A stretch of 64,000 nucleotides of DNA, taken from assembly GCF_003428625.2 (NCBI RefSeq), contig NZ_QVQT02000002.1, forward strand, positions 593,026 through 657,025, read 5' to 3'. Shown here piece after piece: positions 1-64,000 of this stretch (its first letter is position 1; each line of letters begins with the position of its first letter). The position numbers and the translations under genes are program-made. Origin of the DNA: Paracidobacterium acidisoli. Lineage in GTDB: Bacteria > Acidobacteriota > Terriglobia > Terriglobales > Acidobacteriaceae. Below the pieces are notes generated by a model, which did not search any database, had not been told where the DNA came from, and was given only the letters and a program-made list of their open reading frames with translations.

Positions 1-78
1 ATCACCCAGGGGCTGAACGATGGGGACCAGATCGTCTCCACCGGAGCAGAGCTTCTGCGCGAATCAGAGGGGCAGTAA
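1..78 (+). CDS. C-terminal end of an RND periplasmic adaptor (membrane fusion protein), partial
   Basis: Frame 1 is open from the first base to a TAA at 76-78 and encodes 25 residues, including LNDGDQIVSTGAELL. The pattern 'L.DGD.VV..G...L' is the usual end of the membrane-proximal domain of HlyD/CzcB-type adaptors. The stop codon abuts the ATG of the RND pump gene with no gap, so the two are one operon and very probably form a tripartite efflux complex. The rest of the gene lies outside the window, so the substrate class cannot be judged from this piece. Confidence 0.75.
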   Translation: MTQGLNDGDQIVSTGAELLRESEGQ

Positions 79-3000
79 ATGCAGACGCTGATTCGAGTTC
101 TTCTTCGCTACCGGAACGTCATACTGATCCTCTTTCTTGCCGGGCTCGCCATCGGCATCTTCGCCTTTCGTCAGCTCGACATCGAGGCCTACCCTGACCC
201 ATCGCCACCGATGGTCGAGTTCATCACGCAGAACCCTTCCTGGTCCGCGGAGGAAATGGAGCAGCAGGTCACCATTCCCCTTGAGACCGGCCTGAACGGA
301 ACGCCCCGGCTCGATCAGATCCGCTCCATCAGCATCTTCGGCCTGAGCGACGTGAAGATGTACTTCACCTTCGACAGCGATTATTTCGTCGATCGTCAGG
401 AAGCGCTGAACCGTATTCAGCAGGTCAACCTGCCGAACAATCTGCAGCCGCAGCTCTCGCCGGAATCCCCCATCGGAGAGATCTACCGCTACGAGCTGAC
501 CGGCGCAGGCTACTCTCTCAATGAGCTGAAGGCCACGCAGGACTGGCTGGTCGTCCGTCAGATCAAGCAGGTCCCCGGCATCATCGACGTCGCCACCTTC
601 GGAGGCTCCACTCGTCAGTACCAGGCCGAAGTCGATCCCAATAAGCTGCTCACCTACGGCGTAACGATGACGCAGGTCGTCAACGCTGTGCAGAACAGTA
701 ATGCGAATGCGGGCGGCAACTATCTCACCCTCGGCAGTCAGAGCGTCAACGTGCGCGGCATCGGACTGCTGCACTCTGTCGATGACATGAAGGATATCGT
801 CGTCGCCGAGCACAACGGCGTTCCCGTGCTGCTCAGCGACGTGGCCGCCGTGCAGGAAGGCCATCAGCCGCGGCTCGGCAAAGTGGGCCGCGACGGCGAC
901 CCCGACATCGTCGAAGGCATCGTCCTGCTGCAGAAAAACGAAAAATCGCTGCCCGCGCTCGCCGGACTGCGTGAAAAAATCCATCAGCTCAACCACGGCA
1001 ACCTGCTGCCTCCCGGCATGCAGATCAAGACCCTCTACGACCGCACCACGCTGATCAACACCACGACCACGACCGTCCGCCACGTCATCATTACCGGGCT
1101 GATTCTGGTCACGCTGGTGCTGCTCAGCATGCTCGGCGATCTCCGCATCACCTTCATCGCCGCCATCACCATTCCCTTTGCCGTGCTCTTTTCCTTCACG
1201 ATGATGGTGCTGACGAACCATTCAGCAAACCTCATCTCGATCGGCGCCATCGACTTCGGCATCCTCGTGGACGCGTCCATTGTCGTTCTCGAAAATGTGC
1301 ACCGAAAGGTTTCAAGACGAGTCGAAGGGGAAGAGGTCGGCGACCTCATCACCGAAGGCGTCGGCGCGGCCGCAAAGCCTGTGCTCTTCGCCACGCTCAT
1401 CATCCTGGTCGCCTTCATTCCTCTCTTCACCATGCAGGGCGTGCCCGGCAAGATCTTTGCGCCGATGTCGGTCACATACGGCTTCGCTCTCACCGGCGCG
1501 CTGATCTTCGCCCTGATCTTTGCTCCCGTCCTGGGCGCGATCATGACACCGAAGAAAGCAAAGCCGCACGCTGCCACGGAAACATGGCTGAGTGCCTTCC
1601 TGCGCCGTCACTATGACCGCGGACTTCGCAGCGCGCTGCGCTTCCGTAAAACGGCCTGGATGATCGCGCTGGCCTGTCTGATCGGCGCCGTCATTCTCTT
1701 TAAATTTGTCGGCGGTGAATTTATGCCGGCGCTCGAAGAAGGCAACCTCTGGATTCGCGCCACCATGCAGCAGGACGTCTCCTTCCAGACTTCATCGAAC
1801 CTCGCCGACGATATCCGCGATACTCTGCGTGCCTATCCTGAGATCTCTCAGGTCATCTCGCAGATGGGCCGCCCCGATGACGGCACCGACGTCAGCACCT
1901 TCAATAACATCGAATTTCTTGCCGATCTCAAGCCCGCCTCGCAGTGGCGTCCCGAGTTTCACGGCAATAAAGACGCACTCATCGCTGCGATCCAGAGCAG
2001 CTTCAAAAAGTATCCCGGAATTGACTTCAACTTCTCGCAGAATATTCAGGACAACGTCGAAGAGGCCATGTCCGGCGTCAAGGGAGAGAACTCGCTCAAG
2101 CTCTTCGGCAGCGACTTCGATCAGCTGACGCAGATCGCCGACAAAATCCAGGGCATCATGAAGTCGGTTCCCGGTATTACCGACGTCGGCGTCTTCGACG
2201 TCACCGGCCAGCCCAGCCTCATGATCTCCATCGATCGCGCCAAAGCCGCGCGCTACGGTCTGCAGGCGCAGGACATCAACAATGTCGTGCAGGCCGCCGT
2301 CGGCGGAGCGCCCGTTACGCAGATCATCGACGGCGACCGCCGCTTCGATTTCTCCGTGCGCTATGCTGCGCAGTACCGCGACACCCCCGACGCCATCAGC
2401 AGAATCCTCGTCGCAACACCCGACGGGAATCAGGTTCCGCTCGGCGCCGTCGCCAATGTCACGCTGCATAACGGAGCCTTCATGATCTATCACGAAGGCG
2501 GCCGTCGCTACATCCCCATCAAATTCAGCGTGCGCGGGCGCGACCTCGCCAGCGCTATTCAGGATCTGCAAAGCCGCATGGCTCAGCAGATCAAGCTGCC
2601 CACCGGCTATGAATACACATGGGCCGGTGAGTTTGACAGTCTGCGCAAGGAGCAGGCTCGTCTGGCCTTCATCATTCCCGTCAGCCTGGTCGTCATTCTG
2701 GTGCTGCTCTACATCCAGTTCCGCACCTGGCGCGACGCCTTCATCGTCGTCGGCACGCTGCCCTTCGCAGCCATCGGAGGAATCCTCACACTCTTCCTCA
2801 CGCACACGTCCTTCAGCATCTCCGCGGCCGTCGGCTTCACCTCGCTCACCGGCGTGGCCACGCTCGGCGCCGTCGTCTTCCTCTCCGGAATTCGCCGTGC
2901 GCAGCGCGAGGAGGGCTTCGATCATGGCCTTGAAAAAGGCTGTCTCGACGAGATGCGTCCTGTCGTGATGGCCTGCATGGCGGCCGGACTCGGTCTGCTT

Positions 3001-3165
3001 CCGGCCGCTGTCACCAGCGAGATTGGCGCCCAGGCACAGCAGCCGCTGGCTCGCGTTGTGGTCGGCGGAATGGTCACGACCGTCTTCGCGATTCTCTTTG
3101 TCATGCCGCTGCTGGTGCGCCGCTTTAGCTCGCGCGACGAGTTCGATCACGGAGTGAGTGAATAA
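79..3165 (+). CDS. RND efflux pump inner-membrane subunit, CzcA/CusA (heavy-metal) type
   Basis: The product is 1028 aa, full length for an RND permease. It is a proton-driven antiporter of the inner membrane that works with a periplasmic adaptor and an outer-membrane channel. One TM segment lies near residues 13-31, followed by a large periplasmic loop, a block of TM helices around 335-540, a second periplasmic loop and a final TM block around 870-1015. The TM4 signature AIDFGILVDASIVVLEN is visible with acidic residues D392, D398 and E405; this D-D-E set is typical of the heavy-metal (HME) branch. The adaptor gene ends directly upstream. A metal substrate is inferred from the family; no metal-binding methionine cluster or linked metal regulator was identified, so a non-metal substrate remains possible. 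Confidence 0.88.
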   Translation: MQTLIRVLLRYRNVILILFLAGLAIGIFAFRQLDIEAYPDPSPPMVEFITQNPSWSAEEMEQQVTIPLETGLNGTPRLDQIRSISIFGLSDVKMYFTFDSDYFVDRQEALNRIQQVNLPNNLQPQLSPESPIGEIYRYELTGAGYSLNELKATQDWLVVRQIKQVPGIIDVATFGGSTRQYQAEVDPNKLLTYGVTMTQVVNAVQNSNANAGGNYLTLGSQSVNVRGIGLLHSVDDMKDIVVAEHNGVPVLLSDVAAVQEGHQPRLGKVGRDGDPDIVEGIVLLQKNEKSLPALAGLREKIHQLNHGNLLPPGMQIKTLYDRTTLINTTTTTVRHVIITGLILVTLVLLSMLGDLRITFIAAITIPFAVLFSFTMMVLTNHSANLISIGAIDFGILVDASIVVLENVHRKVSRRVEGEEVGDLITEGVGAAAKPVLFATLIILVAFIPLFTMQGVPGKIFAPMSVTYGFALTGALIFALIFAPVLGAIMTPKKAKPHAATETWLSAFLRRHYDRGLRSALRFRKTAWMIALACLIGAVILFKFVGGEFMPALEEGNLWIRATMQQDVSFQTSSNLADDIRDTLRAYPEISQVISQMGRPDDGTDVSTFNNIEFLADLKPASQWRPEFHGNKDALIAAIQSSFKKYPGIDFNFSQNIQDNVEEAMSGVKGENSLKLFGSDFDQLTQIADKIQGIMKSVPGITDVGVFDVTGQPSLMISIDRAKAARYGLQAQDINNVVQAAVGGAPVTQIIDGDRRFDFSVRYAAQYRDTPDAISRILVATPDGNQVPLGAVANVTLHNGAFMIYHEGGRRYIPIKFSVRGRDLASAIQDLQSRMAQQIKLPTGYEYTWAGEFDSLRKEQARLAFIIPVSLVVILVLLYIQFRTWRDAFIVVGTLPFAAIGGILTLFLTHTSFSISAAVGFTSLTGVATLGAVVFLSGIRRAQREEGFDHGLEKGCLDEMRPVVMACMAAGLGLLPAAVTSEIGAQAQQPLARVVVGGMVTTVFAILFVMPLLVRRFSSRDEFDHGVSE

Positions 3166-3186
3166 GGCAGAACGGCATGCGCGGAT

Positions 3187-3247
3187 AAAAAGCTGCACAG
3201 GCGCTTCGGAAAAGTACGCGCTTTGAAGAAGCCCCGTGCAGCCTTTT
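3187..3247. terminator. Bidirectional terminator between the RND pump and the ABC permease gene
   Basis: The arms GCTGCAC (3192-3198) and GTGCAGC (3236-3242) pair perfectly. They are flanked by an A-run on the left and a T-run on the right, so the structure can terminate both convergent transcripts. The intervening bases can form further internal pairs. Confidence 0.6.
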
Positions 3248-3274
3248 GCGCCGTCAGACGGTTCACCCGGGCGG

Positions 3275-5860
3275 CTAGTTTTCTTCGCGCAGCACTTCGA
3301 GCGGCTTTTGCCCGAGGATGCGAAAGCTGGCAATCCACCCCGTAAGGATAGCCAGCAGCGCGGTCGCCGGAATCGCGATCAGCGTTCCCTGCCAGTTCGT
3401 ATGGAACGTCACATCCATCCGGTGCAGCAGAATCCGCGAAAGCAGATTCGCGAAGAGCGCGCCCACACCGCCTGCAAGCAGACCCAGCACAAGAAATTCC
3501 ACGCTGAAGACAGCGGCGATACGGTTACGCGTCGCGCCCAGCGTCTTCAGCACGACGACCTCGCGAATGCGGCGAAAGCGCGTGCTGGCCACGCTCGACG
3601 CAAGAATCACCAGCCCTGACAAAATCGAAAATCCTGCCAGAAAGCGGATCACAATCGTGATCTGGTCGATCACACCCTGCACCGTGTCGATAATGTCCGC
3701 AATGTTGATCACGGTCACCGTAGGATAGGCCGCAAACATCGCCCGCTCGAAGTCGGGAATCGTGCCGCGCTGCACATGCACCGCTCCGTACCAGACCGTC
3801 GGCTGGTCGCGCAGCAATCCAGAGGCAAGCACGAACTCGCTGCGCGCAAAAGCATGCTCGCCGTCCACCTTATAGATCGCCGCAACGCGCACGGGAATCT
3901 CCTTCTCGCCGACCGCAAAGGTCACCTGCGATCCCGCGTGCAGATGCAGCCTCTGCGCCACGCGGTTCACAACGGCTACTTCAGAGACCGAAGCGTCCTG
4001 CCACCACTTCCCTTCCACGACCTTTGCTCCCGGCGGCACGGCATCGGCCCAGCTGATCGGGACTGAGCGCAAAAAACGCTTCGGATAATGCTCCAGTTCC
4101 AGTGACTCCACCGATTTGCCGTCGATGGAAACCACGCGCGAAGAGATGATCGGAATCATCTCCGGAGGGCCCTGAAGCCCCGGCTGCTTTTTCAGCAGCG
4201 CTTCCACGCCCTGCAGCTCTTCGCTGCCGATATCCACCAGAAAAAGATTCGGCGTCTTCGGCCCCGCTCCTTCGCGCAGCGCGGCCAGCACCGAGCTTTG
4301 CATGAAGAAGACGCTCAGAATCAGCATTACGCCTGTACCCAGCGCGGCCAGCACCGCCGACGACTGATTTCCCGGCCGGTAGAGGTTCGCCAGCCCGTGC
4401 CGCACCGCCGAGTGAAGATACAGCCGCGTTCGCGCCAGAAAGAGCCGCAGCCCGCGCAGCGTCAGCGCAGACAATCCCAGAATCACCACCAGCAGCGCCG
4501 TCAGACAGACCGCAAACCACTTCCCCACCAGCATCGAATCGGAGAGAACCGCCGCAATCCCGCCCAGTGCCGCGACAATCACCACTATTGCGCCGATCTG
4601 CAGCTTCCGCTCCTTCACGCGTGCTACAAAACTGCGCTGACCTTCACCCGACTCGATCACCCTCCGCAGCACCACTACCGGGCGAATCCTTCGCACATCG
4701 AGCAGCGGCGGCAGGCAGAACAGCAATGTCGTCAGCACACCCGTTCCCACCGCCGCCAGGATCACTTTCACCGGCAGATGAATCTCGGTATGCACCGGAA
4801 CGAGCGAGCCCAGCAATGAGGGAAAGGCATACTCCACGCCCGCGCCGATGGCCACGCCGATCAGCGCGCCGCCCACGCCCAGAAACAGCGTCTGCAGCAG
4901 ATAGATTCGCAAAATATCGGAAGAGCGTGCCCCGATCGACTTCATGATCGCGAGCACCTCGATCCTCTGCTGCAGATGCGCGTGCATCGCCATCGCTACG
5001 CCGATCACGCCCAGCACCATCGCCACCAGGCAGATCAGGCTCAGCAATCCCGTCGAGCGATCGATCCCCTCCGTCAGCGCCGGACTCGTCTCGCGAAAGT
5101 CCGTAATCTGCGCTTCGGGCAAGATCTTCTCGAGATCCGTGCGCACATCGGCCACGCTGGCCTTTGTTGTATCGATGCGAAACAGATAGCGCTCCGTCGC
5201 ACGGCTGCCCGCCTGCAGCAGTCCCGTCTCTTCGACGGCGCCGCGAGTCATCATCACGCGCGGCCCCAGTCCCACGCCGGAGTTGATGCGATCCGGCTCG
5301 CGTGCAATCACCGCGGCGATGCGGAAATACTTCCCGCCGACCTTCAGCCGGTCGCCGATCTTCGCCTGCAGACGCACCAGCAGATTGTCATCCACCACAA
5401 CCGTCGCGTCTGTAAGGACGCTGCGCAGATCGCCCGCGGGGCTAAGCACAACCGCGCCGTAAAACGGATACATCGCAGGATCGACAACCTTCAGCGACAC
5501 CAGCAGCGGGACCGGATCGCCCTCGCGCGACGCCATCGAGACCATCTCCGTTACAGCCGTCGTGGTTACGCCATGCGTCTGAAGGGCCTGCAGCTGCTGC
5601 ATCTGCTGCGCTGTCGCCTGCTGATTCATACGCGCCGAGAGATCGGCGGCCATAATGCTCCGCGCCTGCGTCAGCAGCGTTCTGCGGAACGACTCGCTGA
5701 AGCCGCGCACGCCCGTCAGAGCAGCCACGCCGACAGCTACTGAGAGCAGCACGAAAACAAACTTCGCCTTCGACGCATGCAGCTCGCGCCATGCAATGCG
5801 CGCCGCTGTCATCCACGGCAAAGCCGGCTTCGCGTCTTCCGATATGCCGCGGCCGCTCAT
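3275..5860 (-). CDS. FtsX-family ABC transporter permease, YbbP-like
   Basis: The product is 861 aa with one N-terminal TM segment (residues about 29-50) followed by two repeats, each made of a large extracytoplasmic domain and three TM helices (about 260-390 and 750-850). One extra pair of hydrophobic segments sits near 425-470. This is the layout of the MacB/FtsX-type double permease YbbP. Its start overlaps the stop of the upstream ATPase gene by 4 bases (ATGA), so the two are translationally coupled. A GDSL esterase gene lies on the other side in divergent orientation, as with tesA-ybbA-ybbP in E. coli. Such transporters act mechanically on envelope proteins or lipids; the substrate here is unknown. 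Confidence 0.85.
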   Translation of the reverse strand: MSGRGISEDAKPALPWMTAARIAWRELHASKAKFVFVLLSVAVGVAALTGVRGFSESFRRTLLTQARSIMAADLSARMNQQATAQQMQQLQALQTHGVTTTAVTEMVSMASREGDPVPLLVSLKVVDPAMYPFYGAVVLSPAGDLRSVLTDATVVVDDNLLVRLQAKIGDRLKVGGKYFRIAAVIAREPDRINSGVGLGPRVMMTRGAVEETGLLQAGSRATERYLFRIDTTKASVADVRTDLEKILPEAQITDFRETSPALTEGIDRSTGLLSLICLVAMVLGVIGVAMAMHAHLQQRIEVLAIMKSIGARSSDILRIYLLQTLFLGVGGALIGVAIGAGVEYAFPSLLGSLVPVHTEIHLPVKVILAAVGTGVLTTLLFCLPPLLDVRRIRPVVVLRRVIESGEGQRSFVARVKERKLQIGAIVVIVAALGGIAAVLSDSMLVGKWFAVCLTALLVVILGLSALTLRGLRLFLARTRLYLHSAVRHGLANLYRPGNQSSAVLAALGTGVMLILSVFFMQSSVLAALREGAGPKTPNLFLVDIGSEELQGVEALLKKQPGLQGPPEMIPIISSRVVSIDGKSVESLELEHYPKRFLRSVPISWADAVPPGAKVVEGKWWQDASVSEVAVVNRVAQRLHLHAGSQVTFAVGEKEIPVRVAAIYKVDGEHAFARSEFVLASGLLRDQPTVWYGAVHVQRGTIPDFERAMFAAYPTVTVINIADIIDTVQGVIDQITIVIRFLAGFSILSGLVILASSVASTRFRRIREVVVLKTLGATRNRIAAVFSVEFLVLGLLAGGVGALFANLLSRILLHRMDVTFHTNWQGTLIAIPATALLAILTGWIASFRILGQKPLEVLREEN

Positions 5861-6555
5861 CGTTCCCGCACCCCGCCGCGCTCCTCCGTCACTTCATCGG
5901 CCACAACCACTCCGTCCCGCACATGAATCTGCCGGTCGGCGCATGTGGCGATCTGCGGATCATGCGTCACCATCACCAGCGTCGTGCCCGCGCTGCGCTG
6001 CCGGTCCGTCAGCAGGTCGAGCACATGCTGGCCGTTCTTCGAATCGAGATTGCCGGTCGGCTCATCGGCCATCACAATCGGCGGATCGAGCACGAACGCC
6101 CTCGCCAGCGCCACACGCTGCTGCTCGCCTCCTGAAAGCTGCACAGGATAGTGATGCAGACGGTCTGCCAGTCCCACCGCCTCCAGCAGGCTCTGCGCCT
6201 TTGCTCGTCCGTCGCCGCGCGCATTCAGCTCATGCGGAAGCAGCACATTTTCAAGCGCTGTCAGCGTGGGAATCAGCTGATACGACTGAAAGACAAATCC
6301 GATCTTCCTGCCGCGCACCTGCGCCAGATCGTCTTCCTCCATCCGGCTGATCGTCACGCCATCCAGAATCACATCGCCTTCCGTCGGAGAATCCAACCCC
6401 GCCAACAGCCCCAGCAGCGTGCTCTTTCCGCTTCCCGACGCGCCCATGATGACGACAAACTGACCCCGCGGAATCGTCAGATCGATCCCGCGCAGAATCT
6501 CCACCGTTCGTGCTCCGTTGCGAATGGACTTCTTCAGCCCCCGCACCTCAATCAT
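5857..6555 (-). CDS. ABC transporter ATP-binding protein, YbbA/LolD-like
   Basis: The product is 232 aa, normal for the MacB/LolD group of ATPases. Walker A GASGSGKST is at residues 38-46, followed by the Q-loop (FQSYQLIP), the signature LSGGEQQR, Walker B IVMADEP with its catalytic glutamate, and the switch histidine in VTHD. It powers the FtsX-type permease encoded immediately downstream with a 4-base overlap. The gene is divergent from the TesA-like esterase gene with about 50 bases between them, which must hold both promoters. Confidence 0.92.
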   Translation of the reverse strand: MIEVRGLKKSIRNGARTVEILRGIDLTIPRGQFVVIMGASGSGKSTLLGLLAGLDSPTEGDVILDGVTISRMEEDDLAQVRGRKIGFVFQSYQLIPTLTALENVLLPHELNARGDGRAKAQSLLEAVGLADRLHHYPVQLSGGEQQRVALARAFVLDPPIVMADEPTGNLDSKNGQHVLDLLTDRQRSAGTTLVMVTHDPQIATCADRQIHVRDGVVVADEVTEERGGVRER

Positions 6556-6607
6556 TCCCGTCTCTCCGTGCCGCCTGCTTATCCGCCGTTGCTACACTGA
6601 AGCAGTG

Positions 6608-7228
6608 ATGCGTCGCCGCTTTCTTCTGCTCGTCGCGCTGCTGCTTCCTCTCCCTATATACGCAGCGCCCGCTGCGCCCGTTCCGGCCATCGTCTGCTTT
6701 GGAGACAGCATCACCGCCGGTTACGGCGCCGAGCCCGGCCACAGCTACCCCGACTATATCCAGAAAGCTCTCAGCGCCCGCGGCTATCGCTACCATGTGG
6801 TCAATCTGGGCATCAGCGGCAACACCTCCAAAGACGGAGTCAACCGCCTGAAAGACGTGCTGAAGCTGCATCCTGCTGTTGTCATCGTGGAATTCGGCGG
6901 CAACGACGGACTGCGCGGCCTGCCTCTCAGCGTCACCCGCGATAACATCGACGCCATCGTCGGCACGCTGCGCAAAGCAGGCAGCCGCGTGCTGCTCGCC
7001 GGTATCACGCTTCCTCCCAACTACGGTCCCGACTACATCCACCAGTTCGATGAGATGTACCACGCGGTCGCGGCAAAATATCGCGTCCCGCTGCTGCCCA
7101 TGCTCTATGCCAATGTCTACACCGTCCCCGGAACCATCCAGGAAGACGGCATTCATCCCACGGCAAAGGGCGCTGAGCTCATCGCGCAGAACTTTCTTCC
7201 GCTGCTGCTGCCCATGCTGCACAAATAA
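6608..7228 (+). CDS. tesA: SGNH/GDSL arylesterase / lysophospholipase, TesA-like
   Basis: A hydrolase of about 206 aa with a signal peptide (residues 1 to about 20, hydrophobic LLLVALLLPLPIYA, then AAP). All four SGNH blocks are present: GDS with the nucleophile Ser34, the oxyanion Gly in GISGN, the Asn in GGND, and the D..H pair in DGIHP near the C-terminus. The protein is expected in the periplasm, acting on thioesters or lysophospholipids. The ATG at 6608 was chosen because the signal peptide begins there; a GTG at 6605 is equally possible, and a longer frame back to 6518 overlaps the divergent ATPase gene and looks unreal. The pairing with ybbA/ybbP-like genes matches the E. coli arrangement. 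Confidence 0.88.
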   Translation: MRRRFLLLVALLLPLPIYAAPAAPVPAIVCFGDSITAGYGAEPGHSYPDYIQKALSARGYRYHVVNLGISGNTSKDGVNRLKDVLKLHPAVVIVEFGGNDGLRGLPLSVTRDNIDAIVGTLRKAGSRVLLAGITLPPNYGPDYIHQFDEMYHAVAAKYRVPLLPMLYANVYTVPGTIQEDGIHPTAKGAELIAQNFLPLLLPMLHK

Positions 7229-7235
7229 GACCGGC

Positions 7236-8111
7236 TCAGACCAGAACCACATTCGGCTGAAACAGGGTCCCGGCCACGCGTCTCCCAATCGCAACCAGCT
7301 CCCGCTGTCCTTCAAAGATCTTCACCAGAGGAGCGCCTGAAAACTCCGGCAGATTCACCTGCATGCCGTTGCGCAGACGGCCCAGCGTCTGCTCGTCTCC
7401 GGCAACCGGCGGAATCTCCGGCAGCAGCGTGCGCGGGTGCGGCATCCGCGTCTCCAGAGCTCCAGCGCTCGCCAGCGATTCCATCTCTTCCAGTGAAAGC
7501 GCACCGGCCAGGGTAAACGGCCCCGCGGCCGTGCGTCGCAGGCTCGCCAGATGCGCGCCGCATCCCAGCGCCAGGCCCATCTCATGCGCGACCGACCGCA
7601 CATATCCTCCGGCCGAGACGCGCATCGTGAATGCGGCAACATCGCCATCCACGGAGTCGATGGAAAATTCGGCAATGGTGATCCGCGCCGGTTTCAGCTT
7701 CGGCATCTCACCGGCCCGCGCAAGCCGGTGCGCCACCTTGCCGTCGACTTTCTTCGCCGAAAATGGAGGCGGCATCTGTTCCATCTCGCCGTGAAAGCGC
7801 GATGCGGCGGCGCGCACCTGTTCCAGCGTCAGCGCAACCGCCTGTACCTCGGAGGCCGCTTTGCCCTCCGCGTCATACGTGTCGGTGGCAAAGCCGAAGC
7901 GGATCGTTCCGGTATAGGCCTTTTCGGCCGCGCCGAAGAACTGCGCCAGCCGTGTGTATTTGCCAAGCAGCAGGGGAAGTACACCGGTCGCCATCGGGTC
8001 CAGTGTGCCAAGATGTCCTACCGAAGATTCGCCGGTCGCGCGCCGCACCCGCGTCACCACATCGTGCGAGGTCATGCCGCCCGGCTTGTCGAGAATAAGA
8101 AGCCCGTTCAC
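7236..8111 (-). CDS. truB: tRNA pseudouridine(55) synthase TruB
   Basis: The product of about 291 aa converts U55 of the tRNA T-loop to pseudouridine. The N-terminal motif LLILDKPGGMTSHDVV and the catalytic-Asp motif GHLGTLDPMATGVLP are intact, followed by KxYTGTIRFG and a short C-terminal RNA-binding region. The start is set at a GTG (8109-8111) because family members begin right before GLLILDKP; the frame stays open upstream through an imperfect tandem repeat that does not look like coding sequence. The usual partners rbfA and infB are not present. It ends 7 bases from the convergent tesA stop. Confidence 0.93.
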   Translation of the reverse strand: MNGLLILDKPGGMTSHDVVTRVRRATGESSVGHLGTLDPMATGVLPLLLGKYTRLAQFFGAAEKAYTGTIRFGFATDTYDAEGKAASEVQAVALTLEQVRAAASRFHGEMEQMPPPFSAKKVDGKVAHRLARAGEMPKLKPARITIAEFSIDSVDGDVAAFTMRVSAGGYVRSVAHEMGLALGCGAHLASLRRTAAGPFTLAGALSLEEMESLASAGALETRMPHPRTLLPEIPPVAGDEQTLGRLRNGMQVNLPEFSGAPLVKIFEGQRELVAIGRRVAGTLFQPNVVLV

Positions 8112-8120
8112 GTCTACTAC

Positions 8121-8194
8121 TATATGTTTCCTGCTGCACGGCAGATATATGTTTCCCGTCGCGCGGCAGATACAGGTTTCCGGCTCGCCAGGCA
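8121..8194. repeat. Imperfect 25-bp tandem repeat, about three units
   Basis: Two 25-base units, 8121-8145 and 8146-8170, both begin TATATGTTTCC and end CGGCAGA. A diverged third unit begins at 8171 (TACAGGTTTCC). The array fills the space between folE and truB and lies in the leader of truB. Each unit also contains partly self-complementary GC-rich bases. No function can be assigned. Confidence 0.6.
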
Positions 8195-8209
8195 AAGCCG
8201 GCGTGCGGA

Positions 8210-8854
8210 TTACACGCTCGCCTGCATACGCTCCCGCACCAGCGACAGAAACTCCGCCCGCGTGTTCTGCTTCTGGAAGACGCCGACCATCGCCGAGGTG
8301 ACCGTCGAGGAGTTCTGCTTCTCCACGCCGCGCATCATCATGCACAGATGCCGCGCCTCAATCACCACGCCCACGCCCTGCGGAGCGATCGCGTCATGAA
8401 TCGCATCGGCAATCTGCCGCGTCAGCCGCTCCTGCACCTGCAGGCGGCGCGCAAACACCTCCACCAGCCGCGGAATCTTGCTCAGTCCGATCACCTTGCC
8501 ATTCGGAATATACGCAACGTGCACCTTGCCGAAGAAGGGCAGCATGTGATGCTCGCACAGAGAGAACATCTCGATATCTTTCACGATCACCATCTCGTCG
8601 TAATCGACATCGAACATCGCGCCGCGCAGAATCGCAGTCGGGTCCTCGTGATACCCCTTGGTCAGAAAGGCGATGGTCTTCTCCATCCGCTCCGGCGTGC
8701 GCAGCAGGCCGTCCCGCGTCGGGTCTTCATCGAAGCGCCGGATCAGCTCCCGGTAAATATCCTGCGTCGAACAGTCTTCCAGCCCCGTGGATTCCACCAG
8801 TCTGTCCACCAGGGCCATCGAAACAGCCCCTCTGCCCTTTACCCCATTCTTCAT
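8210..8854 (-). CDS. folE: GTP cyclohydrolase I
   Basis: The product is 214 aa, normal for bacterial FolE. It converts GTP to 7,8-dihydroneopterin triphosphate, the first step to folate, tetrahydropterins and queuosine. The zinc and active-site motif [20 protein letters not shown] is complete, as are [15 protein letters not shown] and the C-terminal [11 protein letters not shown] with its zinc-ligand cysteine. Its start overlaps the stop of the upstream 6-pyruvoyl-tetrahydropterin synthase-like gene by 4 bases, so the two are co-translated and consecutive pathway steps are linked. Confidence 0.95.
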
Positions 8855-9288
8855 GCCCTGTTGCCTTTCCCGGATGGTATTGCGCCGTCGCGATACTCAA
8901 AAAAATTATTCGACGTCTCTTCCACCCTTACCCGCGCCAGCTCCACTCCCGTAAGCGCGTCCTTTAGCCGTCGATGCACTTCCATACACAGATTCTCCGT
9001 GGTGGGCACACGATCCTGAAAGCATGGAAGCGTATTCAGGTTCATGTGGTCGAAAGGTTCCACCACTTTCCTTTGCACGCAGGCATCGAGCGCGGCCAGA
9101 TCGCAGACCATCCCCGTCTTCGGATCGACCTCGCCGCCTACCGTGACTTCGATCACGTAGTTGTGCCCGTGCCCGTGAGGGTTATTGCACTTGCCGTAGA
9201 TGGCGCGGTTCTCCGCCTCGCTCAGCGCATCGGTATGCAGCCGGTGCGACGCGCTCAGCCGATATCTCCTCCCCAGCCAGGCCCTCAC
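8851..9288 (-). CDS. 6-pyruvoyl-tetrahydropterin synthase / QueD family protein, copy 1
   Basis: The product is 145 aa. The N-terminal RLSASHRLH carries the first zinc histidine. The block [13 protein letters not shown] carries the catalytic cysteine and the other two zinc histidines, and [11 protein letters not shown] holds the Glu-containing substrate loop. The enzyme acts on dihydroneopterin triphosphate, giving 6-pyruvoyl-tetrahydropterin (PTPS) or 6-carboxy-tetrahydropterin (QueD). The start is a GTG at 9286-9288. It overlaps folE by 4 bases. A second paralog lies 75 bases upstream in the same orientation. Which of the two makes the queuosine intermediate cannot be decided from sequence alone. 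Confidence 0.88.
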
Positions 9289-9363
9289 CGTTCTGTCCCT
9301 CGCGTCCTCATGTATCCGGCCATCGTCCTTTCCTCCACGCAGAAGACGTGTCTGCCTGCGCGG

Positions 9364-9771
9364 TTAATCCCCGTAATATTCGGCAAACAGATCGGGCATC
9401 TCATACACGCGCACGCGTTCCAGCTTTGCGCCGGGAATCTTTCCGTCCAGCCGCTTCCACACGGCGATCGCAATATTTTCCGTAGTCGGAATCGCATCGC
9501 GAAATTCAGGAACCTCATAGTTCAGGTGCCGGTGGTCGTAGACGGAAACCACCTCGCGCTCCAGAATCTCCTTCAGCTCCTTCAGGTCCACAACGAATCC
9601 GGTCTTCGCGTCCACATCGCCCGACACCGTGATCTCCAGCGTGTAATTGTGTCCGTGACCGTTACGATTGGCACATTTTCCGAAGACGCGCTCATTCTCT
9701 TCCGCGCTCCAGTCGTCGTTCCAGTAAAAATGCGAAGCGGAAAACTCCGCCCGTCTCGTCAGCAGAATCAT
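9364..9771 (-). CDS. 6-pyruvoyl-tetrahydropterin synthase / QueD family protein, copy 2
   Basis: The product is 135 aa. EFSASHFYW gives the first zinc histidine, GKCANRNGHGHNY gives the catalytic Cys and the zinc histidine pair, and IPTTENIAIAVW gives the substrate loop. It resembles the downstream paralog over its whole length but is clearly diverged from it, for example RNGHGH against PHGHGH and a DDWSAEEN insert near residue 20. Both copies keep the full active site, so neither looks decayed. Together with folE this makes a three-gene pterin cluster transcribed leftwards; one paralog may serve queuosine synthesis and the other a different tetrahydropterin. Confidence 0.88.
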   Translation of the reverse strand: MILLTRRAEFSASHFYWNDDWSAEENERVFGKCANRNGHGHNYTLEITVSGDVDAKTGFVVDLKELKEILEREVVSVYDHRHLNYEVPEFRDAIPTTENIAIAVWKRLDGKIPGAKLERVRVYEMPDLFAEYYGD

Positions 9772-9827
9772 AGGATCAAACTCGAAACAGCTTATCTGTC
9801 ATAAAATTCGAAAATTTGGGCACAGTT

Positions 9828-10286
9828 TCAGACCTGTAAAACAAGACCATAAATCGGTCCAAGTTTGTATTCTGTAAGGCTCTCCAACAGTTCCGGATTG
9901 ATGCTGATCGAATGGTATTTACCCTTATCCTTGTCCTTCCATGAACTGCTGCTGAGCCAATCCGTGTTCGCCAGGACCTTTTCGATTAAGCAATCGTGCT
10001 TCACAAGATACCAATGGCCTCCGTGCGGGAATGCCATCCAAATGTCTTTGCCGGAGTATCTCCGGTCAATTGTCAGCCTCGACTTCAACTGCACTTTCAA
10101 TGTGCTCGTCCCATTTACATGGTACGCAAGGAAATCTGCTCCCTGCCAATCGTCGGCGAGCTTGATGCAGTTAAATCCATAGTCGGCAAGCGTAGCCGCT
10201 ATCTTCTGGAAGTTGAACAATTCTTTTTGTCGAGCATTCAACGTCTTATAGTCGACCTTTTCAAAGCGGGTATGATTTTCCGTCAC
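9828..10286 (-). CDS. Hypothetical protein with a PD-(D/E)XK-like pattern; accessory, AT-richer
   Basis: The product is 152 aa with no signal peptide or TM segment. An N-terminal helix (residues about 14-40) leads into WQGADFLAYHVNG and then TLKVQLKSR. The order Asp, beta strand, then Q-x-K fits the PD-(D/E)XK nuclease core with Gln in place of Glu. The middle region is rich in aromatic residues (IWMAFPHGGHWYLV). Codon use and base composition are visibly more AT-rich than in all neighbours, which suggests horizontal acquisition. No partner gene such as a methylase or helicase lies beside it. I recognise no named family; the nuclease link is inference from a short motif only. Confidence 0.6.
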   Translation of the reverse strand: MTENHTRFEKVDYKTLNARQKELFNFQKIAATLADYGFNCIKLADDWQGADFLAYHVNGTSTLKVQLKSRLTIDRRYSGKDIWMAFPHGGHWYLVKHDCLIEKVLANTDWLSSSSWKDKDKGKYHSISINPELLESLTEYKLGPIYGLVLQV

Positions 10287-10398
10287 GTTCTCCTCCAGGG
10301 CAGGGCAAATCCATTGTCATAATCCATTTTTGTACGTCAGGCACATGATTTTAGACGGACATATTTGATGGATGCCTCACAGCCCGGTGGCGCTTCAC
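10287..10398. other. Intergenic, AT-rich spacer
   Basis: This 112-base spacer separates the AT-richer gene at 9828-10286 from the glycosyltransferase gene. It shares the lower GC of the accessory gene and probably holds its promoter (read leftwards). No attachment site or inverted repeat was seen. Confidence 0.4.
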
Positions 10399-11493
10399 TT
10401 AACGTCCGCCGGCATATTCACGTCCCTTCCACGAAACCCGTCTGGTCATCGTGTGCTGAAACCAGCTTCGCCACAGCAGCGCGGCCAAGAGCGGCACCCC
10501 CAGAGGGCTGATCAGGCAATCGACGAAGGGAAAATGCGACTTCGCCACTCTGCGATAGTAGCCCCACAGCGCCCGCAGCCACACCAGCAGCAATAAACCC
10601 GCCACCGTCCAGCGTCCCGTCGTCTGCCACATAAAACACGCCAGCAGCGGTATACCCACGATCACCGCGAACTGCACCAGCTTCATCCCCGCCATCGGCA
10701 GCGGATTCCCGAAGAGCAGCGCCAGGTTCTTCGTCCACCCCTCCCACATCGCGCCGAAGCTGCGGTACATCCTCGCCGACACCGCCTCCGGAGCATAGCG
10801 GAAGCGCAGCCCCAGTTTGCGCCGCTTCACCAGATTCGCCAGCGCCACATCTTCCAGCACCGTGTCAGCCACCGCTTCGTGTCCTCCGATGTGCTGATAC
10901 ACCTCGCGCCGCACCAGGATAAACTGCCCGTTCGCCGCCGCCACATGGGTCTCCGGATCGTTGATCTTTGCCGGTGAATACGTCATCGACAGCTCGCTGA
11001 AGATCAGCGGCATCAGCGTGCGCTGCGCCAGCCCCGTCACCACCTGCCGCGGCGAATACGACAGCATGCCCGCCTTGTGCCGCTCGGCCTCGATCATCGC
11101 CAGACGCAGATGACCCGGCTCATGCACCGTATCCGCATCGGTAAACAGCAGCCACTCGCCGCGCGCCGCCAGCCAGCCCGTCCAGCAGGCATGGGCCTTT
11201 CCCGTCCACCCCTTCGGCGGAGCCGCCGCTTCCATCACCGTCACACCCGCAATCCCCTGGGCAATGGCGCGCGTGCGGTCGGTCGAGCCGTCATCCACCA
11301 GCAGAATCTCCCACTCCCGCCCCAGCTCCCAGCCCGGCTCCGACTGTGCGGCAAGCGAGCGCAGGCAATCGCCCACGCAGTCTTCTTCATTGCGGGCAGG
11401 AACGATCACGCTGAGCGAGTATGAGGAGGCCGTTTCGAGGAATGTATTCACAGGGTATGGATCACTGCTGCTATCAAAGACCAGTCGACTCAT
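10399..11493 (-). CDS. Family 2 glycosyltransferase, membrane-anchored, HpnB/CrtQ-like
   Basis: About 364 aa. The GT-A core begins near residue 27 (SLSVIVPARNEED) and shows LVDDGSTDRT, the short motif PKGWTGKAHA and the DxD-type LFTDADTVHEPG. Later come ANGQFILVRREVY and the acceptor-side VLEDVALANLVK. Three or so hydrophobic segments follow (about 250-345), so the enzyme is membrane-bound with a cytosolic catalytic domain. The GW.GK motif and the C-terminal TM layout are typical of transferases acting on lipid acceptors such as hopanoids or carotenoids; the acceptor here is inference. The start is the ATG at 11491-11493; the frame is open further but would run over the divergent TlpA-like gene. 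Confidence 0.85.
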   Translation of the reverse strand: MSRLVFDSSSDPYPVNTFLETASSYSLSVIVPARNEEDCVGDCLRSLAAQSEPGWELGREWEILLVDDGSTDRTRAIAQGIAGVTVMEAAAPPKGWTGKAHACWTGWLAARGEWLLFTDADTVHEPGHLRLAMIEAERHKAGMLSYSPRQVVTGLAQRTLMPLIFSELSMTYSPAKINDPETHVAAANGQFILVRREVYQHIGGHEAVADTVLEDVALANLVKRRKLGLRFRYAPEAVSARMYRSFGAMWEGWTKNLALLFGNPLPMAGMKLVQFAVIVGIPLLACFMWQTTGRWTVAGLLLLVWLRALWGYYRRVAKSHFPFVDCLISPLGVPLLAALLWRSWFQHTMTRRVSWKGREYAGGR

Positions 11494-11505
11494 TATTATA
11501 GAAGC

Positions 11506-12048
11506 ATGCTTTCGACCCGCCTGCCTGCCGGAGCCACATGCGCCGCGCGACGCATCGCAAAGACCGCTTCGTGCGCTCTGAGCCTGGCGCTGCTCTTCGC
11601 GGCCGCCTCGGGCTGCAACCGCGGCGACCACCCCATCCAGGTCGGCGAAGCCGCCCCCGCCTTTACCATCCATGACGGATCGCAAAACGTCAGCCTCAGC
11701 CAGTACCGCGGTAAAACCGTCGTGCTCAATTTCTGGGCCAGCTGGTGCCCGCCCTGCCTCGAGGAGTTCCCTTCGCTCATGCAGCTCCAGCGCCAGATGC
11801 CCGGCATCGTCGTCCTGGCTGTCAGCTTCGATCAGGACGCGGACGCCTACCGCCAGTACCTTGCCGACAACCACATCGACAATCTGGTCACCGCGCTCGA
11901 CCTCTCGCAGAAGTCGAACCTCGCCTACGGCACCACCCGTCCCCCCGAGACCTACATCATCGACGCGCATGGCGTCATCCGCCGCAAATTCATCGGCCCG
12001 CAGGACTGGACCAGCCCCGAGATCGTGAACTACCTGCAGCGCCTCTGA
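11506..12048 (+). CDS. TlpA/ResA-like thiol-disulfide oxidoreductase lipoprotein
   Basis: The product is 180 aa. A signal sequence with a lipobox-like LFAAASGC puts the lipidated cysteine near residue 37, so the mature protein should be membrane-tethered and periplasmic. A thioredoxin fold follows with FWASWCPPCLEEFP (redox cysteines C81 and C84), and the cis-Pro region is present in TRPPETYIID. The family reduces cytochrome c apoprotein cysteines or other periplasmic disulfides. It is divergent from the glycosyltransferase with only 12 bases between starts, so promoters must overlap coding sequence. Confidence 0.9.
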   Translation: MLSTRLPAGATCAARRIAKTASCALSLALLFAAASGCNRGDHPIQVGEAAPAFTIHDGSQNVSLSQYRGKTVVLNFWASWCPPCLEEFPSLMQLQRQMPGIVVLAVSFDQDADAYRQYLADNHIDNLVTALDLSQKSNLAYGTTRPPETYIIDAHGVIRRKFIGPQDWTSPEIVNYLQRL

Positions 12049-12092
12049 CCGCGCCGCCCGGTCCCGGTTCCGGATGAAGTATCATCAAAGCC

Positions 12093-12374
12093 ATGACGCA
12101 GCTGGAAGTCCTCTATCGTTACGAGCACCACCCCGACGAAGCCGCCATGTTCTCCCTCGGCAACGCCCGCGAGGTCTATGGAATTCGCCGTATCCGTGTC
12201 GATGAGGCAGCAAAGACCATCCGCGTCGAGTACGACGCCACCCGCCTTACCAAGCCCATCGTCCTGCAGCTTCTGCGCCGCACCGGTATCAGCATCGTCG
12301 AGGAAATCTCCCTGATCCCGCCGCAGCCCGCGCCCGAAGAAGCCGCCGCCGCTGCTCCTGCAGCACAGAAATAG
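12093..12374 (+). CDS. Small conserved hypothetical protein, ferredoxin-like/HMA-like fold
   Basis: The product is 93 aa. The predicted order beta-alpha-beta-beta-alpha-beta (LEVLYRYEH, AMFSLGNAREVYGI, RRIRVDEAAKTIRVEYD, KPIVLQLLRRTG, SIVEEISLI) resembles a heavy-metal-associated domain, but the CxxC metal site is absent. A low-complexity Pro/Ala tail follows (about 78-93). It lies 44 bases after the TlpA-like gene in the same direction and may be cotranscribed. No function can be assigned; the fold is inferred from pattern only. Confidence 0.7.
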   Translation: MTQLEVLYRYEHHPDEAAMFSLGNAREVYGIRRIRVDEAAKTIRVEYDATRLTKPIVLQLLRRTGISIVEEISLIPPQPAPEEAAAAAPAAQK

Positions 12375-12384
12375 CCGCCGGGCC

Positions 12385-13266
12385 CTACCGGCCTTCGCCT
12401 GCCTTCGGCTCAAGCGCATACAGATGATGCATCGGCCCCCGGCCTTTGCCGATCGGATACGCAGCCTTCATCGCCGCCCGCACATAAGCCTTCGCCCCGG
12501 CGACCGCCTCCACAGGACCGTCTCCCAGCAGCACCCGGCTCAGCAGCGCCGACGAAAAGGCGCAGCCCGTTCCATGGGTCGCCGAAGTCTCAACCCGCGT
12601 CCCCGGAAACCAGCGCTCCTCCCCATTCGCAGCCAGCAGAAAATCATCCGGCCGGTCCAGATGCCCGCCCGTCACCACAACATGGAGTCCGGCTTCTCCG
12701 GCCGCCGCCCTTCCAGTCTCCGCCGCCATCCGGGCCAGCGCTCGCGCCGCCTCCGGAATCTCCGCAGGCTGCGCCGGCTCCGGCAGCCCCGTCAGAACGG
12801 CCAGCTCAGCCAGATTCGGCGTGACCCATCCCACCTGAGGCAATAGTTTTTCCCGCAGCAGCCTGACGCCCGCCTCCTCCAGCAGCGCCTTCCCTGAGCT
12901 CGACCGCAGCACCGGGTCCAGCACTACACGGCTGCGCGGAATGCCCGACGCGGCCAGAAACCCGGCCAGAGCCTCAGTTACCTCGGTGCTTCCCAGCATG
13001 CCGATCTTCACCCCGGCGATCTCGACATCCGCGGCCAGGCAATCCAGCGTCTCCCGCAGCAGCGCTCCCGCAACCGGCTCGACCCGCCGCACCCCCTGGG
13101 TCGACTGCACGGTCAGCGCCGTAATCGCCGAGACCCCGAAGAGCCCATGCGCCGCAAAGACCTTCAGGTCGGCCGTGATTCCGGCACCCGACCCCGGATC
13201 GAATCCGGCCACAGTCAAAGCGACCGGCGGGGCTCCTCCGGAAATGGTTGTCTCATTCGTTTTCAA
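12385..13266 (-). CDS. thiD: Hydroxymethylpyrimidine/phosphomethylpyrimidine kinase ThiD
   Basis: The product is 293 aa, a ribokinase-fold kinase that phosphorylates HMP and HMP-P in thiamine synthesis. Visible motifs are VAGFDPGSGAGITADLKVF at the N-terminus, AITALTVQST, the conserved VLDPVLRSSSGK, TPNLAE and the C-terminal GTGCAFSSALLS with the catalytic Asp-like region. It stands alone: no other thiamine gene and no TPP riboswitch-like leader were found in the 200 bases upstream. It ends convergently 10 bases from the small hypothetical gene. Confidence 0.93.
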   Translation of the reverse strand: MKTNETTISGGAPPVALTVAGFDPGSGAGITADLKVFAAHGLFGVSAITALTVQSTQGVRRVEPVAGALLRETLDCLAADVEIAGVKIGMLGSTEVTEALAGFLAASGIPRSRVVLDPVLRSSSGKALLEEAGVRLLREKLLPQVGWVTPNLAELAVLTGLPEPAQPAEIPEAARALARMAAETGRAAAGEAGLHVVVTGGHLDRPDDFLLAANGEERWFPGTRVETSATHGTGCAFSSALLSRVLLGDGPVEAVAGAKAYVRAAMKAAYPIGKGRGPMHHLYALEPKAGEGR

Positions 13267-13486
13267 GGTCTAGTCTGTCTGACCGGAGAAAGATTCGTGG
13301 CTGGCATCGCCTTCAGCTCCCAGTTCATCGTACCTTTACATGCCTCAGAAGGCCTTCCCGCTCCTCTGCTCCAGCCCTTCCGGCCTATCACAATGAGTAA
13401 AGATATGCAAGTAAATCGAGAAATTAAATTGTTCAGAATGTTTGACTTAGCTCTATCTGCCTCCATACAATTTTGTGAGGAGGAGT

Positions 13487-13990
13487 ATGTTTTCTATCGA
13501 ACCCAAAATCACGGCTCGACCTCGACGACTCTGGACCATTGCCGGAACCCTGCTCGCCACCATCGTGGGTATCACCGGAGTGCAGGCCGCTTCCCCGGCC
13601 GACAGTACCCAAACCCATCAGTCGGCCAATGCGCCGAAGCACCACTGGTATGAAATCGGACGCGCTTCCTGGTATGGACGGTTCTTTCAGGGCCGCACCA
13701 CAGCAAGCGGTGAAGTCTATGACATGAACGAGCTGACCTGTGCGCATCGCACTCTGCCGCTCGGCTCCCTGGTCCGTGTCACCAATCTCCGCAACCATAA
13801 ATCGGTCGTCGTACGCGTCAATGACCGTGGGCCGCTGCCGGAGAACCGTGTGATCGACCTTTCGTATGCGGCAGCCAGGTTTCTCGGCTTCAGCCAAAGG
13901 GGAACGGCCCCGGTGCGCGTCGAACTGATCCGCGCAAATCCCGAAGTGGCTCAGCTCAGCTGGCCGCTTACTCCTGCTGCTGCACGCTGA
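13487..13990 (+). CDS. rlpA: RlpA-family septal ring lytic transglycosylase (double-psi beta-barrel)
   Basis: About 167 aa with an N-terminal signal/anchor (residues about 15-35) followed by the RlpA double-psi barrel: GRASWYGRFFQGRTTASGE, AHRTLPLGSLVRVTN and VRVNDRGPLPENRVIDLSY. The conserved Glu and Asp/His residues of the active groove are present. RlpA cleaves denuded peptidoglycan glycan strands. There is no SPOR domain, so the protein is the short form. The ATG at 13487 is chosen because a strong GAGGAGG element precedes it; a GTG at 13475 lies in frame. The gene is not lipidated by any obvious lipobox. Confidence 0.88.
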   Translation: MFSIEPKITARPRRLWTIAGTLLATIVGITGVQAASPADSTQTHQSANAPKHHWYEIGRASWYGRFFQGRTTASGEVYDMNELTCAHRTLPLGSLVRVTNLRNHKSVVVRVNDRGPLPENRVIDLSYAAARFLGFSQRGTAPVRVELIRANPEVAQLSWPLTPAAAR

Positions 13991-14030
13991 TCGCTCCGCA
14001 TGGCGGCCCGCAGCGTACACTGAATTCACA

Positions 14031-14801
14031 ATGAATTCCGCTGCGGAAGCCGCGCTGCATCTGTCGCCTGCGCAGAACACCGGGAACGAAAACACCTCGG
14101 CACGGGACCGCCTGATCGTCGCCCTCGACTATCCGGATTCGGTCTCGGCGCTCGCCGCCGTCGACCGTCTCAGCGGTCTCTGCGGCTGGTTCAAAGTGGG
14201 CCTCGAGCTCTACCTCGCTGCCGGCAACGGCATCGTCGAGACCCTGCGCCGCCGCGGCTTCTCCGTCTTCCTTGATCTCAAGCTCCACGACATCCCCAAC
14301 ACCGTCGCGGGAGCCGTCCGTTCCGCCACCATCTGCGGGGCAGACATGCTCACCGTCCATGCCTCCGGCGGACCGGCCATGCTCGCGGCCGCTGCGGAAG
14401 CCGCCTCGACTCCGCACGCGCCGAAGCTCCTCGCGGTCACCGTCCTCACCAGCATGGATCAGCAGCAGCTTGCCGCCACCGGCGTCACCGATCCACCTGC
14501 CTCGCAGGTTCTGCGCCTCGCCCAAATGGCCTGGGGCTCCGGCATCCGCGGATTTGTCGCCAGCGCCGAAGAGCTTCCCGCGCTGCGCAGCCATCTGCCC
14601 AAAGCTACTCTGGTCATCCCCGGCATCCGCCCTGCCGGAGCCGCCATCGGCGACCAGAAGCGCGTCGCCACCCCCGCCGCAGCCATCGCCGCCGGAGCCG
14701 GCTTCCTCGTCGTCGGCCGCCCCATCACTCAGGCTCCTGACCCGGCACAGGCCGCCGAAGCCATCCTCGGCGAGATCGCGTCGGCAATCTCTAATCCCTA
14801 A
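14031..14801 (+). CDS. pyrF: Orotidine 5'-phosphate decarboxylase
   Basis: The product is 256 aa; it decarboxylates OMP to UMP, the last step of de novo pyrimidine synthesis. The active-site motif FLDLKLHDIPNTV (D-K-D chain) is intact, with LIVALDYPD at the N-terminus and TLVIPGIRPAG plus the phosphate-binding VVGRPIT near the C-terminus. It follows rlpA by 40 bases and converges on the flavoprotein gene, overlapping it by 4 bases in a short tandem repeat. Confidence 0.95.
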   Translation: MNSAAEAALHLSPAQNTGNENTSARDRLIVALDYPDSVSALAAVDRLSGLCGWFKVGLELYLAAGNGIVETLRRRGFSVFLDLKLHDIPNTVAGAVRSATICGADMLTVHASGGPAMLAAAAEAASTPHAPKLLAVTVLTSMDQQQLAATGVTDPPASQVLRLAQMAWGSGIRGFVASAEELPALRSHLPKATLVIPGIRPAGAAIGDQKRVATPAAAIAAGAGFLVVGRPITQAPDPAQAAEAILGEIASAISNP

Positions 14802-14813
14802 TCCCTAATCCCT
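14790..14813. repeat. Short 7-bp tandem repeat (CTAATCC), three copies, at two convergent stops
   Basis: The unit CTAATCC occurs about three times in a row. It supplies the stop codon of pyrF on one strand and of the flavoprotein gene on the other. It looks like slippage-generated sequence; the likeness to telomere repeats is taken as coincidence. Confidence 0.5.
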
Positions 14814-16045
14814 GCTTTTACCGCCCTTCCCGCCGCCGCGCCCGAAGCCCACGCCCACTGGAAGTTGAACCCGCCCAGATGGCCTGTCACATCGACGGCC
14901 TCACCGATGAAGTAGAGACCAGGCACCCGCTTCGCCTCCATCGTCTTCGCTGAAAGCTCCGCCGTGGCGACTCCGCCCGCCGTGACCTCGGCCTTGTCGA
15001 AGCCTTCCGTTCCCGAAGGCACGACGGGCCATCGGTGCAGCCGTTGCTCCGCCGCCTCCAGCGCACGATTGCTCCACCCCTGCGGCGGATCGAGCGCCAG
15101 CAGCCGTTCCGCCAGCCGCTGCGGCAGCACCTGCCGCAATGCCGTCTCCGCTGCCGCCGTATGCCGCCCGGCGCTCAATGCGAGCAGCCCTGCATAGACC
15201 GGCTCTCCGGGCGCAAAGTCAATCTCCACCGTCTCTCCCTGCCGCCAGTACGAAGAGATCTGCAGAATCGCCGGACCACTCAGGCCGCGATGCGTGACCA
15301 GCATTTTCTCCCGAAAGCGCTGCTTTCCCGTCGACGCCACCACCTCTGCCGAAACGCCCGCCAGATCGCACCAGCTCTCCCGCGCTGCTCCATCCAGTGT
15401 CAGAGGCACCAGCGCCGGCCGCGGCTCGACCACTCTCAGCCCAAACTGCCGGGCAATCTCGTAGGCCAGCCCGGTCGCGCCCATCTTCGGAATCGACAGC
15501 CCGCCCGTCGCGACGATCACCGCCGAGGAGCCGAATGAATCGCTCTCCGTCTCCACCGTAAAGCCGGAGCCGTGCCCCACGGCGGTCACTTTCTGGCGCA
15601 GCTCAATCTCCACGCCCGCCGCCGCGCACTCTTCCAGCAGCAGATCGAGAATCGCCTGCGCCGATCCATCGCAGAAAAGCTGCCCCAGCGTCTTCTCGTG
15701 GTACGGAATGCGGTGCCGGTGCACCAGCTCCAGAAAATCCTGCGGCGTAAACCCAGCCAGCGCCGACCGCGCAAAATGCGGATTCTCGGAAAGAAAATTC
15801 TCCGGCCGGCAGTGGATATTCGTGAAATTGCACCGACCCCCGCCTGAGATCAGGATCTTCTTCCCTGGCCGCTCGGCATGGTCCAGCACCGTCACCCTTA
15901 GCCCGCGCCGCCCCGCCTCGATCGCCGCCATCAGCCCTGCGGCTCCGGCCCCCAGCACGAGAACATCACGGGACCTTCCGCGCTGAGAATTCACCGCTCC
16001 ATACCCCATCCGCATCCCTGCCAAAATCTCTGCATCGCTTTCCAT
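14798..16045 (-). CDS. NAD(P)/FAD-dependent flavoprotein, HI0933/YhiN family
   Basis: The product is 415 aa. An N-terminal Rossmann FAD-binding motif is clear (VLGAGAAGLMAAIEAGRRG, residues about 29-47), followed by KILISGGGRCNFTN, the family hallmark. The C-terminus shows the second FAD contact, GLYFIGEAVDVTGHLGGF and NFQWAWASG. The family (HI0933, YhiN) contains flavoproteins of unknown physiological reaction. The first 25 residues carry no motif, so a start slightly downstream is possible. It overlaps pyrF by 4 bases tail to tail. Confidence 0.9.
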   Translation of the reverse strand: MESDAEILAGMRMGYGAVNSQRGRSRDVLVLGAGAAGLMAAIEAGRRGLRVTVLDHAERPGKKILISGGGRCNFTNIHCRPENFLSENPHFARSALAGFTPQDFLELVHRHRIPYHEKTLGQLFCDGSAQAILDLLLEECAAAGVEIELRQKVTAVGHGSGFTVETESDSFGSSAVIVATGGLSIPKMGATGLAYEIARQFGLRVVEPRPALVPLTLDGAARESWCDLAGVSAEVVASTGKQRFREKMLVTHRGLSGPAILQISSYWRQGETVEIDFAPGEPVYAGLLALSAGRHTAAAETALRQVLPQRLAERLLALDPPQGWSNRALEAAEQRLHRWPVVPSGTEGFDKAEVTAGGVATAELSAKTMEAKRVPGLYFIGEAVDVTGHLGGFNFQWAWASGAAAGRAVKAGIRD

Positions 16046-16103
16046 TAACTAACATCTGTTGCTTAGACGCCATATGTTGGCGTCCAAATGTGAGGTCTCA
16101 GCC

Positions 16104-16736
16104 ATGAGCACACTTCTGAAGATCGATTCCAGTCCGCGCGGAGACGCCTCCGTGTCGCGCCAGCTTACCGCGGCTTTCGCAGACCGCTGGCTTAAACATC
16201 ACCCTGATGCCCGGATCATCGAGCGCGACCTTTATGGAGCCTCTCCGCTGCCCCTGGTCGACGTCAACTGGATTGGCGCGGCCTACACACCGCCCGCAGC
16301 CCGCACGCCCGAGCAGAATCAGACTCTGGCCGTCTCCGAGACCCTGATCCAGGAGCTCCAGGCCGCCGACGAATACGTCTTCGGCGTTCCTATGTACAAC
16401 TTTTCCATCCCCGCGGCCTTCAAGTCGTGGATCGACCAGGTCGTTCGCGCCGGCCGCACCTTCTCCTACACCTCCGGCGGCTCCGTCGAGGGCCTGATCA
16501 AGGGGAAAAAGGCGACCGTGATCATCAGCAGCGGCGGCGTCTACCAGCCTGACACTCCGCTCGCCGTTATGGACTTTGTGATCCCGTATCTGCGCACCAT
16601 CCTCGGCTTCATCGGCATCACGAACGTCGAGTTCATCGCCGCCGACGGCCTCTCCAAAGTCATGCAGGGGCAGGTGCCGCTCGATCAGCACATCGCGCCC
16701 ACGCTGGAGCGCGTGCTCGCTCACGCCTCTGTCTGA
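16104..16736 (+). CDS. azoR: FMN-dependent NADH:quinone reductase / azoreductase
   Basis: About 210 aa with a flavodoxin-like fold. The N-terminal KIDSSPRGDASVSRQL binds FMN phosphate, VPMYNFSIPAAFKSWIDQV is the family signature, and VIISSGGVY lies at the isoalloxazine. It reduces quinones and azo compounds with NADH in the cytoplasm. The ATG at 16104 was selected over an upstream in-frame ATG (16059) because the family starts at this point. It is divergent from the flavoprotein gene, with about 58 bases between starts. Confidence 0.9.
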   Translation: MSTLLKIDSSPRGDASVSRQLTAAFADRWLKHHPDARIIERDLYGASPLPLVDVNWIGAAYTPPAARTPEQNQTLAVSETLIQELQAADEYVFGVPMYNFSIPAAFKSWIDQVVRAGRTFSYTSGGSVEGLIKGKKATVIISSGGVYQPDTPLAVMDFVIPYLRTILGFIGITNVEFIAADGLSKVMQGQVPLDQHIAPTLERVLAHASV

Positions 16737-16784
16737 ATCCCGCTCAACGTTATCGGTAAATCCTGCTTTTCATTGTAAAAAGGA

Positions 16785-16813
16785 AAAGGCTCGCAGCGAA
16801 TCTGCGGGCCTTT
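16785..16813. terminator. Bidirectional intrinsic terminator after azoR
   Basis: A 12-bp stem (AAAGGCTCGCAG with CTGCGGGCCTTT, one G-T pair) closes a 5-base loop. A-rich sequence lies on the left and T-rich on the right, so it can serve azoR and the convergent gene at 16833-17243. Confidence 0.75.
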
Positions 16814-16832
16814 CTGCTTTTCACCTTCCGCG

Positions 16833-17243
16833 CTATCGCCAGCTCACGGCAAGGTGCCAGCGCAGACTGCGCAGCGCCGTCTTGCGCAGCACGCGCTCAT
16901 ACTCCTCCAGCTCGCTCATCACAGGAGCCGTCTCGCTGCCGAGCGACATGGGAGCGTCCTTCAGAAAATCCAGCAGCGTGCCGATCGTGACCAGCCCGTC
17001 CTCCGGCGTATACCACTGCGGCGGAGGCAGCGTCTTGGCCCACTCCGGGTCGCCTGCGCCCTCTTCGAGCAGCAGAGCCATCGAATTCTCATCGGCGGAA
17101 AAGAACTCGAGCATCGGCTTGATGCCAAGCCGCTCAGCCAGCTTCTCAAGCGCATCCTCATTGCGCGCCAGAGCGTGCCCGTTCACGAAAATATCGTATC
17201 CCGGGTCTTCACCTTCAACGACGATGTACATGGAAGCGCTCAT
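16833..17243 (-). CDS. Conserved-looking hypothetical cytoplasmic protein
   Basis: The product is 136 aa with no signal peptide or TM segment. It begins with a beta strand (SMYIVVEGEDPGYDIFVNG), then an acidic helix (LEKLAERLG), the segment LEFFSADENSMALLLEE, and the pattern WYTPEDGLVTIGTLLDFL. I recognise no named family. Codon use is like its neighbours and the gene ends against a good terminator, which supports it being real. Role unknown. Confidence 0.7.
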   Translation of the reverse strand: MSASMYIVVEGEDPGYDIFVNGHALARNEDALEKLAERLGIKPMLEFFSADENSMALLLEEGAGDPEWAKTLPPPQWYTPEDGLVTIGTLLDFLKDAPMSLGSETAPVMSELEEYERVLRKTALRSLRWHLAVSWR

Positions 17244-17920
17244 CGTGGGCAGTCTACCTGATTCCGTGATGCGCCGAAGAGGGGGAAAGGATGCGTCGTT
17301 ATCCGATCAGTAACGTGCTGCTCTGACCATTTCCCCGAAGAAAGCGCGGGAGCGCAGGATTTCTTTGTGCTCTCCGTGTCCTCTGTGGTGAAACGCCAGC
17401 CGGTGAAGCGAAAGCGGTCGCTCATCGCTCAGACACTGAGAATGGAAGCCTCAGTGCATTACCGGGAAAAAAGCGAAGGGGCGATTTTCCTTGCGGAATC
17501 TCGCCCCCTCTGTCCGATTTTTCGAAGATCCGGTTCGGCTTCCGGATCACAACCTGCTTTCACTTCGGAGTCATTCGGTCTCTGCAGGCTTTCGCCTGCG
17601 CTTTCCGCATGATCCCTCCATGCGCCGGTCATAAAAGCTTTCCTGGTTTCACCTTTTCGGCCTCCGGTTTCCCGATTGCCTCGCAGGCTCCGTTGCCGGC
17701 CCCCGCAGCGTCCCCTTGTCCGCTTTCTCCTTCTGGAAGATCTCTCTTCCGTTGCAATGAATAGTACTCGCCTTCCGGAAAAATGCCAGAGGCTGTCAAA
17801 GATTTCCTGGTGTGGAAATGGCGGCCTTACTGTGGAAATACCATCCACATTCTTTGCGGCAAAGAGCTTGCACTGCGGCTGTGCTGTGCAAATCCGGTGA
17901 CAAACAGCCGTACGGCCGTT
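17244..17920. other. 677-base intergenic region with a dispersed-repeat fragment
   Basis: No convincing gene was found between the hypothetical gene and accC. Open frames here have no start signal, no recognisable motif and skewed composition. A 'CACAGAGG-ACACGGAG' type repeat lies at 17361-17394. The remainder is low-information sequence without clear hairpins. Confidence 0.5.
17361..17394. repeat. Dispersed 'TTCACCACAGAGGACACGG' type repeat
   Basis: Read on the minus strand this stretch is TTTCACCACAGAGGACACGG followed by AGAGCACAAAG. Very similar strings, based on CACAGAG periodicity, are scattered through many environmental bacterial genomes and often give false peptides of the TTEDTES type, as it does here. 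It lies between convergently facing regions. Recognition is from memory of such repeats; no copy number could be counted. Confidence 0.5.
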
Positions 17921-19285
17921 CTATGAGGAACTTTGCTCTTTGCCCTTTGCTAAAAACCGCTCCATGAACTTGGTATCGAAGCGTCCCTGCCGGAAATCCT
18001 CATCCTCGAAGATGCGCCGATGCAGAGGAATCGTCGTGTGAATGCCCTGCACCACAAACATCTCCAGCGCCCGGCGCATCCGCGACATCGCCTCTTCGCG
18101 ATCCTTGCCATGCGTAATGAGCTTCGCGATCAGCGAATCGTAATACGGAGGAACCACGCCCTCCGCATACTGCGCCGTATCCACGCGAACCCCGTTGCCG
18201 CCGGGAACGTTGAAGGCCGTGATCTTTCCCGCGGATGGCGTGAACTTCTCCGGATGCTCGGCATTCACGCGGCACTCGATGGCGTGGCCGTTGATCGAAA
18301 CCGGTCCCGGCACGATGCTCGAAAGCCTCTCGCCGGAGGCGATGCGCAGCTGCGCCTTCACCAGATCGATCCCGGTAACCATCTCCGTGACCGGATGCTC
18401 CACCTGAATGCGCGTGTTCATCTCGATGAAGTAGAGCTTGCCGTCTTCATCCATCAGAAACTCGATCGTGCCTGCGTTCTGATAGCCGACCGCTTCGAGC
18501 GACTTCTTCAGCGTTTTGCCGATCTCTTCACGCATCTTCGGCGTCACCTGCAGCGACGGCGCTTCCTCGATCAGCTTCTGATGCCGTCTCTGGATCGAGC
18601 ACTCGCGCTCGCCCAGCGACATCACGTTGCCGTGCTCATCGGCCAGAATCTGGAATTCGATGTGGCGCGGCTGCTCGACGAACTTCTCCATGTAGAGGTC
18701 GCCGTTGCCGAAGGCATTCGCAGCCTCGGTGTGCGCCGCCTGGAAAAGCGCGGGCAGCTCCTCGGGAGAGCGGATCACGCGCATACCGCGTCCGCCGCCG
18801 CCGGCTGAGGCCTTGAGAATGACCGGGTAGCCGACGCTCTTCGCCCACTCCAGCGCCTCACCCTCTGACTGAATCACGCCATCCGAGCCGGGAAGAATCG
18901 GCACTTTGGCGCGCTTCATCGCCTGCCGCGCCTTTTCCTTTTCGCCCATCAGCCGCGTCACTTCCGGAGGCGGCCCGATAAATTTGATATTCGAGACCCG
19001 GCATACCTCGGCGAAGTTGGCGTTTTCGCTCAGCAGGCCGTAGCCCGGATGAATGGCATCCACGTCCGCGATCTCCGCGGCGCTGATCACCGCCGGAACG
19101 CTCAGATAGCTCTCCGCCGAGCGCGGCGGCCCGATGCAGATCGCCTCATCGGCGAACCGGACATGCAGCGAGTGACGGTCGGCCTCGCTGTACACCGCCA
19201 CCGTGCGGATACCCATCTCTTTACAGGCGCAGATAATGCGCAGCGCGATTTCGCCGCGATTGGCGATAAGGACTTTTCTGAACAT
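17921..19285 (-). CDS. accC: Acetyl-CoA carboxylase, biotin carboxylase subunit
   Basis: The product is 454 aa, normal length. It carboxylates the biotin on AccB using ATP and bicarbonate, the first half-reaction of fatty-acid synthesis. Visible are the N-terminal [16 protein letters not shown], the ATP-grasp glycine loop [13 protein letters not shown], the catalytic [14 protein letters not shown] and the C-terminal ECRVNAEHP. The gene lies 2 bases after accB in the same direction, so they are one transcript. The transferase subunits accA and accD are not in the window. Confidence 0.96.
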
Positions 19286-19287
19286 GG

Positions 19288-19806
19288 CTATCGCTGGCGC
19301 ACCGCAAACAGGGGTTGACCGTATTCGACCGGCTGGCCGCTCTGGACAAACCGCTTCACAACCTCACCCGTGGCGTCGCTCTCGATCTCATTCATCAGCT
19401 TCATCGCCTCGACGATGCACAGCACCTGTCCGTTCTCCACCTGGTCGCCGACCTTCACAAAAGCCGGCGTGCCCGGCGAGGGCGACTCGTAGAACGTGCC
19501 GACGATCGGCGATTTGACGATGTGCAGTCCGGCATTCTCATCCACCGGAGCCTCGGCCGCAGCAGACGCCGGAGCGGAGGCATGCACAGCGTGCACCACC
19601 GGCACCGTCGAAACAACCGCCGGAGCAGCTACCGACTGCTGCGCCGCTGCCAGCAGACGGGCAAGGCCGGCCGCGTCGGCTCCGCCTTCCTGAGCGAACT
19701 TGATGCGGACCTTCAGATCGCCGCGTTCAAGGTCAAATTCGCCAATCTTGTTTTCCTTCAGGAACTCGATCAGTTCCTTTAATTCCTTCATCTCTTCCGG
19801 ATTCAT
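19288..19806 (-). CDS. accB: Acetyl-CoA carboxylase biotin carboxyl carrier protein
   Basis: About 172 aa. The N-terminal helix pair ([20 protein letters not shown]) is followed by an Ala/Pro/Val-rich flexible linker (about 65-95) and the biotinyl domain with the modified lysine in [12 protein letters not shown]. It carries carboxybiotin between AccC and the transferase. The ATG at 19804-19806 fits the family start; a longer in-frame start at 19869 would add an unrelated Ser/Asn-rich stretch and overlap the pepP stop. Confidence 0.94.
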
Positions 19807-19858
19807 CGTTTCGCTCTCGTTCGCCTTACTCTGGTTCGCGCTCGTTCGTGACGCGGCG

Positions 19859-20998
19859 TTACAGCTCAATCAGGGCTTTGACCGCCGGAGTCAGCACTCG
19901 GCGGCCACGGTCAGTGACGGCAACCATATCTTCGATGCGAACTCCAAACTTTCCAGCCAGATAAATTCCCGGCTCAATCGTAATCATCATACCGGGCACA
20001 AGTTCTGCGCGCTGCCCCGCGGCAACACGCGGCAATTCATGGATTTCCAGTCCCACGCCGTGACCGGTGGAATGCGTAAAGTACTGCGCAAGCCCGGCTT
20101 TGCGAAGCACCGCGCGGGCTGCTTCATCCACTTCTCCGCAGGTCGCTCCAGGACGCACCGCCTCAACGGCCGCCTGCTGCGCCTCCAGCACCGCGTCGTA
20201 CGCCTGGCGGGCCTCGCCATCCGGTTTGCCCAGGCACACGGTGCGCGTCATATCCGAACAATAACCTTTGAGGATAACACCGAAGTCCAATGTAACGAAG
20301 CCGTTGCGGGGCAGCTTCGCCTCCGTGGCGCGGCCGTGCGGCAGCGCCGAGCGCTGCCCTGAAGCCACGATCGTCTCGAACGACATGCCCTCGGCGCCCA
20401 GACTGCGCGCAAAAAACTCCAGCGTCGCGGCAATCTCCGTCTCCGGAACGCCCGGCACAATGTGCGGCAGAATCGCGTCGAAGAGCGTGCACCCCACCGC
20501 CGCGGCCTCTTCCATCACGCGCAGCTCGTCTGCATCCTTGACCATCCGCAGCTCGGAGACGACCGGCGCCTTCAGCGGCTGAAAGAAGCTCCGCCGCGCC
20601 TTCGCCGGCAGCGCCTCGCGCATCATGCCAAGCTGCCTGACCGTCGTCTGCTCCGGATCGAATGCCGCCCCGGCGGCGGAAGCCTCCAGCAGCGCGCAGG
20701 CTTCCTTCAGTGCCGAGCCCTTCGCAATCACCACCCGCGCGGCCTGCGTCTCTTCTTTGGCCTGCGCCGTATAACGGCCGTCAGTAAACAGCACAGCCTT
20801 GCGCGATGTGATCGCCAGCGCGGCGTTTGAGCCGGTGAAACCGCACAGCCAGCGGACATCCGGAAGATGAGTGACCAGCAGGGATTCAATTCCCTGCCGC
20901 AAAAGCGCTCGGCGCAGCGCGCGGAGACGGGCAGTGTGATGCATCACGGCGGAATCTTCAGCGGACTTCATCAGGGCAGGACGTACGGCAGCTTTCAT
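19859..20998 (-). CDS. pepP: Xaa-Pro aminopeptidase / M24 metallopeptidase
   Basis: The product is 379 aa: an N-terminal creatinase-like domain (about 25-155) and a C-terminal pita-bread catalytic domain. The five metal ligands can be placed: two Asp in TLDFGVILKGYCSDMTRT, His in THSTGHGVGLEIHE, Glu in MITIEPGIYL and Glu in FGVRIEDMV. It removes N-terminal residues preceding proline, in the cytoplasm. It precedes accB-accC, a common order. Possible starts are 20998 (used), the Met nine codons downstream, or a third Met nine codons after that. Confidence 0.9.
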   Translation of the reverse strand: MKAAVRPALMKSAEDSAVMHHTARLRALRRALLRQGIESLLVTHLPDVRWLCGFTGSNAALAITSRKAVLFTDGRYTAQAKEETQAARVVIAKGSALKEACALLEASAAGAAFDPEQTTVRQLGMMREALPAKARRSFFQPLKAPVVSELRMVKDADELRVMEEAAAVGCTLFDAILPHIVPGVPETEIAATLEFFARSLGAEGMSFETIVASGQRSALPHGRATEAKLPRNGFVTLDFGVILKGYCSDMTRTVCLGKPDGEARQAYDAVLEAQQAAVEAVRPGATCGEVDEAARAVLRKAGLAQYFTHSTGHGVGLEIHELPRVAAGQRAELVPGMMITIEPGIYLAGKFGVRIEDMVAVTDRGRRVLTPAVKALIEL

Positions 20999-21406
20999 CA
21001 GGATAGATGGTAACGTTCCGGCCGGATTGCTGCACGCTGCCCGAACCTGCTTTCATACCAGCCCCTTACAGATCGCTGCCGTCTTTATCTGCCCATTTCG
21101 GTACAACGGCATACCCATACTGTGCACCTGGGGGTTACCAACCGGGGAGTGTGCCCCCGCCATCGAACGTGCATAATAAAAACGCCTGATTCTGTTTAGA
21201 GGCGCATCTGGCCGGCATAAATGACCGGCGCAGCCACAGCCTCCGCCAGCACGATATCCCCACAGACTCCCCCCGCTGTGGACGTTGTTTTTGAAACTGA
21301 CAGACCGTTTCTGAATTTTCCGCAGCTCCGGGACAGGACTACCTGCTCCGGCACTGGAATCTTCAGGCAAAGCGGCAACCAAAGGGCCCGGAGTGAATTT
21401 CACAGC
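20999..21406. other. Divergent intergenic region, pepP / flippase gene
   Basis: About 408 bases hold the promoters of both genes. At 21132-21161 the string GGTTACC is followed 8 bases later by AGTGTGCC, a pair of words also found upstream of the OmpA-domain gene. A weak 5-bp hairpin (CGCCT/AGGCG) lies near 21185-21205. The frame of the flippase gene is open back to 21221 but that part has no motif. Confidence 0.4.
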
Positions 21407-22804
21407 ATGACAACTGGCTCCAGCGCGGAGAGCGTTCTGACCCAGGAAGAGCACGCGGTCCAGACCAAAAATCTGGAATCGCGGGCACTCAAGGGCACGT
21501 ATTACATCGTTTTTTTCTATGCTGTCGCGCTGTCGCTGCGCATGCTCAGCAGCATCGTCCTCAGCCGCCTCTTCACGCCGGAGTACTTCGGCGTCATGGC
21601 GCTGCTGACGACCGTACTCGTCGGCCTCAATCTCTTCTCGCACATCGGACTGCAGGACAGCATCATTCAGAATGCGCGCGGCGACGAGCCGCTCTTTCTG
21701 AATACCGCATGGACCCTCCAGGTGCTGCGCGGCGTCGGGCTCTGGGTCATGACCATCGCCCTCGCCTGGCCGGTCGCCGCCTTCTATCACGAGCCGCGCA
21801 TGATCGCGCTCTTCCCGGCCCTCGGCTTCGGCTGCGTCATTGCCGGAGTCAGCTCGCCGAGCCTGCTCACCCTCTCCCGCCACATGGGCGTCGGCAAGCT
21901 CTCTTTTCTTGAGCTGCTGGCGCAGCTCGTGCAGTTCATCGTCACTCTGGGATGGGCGCTCTACCAGCCCACGCTCTGGGCACTGGTCGGCGGCCGCATC
22001 GCCGCCGAGTTGGCGCGCACCATCGCCAGCTACTTCATGATGCCCGAGCTCCGGCCCAGCTTCGCCTGGGACAAGGAGTGCGTCAGCACCCTGATGCACT
22101 TCGGCAAATGGATTCTCGTCGGCACCGCGCTCACCTTCCTCGCCCAGCAGTCCGACCGGCTCATCCTCGGTAAGCTCATCTCCTTTGAGCTGCTCGGCGT
22201 CTACGGCATCGCCTTCTCGCTCTCCGACCTTCCCCGCCAGATCATTTCGCAGTTCTGCACACGCGTCGGCTTCCCGTTCATCGCGCGCTTCGCCGAGCAG
22301 TCCCGCGCCGAATACCGCAGAATCCTGCTCAAATACCGTCTGCCTGTGCTCGCCGTCGGCGGGCTGATGATCATCTTCGTCATCTGCATCGGCGACAAGT
22401 TCATCGTGCACGTCTACGACCACCGCTATCACCAGGCCGCATGGATGATCGGCATTCTCGCCGCCGGTCTCTGGCACACTCTGCTCTACAGCACCATCAA
22501 TCCGGCCATTCTTTCGCTCTCGAAAGCGCACTACAACGCCGCTGGATACCTCGCCTACTGCATCACGCTCTTCACCCTCATTCCGCTGGGTTATCACTAC
22601 TACGGCATGCTGGGAGCCGTCGTCGCCGTCGCCCTCAGCGATCTGCCCGTCTATTTCGTCGTGCTCTATGCCGCATACCGCGAGGGGGTCGGAACCTTCC
22701 TGCAGGATGTGCTGACCACCGCCGGGTTTATCGTCACGCTCGCCGGAGCCCTGGCCCTCCGCATGGCCTTCGGCCTCGGATTGCCCTTCCACGGCGCGCA
22801 CTGA
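21407..22804 (+). CDS. Polysaccharide flippase, Wzx/MOP superfamily
   Basis: About 465 aa with a short cytoplasmic N-terminus and some 12-14 hydrophobic segments starting at residue about 30 (YYIVFFYAVALSLRMLSSIVL). The early pattern RLFTPEYFGVMALLTTVL, with the charged LQDSIIQN after TM2, is typical of lipid-linked oligosaccharide flippases (MOP/MviN-like superfamily). It would move undecaprenyl-linked sugar units across the inner membrane. The ATG at 21407 fits because the upstream part of the frame (from 21221) is soluble-looking and unlike the family. No glycosyltransferase cluster adjoins it, so the glycan is unknown. Confidence 0.85.
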   Translation: MTTGSSAESVLTQEEHAVQTKNLESRALKGTYYIVFFYAVALSLRMLSSIVLSRLFTPEYFGVMALLTTVLVGLNLFSHIGLQDSIIQNARGDEPLFLNTAWTLQVLRGVGLWVMTIALAWPVAAFYHEPRMIALFPALGFGCVIAGVSSPSLLTLSRHMGVGKLSFLELLAQLVQFIVTLGWALYQPTLWALVGGRIAAELARTIASYFMMPELRPSFAWDKECVSTLMHFGKWILVGTALTFLAQQSDRLILGKLISFELLGVYGIAFSLSDLPRQIISQFCTRVGFPFIARFAEQSRAEYRRILLKYRLPVLAVGGLMIIFVICIGDKFIVHVYDHRYHQAAWMIGILAAGLWHTLLYSTINPAILSLSKAHYNAAGYLAYCITLFTLIPLGYHYYGMLGAVVAVALSDLPVYFVVLYAAYREGVGTFLQDVLTTAGFIVTLAGALALRMAFGLGLPFHGAH

Positions 22805-22893
22805 ACCGCTCACCCGGCTCCGACGCGCTTTTCCCCTCCCTGCCGCTCTGATACGCTGAAGAGTTTTCATCTCCACCCGGAGCGTGTCCACCC

Positions 22894-24087
22894 ATGGCCT
22901 TCAAATTCAAAGGCGTCGACTTCATCGGCTTCGACCGTCTGCTCAGCGACGATGAACGTCTCTCCCGCGACACCGCCCGCCAGTTCATCGAAGACAATCT
23001 CATTCCCATCATCGAGGAGTGCAACCGCGAAGGCCGCTTTCCCCGCGAGCTCGTCCCGCAGATGGGCCAGCTCGGCTTCTTCGGCGCCAATCTGCACGGC
23101 TACGGCTGCGCCGGCATGTCCAATGTCGAATACGGCCTCGTCATGCAGGAGTTCGAGCGCGGCGACTCCGGCGTGCGCAGCTTCGTCAGCGTGCAGTCGG
23201 CTCTCGTCATGTACCCCATCTACACCTTCGGCTCCGCCGAGCAGAAAGACGAGTGGCTTCCAAAGCTTGCCACCGGTGAAAAACTCGGCTGCTTCGGGCT
23301 GACCGAGCCCGACTTCGGATCAAACCCGGGCGGGATGCGCACCCGCGCCGAGAAAAGCGGCGACGAGTACATCCTCAACGGCGAAAAGATGTGGATCACC
23401 TCCGGCACCATTGCCGACGTCGCCGTCATCTGGGCCAAAGTAAAGGAAGATGGAGAGGAGACAGGCGATGGCCTGGTGCGCGGCTTCCTCGTCGAGACCG
23501 GCCGCCCCGGCTTCACCGCCTTCGATGTCCACGGCAAGTGGTCTCTGCGCGCCTCCGTCACCTCGGGGCTGTCGCTTCAGGACGTCCGCATTCCGGCAAA
23601 GAATCTCCTGCCCGGAACCGGCGGCCTCAAATCGCCGCTCATGTGCCTCAATCAGGCTCGCTACGGCATCAGCTGGGGAGCCATCGGCGCGGCTATGTCC
23701 TGCTACGATACCGCCTTACAGTACTCGCTGCTGCGCAAGCAGTTCCGCGACGAGCCCATCGCCGGCCACCAGCTCGTACAGGAAAAGCTGACCTGGATGA
23801 TCTCCGAGATCACCAAGGCGCAGCTTCTGGCCCTCCAGGTCGGCCGCCTGAAAGACGAAGGCCGCGTCGGCCACGAGCACATCTCCATGGCCAAGCGCAA
23901 CAATGTGTGGATGGCGCTCGAATGCGCCCGCCTTGCCCGCGACATCCTCGGCGGCAATGGCATCACCGACGATTACCCGGTCATGCGCCACATGATGAAC
24001 CTCGAATCGGTGAAAACCTATGAGGGTACACACGATATCCATACCCTCATCATCGGTCAGAGCCTCACCGGTATACCGGCGTACTGA
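22894..24087 (+). CDS. Acyl-CoA dehydrogenase, glutaryl-CoA dehydrogenase type
   Basis: The product is 397 aa. The order is an N-terminal helical domain (about 10-125), a beta domain with the FAD/substrate signature CFGLTEPDFGSNPGGM and MWITSG, and a C-terminal helical domain ending with the catalytic-base motif TYEGTHDIHTLIIGQ. The stretch RSFVSVQSALVMYPIYTFG near residues 90-110 is characteristic of the glutaryl-CoA dehydrogenase branch, which oxidises and decarboxylates glutaryl-CoA to crotonyl-CoA in lysine/tryptophan breakdown. A simple short-chain acyl-CoA dehydrogenase role cannot be excluded. No electron-transfer flavoprotein genes are nearby. Confidence 0.88.
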   Translation: MAFKFKGVDFIGFDRLLSDDERLSRDTARQFIEDNLIPIIEECNREGRFPRELVPQMGQLGFFGANLHGYGCAGMSNVEYGLVMQEFERGDSGVRSFVSVQSALVMYPIYTFGSAEQKDEWLPKLATGEKLGCFGLTEPDFGSNPGGMRTRAEKSGDEYILNGEKMWITSGTIADVAVIWAKVKEDGEETGDGLVRGFLVETGRPGFTAFDVHGKWSLRASVTSGLSLQDVRIPAKNLLPGTGGLKSPLMCLNQARYGISWGAIGAAMSCYDTALQYSLLRKQFRDEPIAGHQLVQEKLTWMISEITKAQLLALQVGRLKDEGRVGHEHISMAKRNNVWMALECARLARDILGGNGITDDYPVMRHMMNLESVKTYEGTHDIHTLIIGQSLTGIPAY

Positions 24088-24260
24088 AGCCGCCGTCCAT
24101 ATCGCCAAATTGCCGGACAATCCGGCTCAATCCGGGCATAAAAAACAGCCGCAGATAAACTTTCTGCTCTCCTCTCGCGCAGCGCAGGAGAACTGCGCCG
24201 TCTGCGCAACGCCTCCGTGGTTCCGGCGTCTAAGTGAGAAGTAGTTCCTCACGCACCTTT

Positions 24261-25421
24261 ATGCATCTGCCACGGCTTGAGCGACGGCCCGAACTCGACG
24301 CGCTGCGAGGATTGTTCCTCGTATGGATGACGCTGACGCATCTGCCGACGCGCTTTGCCGATCTCGTCAACCAGCCCATCGGCTTTCTCTCCTCCGCTGA
24401 GGGCTTCGTCTTCATGTCCGCTCTGCTCGTCGGCCGCATCTATATCCGCGAAATCCAGCAGGGCGACGAGGCCGGCGTTCACCGTAAGCTCTTCAAGCGC
24501 TCGCTGAAGATCTACGGCTACCACCTGCTCCTTCTCTTCTTCGCCTTCACCATCGCCGCCGCCTATGCCGTGCATACGCACAAGGCCGCGCTCACCAACC
24601 TGCTCGACTTCTACCTCGCGCACCCCGCGACCGCCATCGTCGGCTCGGTGCTGCTGCTTTACTGTCCGCCTCTGCTCGACATTCTGCCGATGTACGTCAT
24701 CTTTCTTGTCTTCACCCCAGTCGTTCTCTCCGCGGCCGTGCGCTTCGGCTGGAGGAAGATTCTCGCCGCAAGCGCTCTCGTCTGGCTGCTCGCGCAGTTC
24801 GGCCTGCGCGACTACGTTCACAACTGGATCGTTCACCTCACGCACCTTCACATCCCGCTGCAGGAGACCGGAGCCTTCAATCTCTTTGCATGGCAGGCCG
24901 TCTGGACCGTCGGCCTCTGGCTCGGAGCCGAGCTGGCCTACGACCGCTTCCCGCTCCGCAAAGTGCCTCGCTGGGCCGTCGCCATCTGCTTTCTCATTTG
25001 TCTTCTCTTTATCGGAATCCGCTTCAGCTGGCTGGGCCCGAACATGACGCCGCAGTCCTTCGGTCTGCAGCTCGATAAGTGGCAGATCGGCCCGCTGCGC
25101 GTCGTCAATCTCATCTGCTTCACCATCGTCTTTTACTGGCTGCGCAAGTATGTCATCCGGGTCGTCTCGCGCGAGCCGCTGCTCACCCTCGGCAAAGCCT
25201 CGCTGCAGGTCTTCTGCGCGCATCTCTTTTTCGTCTTCGTGGGCCTCGCGCTGCTCTATGGAGAGGTCGAGCAGCTCCACGGCTGGACCGCCGTCATTCT
25301 CCTCGTCGTCACCTTTGTTTCGCTCACCTGGGTCGCCGCGCGCGAGGTCCGCAAACGCCGCGACAAAAAGAACCAGCCCGCCACGCCGCACGTTGCCGAG
25401 CCGCAAAGCGTTTCGCGATAG
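24261..25421 (+). CDS. OpgC-family membrane acyltransferase
   Basis: About 386 aa with roughly ten TM helices. The N-terminal RRPELDALRGLFLVWMTLTHLP carries the conserved Arg and His of OpgC-type acyltransferases, and SSAEGFVFMSALLVGRIY is the following family block. OpgC adds succinyl groups to osmoregulated periplasmic glucans; other members modify other glycans, so the acceptor here is inference. The ATG at 24261 is used; a GTG at 24234 is in frame and neither has a clear ribosome-binding site. The C-terminal 20 residues are basic and cytoplasmic. Confidence 0.8.
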   Translation: MHLPRLERRPELDALRGLFLVWMTLTHLPTRFADLVNQPIGFLSSAEGFVFMSALLVGRIYIREIQQGDEAGVHRKLFKRSLKIYGYHLLLLFFAFTIAAAYAVHTHKAALTNLLDFYLAHPATAIVGSVLLLYCPPLLDILPMYVIFLVFTPVVLSAAVRFGWRKILAASALVWLLAQFGLRDYVHNWIVHLTHLHIPLQETGAFNLFAWQAVWTVGLWLGAELAYDRFPLRKVPRWAVAICFLICLLFIGIRFSWLGPNMTPQSFGLQLDKWQIGPLRVVNLICFTIVFYWLRKYVIRVVSREPLLTLGKASLQVFCAHLFFVFVGLALLYGEVEQLHGWTAVILLVVTFVSLTWVAAREVRKRRDKKNQPATPHVAEPQSVSR

Positions 25422-25447
25422 CGCCCGCGTTATGCTGAGATGCAGGT

Positions 25448-26080
25448 ATGTCTGAGCTCACCCGGATCGGCTCGCCGTCTTCTGCAGCCTGCCGCCCTGC
25501 GCGCCGCTCCGTTGTCTTTTGGCTTCAGGGCATCACCCTGTTCTGGATGCTTATCGAGTGCGGCCTCTCGCTCTATGCCGCGGCCTCCGCGCACAGTCCG
25601 GCCATGTTCGCCTTCGGCTCGGACAGCCTTGTTGAGCTGCTCTCCGCCACCGTCGTTCTCCTGCCTCTGCTGCCGGGAATCGCCTTCTCCGAGCTGCGCG
25701 CGGCCCGCATCGCCGGAATTCTGCTCTACGTTCTTGCCGCCGTAGTCTCTGTTATCGCCGCTGCCTCACTCATTCTTCATCAACATCCGGAGACGAGCTG
25801 CGTCGGCATCGGCACCACCCTCGCCGCGCTCGTCATCATGCCTCTGCTCGCCGGGCTCAAGCGCAGAGAGGCGCGCCGCAGCGGCAATGCCGCGCTCGCC
25901 GCAGATGCGGTGCAGTCCGCAACCTGCGCATACCTTGCGGCCATCGCACTCACCGGCCTCGCCGTGAATGCGCTCTTTCACATCGCGTGGTTTGATTCCC
26001 TCGCCGCGCTCGCCGCCGTTCCCTTTCTCATAAAGGAAGGCCGCGCAGCACGCCAGGGACACGTCTGTCACTGCTGCTGA
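25448..26080 (+). CDS. CDF-like cation transporter (TMEM163-like), six TM
   Basis: The product is 210 aa with six predicted TM helices. The Asp-containing motif FGSDSLVELLSA is in TM2 and AADAVQSATCAYLA is in TM5, matching the acidic metal sites of cation-diffusion-facilitator proteins; the cytoplasmic C-terminal domain is missing. The N-terminal ITLFWMLIECGLSLYAA is the usual TM1. The final residues are HVCHCC, a possible thiolate/His metal site. It lies 26 bases after the OpgC-like gene in the same direction. Substrate (likely a divalent metal) is inferred from the fold only. Confidence 0.75.
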   Translation: MSELTRIGSPSSAACRPARRSVVFWLQGITLFWMLIECGLSLYAAASAHSPAMFAFGSDSLVELLSATVVLLPLLPGIAFSELRAARIAGILLYVLAAVVSVIAAASLILHQHPETSCVGIGTTLAALVIMPLLAGLKRREARRSGNAALAADAVQSATCAYLAAIALTGLAVNALFHIAWFDSLAALAAVPFLIKEGRAARQGHVCHCC

Positions 26081-26167
26081 CAGCCTCTGCGTTCGACAAG
26101 CGCAGCAGCAGCACGTCCGGACGCAGGGGGTTCAGGCAAAGATAAGCAGTTTGTGCAGGGACAGCTC

Positions 26168-27304
26168 TTACACGGCCACCGTAAAGCTGTCTTCCGTCCG
26201 CGTCACCGCGCGATAGAGCGTGTCCCGCTCCACCGGAACGCGCCCGGCCTCAGTGATCAGCCGCATCAGATCCTGGCGGCGCATCCCCTGCGGCGTGGTG
26301 GCGCCGGCGTCGTGATAAATCTTCTCCTCGATCACCGTGCCGTCGATGTCGTCGGCTCCAAAACGCAGAGCGATCTGCGCAATCTTCGCCGTCATCATCT
26401 GCCAGTAGGCCTTGATGTGCGGGAAGTTGTCGAGCAGCAGCCGGCTCACCGCAATCTGCCGGATATCGGTCAGTCCCGTCGTGCGCGGCAGATGCTCGAG
26501 CGGCGTGTTGTCCGGATGAAATGCCAGCGGGATGAATGTCTGAAAGCCGTGCGTATCGTCCTGCACCGCACGCAGCTTCAGCAGATGATCCACGCGGTCC
26601 TCATCGTTCTCGATGTGCCCGTACAGCATCGTCGCATTCGACTTCAGCCCCGCCTGGTGGGCCATCCGCGCCGTCTCCAGCCACTCGTCGCCGTCGATCT
26701 TGTGATCGCAGATGATGTGCCGCACGCGGTCGGCAAAGATCTCCGCGCCGCCCCCCGGCATTGAATCCACGCCCGCCTCTTTCAGCTTCTCGAGCGTCTG
26801 CGGAATCGTCAGCTTCGCGCGCTTCGCCAGAAACGCAATCTCGACCATCGTGAATGCCTTGATGTGCACTTGGGGAAACCGCACCTTCAGCCCGCGCACC
26901 AGATCGAGAAAGTACTCGAAGGGCAGGTCCGGATGCAGTCCGCCGACAATATGGAACTCCGTCACCGCTTCGCTGTATCCCGAAGCCGCCGTCTCCCACG
27001 CCTGCTCCAGCGCCATCGTGTATGAGCCGGGAGTGTCCTTCTTTCTGCCGAAGGCGCACAGGCGGCACGCTGCCACGCACACATTGGTGGGATTGATGTG
27101 ACGATTGACGTTGAAGTACGCCACATCTCCCTGCAGCTTTTCGCGCACATTATTCGCCAGCCATCCCACAGCCAGAATGTCGGACGAGCCATACAGCGCG
27201 AGGCCATCCTCCGCGCTGAGGCGCTCACCGGCAAACACCTTATCGGCAACTCTGTGCAGCCGCGAATCGTCTGTCTGAAAGGGACGCCGTTCCGTAGTCA
27301 TCAT
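26168..27304 (-). CDS. mqnE: Aminofutalosine synthase MqnE (radical SAM)
   Basis: The product is 378 aa. The [4Fe-4S] cluster motif is NVCVAACRLCAF with cysteines C76, C80 and C83 (CX3CX2C). The downstream GSYTMALEQ and HIVGGLHPDLPFEYF blocks are typical of the MqnE/MqnC/CofH group, and the CVAACRLCAFGR form points to MqnE. The enzyme joins the chorismate-derived enolpyruvyl benzoate to SAM-derived adenosine in the futalosine route to menaquinone. No other mqn gene lies in the window. Confidence 0.9.
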   Translation of the reverse strand: MMTTERRPFQTDDSRLHRVADKVFAGERLSAEDGLALYGSSDILAVGWLANNVREKLQGDVAYFNVNRHINPTNVCVAACRLCAFGRKKDTPGSYTMALEQAWETAASGYSEAVTEFHIVGGLHPDLPFEYFLDLVRGLKVRFPQVHIKAFTMVEIAFLAKRAKLTIPQTLEKLKEAGVDSMPGGGAEIFADRVRHIICDHKIDGDEWLETARMAHQAGLKSNATMLYGHIENDEDRVDHLLKLRAVQDDTHGFQTFIPLAFHPDNTPLEHLPRTTGLTDIRQIAVSRLLLDNFPHIKAYWQMMTAKIAQIALRFGADDIDGTVIEEKIYHDAGATTPQGMRRQDLMRLITEAGRVPVERDTLYRAVTRTEDSFTVAV

Positions 27305-27570
27305 CTTCTTTATGATACTTCAGCTCGCTCACTGAACCCGCGCGCAGACTCCGGTTCGTGTCCTCGTCCTGCTGGTCCAGTGGAAGCAAAGAGCCGGGCG
27401 CTCACAGCGTGTCGTACGCTCCGCTGATAGGATAGCGTTTGCACCTGTTGCCGGAACCGCAGCCGCAAAGCACGGCTGCCGCTACCGGTTTATTTTGCCT
27501 TGCTCCTGACCGAAACCGGTATATTCGACAGGGGAAGTGTCTACATCACATCGCTGTTCGTGGGAGCTGA

Positions 27571-28119
27571 TTGCGTCGATTCCTTGCTCAACTGGCCTTG
27601 TCTGCCGTGCTGCTGTGCGGCAGCGGAATCGCGTTGTCGGCCCAGGCGCGAAAGCCCGCGGTCTTTCCATCGCTCACCAGCTACAGCCTCGACCGGCAAA
27701 AGGTCGATATGCCTTCGGGATTCGAAGGGCAGATTGATCTGCTCATGATCTCCTTCCAGGCCGAGCAGCAGAAAGATCTCGAAACCTGGTTTCCTGTCGC
27801 TCAGGCCATTCAGCACTCCAACTTCAGCTTCCGCTACTACCGCCTGCCCGTCTCCGCTCGCGAAAATATGCTCTTTCGCTGGTGGGAGGTCTCTTCGATG
27901 CGCAGCGACGAGACCGATCCCGAAACCTGGCACTGGATCGTTCCCCTCTTCGTCGACAAGAACAGCTTCCGCCAAAGCCTGCAGATTCCCGACGAGCGTC
28001 AGATTGCTCTTCTGCTGACCGACAGGCAGGGACACGTTCTCTGGCAGGCCTACGGCCCGCTCACTCCGGAAAAGAAAGCGTCGCTTCTGGCCGCCGTCGC
28101 AGCCACGCATCAGAACTGA
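27571..28119 (+). CDS. Secreted hypothetical protein, thioredoxin-like
   Basis: The product is 182 aa starting at a TTG, with GGGAG just upstream as ribosome-binding site. A signal peptide (FLAQLALSAVLLCGSGIALSAQA, about residues 4-26) indicates export. The body has the pattern QIDLLMISFQAEQQKDLETWF, a strand-helix resembling the thioredoxin-like fold of ATP10-type and SCO-like proteins but without the CxxC, then IVPLFVDKN and IALLLTDRQGHVLWQAYG, which matches the late strands of that fold. I do not recognise a named family; a redox role is unlikely without cysteines. Confidence 0.75.
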   Translation: MRRFLAQLALSAVLLCGSGIALSAQARKPAVFPSLTSYSLDRQKVDMPSGFEGQIDLLMISFQAEQQKDLETWFPVAQAIQHSNFSFRYYRLPVSARENMLFRWWEVSSMRSDETDPETWHWIVPLFVDKNSFRQSLQIPDERQIALLLTDRQGHVLWQAYGPLTPEKKASLLAAVAATHQN

Positions 28120-28125
28120 CGGCTC

Positions 28126-28638
28126 TTATCGCTTCGCCGCCGAGAGCGGCTTTTCCATCACCAGAGCATCGAGCGTTCCCATGTAGAACCCTCGAATCCG
28201 TCCCGTCTGTTTGTAGCCGTGGCGAAGATAAAACTTCTGCGCGGCGACATTGTCCACCGCTACTTCCAGACGAATCGACGCCGCTCCGGCCTCGTGCAGA
28301 CGATGCTCCGCCATTTCCATCAGCATGCTGCCCACGCCGCGGCCCCGCAGCGCCGGATCGACGTCGATCGTGATGATGTGGCCCAGCGGGCACCCTTCAT
28401 GAAAGACGCGGCCTGCAATCACGAAGCCCGCAATACGCGCGCTCTCCGGTCCGGCAGAGCACTCCTCCGCGAGCAGAGAGATGCTCTTCGGATGCAGCAG
28501 AAAATAGCGCAGCTCGGTTCGGGAGTAAGCAATCCCCGGCCGGAAACAGACCTGGTCGAGCACGAAGAGCGCGTCCAGATCTTCGCGGCGTATCTCGCGA
28601 AGAACGATGCCTGCCCGAAGATGGACTTCGCTTCGCAC
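28126..28638 (-). CDS. rimI: GNAT acetyltransferase, RimI-like
   Basis: The product is 170 aa. The acetyl-CoA pyrophosphate loop RGRGVGSMLMEMA (R/QxxGxG/A) and the C-terminal VAAQKFYLRHGYKQTGRIRGFY, with the conserved Tyr, match ribosomal-protein-S18 alanine acetyltransferases. The N-terminal REIRREDLDALFVLDQVCF is also typical. It would acetylate a protein N-terminus in the cytoplasm. No tsaB or tsaD gene is adjacent. It converges on the TTG-start gene with 6 bases between stops. Confidence 0.85.
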   Translation of the reverse strand: MRSEVHLRAGIVLREIRREDLDALFVLDQVCFRPGIAYSRTELRYFLLHPKSISLLAEECSAGPESARIAGFVIAGRVFHEGCPLGHIITIDVDPALRGRGVGSMLMEMAEHRLHEAGAASIRLEVAVDNVAAQKFYLRHGYKQTGRIRGFYMGTLDALVMEKPLSAAKR

Positions 28639-28648
28639 TTCCAGGCCT

Positions 28649-30676
28649 TTATCGCTTCGCGTTCACGGCTACCGGAGTACCCTCGGCCGCATGCTCCGGC
28701 TGCATCACCACACCGTTATAGAGCGATGCCGCCACCATGTGGCCGTTGAGCGAGCGCACCGTATGCACCTTCCATCCGGTGTTCCACCACTTCCAGTCGC
28801 CGCCGCTGGCCGGCACGGCGAAGATCAGCGTCGTCTGGCTCGAGGTCACAATCACGCGCTTTCTCTCCGAATCCCACGAAAGGCCGTTCACGGCCACCAC
28901 CGGCACTTCCTTTTTGAAGGTCCACGTATGCCCCTGGTCGGTGCTGTAAAAGATGCCTTCGCGGCCTCCCGCCCAGAGCGTGCCGTCCGGCGTGAACAGC
29001 AGCGCCTGCAGCGAGCTCAGACCGCGCGGAAAGGCCGTCAGCTCCCAGGACCGCCCCGCATCATGCGAGACCATCATGCCCACGCGCCGCCCGGCAAAAA
29101 CCGTCGATCCATTCACCGCAAACAGTGTGTAGTCGGTTGCCGCCAGCGTCGTCGCCTGCCATGAATTCCCCTGATCGGTGCTCCGGTACACCCCACCCGA
29201 GGTCGCCGCATACCACACGTCGCCCGTCAGCGAGAGCGAATGGATTCTCCCATTCATAATGGCATCGGGAGCCGCAACCGGTGCGGCGCTCGGAGGCGCG
29301 TGCCGGCCACGATGGTTCGTCCGCGCGTTCCTGCTGTTGCTGCGCCTGTGCTCTGCCGGAGCCGCCACAGAAGCGACCGTTCCCGAAGGCATCCAGGCCG
29401 ATCCGTTCCACCGGAAGATGCCGCGGCTGGTGCCGGCCAGCAGCGTGCCATCGGTGGTCTGCGCCAGGCTGAACACATCGCGCCCGTCAAGGCCGGAGCT
29501 CTGCTGCTTCCAGGTATGTCCGCCGTCGCTGCTGGCAAAGACGCCGCCATAGGTCTTGTCGTTCACCACCCCGGCATACATCGTGTCGCTGCCCGATGAG
29601 CCGGTCAGCAGAGCAGCCACCTGGCGCTGCGAAAACCCGGCATTCGACGCCTCAAAGGTAGCCCCGGCATCCTCGCTCGACAGCACTCCGCTGCGGTCCG
29701 TCGCCAGCACCACATGCTTCGGGTCCCGCGGATCGATGTACACGTCGTTGATGATGACATCCGGCCCCGTCGTGCGTGTCCAGTTCGTGCCGCCGTCCGT
29801 CGTCTTGTACAGGCCCTCTGTCGTGCCCGCGTATACGGTGTTGCGATCTTTGGGGTCCATCATCAGCACGCGTGTGCGGCGCGCCGTCGAGGGAATGCCC
29901 TGCACCTTGCGAAACTCGCTTCCGCCATCGTCGGTGCGATAGATCCCTGAACAGGCGCTGGCAAAGACCACGCTGGGACGGCTCGGGTCGATGACGATCG
30001 AAAAAACATCCGAATCATCGATCACGCCCTTGTGAATGTTGAACCAGTTCCTGCCGCCGTCCGTCGTCTTCCACGGCAGGTGCCACGTGCCCGCATAAAT
30101 CGTGTGCGGATCATACGGATCGATTGCGATCGACTCCACCTCATGCACTTCCGTGCTGCCCGGAGGACTGATCTCGCTCCAGTGCGCGCCCTTGTCCTCG
30201 CTCCGGTAAACACCGCTCAGCGTTCCCGCCACCAGCACTTTGGGGTTCGACGGAGCCTGCGCCAGGGCCAGCACCGACTGCCCCTTCATCGGAGCGCTCG
30301 GAGTCCACGTCACTCCGCTGTCCTGGCTGATATAAACGCCGCCTCCGGCGTGGCCCAGCTCCCACACGCCCGCAATCAGCGTCTTCGCGTCGGATTCATC
30401 CACCACCAGGCTGTCGACGACCAGATCGTCATCTCCGTCCAGCCGCGCCAGCCTCGACCAGCTCGCTCCGGCATCGCTCGAAGCATAGATCCATCCATTC
30501 GTCGTGCCGAGATAGAGATGCCCCGGGCTCGATGGATCGGAGGCAAAACTCCTGGCATCGCCGCCGTCCGGACCGACGCTCGGCCACCACGTCTCTGCCG
30601 CATGTGCCGGAACAACGAGCGCCAAAAGGAAAAGGGACAAGGCGGAAAGAAAAATTCGCAACTGCGTTCGCTTCAT
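28649..30676 (-). CDS. Secreted Asp-box (BNR) beta-propeller protein
   Basis: The product is 675 aa with a clean signal peptide (LRIFLSALSLFLLALVVPAHA). At least eleven Asp-box motifs of the form S/T-x-D-x-G-x-x-W/F are visible, for example SSDAGASW, SQDSGVTW, SEDKGAHW, TTDGGRNW, TDDGGSEF, SEDAGATF, SSDGGHTW, STDQGNSW, SHDAGRSW and STDQGHTW, spaced about 45-60 residues. A low-complexity Arg/His/Pro/Ala linker (near 445-475) splits the repeats into two groups, suggesting two propellers. Such folds occur in sialidases, sortilin-like proteins and Ycf48-like factors; no sialidase catalytic set was seen. Likely a periplasmic or surface binding protein. Confidence 0.85.
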   Translation of the reverse strand: MKRTQLRIFLSALSLFLLALVVPAHAAETWWPSVGPDGGDARSFASDPSSPGHLYLGTTNGWIYASSDAGASWSRLARLDGDDDLVVDSLVVDESDAKTLIAGVWELGHAGGGVYISQDSGVTWTPSAPMKGQSVLALAQAPSNPKVLVAGTLSGVYRSEDKGAHWSEISPPGSTEVHEVESIAIDPYDPHTIYAGTWHLPWKTTDGGRNWFNIHKGVIDDSDVFSIVIDPSRPSVVFASACSGIYRTDDGGSEFRKVQGIPSTARRTRVLMMDPKDRNTVYAGTTEGLYKTTDGGTNWTRTTGPDVIINDVYIDPRDPKHVVLATDRSGVLSSEDAGATFEASNAGFSQRQVAALLTGSSGSDTMYAGVVNDKTYGGVFASSDGGHTWKQQSSGLDGRDVFSLAQTTDGTLLAGTSRGIFRWNGSAWMPSGTVASVAAPAEHRRSNSRNARTNHRGRHAPPSAAPVAAPDAIMNGRIHSLSLTGDVWYAATSGGVYRSTDQGNSWQATTLAATDYTLFAVNGSTVFAGRRVGMMVSHDAGRSWELTAFPRGLSSLQALLFTPDGTLWAGGREGIFYSTDQGHTWTFKKEVPVVAVNGLSWDSERKRVIVTSSQTTLIFAVPASGGDWKWWNTGWKVHTVRSLNGHMVAASLYNGVVMQPEHAAEGTPVAVNAKR

Positions 30677-30777
30677 CGTGAGATTCAGAGTGCCGGGAAG
30701 ACACGGCTGAATCTATCGTATCGCGGTCCGGGTACGGCAGGCGGCAGGAGCATCTTTTCAGTAAGAAACCGTAAAGA

Positions 30778-30809
30778 AAAAGGCCGGCCGGTTTCCCGGT
30801 CGGCCTTTT
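30778..30809 (-). terminator. Intrinsic terminator of the OmpA-domain gene
   Basis: A 14-bp stem (arms 30778-30791 and 30796-30809, one G-T pair) closes a TTTC loop. On the minus strand it is followed by a run of T interrupted by C. It lies just downstream of the OmpA-domain gene stop. Confidence 0.85.
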
Positions 30810-30854
30810 GATCCGCCTGCTTTCACAGAACGGGTTGTTCTCCCCGCAGCGGAA

Positions 30855-32552
30855 CTACTGCTTCTTAGCCGCGTGGTGATGGTGGTGGTGGTGAGCCGGG
30901 GCGGCGGTGCGGCGCTGTGCCTTGACTGCCGTCGTATCCACGGCGGTCGTGCCCGGGATATCGGAGTCGAAGTTCGCTCCCGCAGGAACCAGGTAGTTCT
31001 CGACCTCGCCCTGAGCAGCCGTTCCGGTGCGCACCTGAATGCGGCTCGGATCGATGCCCTTGTCGGTGACCAGATACTCCTTGGTATTGACCGCGCGCTG
31101 CGCTGCCAGATCCACAGCAACGTGGTGGCGATGACGCTTGCTCTCACGCTCTTCTGCAGCCTGCTCCTTCTCGGTCTGGTTGCCGACAACCACCAGGGAT
31201 GCATCGGACTGACGCTGCGCGTTGAGCGCCACATCATCGAGGCAGGCCTTGGCTTCGTTGTCTACGCGGCCGGGACGACGCTTGTCGTGATCGAACTGAA
31301 TCGAGCACAGCGTCTGCGTCTTCGGCTGCGGCGGAGGCGCCGGAGCTTCAACGTCGACCGTGGTGGTGGAGGAGGCAGTCTGACCCTTGTCATCCTGCAC
31401 GCTGCAGGTGACCGTAATCGAGCCAGCTGGTGCGCCGGAGGTCGACAGGGTCGCCGTGTTGCCGGTGCCGCTCACTGATCCAGCGGACGCCGAGTAGCTG
31501 TAGGTCAGCGGACGATTCTGCGGGCTCACGCCGGAGGCCGTAATCGTGACGCTGTCGCCGGGCTTTACTGTGGACGGATTCGCAACGCAGCTGACCGTCG
31601 GCGGCTCAAACTGCTTCACCGTGAACTGCGAGGTGCAGTCGGCGGACTGTCCGGCCTTCGCGCCCTCGGTCACATGACCGGTGACGGTATAGGAGCCAGC
31701 TGCCAGGCTGCCGGTGTCGATCGTCGCAGTGTTGCTCGTGCTGCTGACCGTCAGACCTTGACCGGTCCAGCTGTAGGTTGCAGTCTTCTTGGGATTCAGA
31801 TTCGATGCCGTGCCGGTAATCGTGATCTGGTCGCCGGGGAAGACGGAGGCCGGGCTCGCCGAGCAGGCATACTGCACCGGAGGCGGCGGAACGATGCTGC
31901 CGATGTGCCATACCAGACCGGTGCTCAGACGCGCCGAATCCACATTGGCGCGGCCGCCGAAGGCGACCTCGGGACCAAAGTCGGCGTGGAAGTATTCGTA
32001 ATCCGCCTGGAAAAGACGAAGTCCGAGGTGATGATTGAAGAACGGCAGGTCGTAATCAAGACCGCCGCCCACCGTCAGCGCCGGGCCCCAGGTCCAGCTG
32101 TGCGCCGCGAAAGGCTCATCGTTTGGTCCGGCAAGCCGTACTGCACCCGCCAGCGCATGCACGAAGGGAACCATGCCCTGCGTGGGATAGCGGAAAATCA
32201 GACCGCCCTGCATGGTGTACGCGCCATCGTTATTGCCGCTGGGATGAGCGCCGAACTCCACCTGGCCGCCGACATAGCGGTTGAAGTAGTAGGCGCCACT
32301 GGCAATTGCGCCCTCATCGATGGACGAATATGTCAGGGGAAGCGAACCTCCGTTCACCAGCGGCGTGGTGACTGTGCCGTGGGGAGCGAGGTACGAATAA
32401 CCCGCGAAGATGTCAATACGGGAAGCCTGTTGATCGGCCGGGGCCGCAGGCGTCGAAGACGAACTCTGCCCGAAGAGAGTCGTTGCACTGAAAGCTACTG
32501 TGCACCCTGCAAGCAGAACCCGGCCCAAAATACTCAACGGACGAGAATTCAT
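30855..32552 (-). CDS. Outer-membrane OmpA-domain protein with two Ig-like domains and a natural His7 tail
   Basis: The product is 565 aa. A signal peptide (about 1-28) is followed by an eight-strand OmpA-like barrel (IDIFAGYSYLAPHG to about residue 225). Two Ig/PKD-like domains come next (about 230-310 and 315-405, with SVFPGDQITITG and TVKPGDSVTITA). The C-terminal OmpA-like domain (from CSIQFDHDKRRPGRVDNEA) would bind peptidoglycan. The last 17 residues include seven consecutive histidines followed by AAKKQ. It is monocistronic, with a strong terminator. The protein probably links outer membrane and cell wall; the Ig-like modules may set the spacing. Confidence 0.88.
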   Translation of the reverse strand: MNSRPLSILGRVLLAGCTVAFSATTLFGQSSSSTPAAPADQQASRIDIFAGYSYLAPHGTVTTPLVNGGSLPLTYSSIDEGAIASGAYYFNRYVGGQVEFGAHPSGNNDGAYTMQGGLIFRYPTQGMVPFVHALAGAVRLAGPNDEPFAAHSWTWGPALTVGGGLDYDLPFFNHHLGLRLFQADYEYFHADFGPEVAFGGRANVDSARLSTGLVWHIGSIVPPPPVQYACSASPASVFPGDQITITGTASNLNPKKTATYSWTGQGLTVSSTSNTATIDTGSLAAGSYTVTGHVTEGAKAGQSADCTSQFTVKQFEPPTVSCVANPSTVKPGDSVTITASGVSPQNRPLTYSYSASAGSVSGTGNTATLSTSGAPAGSITVTCSVQDDKGQTASSTTTVDVEAPAPPPQPKTQTLCSIQFDHDKRRPGRVDNEAKACLDDVALNAQRQSDASLVVVGNQTEKEQAAEERESKRHRHHVAVDLAAQRAVNTKEYLVTDKGIDPSRIQVRTGTAAQGEVENYLVPAGANFDSDIPGTTAVDTTAVKAQRRTAAPAHHHHHHHAAKKQ

Positions 32553-32873
32553 GCGTCTATCCTCCGCAACTACTCAAAAGTCAGAAAAATCGACGATCGG
32601 ATTAAAATGTCAAGAAGCTAAGCGGACAACATCGCAAACGAATGCGTCCGAAGAACCACAGCGTTAAAAAAATTACCACTTTCAGATAGCTTAGAGCATC
32701 ATTCCGTCGTCCGGCCGCCCTGCAAGTCGCACTTTCCTGCGACGTATCATGGCGGTTACCCCATAGTGTGCCTGCGATAATTACAAATACCGGATCATAC
32801 GGCCAGTAATCCCGCTGACGAAGACAATGGAACAATCTTCTTTACAGTCAGTTAAATTACTGAAAAATCAAAT
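32553..32873. other. 321-base intergenic region, OmpA-gene promoter and nuoB 3' flank
   Basis: AT-rich region containing the promoter of the OmpA-domain gene, read leftwards. GGTTACC (32755-32761) is followed by AGTGTGCC (32766-32773), the same word pair as in the region upstream of the flippase gene. No open frame with support was seen. Confidence 0.45.
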
Positions 32874-33446
32874 TTATTGCAAGTTAAGAACCCGTTTCAG
32901 GCTTCCGCGCTCATGCTGAATCTTTTCCTGGAGCAGCGTGATGGCATACAGCAGCTGCTCGGGACGCGGAGGACACCCAGGAACATAGATGTCAACGGGG
33001 ATCACCTGGTTGACTCCCTGCAGCAGCGCATAGTTATTAAATACGCCGCCGGAGGTAGCACAGGCCCCCATCGAGATCACCCACTTCGGTTCCGGCATCT
33101 GGTCATACAGCCGGCGAATCACCGGCGCCATCTTCTGCGAGACGCGTCCGGCGATCACAATCAGGTCCGACTGCCGCGGTGAGGCGCGGAATACCTCCGC
33201 ACCGAAACGCGCCACGTCAAACCGCGAAGCTCCCATCGACATCATTTCGATGGCACAGCATGCCAGTCCGAAAGTCATCGGCCAGATCGAGTTCTTGCGA
33301 ATCCAGTTGATCGCCGAATCGACCGTGGTCAGGAAAACCCCCTCCGGCTCCTCGTAGCCGTAGCTTGCTTCCTGCACTCTGGCGCGGTTCTTGCCGCTGC
33401 TTTCCAGTGACCCGAACAGATACCGGTCACGCAGTTCTTCGCTCAT
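32874..33446 (-). CDS. nuoB: NADH-quinone oxidoreductase subunit B
   Basis: The product is 190 aa. The four ligands of cluster N2 are present: tandem C63-C64 in [10 protein letters not shown]129 in [10 protein letters not shown] and C158 in VPGCPPRP. This subunit sits at the quinone-binding end of the complex I peripheral arm. It is an isolated gene here: downstream is the OmpA-domain gene and upstream the divergent amtB, so nuoA, nuoC and nuoD are not adjacent. An additional N-terminal stretch (1-35) has no cluster residues. Confidence 0.92.
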
Positions 33447-33762
33447 GCCTCTACTATACCTCCGCCTGCGCGCCGCGGAACGCCGCCTGCGCCATTTGTG
33501 TCAATATCTTCGCCGCTTTTCAGGCCGGTTTCTGCCCGCGATATATGCGTCGTATATGCGGCCGATAAATTATCTGGATGGCCCCCTGTTCTTTGTTGCC
33601 GATTGCGAAAAATGTGTAAAAGTAACTGCAACGCAACAAAGGATTACGGTTCTGCGGCATCCCGGACGTCCCGCCCGCAGGTCCCGTTCATCGGCACCGG
33701 CCCGGAAAGGCGGGCGCCGAGCCGGTCTGTATTTGTTTTCAAAGCATCTTTCACGGAGTGTT
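33447..33762. other. Divergent intergenic region, nuoB / amtB
   Basis: About 316 bases between two divergent starts. It should hold both promoters. No clear sigma-54 -24/-12 element for amtB and no riboswitch-like fold was recognised. The amtB frame is open through it but carries no motif. Confidence 0.4.
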
Positions 33763-35169
33763 ATGCGTCCGCGTACCGTCAGATTGTTTTTGATGTTGTC
33801 TCTCTTCTTCTGTAGCTTTTCCGCGGCAATCGCGCAGACGGCTGCAACCCCTTCTGTCGCCGACCAGCTGAAAACCATCCAGAATCAGGTTGTCGCCGCT
33901 CAGTCCTCTGCCGACAACGCCTGGATGCTGGTAAGCACCGCGCTGGTGCTTCTGATGACCGGCCCCGGACTCGCCCTCTTCTACGGCGGCCTCGTTCGTA
34001 AAAAGAACATCCTCGCCACCATGATGCAGAGCTTCGCCATGATGGCCATCATCACCGTGCTCTGGGCGCTGCTCACCTACAGTCTGGCCTTCGGCTCCGG
34101 CTCCGCCTTTATCGGCGGCCTGCATAATCTCTTCCTGCACGGTGTCGGCCTCGCCCCCGATCCGGCCTATGCGGCCACCATCCCGCTGCAGACCTTCATG
34201 GTCTACCAGCTCATGTTCGCCATCATTACTCCGGCGCTCATCACCGGAGCCTTCGCCGAGCGCATGAAGTTCAGCGCCATGGCCCTGTTCCTCACCCTCT
34301 GGGCCATCTTTGTCTACTCGCCCATGGCGCACATGGTCTGGGGGAAAGGCGGCCTGCTCAATGCCTCGCTCGGCGGACGCTTCCCCTGCCTCGACTTCGC
34401 CGGCGGCACCGTCGTCCACGTCACCTCCGGTGTCTCAGCCCTCGTCTGCGCGCTCTATCTCGGTAAACGCGTCGGCTATCCGCGCGAAGCCATGCCGCCT
34501 CACTCCGTCGTGCTGAGCGTTATCGGAGCCTGCATGCTCTGGGTCGGCTGGTTCGGCTTCAACGCGGGCAGCGCTCTCTCTTCCGGAACCCTCGCCACCA
34601 GCGCCTTCGTCAACACCCACTTCGCCGCCGCAGCGGCAGCCATCAGCTGGGCCGCAGCCGAATGGATTCGCGCCGGCAAGCCCAGCGCCCTCGGCGCCAT
34701 CTCCGGCTCGGTCGCCGGACTGGTCGCGATCACCCCCGCGGCCGGCTTCGTGCAGCCCATGTCGGCGATCATCATCGGTCTCATCGCCGGAATCTTCTGC
34801 TACTTCATGGTGGTCAAGGTCAAGTCGTGGTTCGGTTACGACGATTCCCTCGACGCCTTCGGCGTTCACGGAGCGGGCGGCACCCTCGGAGCCATCCTGA
34901 CCGGGGTCTTCGCCACCAGCGCCATCAATCCGATCTTCAAGAATGCCGCCGGCGCTACCCTGCCCTCCGGCGTCGTCGACGGCAACTGGCACCAGCTTCT
35001 GAATCAGTTCGTGGGCGTCGCCATTGCCTGGGGCATCTCCATCGTCGGCACGCTGATCCTGCTGAAGATCGTGGACATGGTCGTCGGTCTGCGCGTCACC
35101 ACCGAGCAGGAGATCGAAGGTCTCGACGTGACGCAGCATGGCGAAGAAGGTTACGATTTCGCATCGTAG
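33763..35169 (+). CDS. amtB: Ammonium transporter AmtB
   Basis: About 468 aa: a signal peptide (MRPRTVRLFLMLSLFFCSFSAAIAQ) and an exported N-terminal stretch, then 11 TM helices beginning at AWMLVSTALVLLMTGPGLALFY. The pore histidine pair is in SPMAHMVWG and FGVHGAGGTLG. The C-terminal tail (EIEGLDVTQHGEEGYDF) is the PII-docking segment. It conducts ammonium/ammonia across the inner membrane. The ATG at 33763 has GGAG upstream; a frame open to 33391 is ignored. glnB follows 39 bases later, so the pair forms the classic amtB-glnB sensing unit, here reversed from glnK-amtB. Confidence 0.95.
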   Translation: MRPRTVRLFLMLSLFFCSFSAAIAQTAATPSVADQLKTIQNQVVAAQSSADNAWMLVSTALVLLMTGPGLALFYGGLVRKKNILATMMQSFAMMAIITVLWALLTYSLAFGSGSAFIGGLHNLFLHGVGLAPDPAYAATIPLQTFMVYQLMFAIITPALITGAFAERMKFSAMALFLTLWAIFVYSPMAHMVWGKGGLLNASLGGRFPCLDFAGGTVVHVTSGVSALVCALYLGKRVGYPREAMPPHSVVLSVIGACMLWVGWFGFNAGSALSSGTLATSAFVNTHFAAAAAAISWAAAEWIRAGKPSALGAISGSVAGLVAITPAAGFVQPMSAIIIGLIAGIFCYFMVVKVKSWFGYDDSLDAFGVHGAGGTLGAILTGVFATSAINPIFKNAAGATLPSGVVDGNWHQLLNQFVGVAIAWGISIVGTLILLKIVDMVVGLRVTTEQEIEGLDVTQHGEEGYDFAS

Positions 35170-35208
35170 GCCACTAACCTGATACCTTGGATATCCGGAA
35201 CCGAAACT

Positions 35209-35547
35209 ATGCAAAAGATCGAAACCATTATTCAGCCCTCGAAGCTTGATGCCGTCAAGGATGCCCTCCTCGAGGCGGGAATCGAAGGCATGACGATCCT
35301 CGAAGCCCGGGGCCACGGCCGCCAGAAGGGGCACACTGAGTTCTACCGCGGCCGCGAATACACCGTCGACCTCCTGCCCAAGATCAAGCTGGAGATGGTG
35401 GTGCCCGACGAGCTGGTCGAGAAAGCCATTCAGGCCATCCTCTCTTCGGCGCGCACCGGAAAAATCGGCGACGGCAAAATCTTCGTCTCGAAGATCGACG
35501 AAGCCATCCGCATCCGCAACGACGAGCGCGGCACTTCGGCCCTCTGA
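35209..35547 (+). CDS. glnB: Nitrogen regulatory protein PII
   Basis: The product is 112 aa, exact PII length. The T-loop carries the uridylylation site Tyr51 in FYRGREYTVD, and the second signature TGKIGDGKIFV is present. It senses 2-oxoglutarate and ATP/ADP, is uridylylated by GlnD (encoded 382 bases downstream) and blocks AmtB. GlnB and GlnK cannot be told apart by sequence; linkage to amtB would also suit the name glnK. Confidence 0.95.
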   Translation: MQKIETIIQPSKLDAVKDALLEAGIEGMTILEARGHGRQKGHTEFYRGREYTVDLLPKIKLEMVVPDELVEKAIQAILSSARTGKIGDGKIFVSKIDEAIRIRNDERGTSAL

Positions 35548-35929
35548 TCCGCGGCTTCCGCGCATCAGGGAAACAGTCTCTCCGGAGACCGGGAAACCGG
35601 ACTCCGGATCTCTGCTTCGCCTGAGCCGAAACCTCTTCTGAAACCGGCGCGGAGTTCGCAGCGCTGCAGAAATGTCCGCATAGAGCCGGTGATCCGGTCA
35701 CAGACTCTCTTCAAAATAGGATTTGCACCAGACACGGCCGAAGCCGTGCTGCACATCGACACTCTCGGAAGCTCCGGACTCTGAGACAATAGTTTTCTCT
35801 GACGGGAGTACATTTCCCGCGGTCCGTTCAGCCATTGCAGCAGACCGGCGATTTCATTCAGAGAGCTCCTCTGCCCTGCCCGACACTGTTCAGGGACAAC
35901 ATGGGAGATGGACCAACCCACGAAGCCGC
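35548..35929. other. 382-base gap between glnB and glnD
   Basis: No gene or strong hairpin recognised. It includes several short CCGG-rich palindromic stretches near 35575-35605 that could weakly terminate glnB. The glnD frame is open through part of this region but lacks motifs. Confidence 0.35.
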
Positions 35930-38521
35930 ATGATCTCTGAGCCCGCCGCTGTTACGCGTCTGCGAAACCTCTATCAGCAGGAGTCCGCACAGCTGCGTCA
36001 GGCCTTCGAGCGCACCGGCGACGGTTCGGCCGCGATCCGGCGGCGTGCCCTCAGCGCAGGCCGCCTGCTCTCGCAGCTCTGGGACGATCTGGCTCCGCAG
36101 GCCGCCGATGCCGGAGTCGCGCTCATCGCCACCGGCGGCTTCGGCCGCCGCGAGCTCTTTCCCTTCTCCGACGTCGACGTGCTCTGCCTGTGCGCGACCG
36201 AAAAGATCGAGCAGGACTTTCGCGAAACCATTCGCGTCGTCGCGCAGTCCCTCTGGGACATCGGTTTCCGCGCCAGCATCACCACCCGCACCATGAAAGA
36301 GTGCGAGCGCGTCAATCCCGACAATCTCGAGTTCACCATCTCGCTCCTTGACCGCCGCTTCCTCGCCGGCGATTTCGGTCTCTACAGAAAATTCGAGGGC
36401 GACCTGCTCCCCTCCGTCGTTCTCAGCGAGTGGAACACCATCATTCAGAACCTGGCCGAGATCGCGCGCGCCCGCCACACCAAATACGGCAACACCATCC
36501 ATCACCTCGAGCCGAACATCAAGGAATGCCCCGGCGGCCTGCGCGACTATCACCTCTCCAAATGGCTTACGCTGCTGAACACCCTGCACGATCACAAGCA
36601 GTGGCCGCCGCCGACCAACGATTTCTACGGCACGCACGATGAGCCCGAGTCCGCCTACGACTTCCTCGCCGCCACGCGATGTTTTCTCCATTACCGCAGC
36701 GGGCGCGACGACAACACGCTGAGCTGGCAGGCGCAGGACGAGGCCGCGGCTCTCAGCATCGGTCTTGAGACCCGCGGTACCTCCGACCCCGCCTACTGGA
36801 TGCGCACCTATTACCGGGAAGCGCGCATGGTCTTCCGGCGCGCCTGCCTTCTGCTGGATGCCGTGCCCCCGGCGCGCCGCTCCTTTTACCGCCAGTTCCG
36901 CCGCCGCCGCACACCCGTCCCGGGAACAGATTTCTTTCTCGAAAACGGCCGCCTTGATCTCGCCGAAGGCGCCACTGTCAATGACGCCGACAGCATGCTG
37001 CAGATCTTCGGCTTCATCGCGAGACACGGCTACAAGCTCAGCCAGGCCGCCGAAGACCAGATCACCGACGCCCTTCCCGTGCTCGCCGTGCAGATGCCCG
37101 AAGGCCCGTTCCTGTGGAACTGCCTGCGCGACGTCCTGCTCGGCCCCTGGGCAGCGCACGCTCTTCGCACCATGCATGCCCTGGGCATTCTCGAGCTGCT
37201 GATCCCTGAATTCCACGGCATCGACTCGCTCGTCATCCGCGACTCATGGCACCGCTATACCGTCGACGAGCATACCTTCCTCGTCATCGACAACGTGCAC
37301 CGGCTGCTGCAGCCGCAGAATGAATGGGAGAAGCGCCTCGGCAGCCTTCTGCCCGAACTCGACCGCACCGACCTCTTCCTCCTCGGCCTGCTCATGCACG
37401 ACACCGGCAAGGCGCGCCGCACCGGCGATCACGCCACCTCCAGCGTCGAGCTCTGCGAAAGCCTCTTCGCGCGTCTTGAATTCGACTCCGAAGAGCGCGA
37501 GACCATCCGCCGCATCATCCGCAACCATCTGGAGATGTCGGCGGCCCTGCGCCGCGATATCTTCGATCCGGAAAACGTCCGCACCTTTGCCGAAAAGATC
37601 GCCAGCCCGCAGCAGCTCAAAATGCTGACGATCATGACCTATGCCGACATCAAATCCGTCTCACCCGAGGCGCTGACCCCGTGGAAGACCGAGAGCCTCT
37701 GGCAGCTCTACATGAGCGCGTCCAACTTCTTCGACCGCAGCGTCGACGAGACCCGCTATCACGCAGCCGCCAATCCCGCGCTTCTCAACCGCATCGTCGC
37801 TCTCATGCCCGAGCGCTCCGATGAGCTGCGCCTCTTCCTCGAAGGTCTCCCTCAGCGCTATCTGCAGACCCGCCTGCCCGAGCAGATCATCGCCCACTTC
37901 CGCATGACCCTTGATCTGCCCCGCGAGCCCATCCAGCTTGCCTTCCGCACCGTGCGCCAGCTCCACGAGATCACGCTCATCACGCCCGACCGCCCGCTGC
38001 TCTTCGCCGACATGGCCGGCGTGCTCTCCGCCTGGGGCATGAATATCGTGAAGGCCGATGCCTTCTCCAACGAAGCCGGCGTCATCGTCGATACCTTCCA
38101 GTTCACCGATCCCTACAAAACCCTCGAGCTCAACCCGTCAGAGATCGACCGCTTCCTCTCCAGCATTCGTGAAGGCCTCTCCATCCATGCCTCGCTTGAA
38201 AAGCTGCTCCGCGCCCGCAGCCACGCATCCAGACGCACGGCGGCAAAGGTAGAGATGGAAACGCGCCTCGAATTCGACAACGCGGCCTCCACGCACAGCA
38301 CCCTGCTTCAGGTGGTCGCCGAGGATACGCCCGGTCTGCTGCGCGAGATCGCGCTCACCTTCGCCGCCTGCAACTGTGATATCCAGGTGGCCCTCATTGA
38401 TACGGAAGGCGAGATCGCCATCGACGTCTTCTACCTCACCGCCCACGGCGTCCGGCTTACCGAGGCAGCGCAGCAGGTGCTCTCGCGCGCTCTCCGGCAG
38501 GCCCTCGAAAAACTTCGCTGA
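35930..38521 (+). CDS. glnD: [Protein-PII] uridylyltransferase / uridylyl-removing enzyme
   Basis: About 863 aa with the standard four-part layout. The nucleotidyltransferase domain shows [17 protein letters not shown] with the two catalytic Asp; the central HD domain shows [15 protein letters not shown]; two ACT domains lie at the C-terminus (about 690-770 and 790-860, starting [18 protein letters not shown] and [15 protein letters not shown]). It attaches UMP to PII under nitrogen limitation and removes it when glutamine is high. The ATG at 35930 puts the N-terminus where family members begin; a frame open from 35723 is not used. It completes the amtB-glnB-glnD set. Confidence 0.94.
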
Positions 38522-38569
38522 AGGCCCGCGCCCGCCGTCAGCAGCGCACTCCTTCTCACTCGATCCGGC

Positions 38570-38845
38570 TTACTTCAGATACGCCCGCACCAGATCGATC
38601 AGATCCTCCGCCAGCTCCAGATTCGGCAGCGGCTCCCCCTCGGGCGCCATCATGTGGTTGCGGATATGGTCTTCCAGCACCTCGCCCATCAGGCTGTTGA
38701 TCCCGCCCCGCACATTCGCCAGCAGCATCAGAATATCCGCGCAGTTGTACTCGCTCTGCAGCGACCGCTCGATCGAGTCCACCTGGCCGCGAATCCGCCT
38801 CACCCTCGCCACCAGCTTCTGCTTTTCCTTCTCTTTATGACTCAT
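38570..38845 (-). CDS. RcnR/FrmR-family (CsoR superfamily) transcriptional regulator
   Basis: The product is 91 aa: three helices typical of the DUF156 family, which has no classical HTH and binds DNA as a tetramer. Residues His3, Cys35, His60 and His64 can be counted directly and match the nickel/cobalt ligand set of RcnR. FrmR-type formaldehyde sensors share Cys35 and the Pro2 position, but residue 2 here is Ser. DNA-contacting basic residues (RVRRIRGQ) are in helix 1. A 9-5-9 G-tract palindrome lies upstream (38855-38878). It converges with glnD and is divergent from an OprB-like porin gene, the likely target. Metal specificity is inference. Confidence 0.88.
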   Translation of the reverse strand: MSHKEKEKQKLVARVRRIRGQVDSIERSLQSEYNCADILMLLANVRGGINSLMGEVLEDHIRNHMMAPEGEPLPNLELAEDLIDLVRAYLK

Positions 38846-38854
38846 GCCGTCCCT

Positions 38855-38878
38855 TATACCATAGGGGGATATGTTATA
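38855..38878. promoter_or_regulatory. Candidate CsoR/RcnR-family operator
   Basis: TATACCATA, GGGGG, then (after one base) TATGTTATA: two nearly complementary AT-rich arms around a G-tract, the general form of RcnR/FrmR operators. It lies 10 bases upstream of the regulator start and about 85 bases upstream of the divergent porin gene. A -10-like TTATAAAT overlaps the right arm. Confidence 0.55.
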
Positions 38879-38960
38879 AATACTCCTGACCGGAACCATT
38901 CCGGATTAACACTGCTGAAAACTCTCTCCTTCAGCATCGTAGAGAGTTCCCGGAGACACC

Positions 38961-40490
38961 TTGCGTATCTACCCTGTTTTCTTCAGCATCCTGCTTTGCC
39001 TGCCGGCCGCCGCGCAGTCCTCCAACGGACTGCCGGAGACCCCCATGCCGCAGAACGCACAGGGAACGCCCGCTTCCTGGGAACGGGCATCATTTTATAA
39101 AATCGCCTCGCTTTACCAGGCGCAGGACTTCGGCACGCAGCCGCGGCCCGATGCCGCCACCTCCTCCGAGCGCGTCTCTCCGGAACAGCCCGCGGACACG
39201 AATGAAGTCACGCTCTTCCCTCACAGCCAGACGGCTCCCTGGTGGGTCTCCGGCCAGGCCAATATCATCTTCCAGGCGCACCCCGGCTTCCACTCTGCCT
39301 ATCAGGGGCCGAACAGCCTGCGCAATGCCGGCGAGTACAAGACCTCGCTGGTAGGTACGCTCTTTCTCGGCTACCAGCCCCACCACAACCTGCGCTACAA
39401 CACCGATTTCATCGTCGACTTCGAGAGCGCGGGCGGGCGCGGACTCAGCGAAGCCCTCGGCCTCGCCGGCTTCACCAACCTCGATGTGGTGCGCAACCCC
39501 AATCTGGGTTCGACCCCCTACCTGGCGCGCGGCATCATCCATCAGACCATCGGCCTGACCGACCGCATGACCGACGCCGAGCGCGGATACTTCTCCCTCG
39601 CTGCAAAAGTGCCCGAGCGGCGCTTTGAATTCCGCATCGGCAAGATGAGCCTGCCCGACGCCTTCGACCTCAACTCCATCGGCAGCGACAGTCACCTGCA
39701 GTTCATGAACTGGACGATCGACAACAACGGCGCATGGGATTACGCCGCCGACACCCGCGGCTACACCGTCGGCGCCATGCTCGAATACGACGACAAGGAC
39801 TGGAGCGCCCGCTACGGCCTCTTCGCCATGCCCGTCGTCGCCAACGGCATCGATCTCGACTGGGCATTCTCCCGCGCGCGCGGACAGAACATCGAATTCG
39901 AGCTGCGCCGCTCCGTCCTTCCCGGACGCAAAGGCGTCACCCGCATTCTCGGCTACGTCAACAATGCCCACATGGGCAGCTATCGCGAGGCGGTCGAAGC
40001 CTACCTCGCCGGAGTCGATTCCACTCCGACCATCACCGCGCACGAGCACTTCGGAGCCGTGAAGTACGGCTTTACCTGGAACAATGAGCAGGAGCTCACG
40101 CAGAATCTCCGCGTCTACAGCCGCTTCGGCTGGAACGAAGGCCAGCATGAGTCCTTTGCCTACACCGAAGTCGACCAGACCGTGGCCTTTGGAGGCGACT
40201 ACGCCGGCGCCGGATGGCATCGCCCCAACGACAAGATCGGCGCAGCCTTTGTCAGCAACGCCATCAAGCGCGACCACCAGAATTATCTGAGGTATGGAGG
40301 ACTCGGCTTCCTGCTCGGCGACGGCCGCCTTAACTACGGCCGCGAAAATATCCTCGAATCCTACTACACGTACCACGCCTGGAAGGGCCTGTTCTTCTCA
40401 CTCGACGTGCAGCACGTCGACAACCCCGGCTACAACCGCGACCGCGGCCCGGTCTGGGTGGAAAGCGTGCGCACCCACGTCGACTTCTAG
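38961..40490 (+). CDS. Carbohydrate-selective porin, OprB-like
   Basis: The product is 509 aa, starting at a TTG with CGGAGA upstream. A signal peptide (IYPVFFSILLCLPAAAQ) precedes a Gln/Pro-rich linker (about 20-75), and the barrel begins near WWVSGQANIIFQAHPGF. Repeating amphipathic strands ending in aromatic residues, the segment FEFRIGKMSLPDAFDLN and the C-terminal FSLDVQHVDNPGYNRDRGPVW with a terminal Phe are typical of OprB/alginate-type porins. It would form a 16-strand outer-membrane channel. It is divergent from an RcnR-like regulator with a putative shared operator, so metal-dependent expression is possible. Confidence 0.82.
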   Translation: MRIYPVFFSILLCLPAAAQSSNGLPETPMPQNAQGTPASWERASFYKIASLYQAQDFGTQPRPDAATSSERVSPEQPADTNEVTLFPHSQTAPWWVSGQANIIFQAHPGFHSAYQGPNSLRNAGEYKTSLVGTLFLGYQPHHNLRYNTDFIVDFESAGGRGLSEALGLAGFTNLDVVRNPNLGSTPYLARGIIHQTIGLTDRMTDAERGYFSLAAKVPERRFEFRIGKMSLPDAFDLNSIGSDSHLQFMNWTIDNNGAWDYAADTRGYTVGAMLEYDDKDWSARYGLFAMPVVANGIDLDWAFSRARGQNIEFELRRSVLPGRKGVTRILGYVNNAHMGSYREAVEAYLAGVDSTPTITAHEHFGAVKYGFTWNNEQELTQNLRVYSRFGWNEGQHESFAYTEVDQTVAFGGDYAGAGWHRPNDKIGAAFVSNAIKRDHQNYLRYGGLGFLLGDGRLNYGRENILESYYTYHAWKGLFFSLDVQHVDNPGYNRDRGPVWVESVRTHVDF

Positions 40491-40564
40491 AGCCGGGCGC
40501 CCGCACCCTGCTCTGAGCGCAGCCGAAGGGCCCGGATCTTTAGACATCGATACGGTATGGGTGC

Positions 40565-40590
40565 CCCATGTCCGGATCTTCGGACATGGG
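40565..40590. repeat. Palindromic repeat, family A copy 1 (10-bp perfect stem)
   Basis: CCCATGTCCG and CGGACATGGG flank a 6-base GATCTT loop. The wider context GGGTGCCCC to the left recurs with a copy at 57449-57474 (stem CCCACATCCG). It lies between the porin gene and the gpmI stop, in reach of both 3' ends. Confidence 0.65.
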
Positions 40591-40605
40591 TGAAGTACGG
40601 GTGTT

Positions 40606-42216
40606 CTACCCCAGGCGTACCCGCATATCTCCACCGGTCATCTGTCCAGGCTGATCGAGCCCCAGAATCCCCAGAATCGTCGGTGAGATATCGCGCAGCG
40701 ATCCATCCGGCCGCAGCGTGTACTTCTGCGCATCCTCGGCGGCGTAAATAAACGGCACCGGATTCGTCGTGTGCGCCGTGTGCGGCCCGCCCGTCACCGG
40801 ATCGACCATCATCTCCGCATTGCCGTGATCGGCGGTAATCAGCATCGACCCGCCGTGCTGCCGGATCGCCTGATAGATCCGTCCCAGGCTCGCATCGACC
40901 GCCTCCACACCTTTGATCGTCGGAGCCAGCTGCCCCGAATGCCCGACCATGTCCGCATTGGCAAAGTTCACGACGACAAGATCGAAGGCCGTGTCGTTCA
41001 CGGCTTTGACGACGACATCGGCAATGCCATCCGCGGACATCTCCGGAGCCAGATCGTACGTCGCCACCTTCTTCGACTGCACCAGCTCGCGATCCTCGCC
41101 CGGAAACGGCGTCTCGATGCCGCCGTTGAAGAAGTAGGTCACGTGCGCATACTTCTCTGTCTCCGCCACGCGCAGATTGCGAAGCTGCGCCTGCGCCAGC
41201 AGATTTGCCAGCAGGTTCTCCATCGACTCCGGCAGGATGATCATCGGCAGCGTGAAATTCTTGTCGTACTGCGTCATGCACACGTAGTGCAGGTTCTTCG
41301 GAATCTCGCTGCGCGGAATCGTCTCATCCAGCTCCGCCGCGGCGATGAGAGAAATACCGCCATCCTTCGCCAGGTTACTGCTGCGGGTCAGCACCCGCGT
41401 AATCTGCCGCGCACGGTCGGCGCGATAGTTGAACATGATGCAGACATCCTCATCGCGAATCATGCCATTCGGATGCCCATGCGAATCTGTAACCACGAAC
41501 GGCACAATAAACTCATCCGTCGTGCCGTTGTTGTACAGCTCCTTCACCCGCGCCACGGCGTCCTGATACGCTCCGCCCTCGGCCTGCCCGGTCACCATCG
41601 CGTCGAAGGCCTTCTTTTCGCGGTCCCAGCGCCGGTCGCGGTCCATCGCGTAGTAGCGGCCTGACACGCTGGCCAGCTTACCCACCTGGTACTCGCGCAT
41701 CTTCTGCTCCAGCGCCGCCAGATAGCCCGCGCCGTTCGTCGGCAGCGTGTCGCGCCCATCCATAAAGGCATGCACGAAGACCCGCTCCAGCCCAAGCTGC
41801 TTCGCCGTCTTCAGTAGCGCGTAGAGATGGTTCTGATGCGAATGCACGCCGCCGTCCGAGAGCAGCCCGAAGAGATGAAGCTGCCGGCCGCTTTCGAGAG
41901 CGCGCTTCATCGCATCCACGATCACCGGATGCGTAAAGAATTCCCCGCTCGCGATCATCGCGTCGATCCGTGTGATGTCCATGCGCACCACGCGTCCCGC
42001 GCCGATATTCAGATGCCCGACCTCGCTGTTGCCCATCTGCCCGTCCGGCAGGCCCACAAAGTGCTCCGACGCGCGAATCAGCGTATTCGGATACTCGGCC
42101 AGCAGCCTGTCATAAACCGGCTTGCGCGCCAGTGCGATCGCGTTGTTTTCCACCTGCGGGCGGTAACCCCATCCATCCAGGATGGTCAGAACGAGCGGCT
42201 TCTTCAATACGGACAA
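40606..42216 (-). CDS. gpmI: 2,3-bisphosphoglycerate-independent phosphoglycerate mutase
   Basis: About 536 aa, slightly above the usual 510-515. Mn-dependent alkaline-phosphatase-fold enzyme that interconverts 3- and 2-phosphoglycerate. N-terminal [10 protein letters not shown], the phospho-Ser loop [33 protein letters not shown] and the C-terminal metal site [10 protein letters not shown] are all present. The start is a TTG at 42214-42216, placed 7 bases after GGAG; another TTG three codons later is possible. It is followed upstream by eno, so two consecutive glycolytic steps are neighbours on the same strand, 82 bases apart. Confidence 0.93.
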
Positions 42217-42298
42217 TTCTCTTCTCCAGATGCAGATGCTGCAGAGAAACAAACGGCGCGACAGCTCTCTCGCCGCCGCGCCGCAGGCTCAGAATGAA

Positions 42299-44123
<1,825 letters not shown>

Positions 44124-45104
44124 ATGAGCAAATTCAGTCAGTATCTTCTGCATGCCGCCGTCGGAAGCACCCTTCTGGTCTCCGCCGGCTTCGCTCAGAA
44201 CAGCTCACAGAACACGCAGCCGCAGGCGGCGCAGGATCAGTATTCGGGTGTGTCACATCCGCCCAATGACGACACCATCACCGCCAGCCCTGACATGTCC
44301 AGTCCGGCGCCAAAACCGTCGGCTGCGGTCCCGGCCGTTCCTCCGCCGCCCCCCGCTCAGCCCGTCGCATCGGTTCCCGCGGCAGCTCCGGTCAATCCGG
44401 CCAATGATCCCAACTACGGCATCGTCTCTTCGGTTCCCGCGCACCCCGACGAAGATGCGGATGCCTCGGGCGGCGCGACCCTGAGCCGGCGCTCAATGAG
44501 AGCGGACTCCGACGACGATATCGTGCACATCATTCCTTCCTCGGGCAACGAGCTCGCTGAAGGCACCAACATCCGCGTGCGCCTCTCGCAGGGCCTTTCG
44601 ACGACCAGCACCAGCTCCGGCCAGTCCTTCAAGGGCGTCGTGGCCTACAACGTTTACAAAAACGGGCGTGTCATCATTCCCGCGGGCTCAGAGCTGCGCG
44701 GCCGCGTCGTCGGCGTCACCCAGGGTCATCACATCGGCTCGCACGCCACGCTGCGCCTCCGTCCTGACATGGTTCTTCTGCCCGACGGCACCGCCTATCA
44801 TCTCTACGCGCAGGTCGTGCAGTCGCAGGCGCCCGGCACACGCACCGATGACGAAGGCGGCATCCAGCCCAGCTCGAATCTGAAGAAGGACAGCATCGAG
44901 TACGGAGCAGGCGCCGGCACCGGGGCCCTCGTCGGCGCGAAGATCGCCGGCCCCCAGGGTGCGCTCGTCGGCGGACTCGTCGGTGCAGGCGTCGTCACCG
45001 CGCATCTGCTCATGCAGCATCCGCGCGCCGCCACTGTTCCCGAGGGATCGGAGATCGTCTTCAGCCTCACCGAGCCCATGGCGCTGACACCCACCCGCAA
45101 TTAA
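44124..45104 (+). CDS. Exported protein with Pro-rich linker and C-terminal glycine zipper
   Basis: About 326 aa. Signal peptide (FSQYLLHAAVGSTLLVSAGFAQ), a long Pro/Ala/Ser-rich linker (25-110), then a beta-rich module with GTNIRVRLSQGLSTTSTSSG, VIIPAGSELRGRVVGV and LLPDGTAYHLYAQVVQ. That order resembles the VirB10/TrbI-like C-terminal fold found in several exported proteins. The C-terminus has repeated small residues (GAGAGTGALVGAKIAGPQG and ALVGGLVGAGVVTAHLL), a glycine zipper that could insert in a membrane or self-associate. GGAG precedes the ATG. No conjugation genes are nearby, so a secretion role is not supported. Confidence 0.75.
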   Translation: MSKFSQYLLHAAVGSTLLVSAGFAQNSSQNTQPQAAQDQYSGVSHPPNDDTITASPDMSSPAPKPSAAVPAVPPPPPAQPVASVPAAAPVNPANDPNYGIVSSVPAHPDEDADASGGATLSRRSMRADSDDDIVHIIPSSGNELAEGTNIRVRLSQGLSTTSTSSGQSFKGVVAYNVYKNGRVIIPAGSELRGRVVGVTQGHHIGSHATLRLRPDMVLLPDGTAYHLYAQVVQSQAPGTRTDDEGGIQPSSNLKKDSIEYGAGAGTGALVGAKIAGPQGALVGGLVGAGVVTAHLLMQHPRAATVPEGSEIVFSLTEPMALTPTRN

Positions 45105-45136
45105 GCTTTTTACCGGGTCTTCAAAACACCTCACAG

Positions 45137-45160
45137 ACGGGAGCGCTTCGGCGTTCCCGT
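45137..45160 (+). terminator. Intrinsic terminator of the glycine-zipper gene
   Basis: ACGGGAGCGC and GCGTTCCCGT pair around a TTCG tetraloop (one G-T pair), followed by TTTTGCTTTT. Confidence 0.85.
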
Positions 45161-45227
45161 TTTGCTTTTACGCAAATCCATCCATCCTTCTCTCCTGCAA
45201 CCGGGATACACTGGCGGCGTCTTCGCA

Positions 45228-46043
45228 ATGAACCGCCTCCACCATCCCGCCGGGCCCCTCGGCTCTCTCGTCAAGTGCTTCTGGTACTGGGAGGGCGCTC
45301 CACAGACGCACACCAAAGAGCGGCTGATGCCTAACGGTGAGCCGGCCATCATCTTTAACCTGCGCAACGACCCCATCCGCATCTACGACAGCGGCGATAC
45401 AGACCGGTACAGCACCTTCGGCCATGCCGTTCTCTCCGGAGCACACACCCGCAGCTTCGTCATCGATACCGCGCAGCAGGATCGCGTCGTGGGCATTCAG
45501 TTTCACCCCGGCGGTTCGTTTCCCTTCTTCCGCATGCCGGCATCGGAGTTTGAAAATACCTCGCTCCCTCTCGCCGGTCTGTGGCCCTCCACAGCAAATG
45601 ATCTGCGCGAACAGCTTCTGGCTGCGCCGAACCTCGACGTCATCTTCGCGCTCATGGAGCGCTGCCTTCTCGAACAGCTCCTTCGCCCGCCTGAGCTGCA
45701 TCCGGCCGTTCACTATGCCCGCGCGCTCTTCTGCCGCGAGCCGCACGCGACGACCGTCTCCCGGGTCATGGACAAAACCGGTCTCAGCCAGCGCCGCTTC
45801 ATCGAGATCTTCCGCAACCAGATCGGTATCACGCCCAAAGCCTTCTGCCGCGTACGGCGTTTTCAGCGCGTGCTGGAAACTGTGCACCGCGTGCGCCAGA
45901 TCGACTGGACCGAAGTAGCCCTCAACTGCGGCTATTACGACCAGCCGCACTTCATCCACGACTTTCAGGCCTTTTCCGGCTTCACTCCGACCGCATATCA
46001 CGCCCGCGCCACCGAGCACCTCAACCACGTCCCCATCGCCTGA
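45228..46043 (+). CDS. AraC-family transcriptional regulator
   Basis: About 271 aa. The N-terminal half (residues 1-150) resembles the beta-barrel sensor of DUF6597-type AraC regulators (PAGPLGSLVKCFWYWEG, VVGIQFHPGGSFPFF). The C-terminal AraC helix-turn-helix pair follows (MDKTGLSQRRFIEIFRNQIG and EVALNCGYYDQPHFIHDFQAF, then SGFTPTAYH). The ligand is unknown. It precedes a VOC-family gene by 92 bases in the same direction, so it may control it. The frame is open back to 45162 but overlaps the terminator there, so 45228 is used. Confidence 0.85.
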   Translation: MNRLHHPAGPLGSLVKCFWYWEGAPQTHTKERLMPNGEPAIIFNLRNDPIRIYDSGDTDRYSTFGHAVLSGAHTRSFVIDTAQQDRVVGIQFHPGGSFPFFRMPASEFENTSLPLAGLWPSTANDLREQLLAAPNLDVIFALMERCLLEQLLRPPELHPAVHYARALFCREPHATTVSRVMDKTGLSQRRFIEIFRNQIGITPKAFCRVRRFQRVLETVHRVRQIDWTEVALNCGYYDQPHFIHDFQAFSGFTPTAYHARATEHLNHVPIA

Positions 46044-46135
46044 CAGCTTTAGCTGCGCGGTTTTGCTGCCGTTCAGTTTTTTACAATCCCAGGCGCTCAC
46101 CATGTACGACAATGGGTGCCGTCAGGAGAAACACT

Positions 46136-46600
46136 ATGTCCACTGTCCCGTTCGTTCCGAATGGCTATCATCAGGTCCAGCCGTATCTCATGTTCAAAAA
46201 TTGCGCCGAGGCCATCGCTTTTTACACGAAGGTCCTGGGAGCCACCGAGCGCTTCAGCATGAAGGGCCCGGATGGCCGCATCGGCCATGCCGAGATTCAG
46301 ATCGGCGACTCCGTCATCATGATGGCCGACGAAAACGAGCCGATGCAGGCCTTCGGCCCGGAGCACTATCACGGCTCGCCCGTCAGCATCATGGTGTACG
46401 TGAAAGACTGCGACGCCACGTATCAGCAGGCCCTCGCTGCCGGAGCCAAAAGTCTGCGTGAGCCCGCCGACCAGTTCTACGGCGATCGCATGTCGGGTGT
46501 GCTCGACCCCTTCGGCTACAAGTGGTGGATCGCCACGCACATCAAAGATGTTTCGACAGAGGAGATGCAGGCGGCCGCCGCGCAGATCAAGCCCTCATGA
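46136..46600 (+). CDS. VOC-family (glyoxalase/PhnB-like) protein
   Basis: The product is 154 aa. It has a PhnB-type fold: QVQPYLMFKNCAEAIAFYTKVLGA, then GRIGHAEIQIGDSVIMMAD, then SIMVYVKDCDATYQQALAAGA and FYGDRMSGVLDPFGYKWWIATH. The H-E type metal residues of glyoxalases are only partly kept, so metal binding is doubtful. AGGAG lies 8 bases before the ATG. Cytoplasmic; substrate unknown. Confidence 0.88.
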   Translation: MSTVPFVPNGYHQVQPYLMFKNCAEAIAFYTKVLGATERFSMKGPDGRIGHAEIQIGDSVIMMADENEPMQAFGPEHYHGSPVSIMVYVKDCDATYQQALAAGAKSLREPADQFYGDRMSGVLDPFGYKWWIATHIKDVSTEEMQAAAAQIKPS

Positions 46601-46633
46601 CACCGTAAACAGCGCCGCAGACCAGCGCGCAGG

Positions 46634-46945
46634 TTACACCGTCTTTTTGCGCGCCGGCCTCTTTGCGCGGGGTGGCACGTAATGAAAGCGGATCAGGTAG
46701 ATCCTGTCGCCGCTGCCGTGCTTTGCCACTTTCAGCAGATCCAGCACGCCGAGAAACCCTGAAGCGCGCGCCAGCTCCGGCGTAATATCCGGAAAACCGA
46801 TCGGCTCAATCGAATCCACCTCGATCTCGCCTTCCTCCATCTGGTATCGCTTCCCCACCGTCACACGGGGACTGTGCCAGATGCGCACGCTGCAGGTAAT
46901 CTCCCCGCACCGCACTCCCTCGCGAAGGCGCTTCGTAAAGTGCAT
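46634..46945 (-). CDS. Small ASCH-like domain protein
   Basis: The product is 103 aa. MHFTKRLREGVRCGEITCSVRIW followed by VTVGKRYQMEEGEIEVDSIEPI and IYLIRFHYV matches the strand order of ASCH/PUA-like proteins such as YqfB, which act on or bind modified nucleosides and RNA. Basic tail PRAKRPARKK. The domain match is by pattern only, and the YqfB catalytic Lys/Glu pair cannot be placed with confidence. Confidence 0.65.
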   Translation of the reverse strand: MHFTKRLREGVRCGEITCSVRIWHSPRVTVGKRYQMEEGEIEVDSIEPIGFPDITPELARASGFLGVLDLLKVAKHGSGDRIYLIRFHYVPPRAKRPARKKTV

Positions 46946-46971
46946 GCAGGCAGTCTACGCCCGGCCCCGGC

Positions 46972-47754
46972 TTACCATGAGTGCCAGTAACCGTTGCGCT
47001 CCATCAGCGTTACCTCCACGCCGAACAGCTCGCGCAGCTTGCCGGCCGTGATCAGCTCGCCCCGCGGACCATCCGCAAAGATCCGCCCCTGCCGCATCAT
47101 GATCACGCGATCGATCTCCGGCAGAATATCCGCCAGGTGATGCGTCACCATCAGGATGCCCGTGCCCTGCTGCGCCACGTTCCGCAGCGCATCGCGCAAT
47201 TCGCGCTGCGCCGCAATATCCAGCGCATTCGACGGCTCATCCAGCAGCAGCATCTCCGGCCGGTGTACCAGCGCCCTCGCAATCATGATCCGCCGCTGCT
47301 CGCCGGCCGACATCTCGCCCACCAGCTTGTTTTCAAGATGCGTCGCCTCCATCAGCCGCAGCGCCTCGTGCGCGCGCTCCCGCATCTCCGGCGTCACGTG
47401 CAGATTCGGCCACAGCGTCGATGCCGAGAAGAACCCCGCCACCACCGCATCCACGCCGCGCGTCAACGGCGTCCGCTCGCCCGGCAGATCGGCGCTCACC
47501 AGCCCCAGGTGCTGCCGCAGCTGCGAGACATCCCACCGCTCGTGCCCCAGCAGCTCCATCCGCATCTCAGGCGTCACCATCGGATACACCTGGCAGGTAA
47601 TCGTTTTGATCAGCGTCGATTTCCCGCACCCGTTCGGCCCCAGAATGGCCACATGCTCGCCCCGCGCAATCCTGAGCGTGATCTCGTGCAGCACCACATT
47701 GTCGCCACGCGCTACCGTGACCTGCCGCATCTCCAGAAACGTACCGTCGGACAT
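46972..47754 (-). CDS. ABC transporter ATP-binding protein (solitary)
   Basis: About 260 aa. Walker A GPNGCGKSTL, signature MSAGEQRRIMIAR, Walker B LLLDEPSNALD and the switch histidine MVTHHLADI. It resembles ModF/YlmA-type single ATPases. No permease gene is adjacent, so it may act with a permease elsewhere or in a non-transport role. The ATG at 47752-47754 is chosen; the frame extends to 47808 but would cover the argJ start. It is divergent from argJ with about 52 bases between starts. Confidence 0.85.
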   Translation of the reverse strand: MSDGTFLEMRQVTVARGDNVVLHEITLRIARGEHVAILGPNGCGKSTLIKTITCQVYPMVTPEMRMELLGHERWDVSQLRQHLGLVSADLPGERTPLTRGVDAVVAGFFSASTLWPNLHVTPEMRERAHEALRLMEATHLENKLVGEMSAGEQRRIMIARALVHRPEMLLLDEPSNALDIAAQRELRDALRNVAQQGTGILMVTHHLADILPEIDRVIMMRQGRIFADGPRGELITAGKLRELFGVEVTLMERNGYWHSW

Positions 47755-47806
47755 CTTCCCGTTTTCAGACAATCGACTCTCCTCTCCTGATAGAGTAAAA
47801 CCGCAC

Positions 47807-49027
47807 ATGTCCGATTCCTCTTTGTTCTCCTCTCATGCTCTGCCGCGCGGTTTCCGTTTTGCTGCCGTAAAGGCCGGAATCAAGGCCAGCGGGCGTCCTG
47901 ACTTCGCGGTCGCGGTCGCGGACAGCGCCGCCTCGGCCGCTGCCATGTTTACCGCAAATCGCGTGCAGGCAGCGCCCATTACCATCGGACGCAAACATCT
48001 GGTTCGCAGCAGCGGACAGGTTCGCGTCGTCGCCGTCAATGCCGGCAACGCCAACTGTGCCGCCGGAGAGGCCGGCCTGCGCGCCTGCGAGCAGACCTGC
48101 GCCGCGGCTGCTGCCGCCTTCGGCTGCCCTGAGCACGAAGTCTTTCCATCCTCCACCGGCATCATCGGCGTTCCTCTGCCCGCGGAAAAGCTCGTCGCCG
48201 CCATGCCCGAAGTGAGCGCCGCGCTGGCCGCCACGCCTGAAGGCCTCTCTGCCTTCGCCCGCGCCATCCTCACGACAGATACGAAGCCCAAGGTCGCGCA
48301 CGCCACCATCGCCGTCGACGGTAAAGAAGTCCGCATCGCCGGAGTCTGCAAGGGCGCCGGCATGATCCATCCGCAGCTCGTCCCGCACGCCACCATGCTC
48401 GTCTACGTCTTCACCGACGCGGCCATCGAGCCCGCCGTGCTCGACACATACCTGCGCGGCGCAGTCGAAGTCAGCTTCAACCGCATCTCCATCGACGGCG
48501 ACACCTCGACCAACGATACGGTCCTTCTGCTTGCCTCCGGAGCCTCCGGCGTCAACATCGCTTCCGGAGATGCGGCCTTCTCGCAGGCGCTCGCCGAGGT
48601 CTGCACCTCGCTGGCGAAGCAGATCGTCGACGACGGCGAAGGGGTCACGCACGTCGTTGAGCTGCAGATTGAAGGCGCTCCCTCCGACGCCGATGCGCTG
48701 AAGATCGCAAAGTCCATCGCTCACTCGCCCCTCGTCAAGACCGCATGGGCCGGCTCCGATCCCAACTGGGGACGCCTCATGGCCGCTATCGGTTACTCCG
48801 GTGTCGCCATCGAGCCCGAGCGCATCGCCATCTGGTTCGGTCCACAGCAGATCTGCGTCAACGGCGGACGCTCGCCGCACTTCGACGAGCAGACGGCGCA
48901 TGCCTGGCTGCAGCAGCGTCATTTTTCCGTGCGCATCGACCTCGGCATCGGCTCCGGTACATGCCGCTTCTGGACCACCGATCTCACCGCCGAATACGTC
49001 AGCATCAATGCCGACTACTCCACATAA
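47807..49027 (+). CDS. argJ: Bifunctional glutamate N-acetyltransferase / ornithine acetyltransferase
   Basis: About 406 aa. It transfers acetyl from N-acetylornithine to glutamate in arginine synthesis. The self-cleavage site is visible as GAGMIHPQLVPHATMLVY with the nucleophile Thr of the ATML motif, giving alpha and beta chains; DGDTSTNDTVLLLASG and GSDPNWGRLMAAIGYSG are also intact. The ATG at 47807 is used instead of the open frame back to 47156. No other arg gene is in the window. Confidence 0.94.
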   Translation: MSDSSLFSSHALPRGFRFAAVKAGIKASGRPDFAVAVADSAASAAAMFTANRVQAAPITIGRKHLVRSSGQVRVVAVNAGNANCAAGEAGLRACEQTCAAAAAAFGCPEHEVFPSSTGIIGVPLPAEKLVAAMPEVSAALAATPEGLSAFARAILTTDTKPKVAHATIAVDGKEVRIAGVCKGAGMIHPQLVPHATMLVYVFTDAAIEPAVLDTYLRGAVEVSFNRISIDGDTSTNDTVLLLASGASGVNIASGDAAFSQALAEVCTSLAKQIVDDGEGVTHVVELQIEGAPSDADALKIAKSIAHSPLVKTAWAGSDPNWGRLMAAIGYSGVAIEPERIAIWFGPQQICVNGGRSPHFDEQTAHAWLQQRHFSVRIDLGIGSGTCRFWTTDLTAEYVSINADYST

Positions 49028-49238
49028 ATTTTCCTTTTTGCATCACGAAAAGTGCAGATCGCTCAGGGCCGCATCAGTGTTGACGTTGCGGCCTGCTTAA
49101 AGCCGAAATACACAGAGTTATTCACAAAACTGTTGAAAACCCCGGTTGCGGAAGGCCCCTTTTTTGCTGTTCGCGCGCCGCCTGAAACAGCACAGCACCT
49201 GCGTTACAATCGACACTCAAAGGAAATCGTTCATACGC

Positions 49239-50183
49239 ATGTCAGCCACGCTCAGGGAACAGGTAACTCCTTCCTCAGCCGCTCCGAAGAAGAGCTTTTC
49301 TCTCATCGGCGATGAAAAGCTTCGCGAGCTTTACGCATGGATGCTCAAATGCCGCATGCTGCAGGAGCATTCGCGCCCTTCCGCAAAGCGGAGCGCGCGC
49401 AGCGGCCATGCATCGTCCATCGGGCACGAAGCCTCGACCGTCGGTATTGCCATCGACCTGCTTCCCGACGACATCCTCGCGGCATCACATGGCGACCTCA
49501 TCGCTGCCATGCTCCGAGGCGCGTCTCCCGGAGCCATGCTGGCTTCTCTGCGCAACGGCAGCGCCTCCGCGCGGAATGGCCACGCATCCGCGCCTGAAAA
49601 GAGCAAAGCCTCTTCGAACGGTCACGCGCCGCTGCCTCTTATTCCGCCCGCGCCCACGCTGGAAGCACAACTCGGCATCGCTACCGGAGCCGCCTTCGCG
49701 GCAAAGCTGAAGCAGAACGGCAGCATCGCCGTCGCCTTCTGCGGAAATGTCTCCGCGCCGCAGCCTCTCTGGCAGGAGACGCTGCACTTTGCCGCCGCTC
49801 ATCGTCTTCCTCTGATCTGTGTCGTCCGCACCGCAGGCGATGCCGACCTCAGCCGCGTCGCGCTCGACTGCGGACTTCCCGGCATACCGGTCGACGGCAG
49901 CGACGTCGTCGCCGTCTACCGTGTCGCTTATGAGACCATCACGCGGGTGCGTCAGGGCAATGGTCCCGCGCTCATCGAATGCAGATCCGGCATCGGCCTG
50001 CGCCACAATGCTTCCACCGGCAGCGGCCATGCAGCCTCTGATCCCATCCACAACATGGAGCACTATCTCACCGGCAAGCATCTCTTCTCCGAACGCTGGA
50101 AGCAGAAGCTCGTCCGCGACTTCACGCGAGAGCTGGATAAAGCGGTGAAAAAGGCCGGGGGCGTCCCACAAAAGAAGAAATGA
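49239..50183 (+). CDS. E1-alpha-like protein with a degenerate thiamine-diphosphate site
   Basis: About 314 aa. The overall order matches the alpha subunit of 2-oxoacid dehydrogenases: LRELYAWMLKCRMLQE, SSIGHEASTVGIAIDLLPDD, GIATGAAFAAKLK, and later VDGSDVVAVYRVAYETITR and GNGPALIECR. The catalytic cofactor motif, normally GDG...N about 30 residues apart, reads CGNVSAPQPLWQE and then VVRTAGDAD, so the Mg-binding Asp and Asn and the second Gly are gone. A low-complexity Ser/Ala/Asn-rich insert replaces the usual 30-40 residues after the first helices. No beta subunit or E2 gene adjoins it. It overlaps the next small gene by 4 bases (ATGA). Probably a pseudoenzyme. Confidence 0.8.
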   Translation: MSATLREQVTPSSAAPKKSFSLIGDEKLRELYAWMLKCRMLQEHSRPSAKRSARSGHASSIGHEASTVGIAIDLLPDDILAASHGDLIAAMLRGASPGAMLASLRNGSASARNGHASAPEKSKASSNGHAPLPLIPPAPTLEAQLGIATGAAFAAKLKQNGSIAVAFCGNVSAPQPLWQETLHFAAAHRLPLICVVRTAGDADLSRVALDCGLPGIPVDGSDVVAVYRVAYETITRVRQGNGPALIECRSGIGLRHNASTGSGHAASDPIHNMEHYLTGKHLFSERWKQKLVRDFTRELDKAVKKAGGVPQKKK

Positions 50184-50488
50184 AGGAAGACGACGCGCGG
50201 AATATCGCCGGACGAATCTCCGCGGGTCATGCCTGGGAAACCCACGTCCTGCGAGATGAGCGTTTCCCTGAAGTCAAAACTCATGATGACTTCTTCACTC
50301 TTATCTTCGACGTTCTGACGAATCCCTCTGCGACTTCCCCGCTTCGCAGAAACCGGGAAGCGTTCTGGAGCGATGCGCACCAGACGCTGGTGATCGTAGA
50401 CTATAAAAGCGAGGACTACGGCACGGCCTTTCGTCCCGCTGAGGGCAAACGCTATTTCAATGCATTGCGAAAGCGTGATGAGCCATGA
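50180..50488 (+). CDS. Small protein resembling a polymorphic-toxin C-terminal nuclease domain
   Basis: The product is 102 aa, no signal peptide or TM. GHAWETHVLRDERFPEV (His22 in helix 1), FFTLIFDVLTNPSAT, LRRNREAFWSDAHQTLVIVD and DYGTAFRPAEGKRYF give a helix then a compact beta region ending in GTAFRP. This order recalls the RNase-type toxin tips of CDI/Rhs proteins with their '...TGTVVI.DP..DGGTAFRP..G..YF' ending, of the broad Barnase-EndoU-ColicinE5/D-RelE-like type. That likeness is from memory and not tested. It is standing alone, without a delivery region, coupled by ATGA overlap to genes on both sides. Confidence 0.65.
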   Translation: MKEDDARNIAGRISAGHAWETHVLRDERFPEVKTHDDFFTLIFDVLTNPSATSPLRRNREAFWSDAHQTLVIVDYKSEDYGTAFRPAEGKRYFNALRKRDEP

Positions 50489-50868
50489 TGACAGTCGAAG
50501 CACAAAAAAATGAGAGCCTCATCCTCCGCCTCGACGAAGATGAGATTGAACAGTGGAACAACGCACTCAATGAGGTTTGCAACGGTTTCACCGTCGCTAA
50601 TTTTCCCGCCGCCATCGGCGTTTCCAGAGATCATGCTCTGACGCTTCTCGAACGTCTGCACCATGCGTCATCGAATCAGATGCAGACCTTTTCGCTGGAT
50701 GATCTGCTGGCGGTGCGTAACGCGCTTACTACCGTGCTGGCTGAGCTTGATTCCGGAGAATATCCTGCGCGCATGGGCTTTGCCGTCGAAGAAAGCAGAC
50801 GCACCCGGGACGCGCTCGACTCTGTCGCCGCACGGTACCGCTTTGACCGCTTTCACAAGACCGCCTGA
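50485..50868 (+). CDS. Helical partner protein, putative immunity/antitoxin of the 50180 gene
   Basis: The product is 127 aa. Starts within the stop of the preceding gene (ATGATGA). Mostly helical: ILRLDEDEIEQWNNALNEVCNG, then VSRDHALTLLERLH, then SLDDLLAVRNALTTVLAELDSG, then ARMGFAVEESRRTRDALDSV. Acidic N-terminal half. Small acidic helical proteins placed immediately after a toxin domain are often immunity proteins; this is inference from position and charge. No known immunity family was recognised. aceE begins 83 bases downstream. Confidence 0.6.
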   Translation: MMTVEAQKNESLILRLDEDEIEQWNNALNEVCNGFTVANFPAAIGVSRDHALTLLERLHHASSNQMQTFSLDDLLAVRNALTTVLAELDSGEYPARMGFAVEESRRTRDALDSVAARYRFDRFHKTA

Positions 50869-50950
50869 TCCTCGACCAACGCACGTTGTATAACAAAGAG
50901 TGGGGCCGTGCCGGGCAGAAGTCCGGCCTCCGGGCGCACCAGGACTTCTC

Positions 50951-53647
50951 ATGAGCACAAAACTTACCATTCCCGCACAGAACGACCTTGCCGAAGAGAT
51001 CGCAGAGTGGATTGAGGCATTCGACGACATGGTGGTCGCCGAGGGCCCGGAACAGGGCGCGGAGTTGCTCGCAGCGCTGAAGCGCCGCGGCCGCGAAGCC
51101 GGCATCTCCTCCCCCAGCGAGCTCACAACGCCGTATCTCAATACCATCCCGAAGCACGAGGAAGTGCCTTACCCCGGCGACCGTTCGCTCGAGCGCCGCG
51201 TCGAAAGCCTCATCCGCTGGAACGCCATGGCCATGGTGCATCGCCAGAACAAAAAGGATGCGGGCATCGGCGGCCACATCTCGACGTATTCTTCGCTGGC
51301 CACCCTGCTTGAAGTCGGCTTCAATCATTTCTTTCACGCCAGCTATCCCTCGGCCACCGGTCAGGATCAGCCCGGCGACTTCATCTACTTCCAGGGCCAC
51401 GCCTCGCCTGGTGTCTACGCTCGCGCCTTCCTCGAAGGCCGCCTCGACGAAGAGCGCCTGGGGAACTTCCGCCATGAGCTGCGCGACACTCCCGGCCTGT
51501 CCTCCTATCCGCACCCGTGGCTCATGCCCGACTTCTGGCGCTTCCCCACGGTCTCGATGGGCATCGGGCCGCTCAACGCCATCTATCAGGCGCGCTTCAT
51601 GCGCTACCTCGAAAACCGCGGCCTGATCGAGAAGACGCAGCGCAAGGTCTGGGCCTTTATCGGCGACGGCGAAACGGACGAGGTCGATACCCTCGGCGCC
51701 ATCTCCGCCGCCACGCGCGAAAAGCTCGACAACCTCGTCTTCGTCGTCAACTGCAACCTGCAGCGCCTCGACGGTCCGGTGCGCGGCAACAAGCGCATCA
51801 TCGACGAGCTCGAAGGCACCTTCCACGGAGCCGGCTGGAACGTCATCAAGGTCATCTGGGGCTCCGACTGGGACCCGCTCTTCGAGCGCGACCACACCGG
51901 CCTGCTGCTGCGCCGCATGGAAGAGTGCGTCGACGGCGACTATCAGGCCTTCAAGGCAAAGGGCGGAGCCTACATCCGCAGCGAGTTCTTCGGCAAGTAC
52001 CCTGAGCTGCTCAAACTCGTCGATCATCTCAGCGACGACGAGGTCGGCCACCTGCACCGCGGCGGCCACGACGCCACCAAGATCTACAACGCCTACAAGC
52101 GCGCCGTCGAGCACAAGGGCGGGCCCACCGTCATTCTCGCCAAGACCGTCAAGGGCTATGGTCTCGGCAGCGCAGAGGCCCGCAACGCCACCCACCAGGA
52201 AAAGAAGCTGACCGACGATGCCATCATGGCCTTCATCAACCGCTTCAATATTCCTGTGCCCGAAGATCTCGCAAAACAGGGCAAGTTCCTGCGTCCACCT
52301 CAGGACAGCCCCGAGATCGCCTACATGCACGAACGCCGCCGCTCTCTCGGTGGCTACATGCCGCACCGCGAAGCGCCCGCGCCGAACTTCAAGGCGCCCA
52401 CTCTCGACTACTTCAGCGAGTGGACCTCGGGCTCGCGCGGACGCGAAGTCTCTACCACCATGGGCTTCGTCAGCATGCTGCGCCATCTTCTGAAGGACCC
52501 CGAGATCGGCAAATTCATCGTGCCCATCGTGCCCGATGAAGGCCGCACCTTCGGTCTCGAGTCCGCCATTCGCCAGGTCGGCATCTATGCCAGCGAAGGC
52601 CAGAAGTACAAACCGCACGATGTCGACATGCTGCTCTACTATCGCGAAGAGCAGGATGGACAGATTCTCGAGGAGGGCATCACCGAAGCGGGTTCGATGG
52701 CCTCCTTCACCGCCGCCGGAACCGCGTGGTCCAACTATCGCGTTCCCGCCATCCCGTTCTACATGTATTACTCTATGTTCGGCTTCCAGCGTGTCGGCGA
52801 TATGATCTGGGCCTTCGCCGACTCGCGCGGCAAGGGCTTCCTCATGGGAGGAACCGCCGGACGCACCACCATGCTCGGCGAGGGTCTGCAGCATCAGGAT
52901 GGTCACAGCCTCGTTCTGGCCTCGACCGTCCCCACCTGCGTCAGCTACGACCCGGCCTATGTCTACGAGCTCGCCGTTATTCTTCAGGACGGACTCCGCC
53001 GCATGTACCAGGAGAACGAGCAGGTCTTCTACTACATCACCATGTACAACGAAGATTACGCCATGCCCGCTCTGCCTGAGACGAACGTCGAGGCGGTGCG
53101 TGAAGGCATCGTTCGCGGCATTTACAAGCTCAAAGCAGCGCCCGCCGGCAAGCCGGTTGCCCAGCTCTTCGGCAGCGGTCCCATTCTCAACGAAGTGCTT
53201 CGCGCCCAGGATATCCTGGCGGAGAAGTACGGCGTGCAGGCCGATGTCTGGAGCGTCACCAGCTACAACGAGCTGCGCCGCGATGCGCTCTCCGTCGAGC
53301 GCTGGAACCGCCTCCATCCCGCCGAGCCCGAGAAGACTCCGTACATCGTCAGCGCGTTGCTGAAGACCAAAGGCCCGGTCATCGCGGCCAGCGATTACAT
53401 GAAGGTGATGCCCGACCAGCTTTCTCCCTGGCTCGGCACGCGTCTTGTCACGCTCGGCACCGATGGCTTCGGCCGCAGCGACAACCGCGAGCATCTGCGC
53501 CGCCACTTCGAGGTCAATGCCGAATCCATCGTCGCCGCCACGCTCTCAAAGCTGGCCCGCGACGGCAAATTCGACGCCGTGAAGGCGCAGGCTGCCTTTG
53601 CCGATCTCGGCATCAACACCGAAGGCGGCGACCCGGCCCGTCTCTGA
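50951..53647 (+). CDS. aceE: Pyruvate dehydrogenase E1 component, homodimeric
   Basis: The product is 898 aa, usual for AceE. It decarboxylates pyruvate and passes acetyl to lipoylated E2. The TPP motif GDGETDEVDTLGAI near residue 237 and VFVVNCNLQRLDGPVRGN are intact, with YSSLATLLEVGFNHFF in the N-terminal region and the transketolase-like C-terminal domain from about 480. The ATG at 50951 is chosen over an open frame from 50900. Its E2 and E3 genes are not in the window. It is in line with the three coupled upstream genes but separated by 83 bases, so co-transcription is likely, not proved. Confidence 0.95.
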   Translation: MSTKLTIPAQNDLAEEIAEWIEAFDDMVVAEGPEQGAELLAALKRRGREAGISSPSELTTPYLNTIPKHEEVPYPGDRSLERRVESLIRWNAMAMVHRQNKKDAGIGGHISTYSSLATLLEVGFNHFFHASYPSATGQDQPGDFIYFQGHASPGVYARAFLEGRLDEERLGNFRHELRDTPGLSSYPHPWLMPDFWRFPTVSMGIGPLNAIYQARFMRYLENRGLIEKTQRKVWAFIGDGETDEVDTLGAISAATREKLDNLVFVVNCNLQRLDGPVRGNKRIIDELEGTFHGAGWNVIKVIWGSDWDPLFERDHTGLLLRRMEECVDGDYQAFKAKGGAYIRSEFFGKYPELLKLVDHLSDDEVGHLHRGGHDATKIYNAYKRAVEHKGGPTVILAKTVKGYGLGSAEARNATHQEKKLTDDAIMAFINRFNIPVPEDLAKQGKFLRPPQDSPEIAYMHERRRSLGGYMPHREAPAPNFKAPTLDYFSEWTSGSRGREVSTTMGFVSMLRHLLKDPEIGKFIVPIVPDEGRTFGLESAIRQVGIYASEGQKYKPHDVDMLLYYREEQDGQILEEGITEAGSMASFTAAGTAWSNYRVPAIPFYMYYSMFGFQRVGDMIWAFADSRGKGFLMGGTAGRTTMLGEGLQHQDGHSLVLASTVPTCVSYDPAYVYELAVILQDGLRRMYQENEQVFYYITMYNEDYAMPALPETNVEAVREGIVRGIYKLKAAPAGKPVAQLFGSGPILNEVLRAQDILAEKYGVQADVWSVTSYNELRRDALSVERWNRLHPAEPEKTPYIVSALLKTKGPVIAASDYMKVMPDQLSPWLGTRLVTLGTDGFGRSDNREHLRRHFEVNAESIVAATLSKLARDGKFDAVKAQAAFADLGINTEGGDPARL

Positions 53648-54026
53648 ACCCCATCTCCGCTGCAGGCATTTTCCGTCAGCGGAAAACAAGGGCATCCGTG
53701 AAAGCGGGTGCCCGTTTTGCCTGAGCCTGGTTTCGTCTGCGCCGCGACACAACACAGACCACCCATCTTTCACCGGAGGCATCGAAGCGAAGGCACAGGG
53801 TCGTTCCTTCTCACCAGCCTTTACGCCTCAGATGAAGATTCCGTCATCCTGCTCTGCGATCATCGTATTGTTCCGGCAGGGTTTATTACGCAGTTTCATC
53901 TCTCTCCGGAGTGCGCGGCAAAACTTGTTTTCGCCCACGCATTCATCTAGCCTGACAAAGAGATCCTTTGACGCAACGCTCCGCCGCACAGGCCGGCACC
54001 AAATTCCCCTACGACTTGAGGTGTGA
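53648..54026. other. 379-base intergenic region aceE / Wzi-like gene
   Basis: It contains the aceE terminator (53690-53713) at its left. The remainder presumably carries the promoter of the Wzi-like gene. No supported reading frame. Confidence 0.4.
53690..53713 (+). terminator. Intrinsic terminator of aceE
   Basis: GGGCATCCG and CGGGTGCCC pair (one T-G) around TGAAAG, followed by GTTTTGCC. A second smaller hairpin precedes it. Confidence 0.75.
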
Positions 54027-55784
54027 GTGAAACTTCTCTCTTCTCTCTGCACGCTTCTGGCGCTTGGAACCATCCTGCCCGCCCTTTCGGCGCAGACTAC
54101 GGCTTCCTCGCCGGCGGCAAATCAGTCCCCCGCTCCCGTCAGCTACCATCCGGAACCCTCCGTGATCTACACCAGCGCACAGGGCTCCACCTACGTCCCC
54201 GTGGACAGCTGGATCTACCCGGCTCTCGACCGCCTGCACGGACTCGGCTATGTCGATACCGCCTTTCTCGGCCTGCGCCCCTGGACGCGCCTCAGCATCG
54301 CGCACATGCTTCAGGAATCCGCCGACCGCATCGACGCCGACACCAGCGACGACGATGCGCGCGAGATCTATCTCGCCGTTCTCGGCGAGGTGCAGCCGGA
54401 CATCGACAGCTCCACGGCCATCGAGCACCCTCACTCCGAGCTCGAAAGCGTCTACTCGCAGTTCCGCGGCATCAGCGGAACGCCGCTCCGCGACAGCTAT
54501 CACCTGGGCCAGACCCTCGTTGACGACTACGGCCGCCCCTATGCCGAGGGCTTCAACAACTACACCGGCTTCAGCGCCCGCGCCGAGGCCGGACGCCTCA
54601 CGCTCTACTATCGCGGCGAATATCAGCACGCTCCCGGCTATACCGGCTACGACACGTCTCTCGCCCAGTACCTCTCGGAAACGGTCGATGGAGTTCCCTG
54701 GATTCCAGGCCAGCGTCAGGACACCATCCCTGCGGGCATCATCCCATCGGCCGACAGCTCACGCGTCCTCGAGGCGAACCTCTCGTATCACATCCTCAAT
54801 CACGAAGTCTCTTTCGGTAAAAACGATCACTGGCTCGGCCCCGATAAAGGCGCCAGCATGCTCTGGAGCAACAACGCCGAAGACATCTACGACTTCGAGA
54901 TCGATCGCGTCGAGCCGCTGCGCATTCCGCTGCTCTCCCGTATTACCGGCCCCTTCCGTTACGACTTCTTCGTCGGCAGCCTCAAGGGCCATACAGATCC
55001 CAACTCGCCCTGGGTACACATGGAGAAGGTCAGCTTCAAGCCCACGCGCGATCTTGAGTTTGGCTTCGACCGCCTCGTCATCTGGGGCGGCAAAGACCAC
55101 ACGCCCATTACAATTCACACCTTTCTCAAGAGCTTTTTCAGCTTCCAGAACGTTACCGCTGCTGAAAAGCTAGGTCGTGACGACCCTGGCGCCCGTTTCG
55201 GCACCTTCGACTTCAGCTACCGTCTGCCCTTCGTGCGCAACTGGCTCACGCTTTACAGCGATTCGCTCGTTCACGACGATGTCAGCCCCATCAGCGCGCC
55301 GCGCCGCTCCGGCATTCGCCCCGGCATCTATCTCTCCCATTTCCCCCGCCTTCCGCATCTCGACATGCGCGTCGAAGCCGCATCCACCGAGCCCGTCAGC
55401 AGCGCCCTGAATAATGGCCGCTTCCTTTACTACGAGGCCGTGCAGAAGCAGGGTCCCACCAACAAGGGCTTCCTCGTCGGCGACTGGATCGGCCGTCAGG
55501 ACAAAGGCGGTCAGGCGTGGCTCACCTGGCATCTCTCGCCGCAGGAGAACATTCAGTTCACCTATCGCAATGCCAAGGCCTCTCCTAAATTTTTCACCTA
55601 CGGCTCAACACAGAACGACTACGAGGTCTCAGTGACGAAACGCTTCATGAAGGACTATGAAGTGCATGCCTGGGTCCAGTACGAGGGCTGGAAGATCCCC
55701 ATCTATCAGCCCGGCGCTCACAGCGATACAACCGTGACCGCACAGTTCACCTGGTATCCGCATCACGAGTCGAAGCAGTTTTGA
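54027..55784 (+). CDS. Capsule-assembly Wzi-like outer-membrane protein
   Basis: The product is 585 aa, starting at GTG with GAGG upstream. Signal peptide (LLSSLCTLLALGTILPALSAQ) followed by YVPVDSWIYPALDRLHGLGYVDTAF and LRPWTRLSIAHMLQES, the conserved N-terminal block of Wzi-type beta-barrels, which are about 18-stranded. It then shows HEVSFGKNDHWLGPDKGASMLWSNN, a family-specific block, and the C-terminal FTWYPHHE strand. Wzi binds group 1 capsule to the cell surface in enterobacteria; in other groups the family has a general exopolysaccharide role, so the ligand is inference. Confidence 0.83.
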   Translation: MKLLSSLCTLLALGTILPALSAQTTASSPAANQSPAPVSYHPEPSVIYTSAQGSTYVPVDSWIYPALDRLHGLGYVDTAFLGLRPWTRLSIAHMLQESADRIDADTSDDDAREIYLAVLGEVQPDIDSSTAIEHPHSELESVYSQFRGISGTPLRDSYHLGQTLVDDYGRPYAEGFNNYTGFSARAEAGRLTLYYRGEYQHAPGYTGYDTSLAQYLSETVDGVPWIPGQRQDTIPAGIIPSADSSRVLEANLSYHILNHEVSFGKNDHWLGPDKGASMLWSNNAEDIYDFEIDRVEPLRIPLLSRITGPFRYDFFVGSLKGHTDPNSPWVHMEKVSFKPTRDLEFGFDRLVIWGGKDHTPITIHTFLKSFFSFQNVTAAEKLGRDDPGARFGTFDFSYRLPFVRNWLTLYSDSLVHDDVSPISAPRRSGIRPGIYLSHFPRLPHLDMRVEAASTEPVSSALNNGRFLYYEAVQKQGPTNKGFLVGDWIGRQDKGGQAWLTWHLSPQENIQFTYRNAKASPKFFTYGSTQNDYEVSVTKRFMKDYEVHAWVQYEGWKIPIYQPGAHSDTTVTAQFTWYPHHESKQF

Positions 55785-55798
55785 ACGAGAGCGAAGAA

Positions 55799-56009
55799 AC
55801 GGTCAGCTGAAAAGCGGTTAGCTGATAAAGCGGATAAAGCGGATAGCGGAACTCCGGTCAGCTAAAAAGCGGTCAGCAGCCAGGCACAATGTCGGTCAGC
55901 GATACGGCGGCCAGTCAGATACTGGCTGCTGGCCGTTTCATCCCTGACCGCTTCTTCACTGGCCGGTTTTAGCTGGCCGTTTCCTGGCCGGCCGGACGTT
56001 CGCTGACCG
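55799..56009. repeat. Cluster of CGGTCAGC repeats, direct and inverted
   Basis: CGGTCAGC occurs at 55800, 55855, 55870 and 55893, and inverted as GCTGACCG at 56002, with degenerate copies (GCGGTTAGC, CTGACCG, TGGCCG) between them. Units also share AAAAAGCGG. The right end of the cluster overlaps the last codons of the DinB-like gene. Confidence 0.65.
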
Positions 56010-56556
56010 CTTTTTCGCAGCTCCCGGCAATCTTCGCCGTCACCACCGCCTGCCCTACATGCCTCTGCGTGTGATCGGCGCAGTGTACCAGCAGCCCTCC
56101 AACGCTTGTCGGAAGCATCTTTCTCCCCACGCCGCGCGCCTCTTCGAGATTCGCCCCGGCAAAGGCCTGCGTGCGCCGCACCGCATCGTCTATGCCGGCT
56201 CGAAACTCCGCGAACAGCGCATCGTGCGCCGCTCCCGGATCGAGCTCCGTCTTCAGCGACGCAATCTGCTCGCCGCTCAGCTGCTTCCCTTCCGCATACG
56301 ACAGCAGCCGGTCGAGGCTCCGTACGATATGCCGCAGATGAAACGCCACCGGAGCAATCTCCGCCGGACGCGCATTCAGCTGCTCCTCCGTCAGTGGTCC
56401 GCACCACAGCTCCACATCTTCCTTCGCCAGCTCCAGCGCATGCACCACCGCGCGAATCGCTGCCGGCACATCGCCATGCGTTCCCCGCAGCCACGGTTCC
56501 GGTTGTATCGGGGTCCCCGGCGAGCGCAGCTCGCTGGTGGGATGTTCACTCATCAC
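55969..56556 (-). CDS. DinB-fold protein (YfiT/DinB four-helix bundle)
   Basis: The product is 195 aa. The three metal histidines of the DinB fold can be placed: one in FHLRHIVRSLDRL and two in HCADHTQRHVGQAVV, arranged in helices 2 and 4. Members are probably thiol-dependent or hydrolytic enzymes of varied function. Start GTG at 56554-56556 or ATG next codon. The gene overlaps the stop of the osmoprotectant-binding gene by a few bases and so is the last gene of that operon. The final ~17 residues (EKAVSERPAGQETAS) come from the repeat cluster and look like an extension. Confidence 0.8.
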   Translation of the reverse strand: MMSEHPTSELRSPGTPIQPEPWLRGTHGDVPAAIRAVVHALELAKEDVELWCGPLTEEQLNARPAEIAPVAFHLRHIVRSLDRLLSYAEGKQLSGEQIASLKTELDPGAAHDALFAEFRAGIDDAVRRTQAFAGANLEEARGVGRKMLPTSVGGLLVHCADHTQRHVGQAVVTAKIAGSCEKAVSERPAGQETAS

Positions 56557-57497
56557 AATCTCCTTTTCTGTCGAAACTCTCTTACTACGATTGCCACGTC
56601 GCGATGCTCTCCATCGATGGCTTCATTCATCCCGCGCATGTCGTCAGCGGATATCTTACCCGCCAGCGCATCGAGCGCGGTCCGTATCTGCGGCCACCGC
56701 CGCAGCGCATCCTCGCGCACCAGCGGAACCGCCTGATACGGCGGAAAGTAGTGCTTATCATCTTCGAGAACGGTCAGCCCGAAGGCCGCAATCGGTCCGT
56801 CCGTCGTATTCCCCGCAATCATGTCCACCTGTTTCTGATTCAGCGCCCGGTACAACAATCCCAGGTCCATCACTCTGGGCGGAGCCGCAAACTTCAGCCC
56901 ATACGCCTGGCTCAATCCCTGTAAGCCATCCGGACGCTCCTCAAACTCATACCCCACGCCCAGCCGCCACTTCGGAGCATAGCGGGCCGCCTCGCTCAGC
57001 GTCTTCACTCCCAGGCGGCGCGCATCGTCCCCGCGCACAATCATCGCAAACGAATTCTCAAATCCCAGCGGCTGCGCCACCGTTACGTCATATTTCTGCG
57101 CATACAGCCGCCGCACCGTATCGAGAACCCGCGCCGGGTCACGATCCACCGGCTGCTTCAGAATCGCCGTCAGCGCCGTCCCCGTGTACTCCACATACGC
57201 ATCGATCCGCCCTGCGATCAGCGCCTGATGGCAGATGTAGCTGCCGGCAAGATAAAAGTGCCGCTCGACCTTCAGCCCCGTCTTCGCTTCGATCTCCTGC
57301 GCCAGCAGCTCGCCCAGAACCACCTGCTCCGTAAAATTCTTCGCTCCGATCACCGGATGATCCGGCCGCGGCGGTCCGCAGCTCGCCATCAGCAGAGAGA
57401 AAATCGTCACAACGACAGTGACAAATATCCGCCATGCCTGCCGGGTGCCCCACATCCGGATTTTCGGATGTGGGTCTGTACCCACTTTCCGCTTCAC
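56553..57497 (-). CDS. Osmoprotectant (glycine betaine/choline-type) ABC substrate-binding lipoprotein
   Basis: About 314 aa, OpuAC/OsmF family. A lipobox-like LLMASCG follows a hydrophobic segment (VTVVVTIFSLL). The mature part shows GAKNFTEQVVLGELLAQEIE, YLAGSYICHQALIAGRIDAYVEYTGTALTA and MIAGNTTDGPIAAFGL, typical of this family. The start is uncertain: GTG at 57495-57497 sits after a GGTG element and overlaps the permease stop; an ATG at 57455 lies inside a palindromic repeat. It binds the solute in the periplasm for the permease and ATPase upstream. Confidence 0.85.
   Translation of the reverse strand: MKRKVGTDPHPKIRMWGTRQAWRIFVTVVVTIFSLLMASCGPPRPDHPVIGAKNFTEQVVLGELLAQEIEAKTGLKVERHFYLAGSYICHQALIAGRIDAYVEYTGTALTAILKQPVDRDPARVLDTVRRLYAQKYDVTVAQPLGFENSFAMIVRGDDARRLGVKTLSEAARYAPKWRLGVGYEFEERPDGLQGLSQAYGLKFAAPPRVMDLGLLYRALNQKQVDMIAGNTTDGPIAAFGLTVLEDDKHYFPPYQAVPLVREDALRRWPQIRTALDALAGKISADDMRGMNEAIDGEHRDVAIVVREFRQKRRL
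57449..57474. repeat. Palindromic repeat, family A copy 2, at the 5' end of a coding region
   Basis: CCCACATCCG and CGGATGTGGG around a 6-base GATTTT loop; same layout and flanking GGGTGCCCC as the copy at 40565-40590. It lies within the N-terminal region of the substrate-binding protein gene. Confidence 0.65.
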
Positions 57498-57498
57498 T

Positions 57499-58179
57499 TC
57501 AGACACCCCGCGCCGCGCCCGGCACTCTCGTCCACCGCTCCAGCAGCCCCAGCATCGCATCCGCTGCCAGCGCCAGCAGCGCCGCCGGAATCGCCCCCGC
57601 CAGCACCGTCCGGTTATCCACCGACGCCACACCCTGAAAGATCAGCTCACCCAGTCCGCCTGCGCCCACTGCCGCCGCGATCGTGGCAATGCCCACGCAG
57701 GTCACCGTCGCCGTGCGCAGCCCTGCCAGCAGAAACGGCGCCGTCAGCGGCAGCTCCACCTTGAAGAGCCGCTGCCGGTTCGTCAGCCCCAGCGCCCGCG
57801 CCACCTCCGTCACCGCCGGATCGATCCCGCGAATCCCCGCATAGGTATTCCGCAATATCGGCAGCAGCGCATAGCCGGTCAGCGCGACGATCGCGATCCG
57901 CGCCGCCCGTTCGCCCAGCCACGGCAGCGGCAGCAGAAAGCCGAACATCGCCAGCGACGGAATCGTCTGTACCACATTCGCAAGTCCGATCACCAGCCCC
58001 GCCCAGCGCGGATGCCGCGTCAGCCATATCCCCAGCGGCACGCCGATCCCGGCGGCCAGCAGCATTGCCGCCCCCGTCAGCCACAGATGCTCCACCGTGA
58101 GCGTCACGATCTCCGCGCCATGCTGCGACAAAAAGCCCTGCGCCCAAAAGCCCGCTGACAGCGCCGGAGACAGGGTCAT
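57499..58179 (-). CDS. Osmoprotectant ABC transporter permease
   Basis: The product is 226 aa with about five TM helices. The cytoplasmic EAA-type loop is GIDPAVTEVARALGLTNRQ, followed by GAGGLGELIFQGVASVDN typical of OpuCB/ProW-like permeases. It forms the channel for the substrate-binding protein encoded downstream and is energised by the ATPase encoded upstream; start and stop overlaps on both sides imply translational coupling. Substrate class (betaine/choline/carnitine) is from the family. Confidence 0.88.
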   Translation of the reverse strand: MTLSPALSAGFWAQGFLSQHGAEIVTLTVEHLWLTGAAMLLAAGIGVPLGIWLTRHPRWAGLVIGLANVVQTIPSLAMFGFLLPLPWLGERAARIAIVALTGYALLPILRNTYAGIRGIDPAVTEVARALGLTNRQRLFKVELPLTAPFLLAGLRTATVTCVGIATIAAAVGAGGLGELIFQGVASVDNRTVLAGAIPAALLALAADAMLGLLERWTRVPGAARGV

Positions 58180-58952
58180 CGCCGTCCTCCCGCCGCGCCG
58201 CTCTGCAGCGCGTCTTCGCCGCGGCGAAAGGCCTTCACATACGCCCGTACTTCTTCATGCTCCGCGTTCAGAAAATCATGCGCCGGCAGGTCCGCCAGCA
58301 CACGCCCTGCCCCCATCAGCACAATCCGGTCCGCCAGATACAGCGCCTCTTCCAGATCGTGGGTCACCATCAGGACCGTCTTCTTCAGCTGCCGCAGCAG
58401 ATCGCGCAGCATCTGCTGCATCTCCGCGCGCGTCAGCGGGTCCAGCGCGCCCAGCGGCTCATCCATCAGCAGAATCGACGGATCAGCGGCCAGCGCCCGC
58501 GCCACACCCACGCGCTGCCTCTGCCCGCCGGAGAGCTGATGCGGATACCTCTGCGCAAACTCCCCCGGAGCCAGCCCCACCCGCTCCAGCAGCTCGCGGC
58601 CACGCGCCGCGCGCTCCTCGCGAGACGCGCCCTTCACCTCCGGAACAATCTCCACGTTGCGCGCTACCGTAAAGTGGGGAAACAGCCCCGTTTCCTGAAT
58701 CACGTATCCGATGCCCCGGCGCAGCGCTGTCACGTCTTCTCCGGCTACGTCGCGCCCCTGCACCAGCACGCTGCCCTCCGTCGGATCGATCAGCCGGTTT
58801 ACCAGCCGCAGCAGCGTCGTCTTTCCCGCGCCGCTGCGCCCCAGCACCGCTGTCGTCGAGCCCTCCTCGAGCACCAGACTCAGATCGTCCAGAAGCCGCC
58901 GTCCGTCCGCGACCGTCAGCGTCACCTTCCGAAATGCAATCGCGGCCGGCAT
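58176..58952 (-). CDS. Osmoprotectant ABC transporter ATP-binding protein
   Basis: About 258 aa. Walker A LGRSGAGKTTL, Q-loop QETGLFPHFTV, signature LSGGQRQRVGVAR, Walker B ILLMDEPLGALD and HD in MVTHDLEEALYLADR. This is the OpuCA/ProV type. The ATG at 58950-58952 is used, preceded by GGAG; longer frames extend to 59279 over the neighbouring gene and are not supported. The first gene of the operon ATPase-permease-binding protein-DinB. Confidence 0.9.
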   Translation of the reverse strand: MPAAIAFRKVTLTVADGRRLLDDLSLVLEEGSTTAVLGRSGAGKTTLLRLVNRLIDPTEGSVLVQGRDVAGEDVTALRRGIGYVIQETGLFPHFTVARNVEIVPEVKGASREERAARGRELLERVGLAPGEFAQRYPHQLSGGQRQRVGVARALAADPSILLMDEPLGALDPLTRAEMQQMLRDLLRQLKKTVLMVTHDLEEALYLADRIVLMGAGRVLADLPAHDFLNAEHEEVRAYVKAFRRGEDALQSGAAGGRR

Positions 58953-59059
58953 GCTCTCCAGTGTAAGCGCTGCCTGAAGATCCGCTTTTCCCGGTGCTCT
59001 CTCGAAAGACGCCATGCCCAAATCCCAGGATGCAGGAATCAAATCCTCTGCAAATGACA

Positions 59060-59083
59060 AAAGCCGGGCCAAAGCCCGGCTTT
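59060..59083 (-). terminator. Intrinsic terminator of the PNK-like gene
   Basis: AAAGCCGGGC and GCCCGGCTTT, perfect 10-bp stem with a CAAA loop and flanking T/A tracts. It sits just downstream of the gene at 59108 and before the ATPase gene of the osmoprotectant operon. Confidence 0.8.
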
Positions 59084-59107
59084 CGACAGCATTCTCTCTG
59101 TGTGGAA

Positions 59108-59938
59108 CTACGCGCCTTCGATTTCCGTCGCGGCACCACCCGCCGCCGGGCTCTTCACCCGCACCAGCGTAATCTTCGAGAAGCCTTCCTTGAACGACGG
59201 CGGTCTCAGCCGCTCCGCCATCTTCTGCATCACTTCGTCGCTCACCACACGCTCGCGACGGCTGTTCCGCTCCATACACACTTCAAGTGGAACATCAAAG
59301 AAGACGGCCTGCACTTCGTATCCAAAGCTCTTGGCCATCTTGATCCACTGCCGCCGCTCGTGCGGCGACAGGTTTGTCGCGTCGACGTAGTTCCACGGCA
59401 TCTTCGCAATCAGCCGCGCGCGCAGCAGCGAGCGCAGCGTCGAAAACACCAGTCCCTGGTAGCGCTGTTCGGTAATATCGTCGAACAGAATCGACCGCAG
59501 CATGTCGCTTGACAGCGGCGTCACGCCCCGGCGCTTGAACCAAGTTGTCTTACCCGAGCCCGGCAACCCGATCGCCAGCACCACAAAGCCCTTCGGGTTC
59601 CGCGCCACACCGGCCGCCTGCGGCTCCGGCGGAGGCGTCGAGGGCGACTCCGGCTGTGTCTCCACAACCAGCCTGCCCGCCGGCTCCGCTGCTGCCTCGG
59701 CAACCGTTTCAGGCTCCGCCGCGGCGGCTCCGTCTTCGGCTTCTTCCGGCTCCGCTGCCGACTCTTCCGGCAGATCCTCCGGCTCCGGTTTGGCGCCCTT
59801 GCCCTCCGACTCGTACGACGGCCGCAGAGGCGTAGGCTGGTCCACCGGTATCTCCCGGCCTGTTTTTCCTGTGGCTTCCGAATTATTCGGTCCACGCTTC
59901 GAACGTTTTCTCATGAGTCCGCGCATCCATTCGCGCAT
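59108..59938 (-). CDS. PNK-like P-loop kinase with a long acidic disordered N-terminal region
   Basis: About 276 aa. Residues about 1-15 are basic (MREWMRGLMRKRSKRG), about 35-105 are Glu/Ala/Pro-rich and likely disordered. The kinase domain then follows: LAIGLPGSGKTTWFKRRG (Walker A), LSSDMLR, YVDATNLSPHERR and DVPLEVCMERNSRRERVVSD, resembling the N-terminal kinase of bacterial polynucleotide kinase/phosphatase and related AAA_33 proteins. No phosphatase or ligase domain is attached. A Met a few codons downstream could also be the start. Role in RNA/DNA end repair or in modification of another small molecule is open. Confidence 0.75.
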   Translation of the reverse strand: MREWMRGLMRKRSKRGPNNSEATGKTGREIPVDQPTPLRPSYESEGKGAKPEPEDLPEESAAEPEEAEDGAAAAEPETVAEAAAEPAGRLVVETQPESPSTPPPEPQAAGVARNPKGFVVLAIGLPGSGKTTWFKRRGVTPLSSDMLRSILFDDITEQRYQGLVFSTLRSLLRARLIAKMPWNYVDATNLSPHERRQWIKMAKSFGYEVQAVFFDVPLEVCMERNSRRERVVSDEVMQKMAERLRPPSFKEGFSKITLVRVKSPAAGGAATEIEGA

Positions 59939-60081
59939 AGCATATCGTCGCGCAATTCGCGCATACTTAGTCTGTAACACAGACCGCTCCGCGCCTCAAA
60001 TCCGCCGTACATTTGGTACCACGCTCATCACTCCCGCGTCCTTTTCCCGGCAGCGAAATCCAGGATGGAACTTTCATCCCA

Positions 60082-60110
60082 TTGACCAACCCTGATAGCA
60101 TCTGTAATTG
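60082..60110 (+). promoter_or_regulatory. Candidate sigma-70-type promoter of gapA
   Basis: TTGACC (60082-60087), a 17-base spacer and TAATTG (60105-60110) lie about 100 bases before the gapA ATG. Confidence 0.4.
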
Positions 60111-60209
60111 GTGGCCCGCGGGCATTCGCTGTCCCGCATAACAGAACGGATTGTGCCACATTTATTCCTGTTCCACTCTGAACCACTGACCTTAAGGAGA
60201 AAGCAATAC

Positions 60210-61214
<1,005 letters not shown>

Positions 61215-61220
61215 ACTATC

Positions 61221-61274
61221 CGTTTTCCGGGACTGTATTAGTCTCCGGGACTGCATTGGCAGTCCCGGAAAACG
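61221..61274. repeat. Nested palindrome after gapA
   Basis: CCGGGACTGC and GCAGTCCCGG (61245-61268) form a 10-bp stem with a 4-base loop. The 3' arm can instead pair with a 15-base arm at 61221-61235 (CGTTTTCCGGGACTG) for a perfect 15-bp stem. It may end gapA transcription or be a REP-type element. Confidence 0.7.
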
Positions 61275-61285
61275 TTCTGTATCAG

Positions 61286-61305
61286 GGCACGGCTTTAGCC
61301 GTGCC
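61286..61305. repeat. REP-like palindrome family B, copy 1
   Basis: GGCACGGC and GCCGTGCC around TTTA, preceded by TGTATCAGG. A very similar element lies at 63402-63421. Confidence 0.7.
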
Positions 61306-61309
61306 ACAA

Positions 61310-61347
61310 CCATCTCAAAATCGCGCGGCTTTAGCCGCTGAGAGATG
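61310..61347. repeat. REP-like palindrome with outer arms CCATCTC/GAGATGG
   Basis: Inner GCGGC and GCCGC with TTTA loop (61325-61338), flanked by outer complementary arms. It follows copy 1 directly, so the gapA-ridA gap holds several palindromes in a row. Confidence 0.55.
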
Positions 61348-61516
61348 GGCTTCCGGCAAACTGCAGAAACCCCGCATCGGTCATCCATGGGCGGATGCGG
61401 GACTGAAGGTTCTTAAGAGTTGCCATCCCGGCCGGACTCTGAGCGAAGTGAAAGAGGCAGCGGAGGGATATGCTTCTCAGTATTCATCGGCAGTACGCAC
61501 TTTCCTGGAGTACTCC

Positions 61517-61891
61517 ATGCGTCAGAACATCTCCGGTTCATCGCCCTTTGAACCCATCATCGGCTTCTCCCGCGCCGTCCGCGTGGGCAACTCCGTACAT
61601 GTCTCCGGCACCGGGCCCGTGGGAGCCGACCAGGCCGATGTTGCCGGCCAGACCCGCCACATCCTCGAAATCATCCGCGCCACGCTTGAGAAATCCGGCG
61701 CAAAGCTCGAAGATGTTGTGCGTACGCGTATGTACCTCACCCGGGCCGAGGACTGGGAAGCGGCAGGCCGCGCACACGGCGAATTCTTCGGCTCAATCCG
61801 TCCTGCGGCAACCATGGTGGTTGTAGCCGCGCTTCTCAACCCTTCCTGGCGCATCGAGATCGAGGCTGACGCCGTTATCGAAAGCCTTTGA
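61517..61891 (+). CDS. RidA/YjgF-family protein
   Basis: About 124 aa, one-domain Rid protein. The C-terminal signature ATMVVVAALLNPSWRIEIEADAV has the form of the RidA consensus but lacks the key Arg of true imine/enamine deaminases at its usual position as far as can be judged. The N-terminal GFSRAVRVGNSVHVSGTGPV is typical. GGAG is 6 bases before the ATG. It sits between gapA and pgk in the same direction; the frame upstream (61154-61516) is repeat sequence. Substrate unknown; deaminase activity is not certain. Confidence 0.85.
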   Translation: MRQNISGSSPFEPIIGFSRAVRVGNSVHVSGTGPVGADQADVAGQTRHILEIIRATLEKSGAKLEDVVRTRMYLTRAEDWEAAGRAHGEFFGSIRPAATMVVVAALLNPSWRIEIEADAVIESL

Positions 61892-61974
61892 AGGGTACGG
61901 GCCTCCCGCCCGCACCTCAACCGCTGAAACAACCAGGGATCTGTGTCCCTGAAAAAGACTTCCGGAAATCGAAT

Positions 61975-63189
61975 ATGTCGAAACTTTCCATCCGCGACCT
62001 CGACCTTGCGCATAAACATGTCTTCATGCGCGTGGATTTCAACGTGCCGCTCACCGACGACGGCTCTGAGATCACCGACGACACCCGCATCCGCGAGACC
62101 CTGCCTACTATCGAATACGCGCTGCGCCACAAGGCCAAGCTCATCCTCGCCTCGCACCTCGGCCGCCCCAAGGGCAAGGTGAACCCGAAGTACAGCCTGC
62201 GCCCCGTCGTCGACCGGCTCCGCGTCCTGCTCGACCATCACCTCGGCGAAAAGATCAACGTTGCGTTTTCTCCCGACTGCGTCGGCGACATCGCCACCGA
62301 GCTCTCGCGCCAGCTTGAGTCCGGCCAGGTTCTGCTGCTTGAAAACCTGCGCTTTCACGCCCAGGAAGAGGCCAACGATCCGGCCTTCGCCAAACAGCTC
62401 GCCTCGCTCTGCGAGCTCTACGTCAACGACGCCTTCGGCAGCGCCCACCGCGCCCACGCCTCCACGGAGGGCATCACCCACTTCGTAAAGCAGTCCGCCG
62501 CCGGCCTGCTCATGGAGAAGGAGCTGCAGTACCTCGGCAAGGCCCTCGAAGAGCCCGCCCGTCCCTTCGTCGCCATCCTCGGCGGCTCCAAGATCTCCGG
62601 CAAAATCGACGTGATCAATAACCTGATCGACAAGGTGGACACCCTCATCATCGTCGGCGGCATGGCCTATACCTTCCAGCGCGCCCTCGGAGTCACCACC
62701 GGTAAATCGCTCGTCGAAGAAGACAAGATCGGCGTCGCCAGAGAGGCGCTCGATAAGGCAAAGGCCAAAGGCGTGACCCTCCTGCTGCCCGTCGACAACA
62801 TCCTCGCCGATGCCTTCTCCCCCGACGCCAAAACCCAGGCCTGGGATACCAGCAAAGACTTCCCCGCCGACTGGCAGGGCCTCGACATCGGTCCCGAAAG
62901 CGTAAAGCTCTTCTCCGCCGAGATCGCCGAAGCCGAAACCATCGTCTGGAACGGCCCCGCCGGAGTCTTCGAGTTCCCCCGCTTCGCTGTCGGCACCAAC
63001 GCGATCGCCGAAGCCGTCGCCGCTAATCAGGATGCAGTCACCATCGTCGGCGGAGGCGATTCCGTCGCAGCGGTGAAACAGGCCGGCGTCGCCGACCGGA
63101 TCAAACACATCTCCACCGGCGGCGGAGCCAGCCTCGAATTCCTCGAAGGCAAAAAACTCCCCGGCGTCGAAGCACTGACGAATAAGTAA
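61975..63189 (+). CDS. pgk: Phosphoglycerate kinase
   Basis: The product is 404 aa, normal. Substrate-binding [50 protein letters not shown], the GGSKISGKI nucleotide region and the C-terminal [16 protein letters not shown] are intact. It makes ATP and 3-phosphoglycerate from the product of GapA, encoded two genes upstream. A longer start (61888) is ignored because it overlaps the ridA stop and adds no family residues. Confidence 0.96.
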
Positions 63190-63273
63190 AGAACAAACAA
63201 CAAGTAAACGATGCCTAACAGGCCGCATCTGACAAAGCAAAAACTCAATCGAAGCCCGGTTTACCGGTAGAAG

Positions 63274-63293
63274 CACCGGGCTTCAGCCCGGTG
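63274..63293. repeat. REP-like palindrome after pgk, CACCGGGC type
   Basis: CACCGGGC and GCCCGGTG with a TTCA loop. Same loop type (TTCA/TTTA) as the neighbouring elements. Confidence 0.65.
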
Positions 63294-63401
63294 AATAAAG
63301 CCAGGATTTTCGAGGGGCTTTAGCCCTGGACCGTTTCTTTATCATTTGTCAAACGCTGCTGGAATCAGATAGTGGGCCGATTGAAATTGGTTTTGTATCA
63401 G

Positions 63402-63421
63402 GGCACGACTTCAGTCGTGCC
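63402..63421. repeat. REP-like palindrome family B, copy 2
   Basis: GGCACGAC and GTCGTGCC around TTCA, preceded by TTGTATCAG as in the copy at 61286. Compensating changes in both arms (GGC/GCC to GAC/GTC) keep the stem. Confidence 0.7.
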
Positions 63422-63497
63422 GCAGACATCAGAAAATGTGCCCGGGCTTTAGCCTCGAAGAATTATCCTGCGGTTACAGAAGCTACTGAATGTACCG

Positions 63498-64000
63498 ATG
63501 AACAAGCAAGTCATCATCGACGAAATTCGCCGCATTGCAGAATCTGATGGAGGGATTGCACCCGGAAGAGACAAATTTGAAAAAGAGACTGGCATCCGCG
63601 AAAGCAAGTGGCGCGGTATTTACTGGCTTAAGTGGTCTGAGGCAATCGTCGAAGCTGGATACAGTCCTCGTGAATTTCAGGCTGCATACGCAAAGGATCT
63701 GGTCTTATCTAAACTTGCTGGCCTTATCAGAAAAAAGGAGCGCTTTCCAACTAGTACGGAAATTCGGATGGAAAAGCAAATTGATCCCGAATTTCCATGG
63801 GACAGCGTTATTAGGCGCCTTGGTGCTAAGGCGACATTGATTCGTTTAGTTCGTGATTTTTGTCAAGATCGCGATGAATTTCGAGATATCGTCGAATTTT
63901 TGCCAGTTTCTCCTGAAATTCACGACGGTAAATCAGCTAATTATTCTCACAAATCAGAACTTGATGGATCGGTTTATTTACTCCGGTCGGGCAAGTTCTA
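63498..64000 (+). CDS. Truncated (by window end) GIY-YIG-type nuclease with HEAR-like N-terminal repeats
   Basis: ATG at 63498; the frame is open to the window edge, giving 167 residues. N-terminal part shows two similar segments, TGIRESKWRGIYWLKWSEAI with AGYSP and later WDSVIRRLG, resembling homing-endonuclease-associated repeats. The last residues, GSVYLLRSGKF, match the first strand of T5orf172/GIY-YIG domains (VYLL..GKFYKIG). Composition is clearly more AT-rich than the rest of the window, suggesting acquired DNA. The catalytic residues lie beyond the edge and cannot be checked. Confidence 0.65.
   Translation, partial: MNKQVIIDEIRRIAESDGGIAPGRDKFEKETGIRESKWRGIYWLKWSEAIVEAGYSPREFQAAYAKDLVLSKLAGLIRKKERFPTSTEIRMEKQIDPEFPWDSVIRRLGAKATLIRLVRDFCQDRDEFRDIVEFLPVSPEIHDGKSANYSHKSELDGSVYLLRSGKF

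Follow-up and report, generated by a model that had tools for sequence, protein, structure and literature searches.

A putative two-part GIY-YIG endonuclease gene in Paracidobacterium acidisoli and its relatives in integron cassettes

Phage ICP1 carries a chimeric T5orf172 nuclease, Odn, whose N-terminal DNA-binding part is described as directing it to the replication origin of a satellite (PMC8263062). It is that origin which Odn is reported to cut, and the substitution E180A abolishes its activity (PMC8263062). In another account, of the chromosomal integron of Aeromonas sp. 3925, the cassette orf6 is described as encoding a GIY-YIG protein (PMC10609294). Our own subject is a 239-residue protein encoded by the acidobacterium Paracidobacterium acidisoli. 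We think it probable that its gene, a solo one, was acquired horizontally and encodes a two-part DNA endonuclease of a family that is carried as integron cassettes and also occurs as solo genes.

One AT-rich gene between pgk and vapC

The window, by which we mean the whole 64,000-nucleotide stretch analyzed (G000:C8:593026-657025, plus strand), ends inside the gene. To read past the edge we used L009, 19 kb of the same contig. The initial annotation had described a frame open to the last base, with a composition unlike that of the window, and both points stand. The ORF reading runs uninterrupted from 63498 up to 64000 and continues beyond it to a stop at L009 position 7243, which is 64217 on the scale of the window and G000:C8 657242, for a protein of 239 amino acids. 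The gene is AT-rich and looks foreign by composition, at 44.4% GC against 62.7% in the rest of L009, and in the GC profile of L009 the low GC stops where the gene stops. A promoter search upstream gave one candidate where 1.3 are expected, which is not above chance. Features within the window are collected in Table 1.

Table 1. Coordinates of the gene, its parts and its surroundings on the scale of the window
Feature	Position	Strand	Remarks
REP-like palindrome	61286..61305	.	8-bp arms
pgk (phosphoglycerate kinase), left neighbor	61975..63189	+	recognized from sequence
REP-like palindrome	63274..63293	.	8-bp arms
Bipartite REP-like unit, two palindromes	63391..63454	+	just left of the 239-residue gene; further similar units in the genome
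REP-like palindrome	63402..63421	.	8-bp arms
5' 503 bp of the 239-residue gene	63498..64000	+	ORF; end at window-scale 64217
N-terminal repeat 1, helix-turn-helix-like	63498..63662	+	residues 1-55; weak PF18780 match, residues 3-55
N-terminal repeat 2, helix-turn-helix-like	63681..63914	+	residues 62-139; fold comparison
GIY-YIG (MUG113/T5orf172) domain start	63942..64000	+	residues 149-239; within the window, first strand only

On the right the gene is followed in L009 by a PIN-domain vapC gene (Pfam), then vapB, then tpiA; pgk, vapB and tpiA are what we take these neighbors to be on inspection of the sequence by eye. The gene is therefore intergenic, between pgk and vapC, with both of those frames whole and with no intron, intein or interrupted target gene, and no tRNA anchor was found in L009. 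It had been suggested that the gene opens a mobile or defence-type island continuing to the right. We reject such an island, since the low GC ends with the gene and the core genes are back after this one gene. No partner genes were found beside it, and the neighborhood, made up of metabolic genes plus a vapBC pair, is not that of a defence island. PADLOC, run on this single protein, returned only a Cas2 match at chance level (E 0.033). What survives of the word "mobile" applies to the family, through integron cassettes, a route the initial annotation did not name; there is no island at the window copy.

The surroundings of the gene can be compared with those in other members of the bacterial family. 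A vapC-vapB query matched 17 of 150 same-family genomes, the window genome counted, and three of the 17 were viewed. G499 (L041) has pgk, an unrelated 226-aa ORF, vapC, vapB and tpiA in that order. G535 (L040) has a similar ORF before vapC and a second ribbon-helix/PIN-like pair before tpiA, on a stretch without pgk, and G008 (L042) has an unrelated gene and then vapC-vapB-tpiA. Because vapBC lies beside tpiA in these three genomes, we regard the order vapC-vapB-tpiA as older and the slot ahead of vapC as variable. An unrelated ORF of about 210-226 aa occupies that slot in both L040 and L041; the 226-aa version has no Pfam or NCBIfam match.

The REP-like palindromes noticed ahead of the gene are real. 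Palindromes with perfect 8-bp arms and a four-base loop number three in the whole window, where 50 mononucleotide shuffles average 0.02. Their reading as the sign of an island did not hold up. A 601-base query starting at 63400 gave 17 other partial matches in the genome, 23 to 67 bases long, at E<=0.001, and a unit repeated elsewhere in the genome without the 239-residue gene is no mark of an island. Across the genome these palindromes have TTYA loops and are often paired about 25 bp apart.

A GIY-YIG domain behind two repeats

The strand DGSVYLLRSGKFYKIG straddles the window edge and had been taken for the first strand of a GIY-YIG/T5orf172 domain. The complete protein bears this out: in Pfam it scores 50.9 bits against MUG113 (E 2.4e-13), whose cut-off is 22.3, and 24.6 bits against T5orf172 (E 3.6e-5), whose cut-off is 20. 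Catalysis in the GIY-YIG core depends on a Tyr, a Lys/Tyr-x-Gly, an Arg and a Glu. Beyond the edge the YKIG, Arg and Glu are all present, as the initial annotation would have them. Across the 14 rows of a family alignment, one of them without the N terminus, Y160, K169, G171, R179 and E206 are the same throughout. This invariant core persists at about 40% identity, and MUG113 and T5orf172 are matched by 14/14 alignment members (Pfam). Judged by these residues and profiles, the catalytic core is intact and the protein belongs to the MUG113/T5orf172 branch of GIY-YIG nucleases. An NCBIfam scan of the protein gave no match. Seven PHROGs families matched, phrog_8130 best of all (E 1e-15); the matches lie largely on the GIY-YIG part, and none of the families has a useful function name.

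The N-terminal half had been read as HEAR-like repeats, a reading that is significant at the level of the family and weak for the single protein. PF18780 (HNH_repeat, the homing-endonuclease-associated repeat) is matched by nine of the 14 alignment members at E<=1, the best at 6e-8. The Pfam scan of the whole 239-aa protein found no PF18780 match, and its N-terminal 139 residues alone gave E 0.05 and 14.4 bits, below the cut-off of 26.

Structure prediction gave a model with a mean pLDDT of 84.2 and a pTM of only 0.38, so we trust the domains more than their arrangement. Foldseek with this model found no match at E<=0.001. In a second look with VIA-align, in which every Z score for the model was below 8, residues 1-56 (best Z 6.6) and 62-142 (best Z 6.5) aligned with TetR-type DNA-binding domains, and residues 149-239 with Slx1 (6sei, Z 6.3; 7cq2, 5.5; 4xm5, 5.5; 7cq4, 5.3). 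Sulfite-reductase gamma chains fitted residues 1-62 as well (Z 6.0-6.2). A sequence search of solved structures with the protein found none at E<=10, and a profile search gave three chains at E 0.79-1.3, all unrelated and set aside.

Integron cassettes and solo genes in the family

The family is sparse and widely scattered. Among relatives it occurs in one of 99 genomes besides that of the window, and in the phylum there are two real matches in 395 genomes, a third (L014) having been dropped as a chance match. A genome-collection scan yielded 16 loci across many phyla, and when two more phyla and an order were searched the family turned up in 5/398, 5/392 and 4/399 genomes, seeds included. We kept 23 two-domain relatives from 21 genomes. 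Left out, besides L014, were fragments or wrong frames (L030, L031), loci with the GIY-YIG part only (L032, L033), a C-terminal half retained in the tree (L059), and partial matches or other architectures (L060, L061, L065, L066); L012 and L019 are one place, as are L011 and L025, and each pair was counted once. The solo copies are scattered over many different intergenic places. Three of the 23 belong to one genome, G1181 (L063, L067, L068), where they are dispersed solo copies on three contigs, each intergenic. Searches of phage records with the 239-aa protein found no match. Among plasmids there was one partial match for this protein, three partial ones for the L027 protein and none for the L028 protein; viral contigs gave two domain-only matches.

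Palindromes resembling attC sites stood directly after the stop codon in the first relatives, as seen by eye. From eight such sites, first picked by eye, we built a covariance model, R1. Its helices covary, with 10 of 22 pairs changed on both sides against a shuffled mean of 4.5 (0/500 shuffles as high). Run on 20 loci at E<=0.01, R1 gave 23 sites on the plus strand and a single one on the minus strand. Fifteen of the 23 plus-strand sites lie outside the building set, all of them in the eight cassette loci (L013, L018, L019, L024, L025, L027, L028 and L029); the other 12 loci, L009 among them, have no site at this threshold. Another attC follows straight after the gene in L069 (E 1.5e-5), which like L018 and L027 contributed nothing to R1. 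R1 found no attC in L070 or L071 and, in ten other later loci, a site in L066 only, which is not a two-domain relative. All told, attC adjoins the gene in 9/23 two-domain relatives, from several phyla, and 14/23 are without one. In L029 the attC is upstream and the gene has lost its 3' end. Rfam searches of L010, L025 and L028 gave nothing at gathering score. The HEAR-like repeat proteins of L065 (1501-2334) and L066 (1051-1917) have another C terminus, without the GIY-YIG part, and the attC-like site of L066 is at 2266-2324 on the minus strand.

In L012/L019 the gene ahead of the relative encodes an integron integrase, matching TIGR02249 at 437 bits (cut-off 265). One pair of loci comes from different bacteria: L028 2520-3167, from Nitrosomonas, and L029 3978-4625, from Ottowia, are 95.5% identical over 648 bp, and the similarity begins exactly at GTTAGAC, the core of the attC before it, the trace expected when an integrase has moved one cassette. 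On these sequence comparisons, carriage of relatives as cassettes between distant bacteria is shown. A 22-row tree, which predates L069-L071 and has 4/19 inner branches well supported and nine open, mixes the phyla, and cassette copies fall among solo ones. The labels cassette and solo change seven times on it, at least three of the changes forced by well supported branches; since the shuffled mean is 6.8, the two states are not clustered. By eye, the next cassette in L012 (2358-2983) resembles a HigBA-type toxin-antitoxin pair with its own attC at the end.

The window copy is another matter. An unfiltered R1 search of L009 6000-8200 found no attC near it (best 5.2 bits), and only 31 bp separate the stop of the gene from the stop of vapC. 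No attC appeared in the whole window genome either, where 150 of 3106 candidates were scored; this zero is weak, because the same scan overlooked known sites in two other genomes: a third one in G359, at L019 6223, and in G566 its single site, at L027 1883. As positive controls at E<=1, G081, G359 and G375 gave 10, 2 and 36 matches. An IntI query had five matches in the window genome, the best of them XerC-like (TIGR02249, 126 bits, cut-off 265). With no attC and with this best integrase match, we do not file the window copy as a cassette. A candidate cassette start 25 bp before its ATG, GTTACAG, misfits GTTRRRY, and as a GTT is likely by chance it was not counted as evidence. Since so many relatives are without attC at the gene, cassette ancestry for the window copy is a guess: it may have descended from a cassette whose attC was later lost. 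Integrases are described as able to insert cassettes at attG, which are non-classical sites in the genome (PMC12901181).

Possible roles and comparison with known systems

How might such a gene work and spread? The two N-terminal HEAR-type, helix-turn-helix-like repeats would bind DNA and the C-terminal MUG113/T5orf172 GIY-YIG domain would cut it. Promoterless integron cassettes carry the family between unrelated bacteria, and members also settle as solo genes in ordinary intergenic sites such as that between pgk and vapC; the window copy would have arrived by cassette or by a solo copy derived from one. The most likely role, by analogy with Odn, would be to cut mobile DNA that invades or competes, in a site-directed way, though it could be selfish homing. 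A bolder form of this role, which we consider rather unlikely as a whole, makes the family a cross-phylum set of programmable-looking endonucleases with two helix-turn-helix repeats and a GIY-YIG domain, shipped by integrons as single-gene cassettes, fixed outside them, and acting to destroy competing mobile DNA; integrons would then hold a reservoir of Odn-like nucleases.

Homing is the main rival. A free-standing homing endonuclease would cut a cognate intergenic site where its gene is absent and be copied in by repair, with integrons as one landing place among others. HEAR repeats are named for homing endonucleases, T5orf172/MUG113 genes are treated in one account as phage homing genes (PMC10448857), and solo copies occur in many intergenic places, three of them in G1181. 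Yet the neighbors of the solo copies viewed are unrelated (purD/mnmG, gnd/clpB and pgk/vapC, by eye), no common target is evident among them by eye, and the movement of the cassette copies is already explained by the integrase; we regard the homing account as unlikely and favor site-directed cutting of competing DNA. The Slx1 chains among the GIY-YIG rows of the fold comparison would suit a structure-specific repair nuclease, acting on branched or flapped DNA and taken up as accessory cargo. Those rows may merely reflect the GIY-YIG structures that Foldseek ranked, and two helix-turn-helix-like repeats with a scattered distribution ill suit a housekeeping repair enzyme, which makes this a distinctly improbable role.

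It might also be asked whether the gene does anything at all. Of the nine cassette copies, three are broken: L019 has an in-frame TGA, L013 is frameshifted and L029 has lost its 3' end. This argues against a steadily selected function. The promoter count at chance and the sparse spread in relatives and phylum would likewise fit a passive, decaying passenger without present function. On the other side, no stop interrupts the matched frame in the window copy or in the 14 solo relatives, which speaks for a kept function, and at about 40% identity the core has not changed. We think a mere passenger very improbable, and site-directed cutting of competing DNA remains the role we favor.

By itself the gene is one more GIY-YIG orphan, and its route matters more. 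The family gives us a traceable nuclease that moves between phyla as a cassette and is then met as solo genes without attC, and it bears on how cassette genes exit integrons. Should its members prove to cut mobile DNA at a defined site, a sequence-guided type of nuclease would be added to the cargo of integrons.

Set beside HEAR (PF18780) plus GIY-YIG homing-type endonucleases, the protein, on the family-level reading of its repeats, would have the same kinds of domain in the same order, and differs in that its gene splits no other gene and its relatives are cassettes or solo intergenic genes. With Odn, as described in PMC8263062, it would share a gene that stands alone and an N-terminal DNA-binding part, joined to a T5orf172 GIY-YIG domain at the C terminus that retains Arg and Glu; the N terminus of Odn is RepA_N, whereas that of our bacterial protein has two HEAR/HTH-like repeats. 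Likened by description, Aeromonas orf6 (PMC10609294) and the family relatives are alike integron cassettes for GIY-YIG proteins, and the window copy differs in lying outside any integron. A single GIY-YIG cassette was thus already known from Aeromonas, going by the account in PMC10609294. The family-wide link to integron cassettes, which our searches of open-licence papers did not turn up, is what we regard as new.
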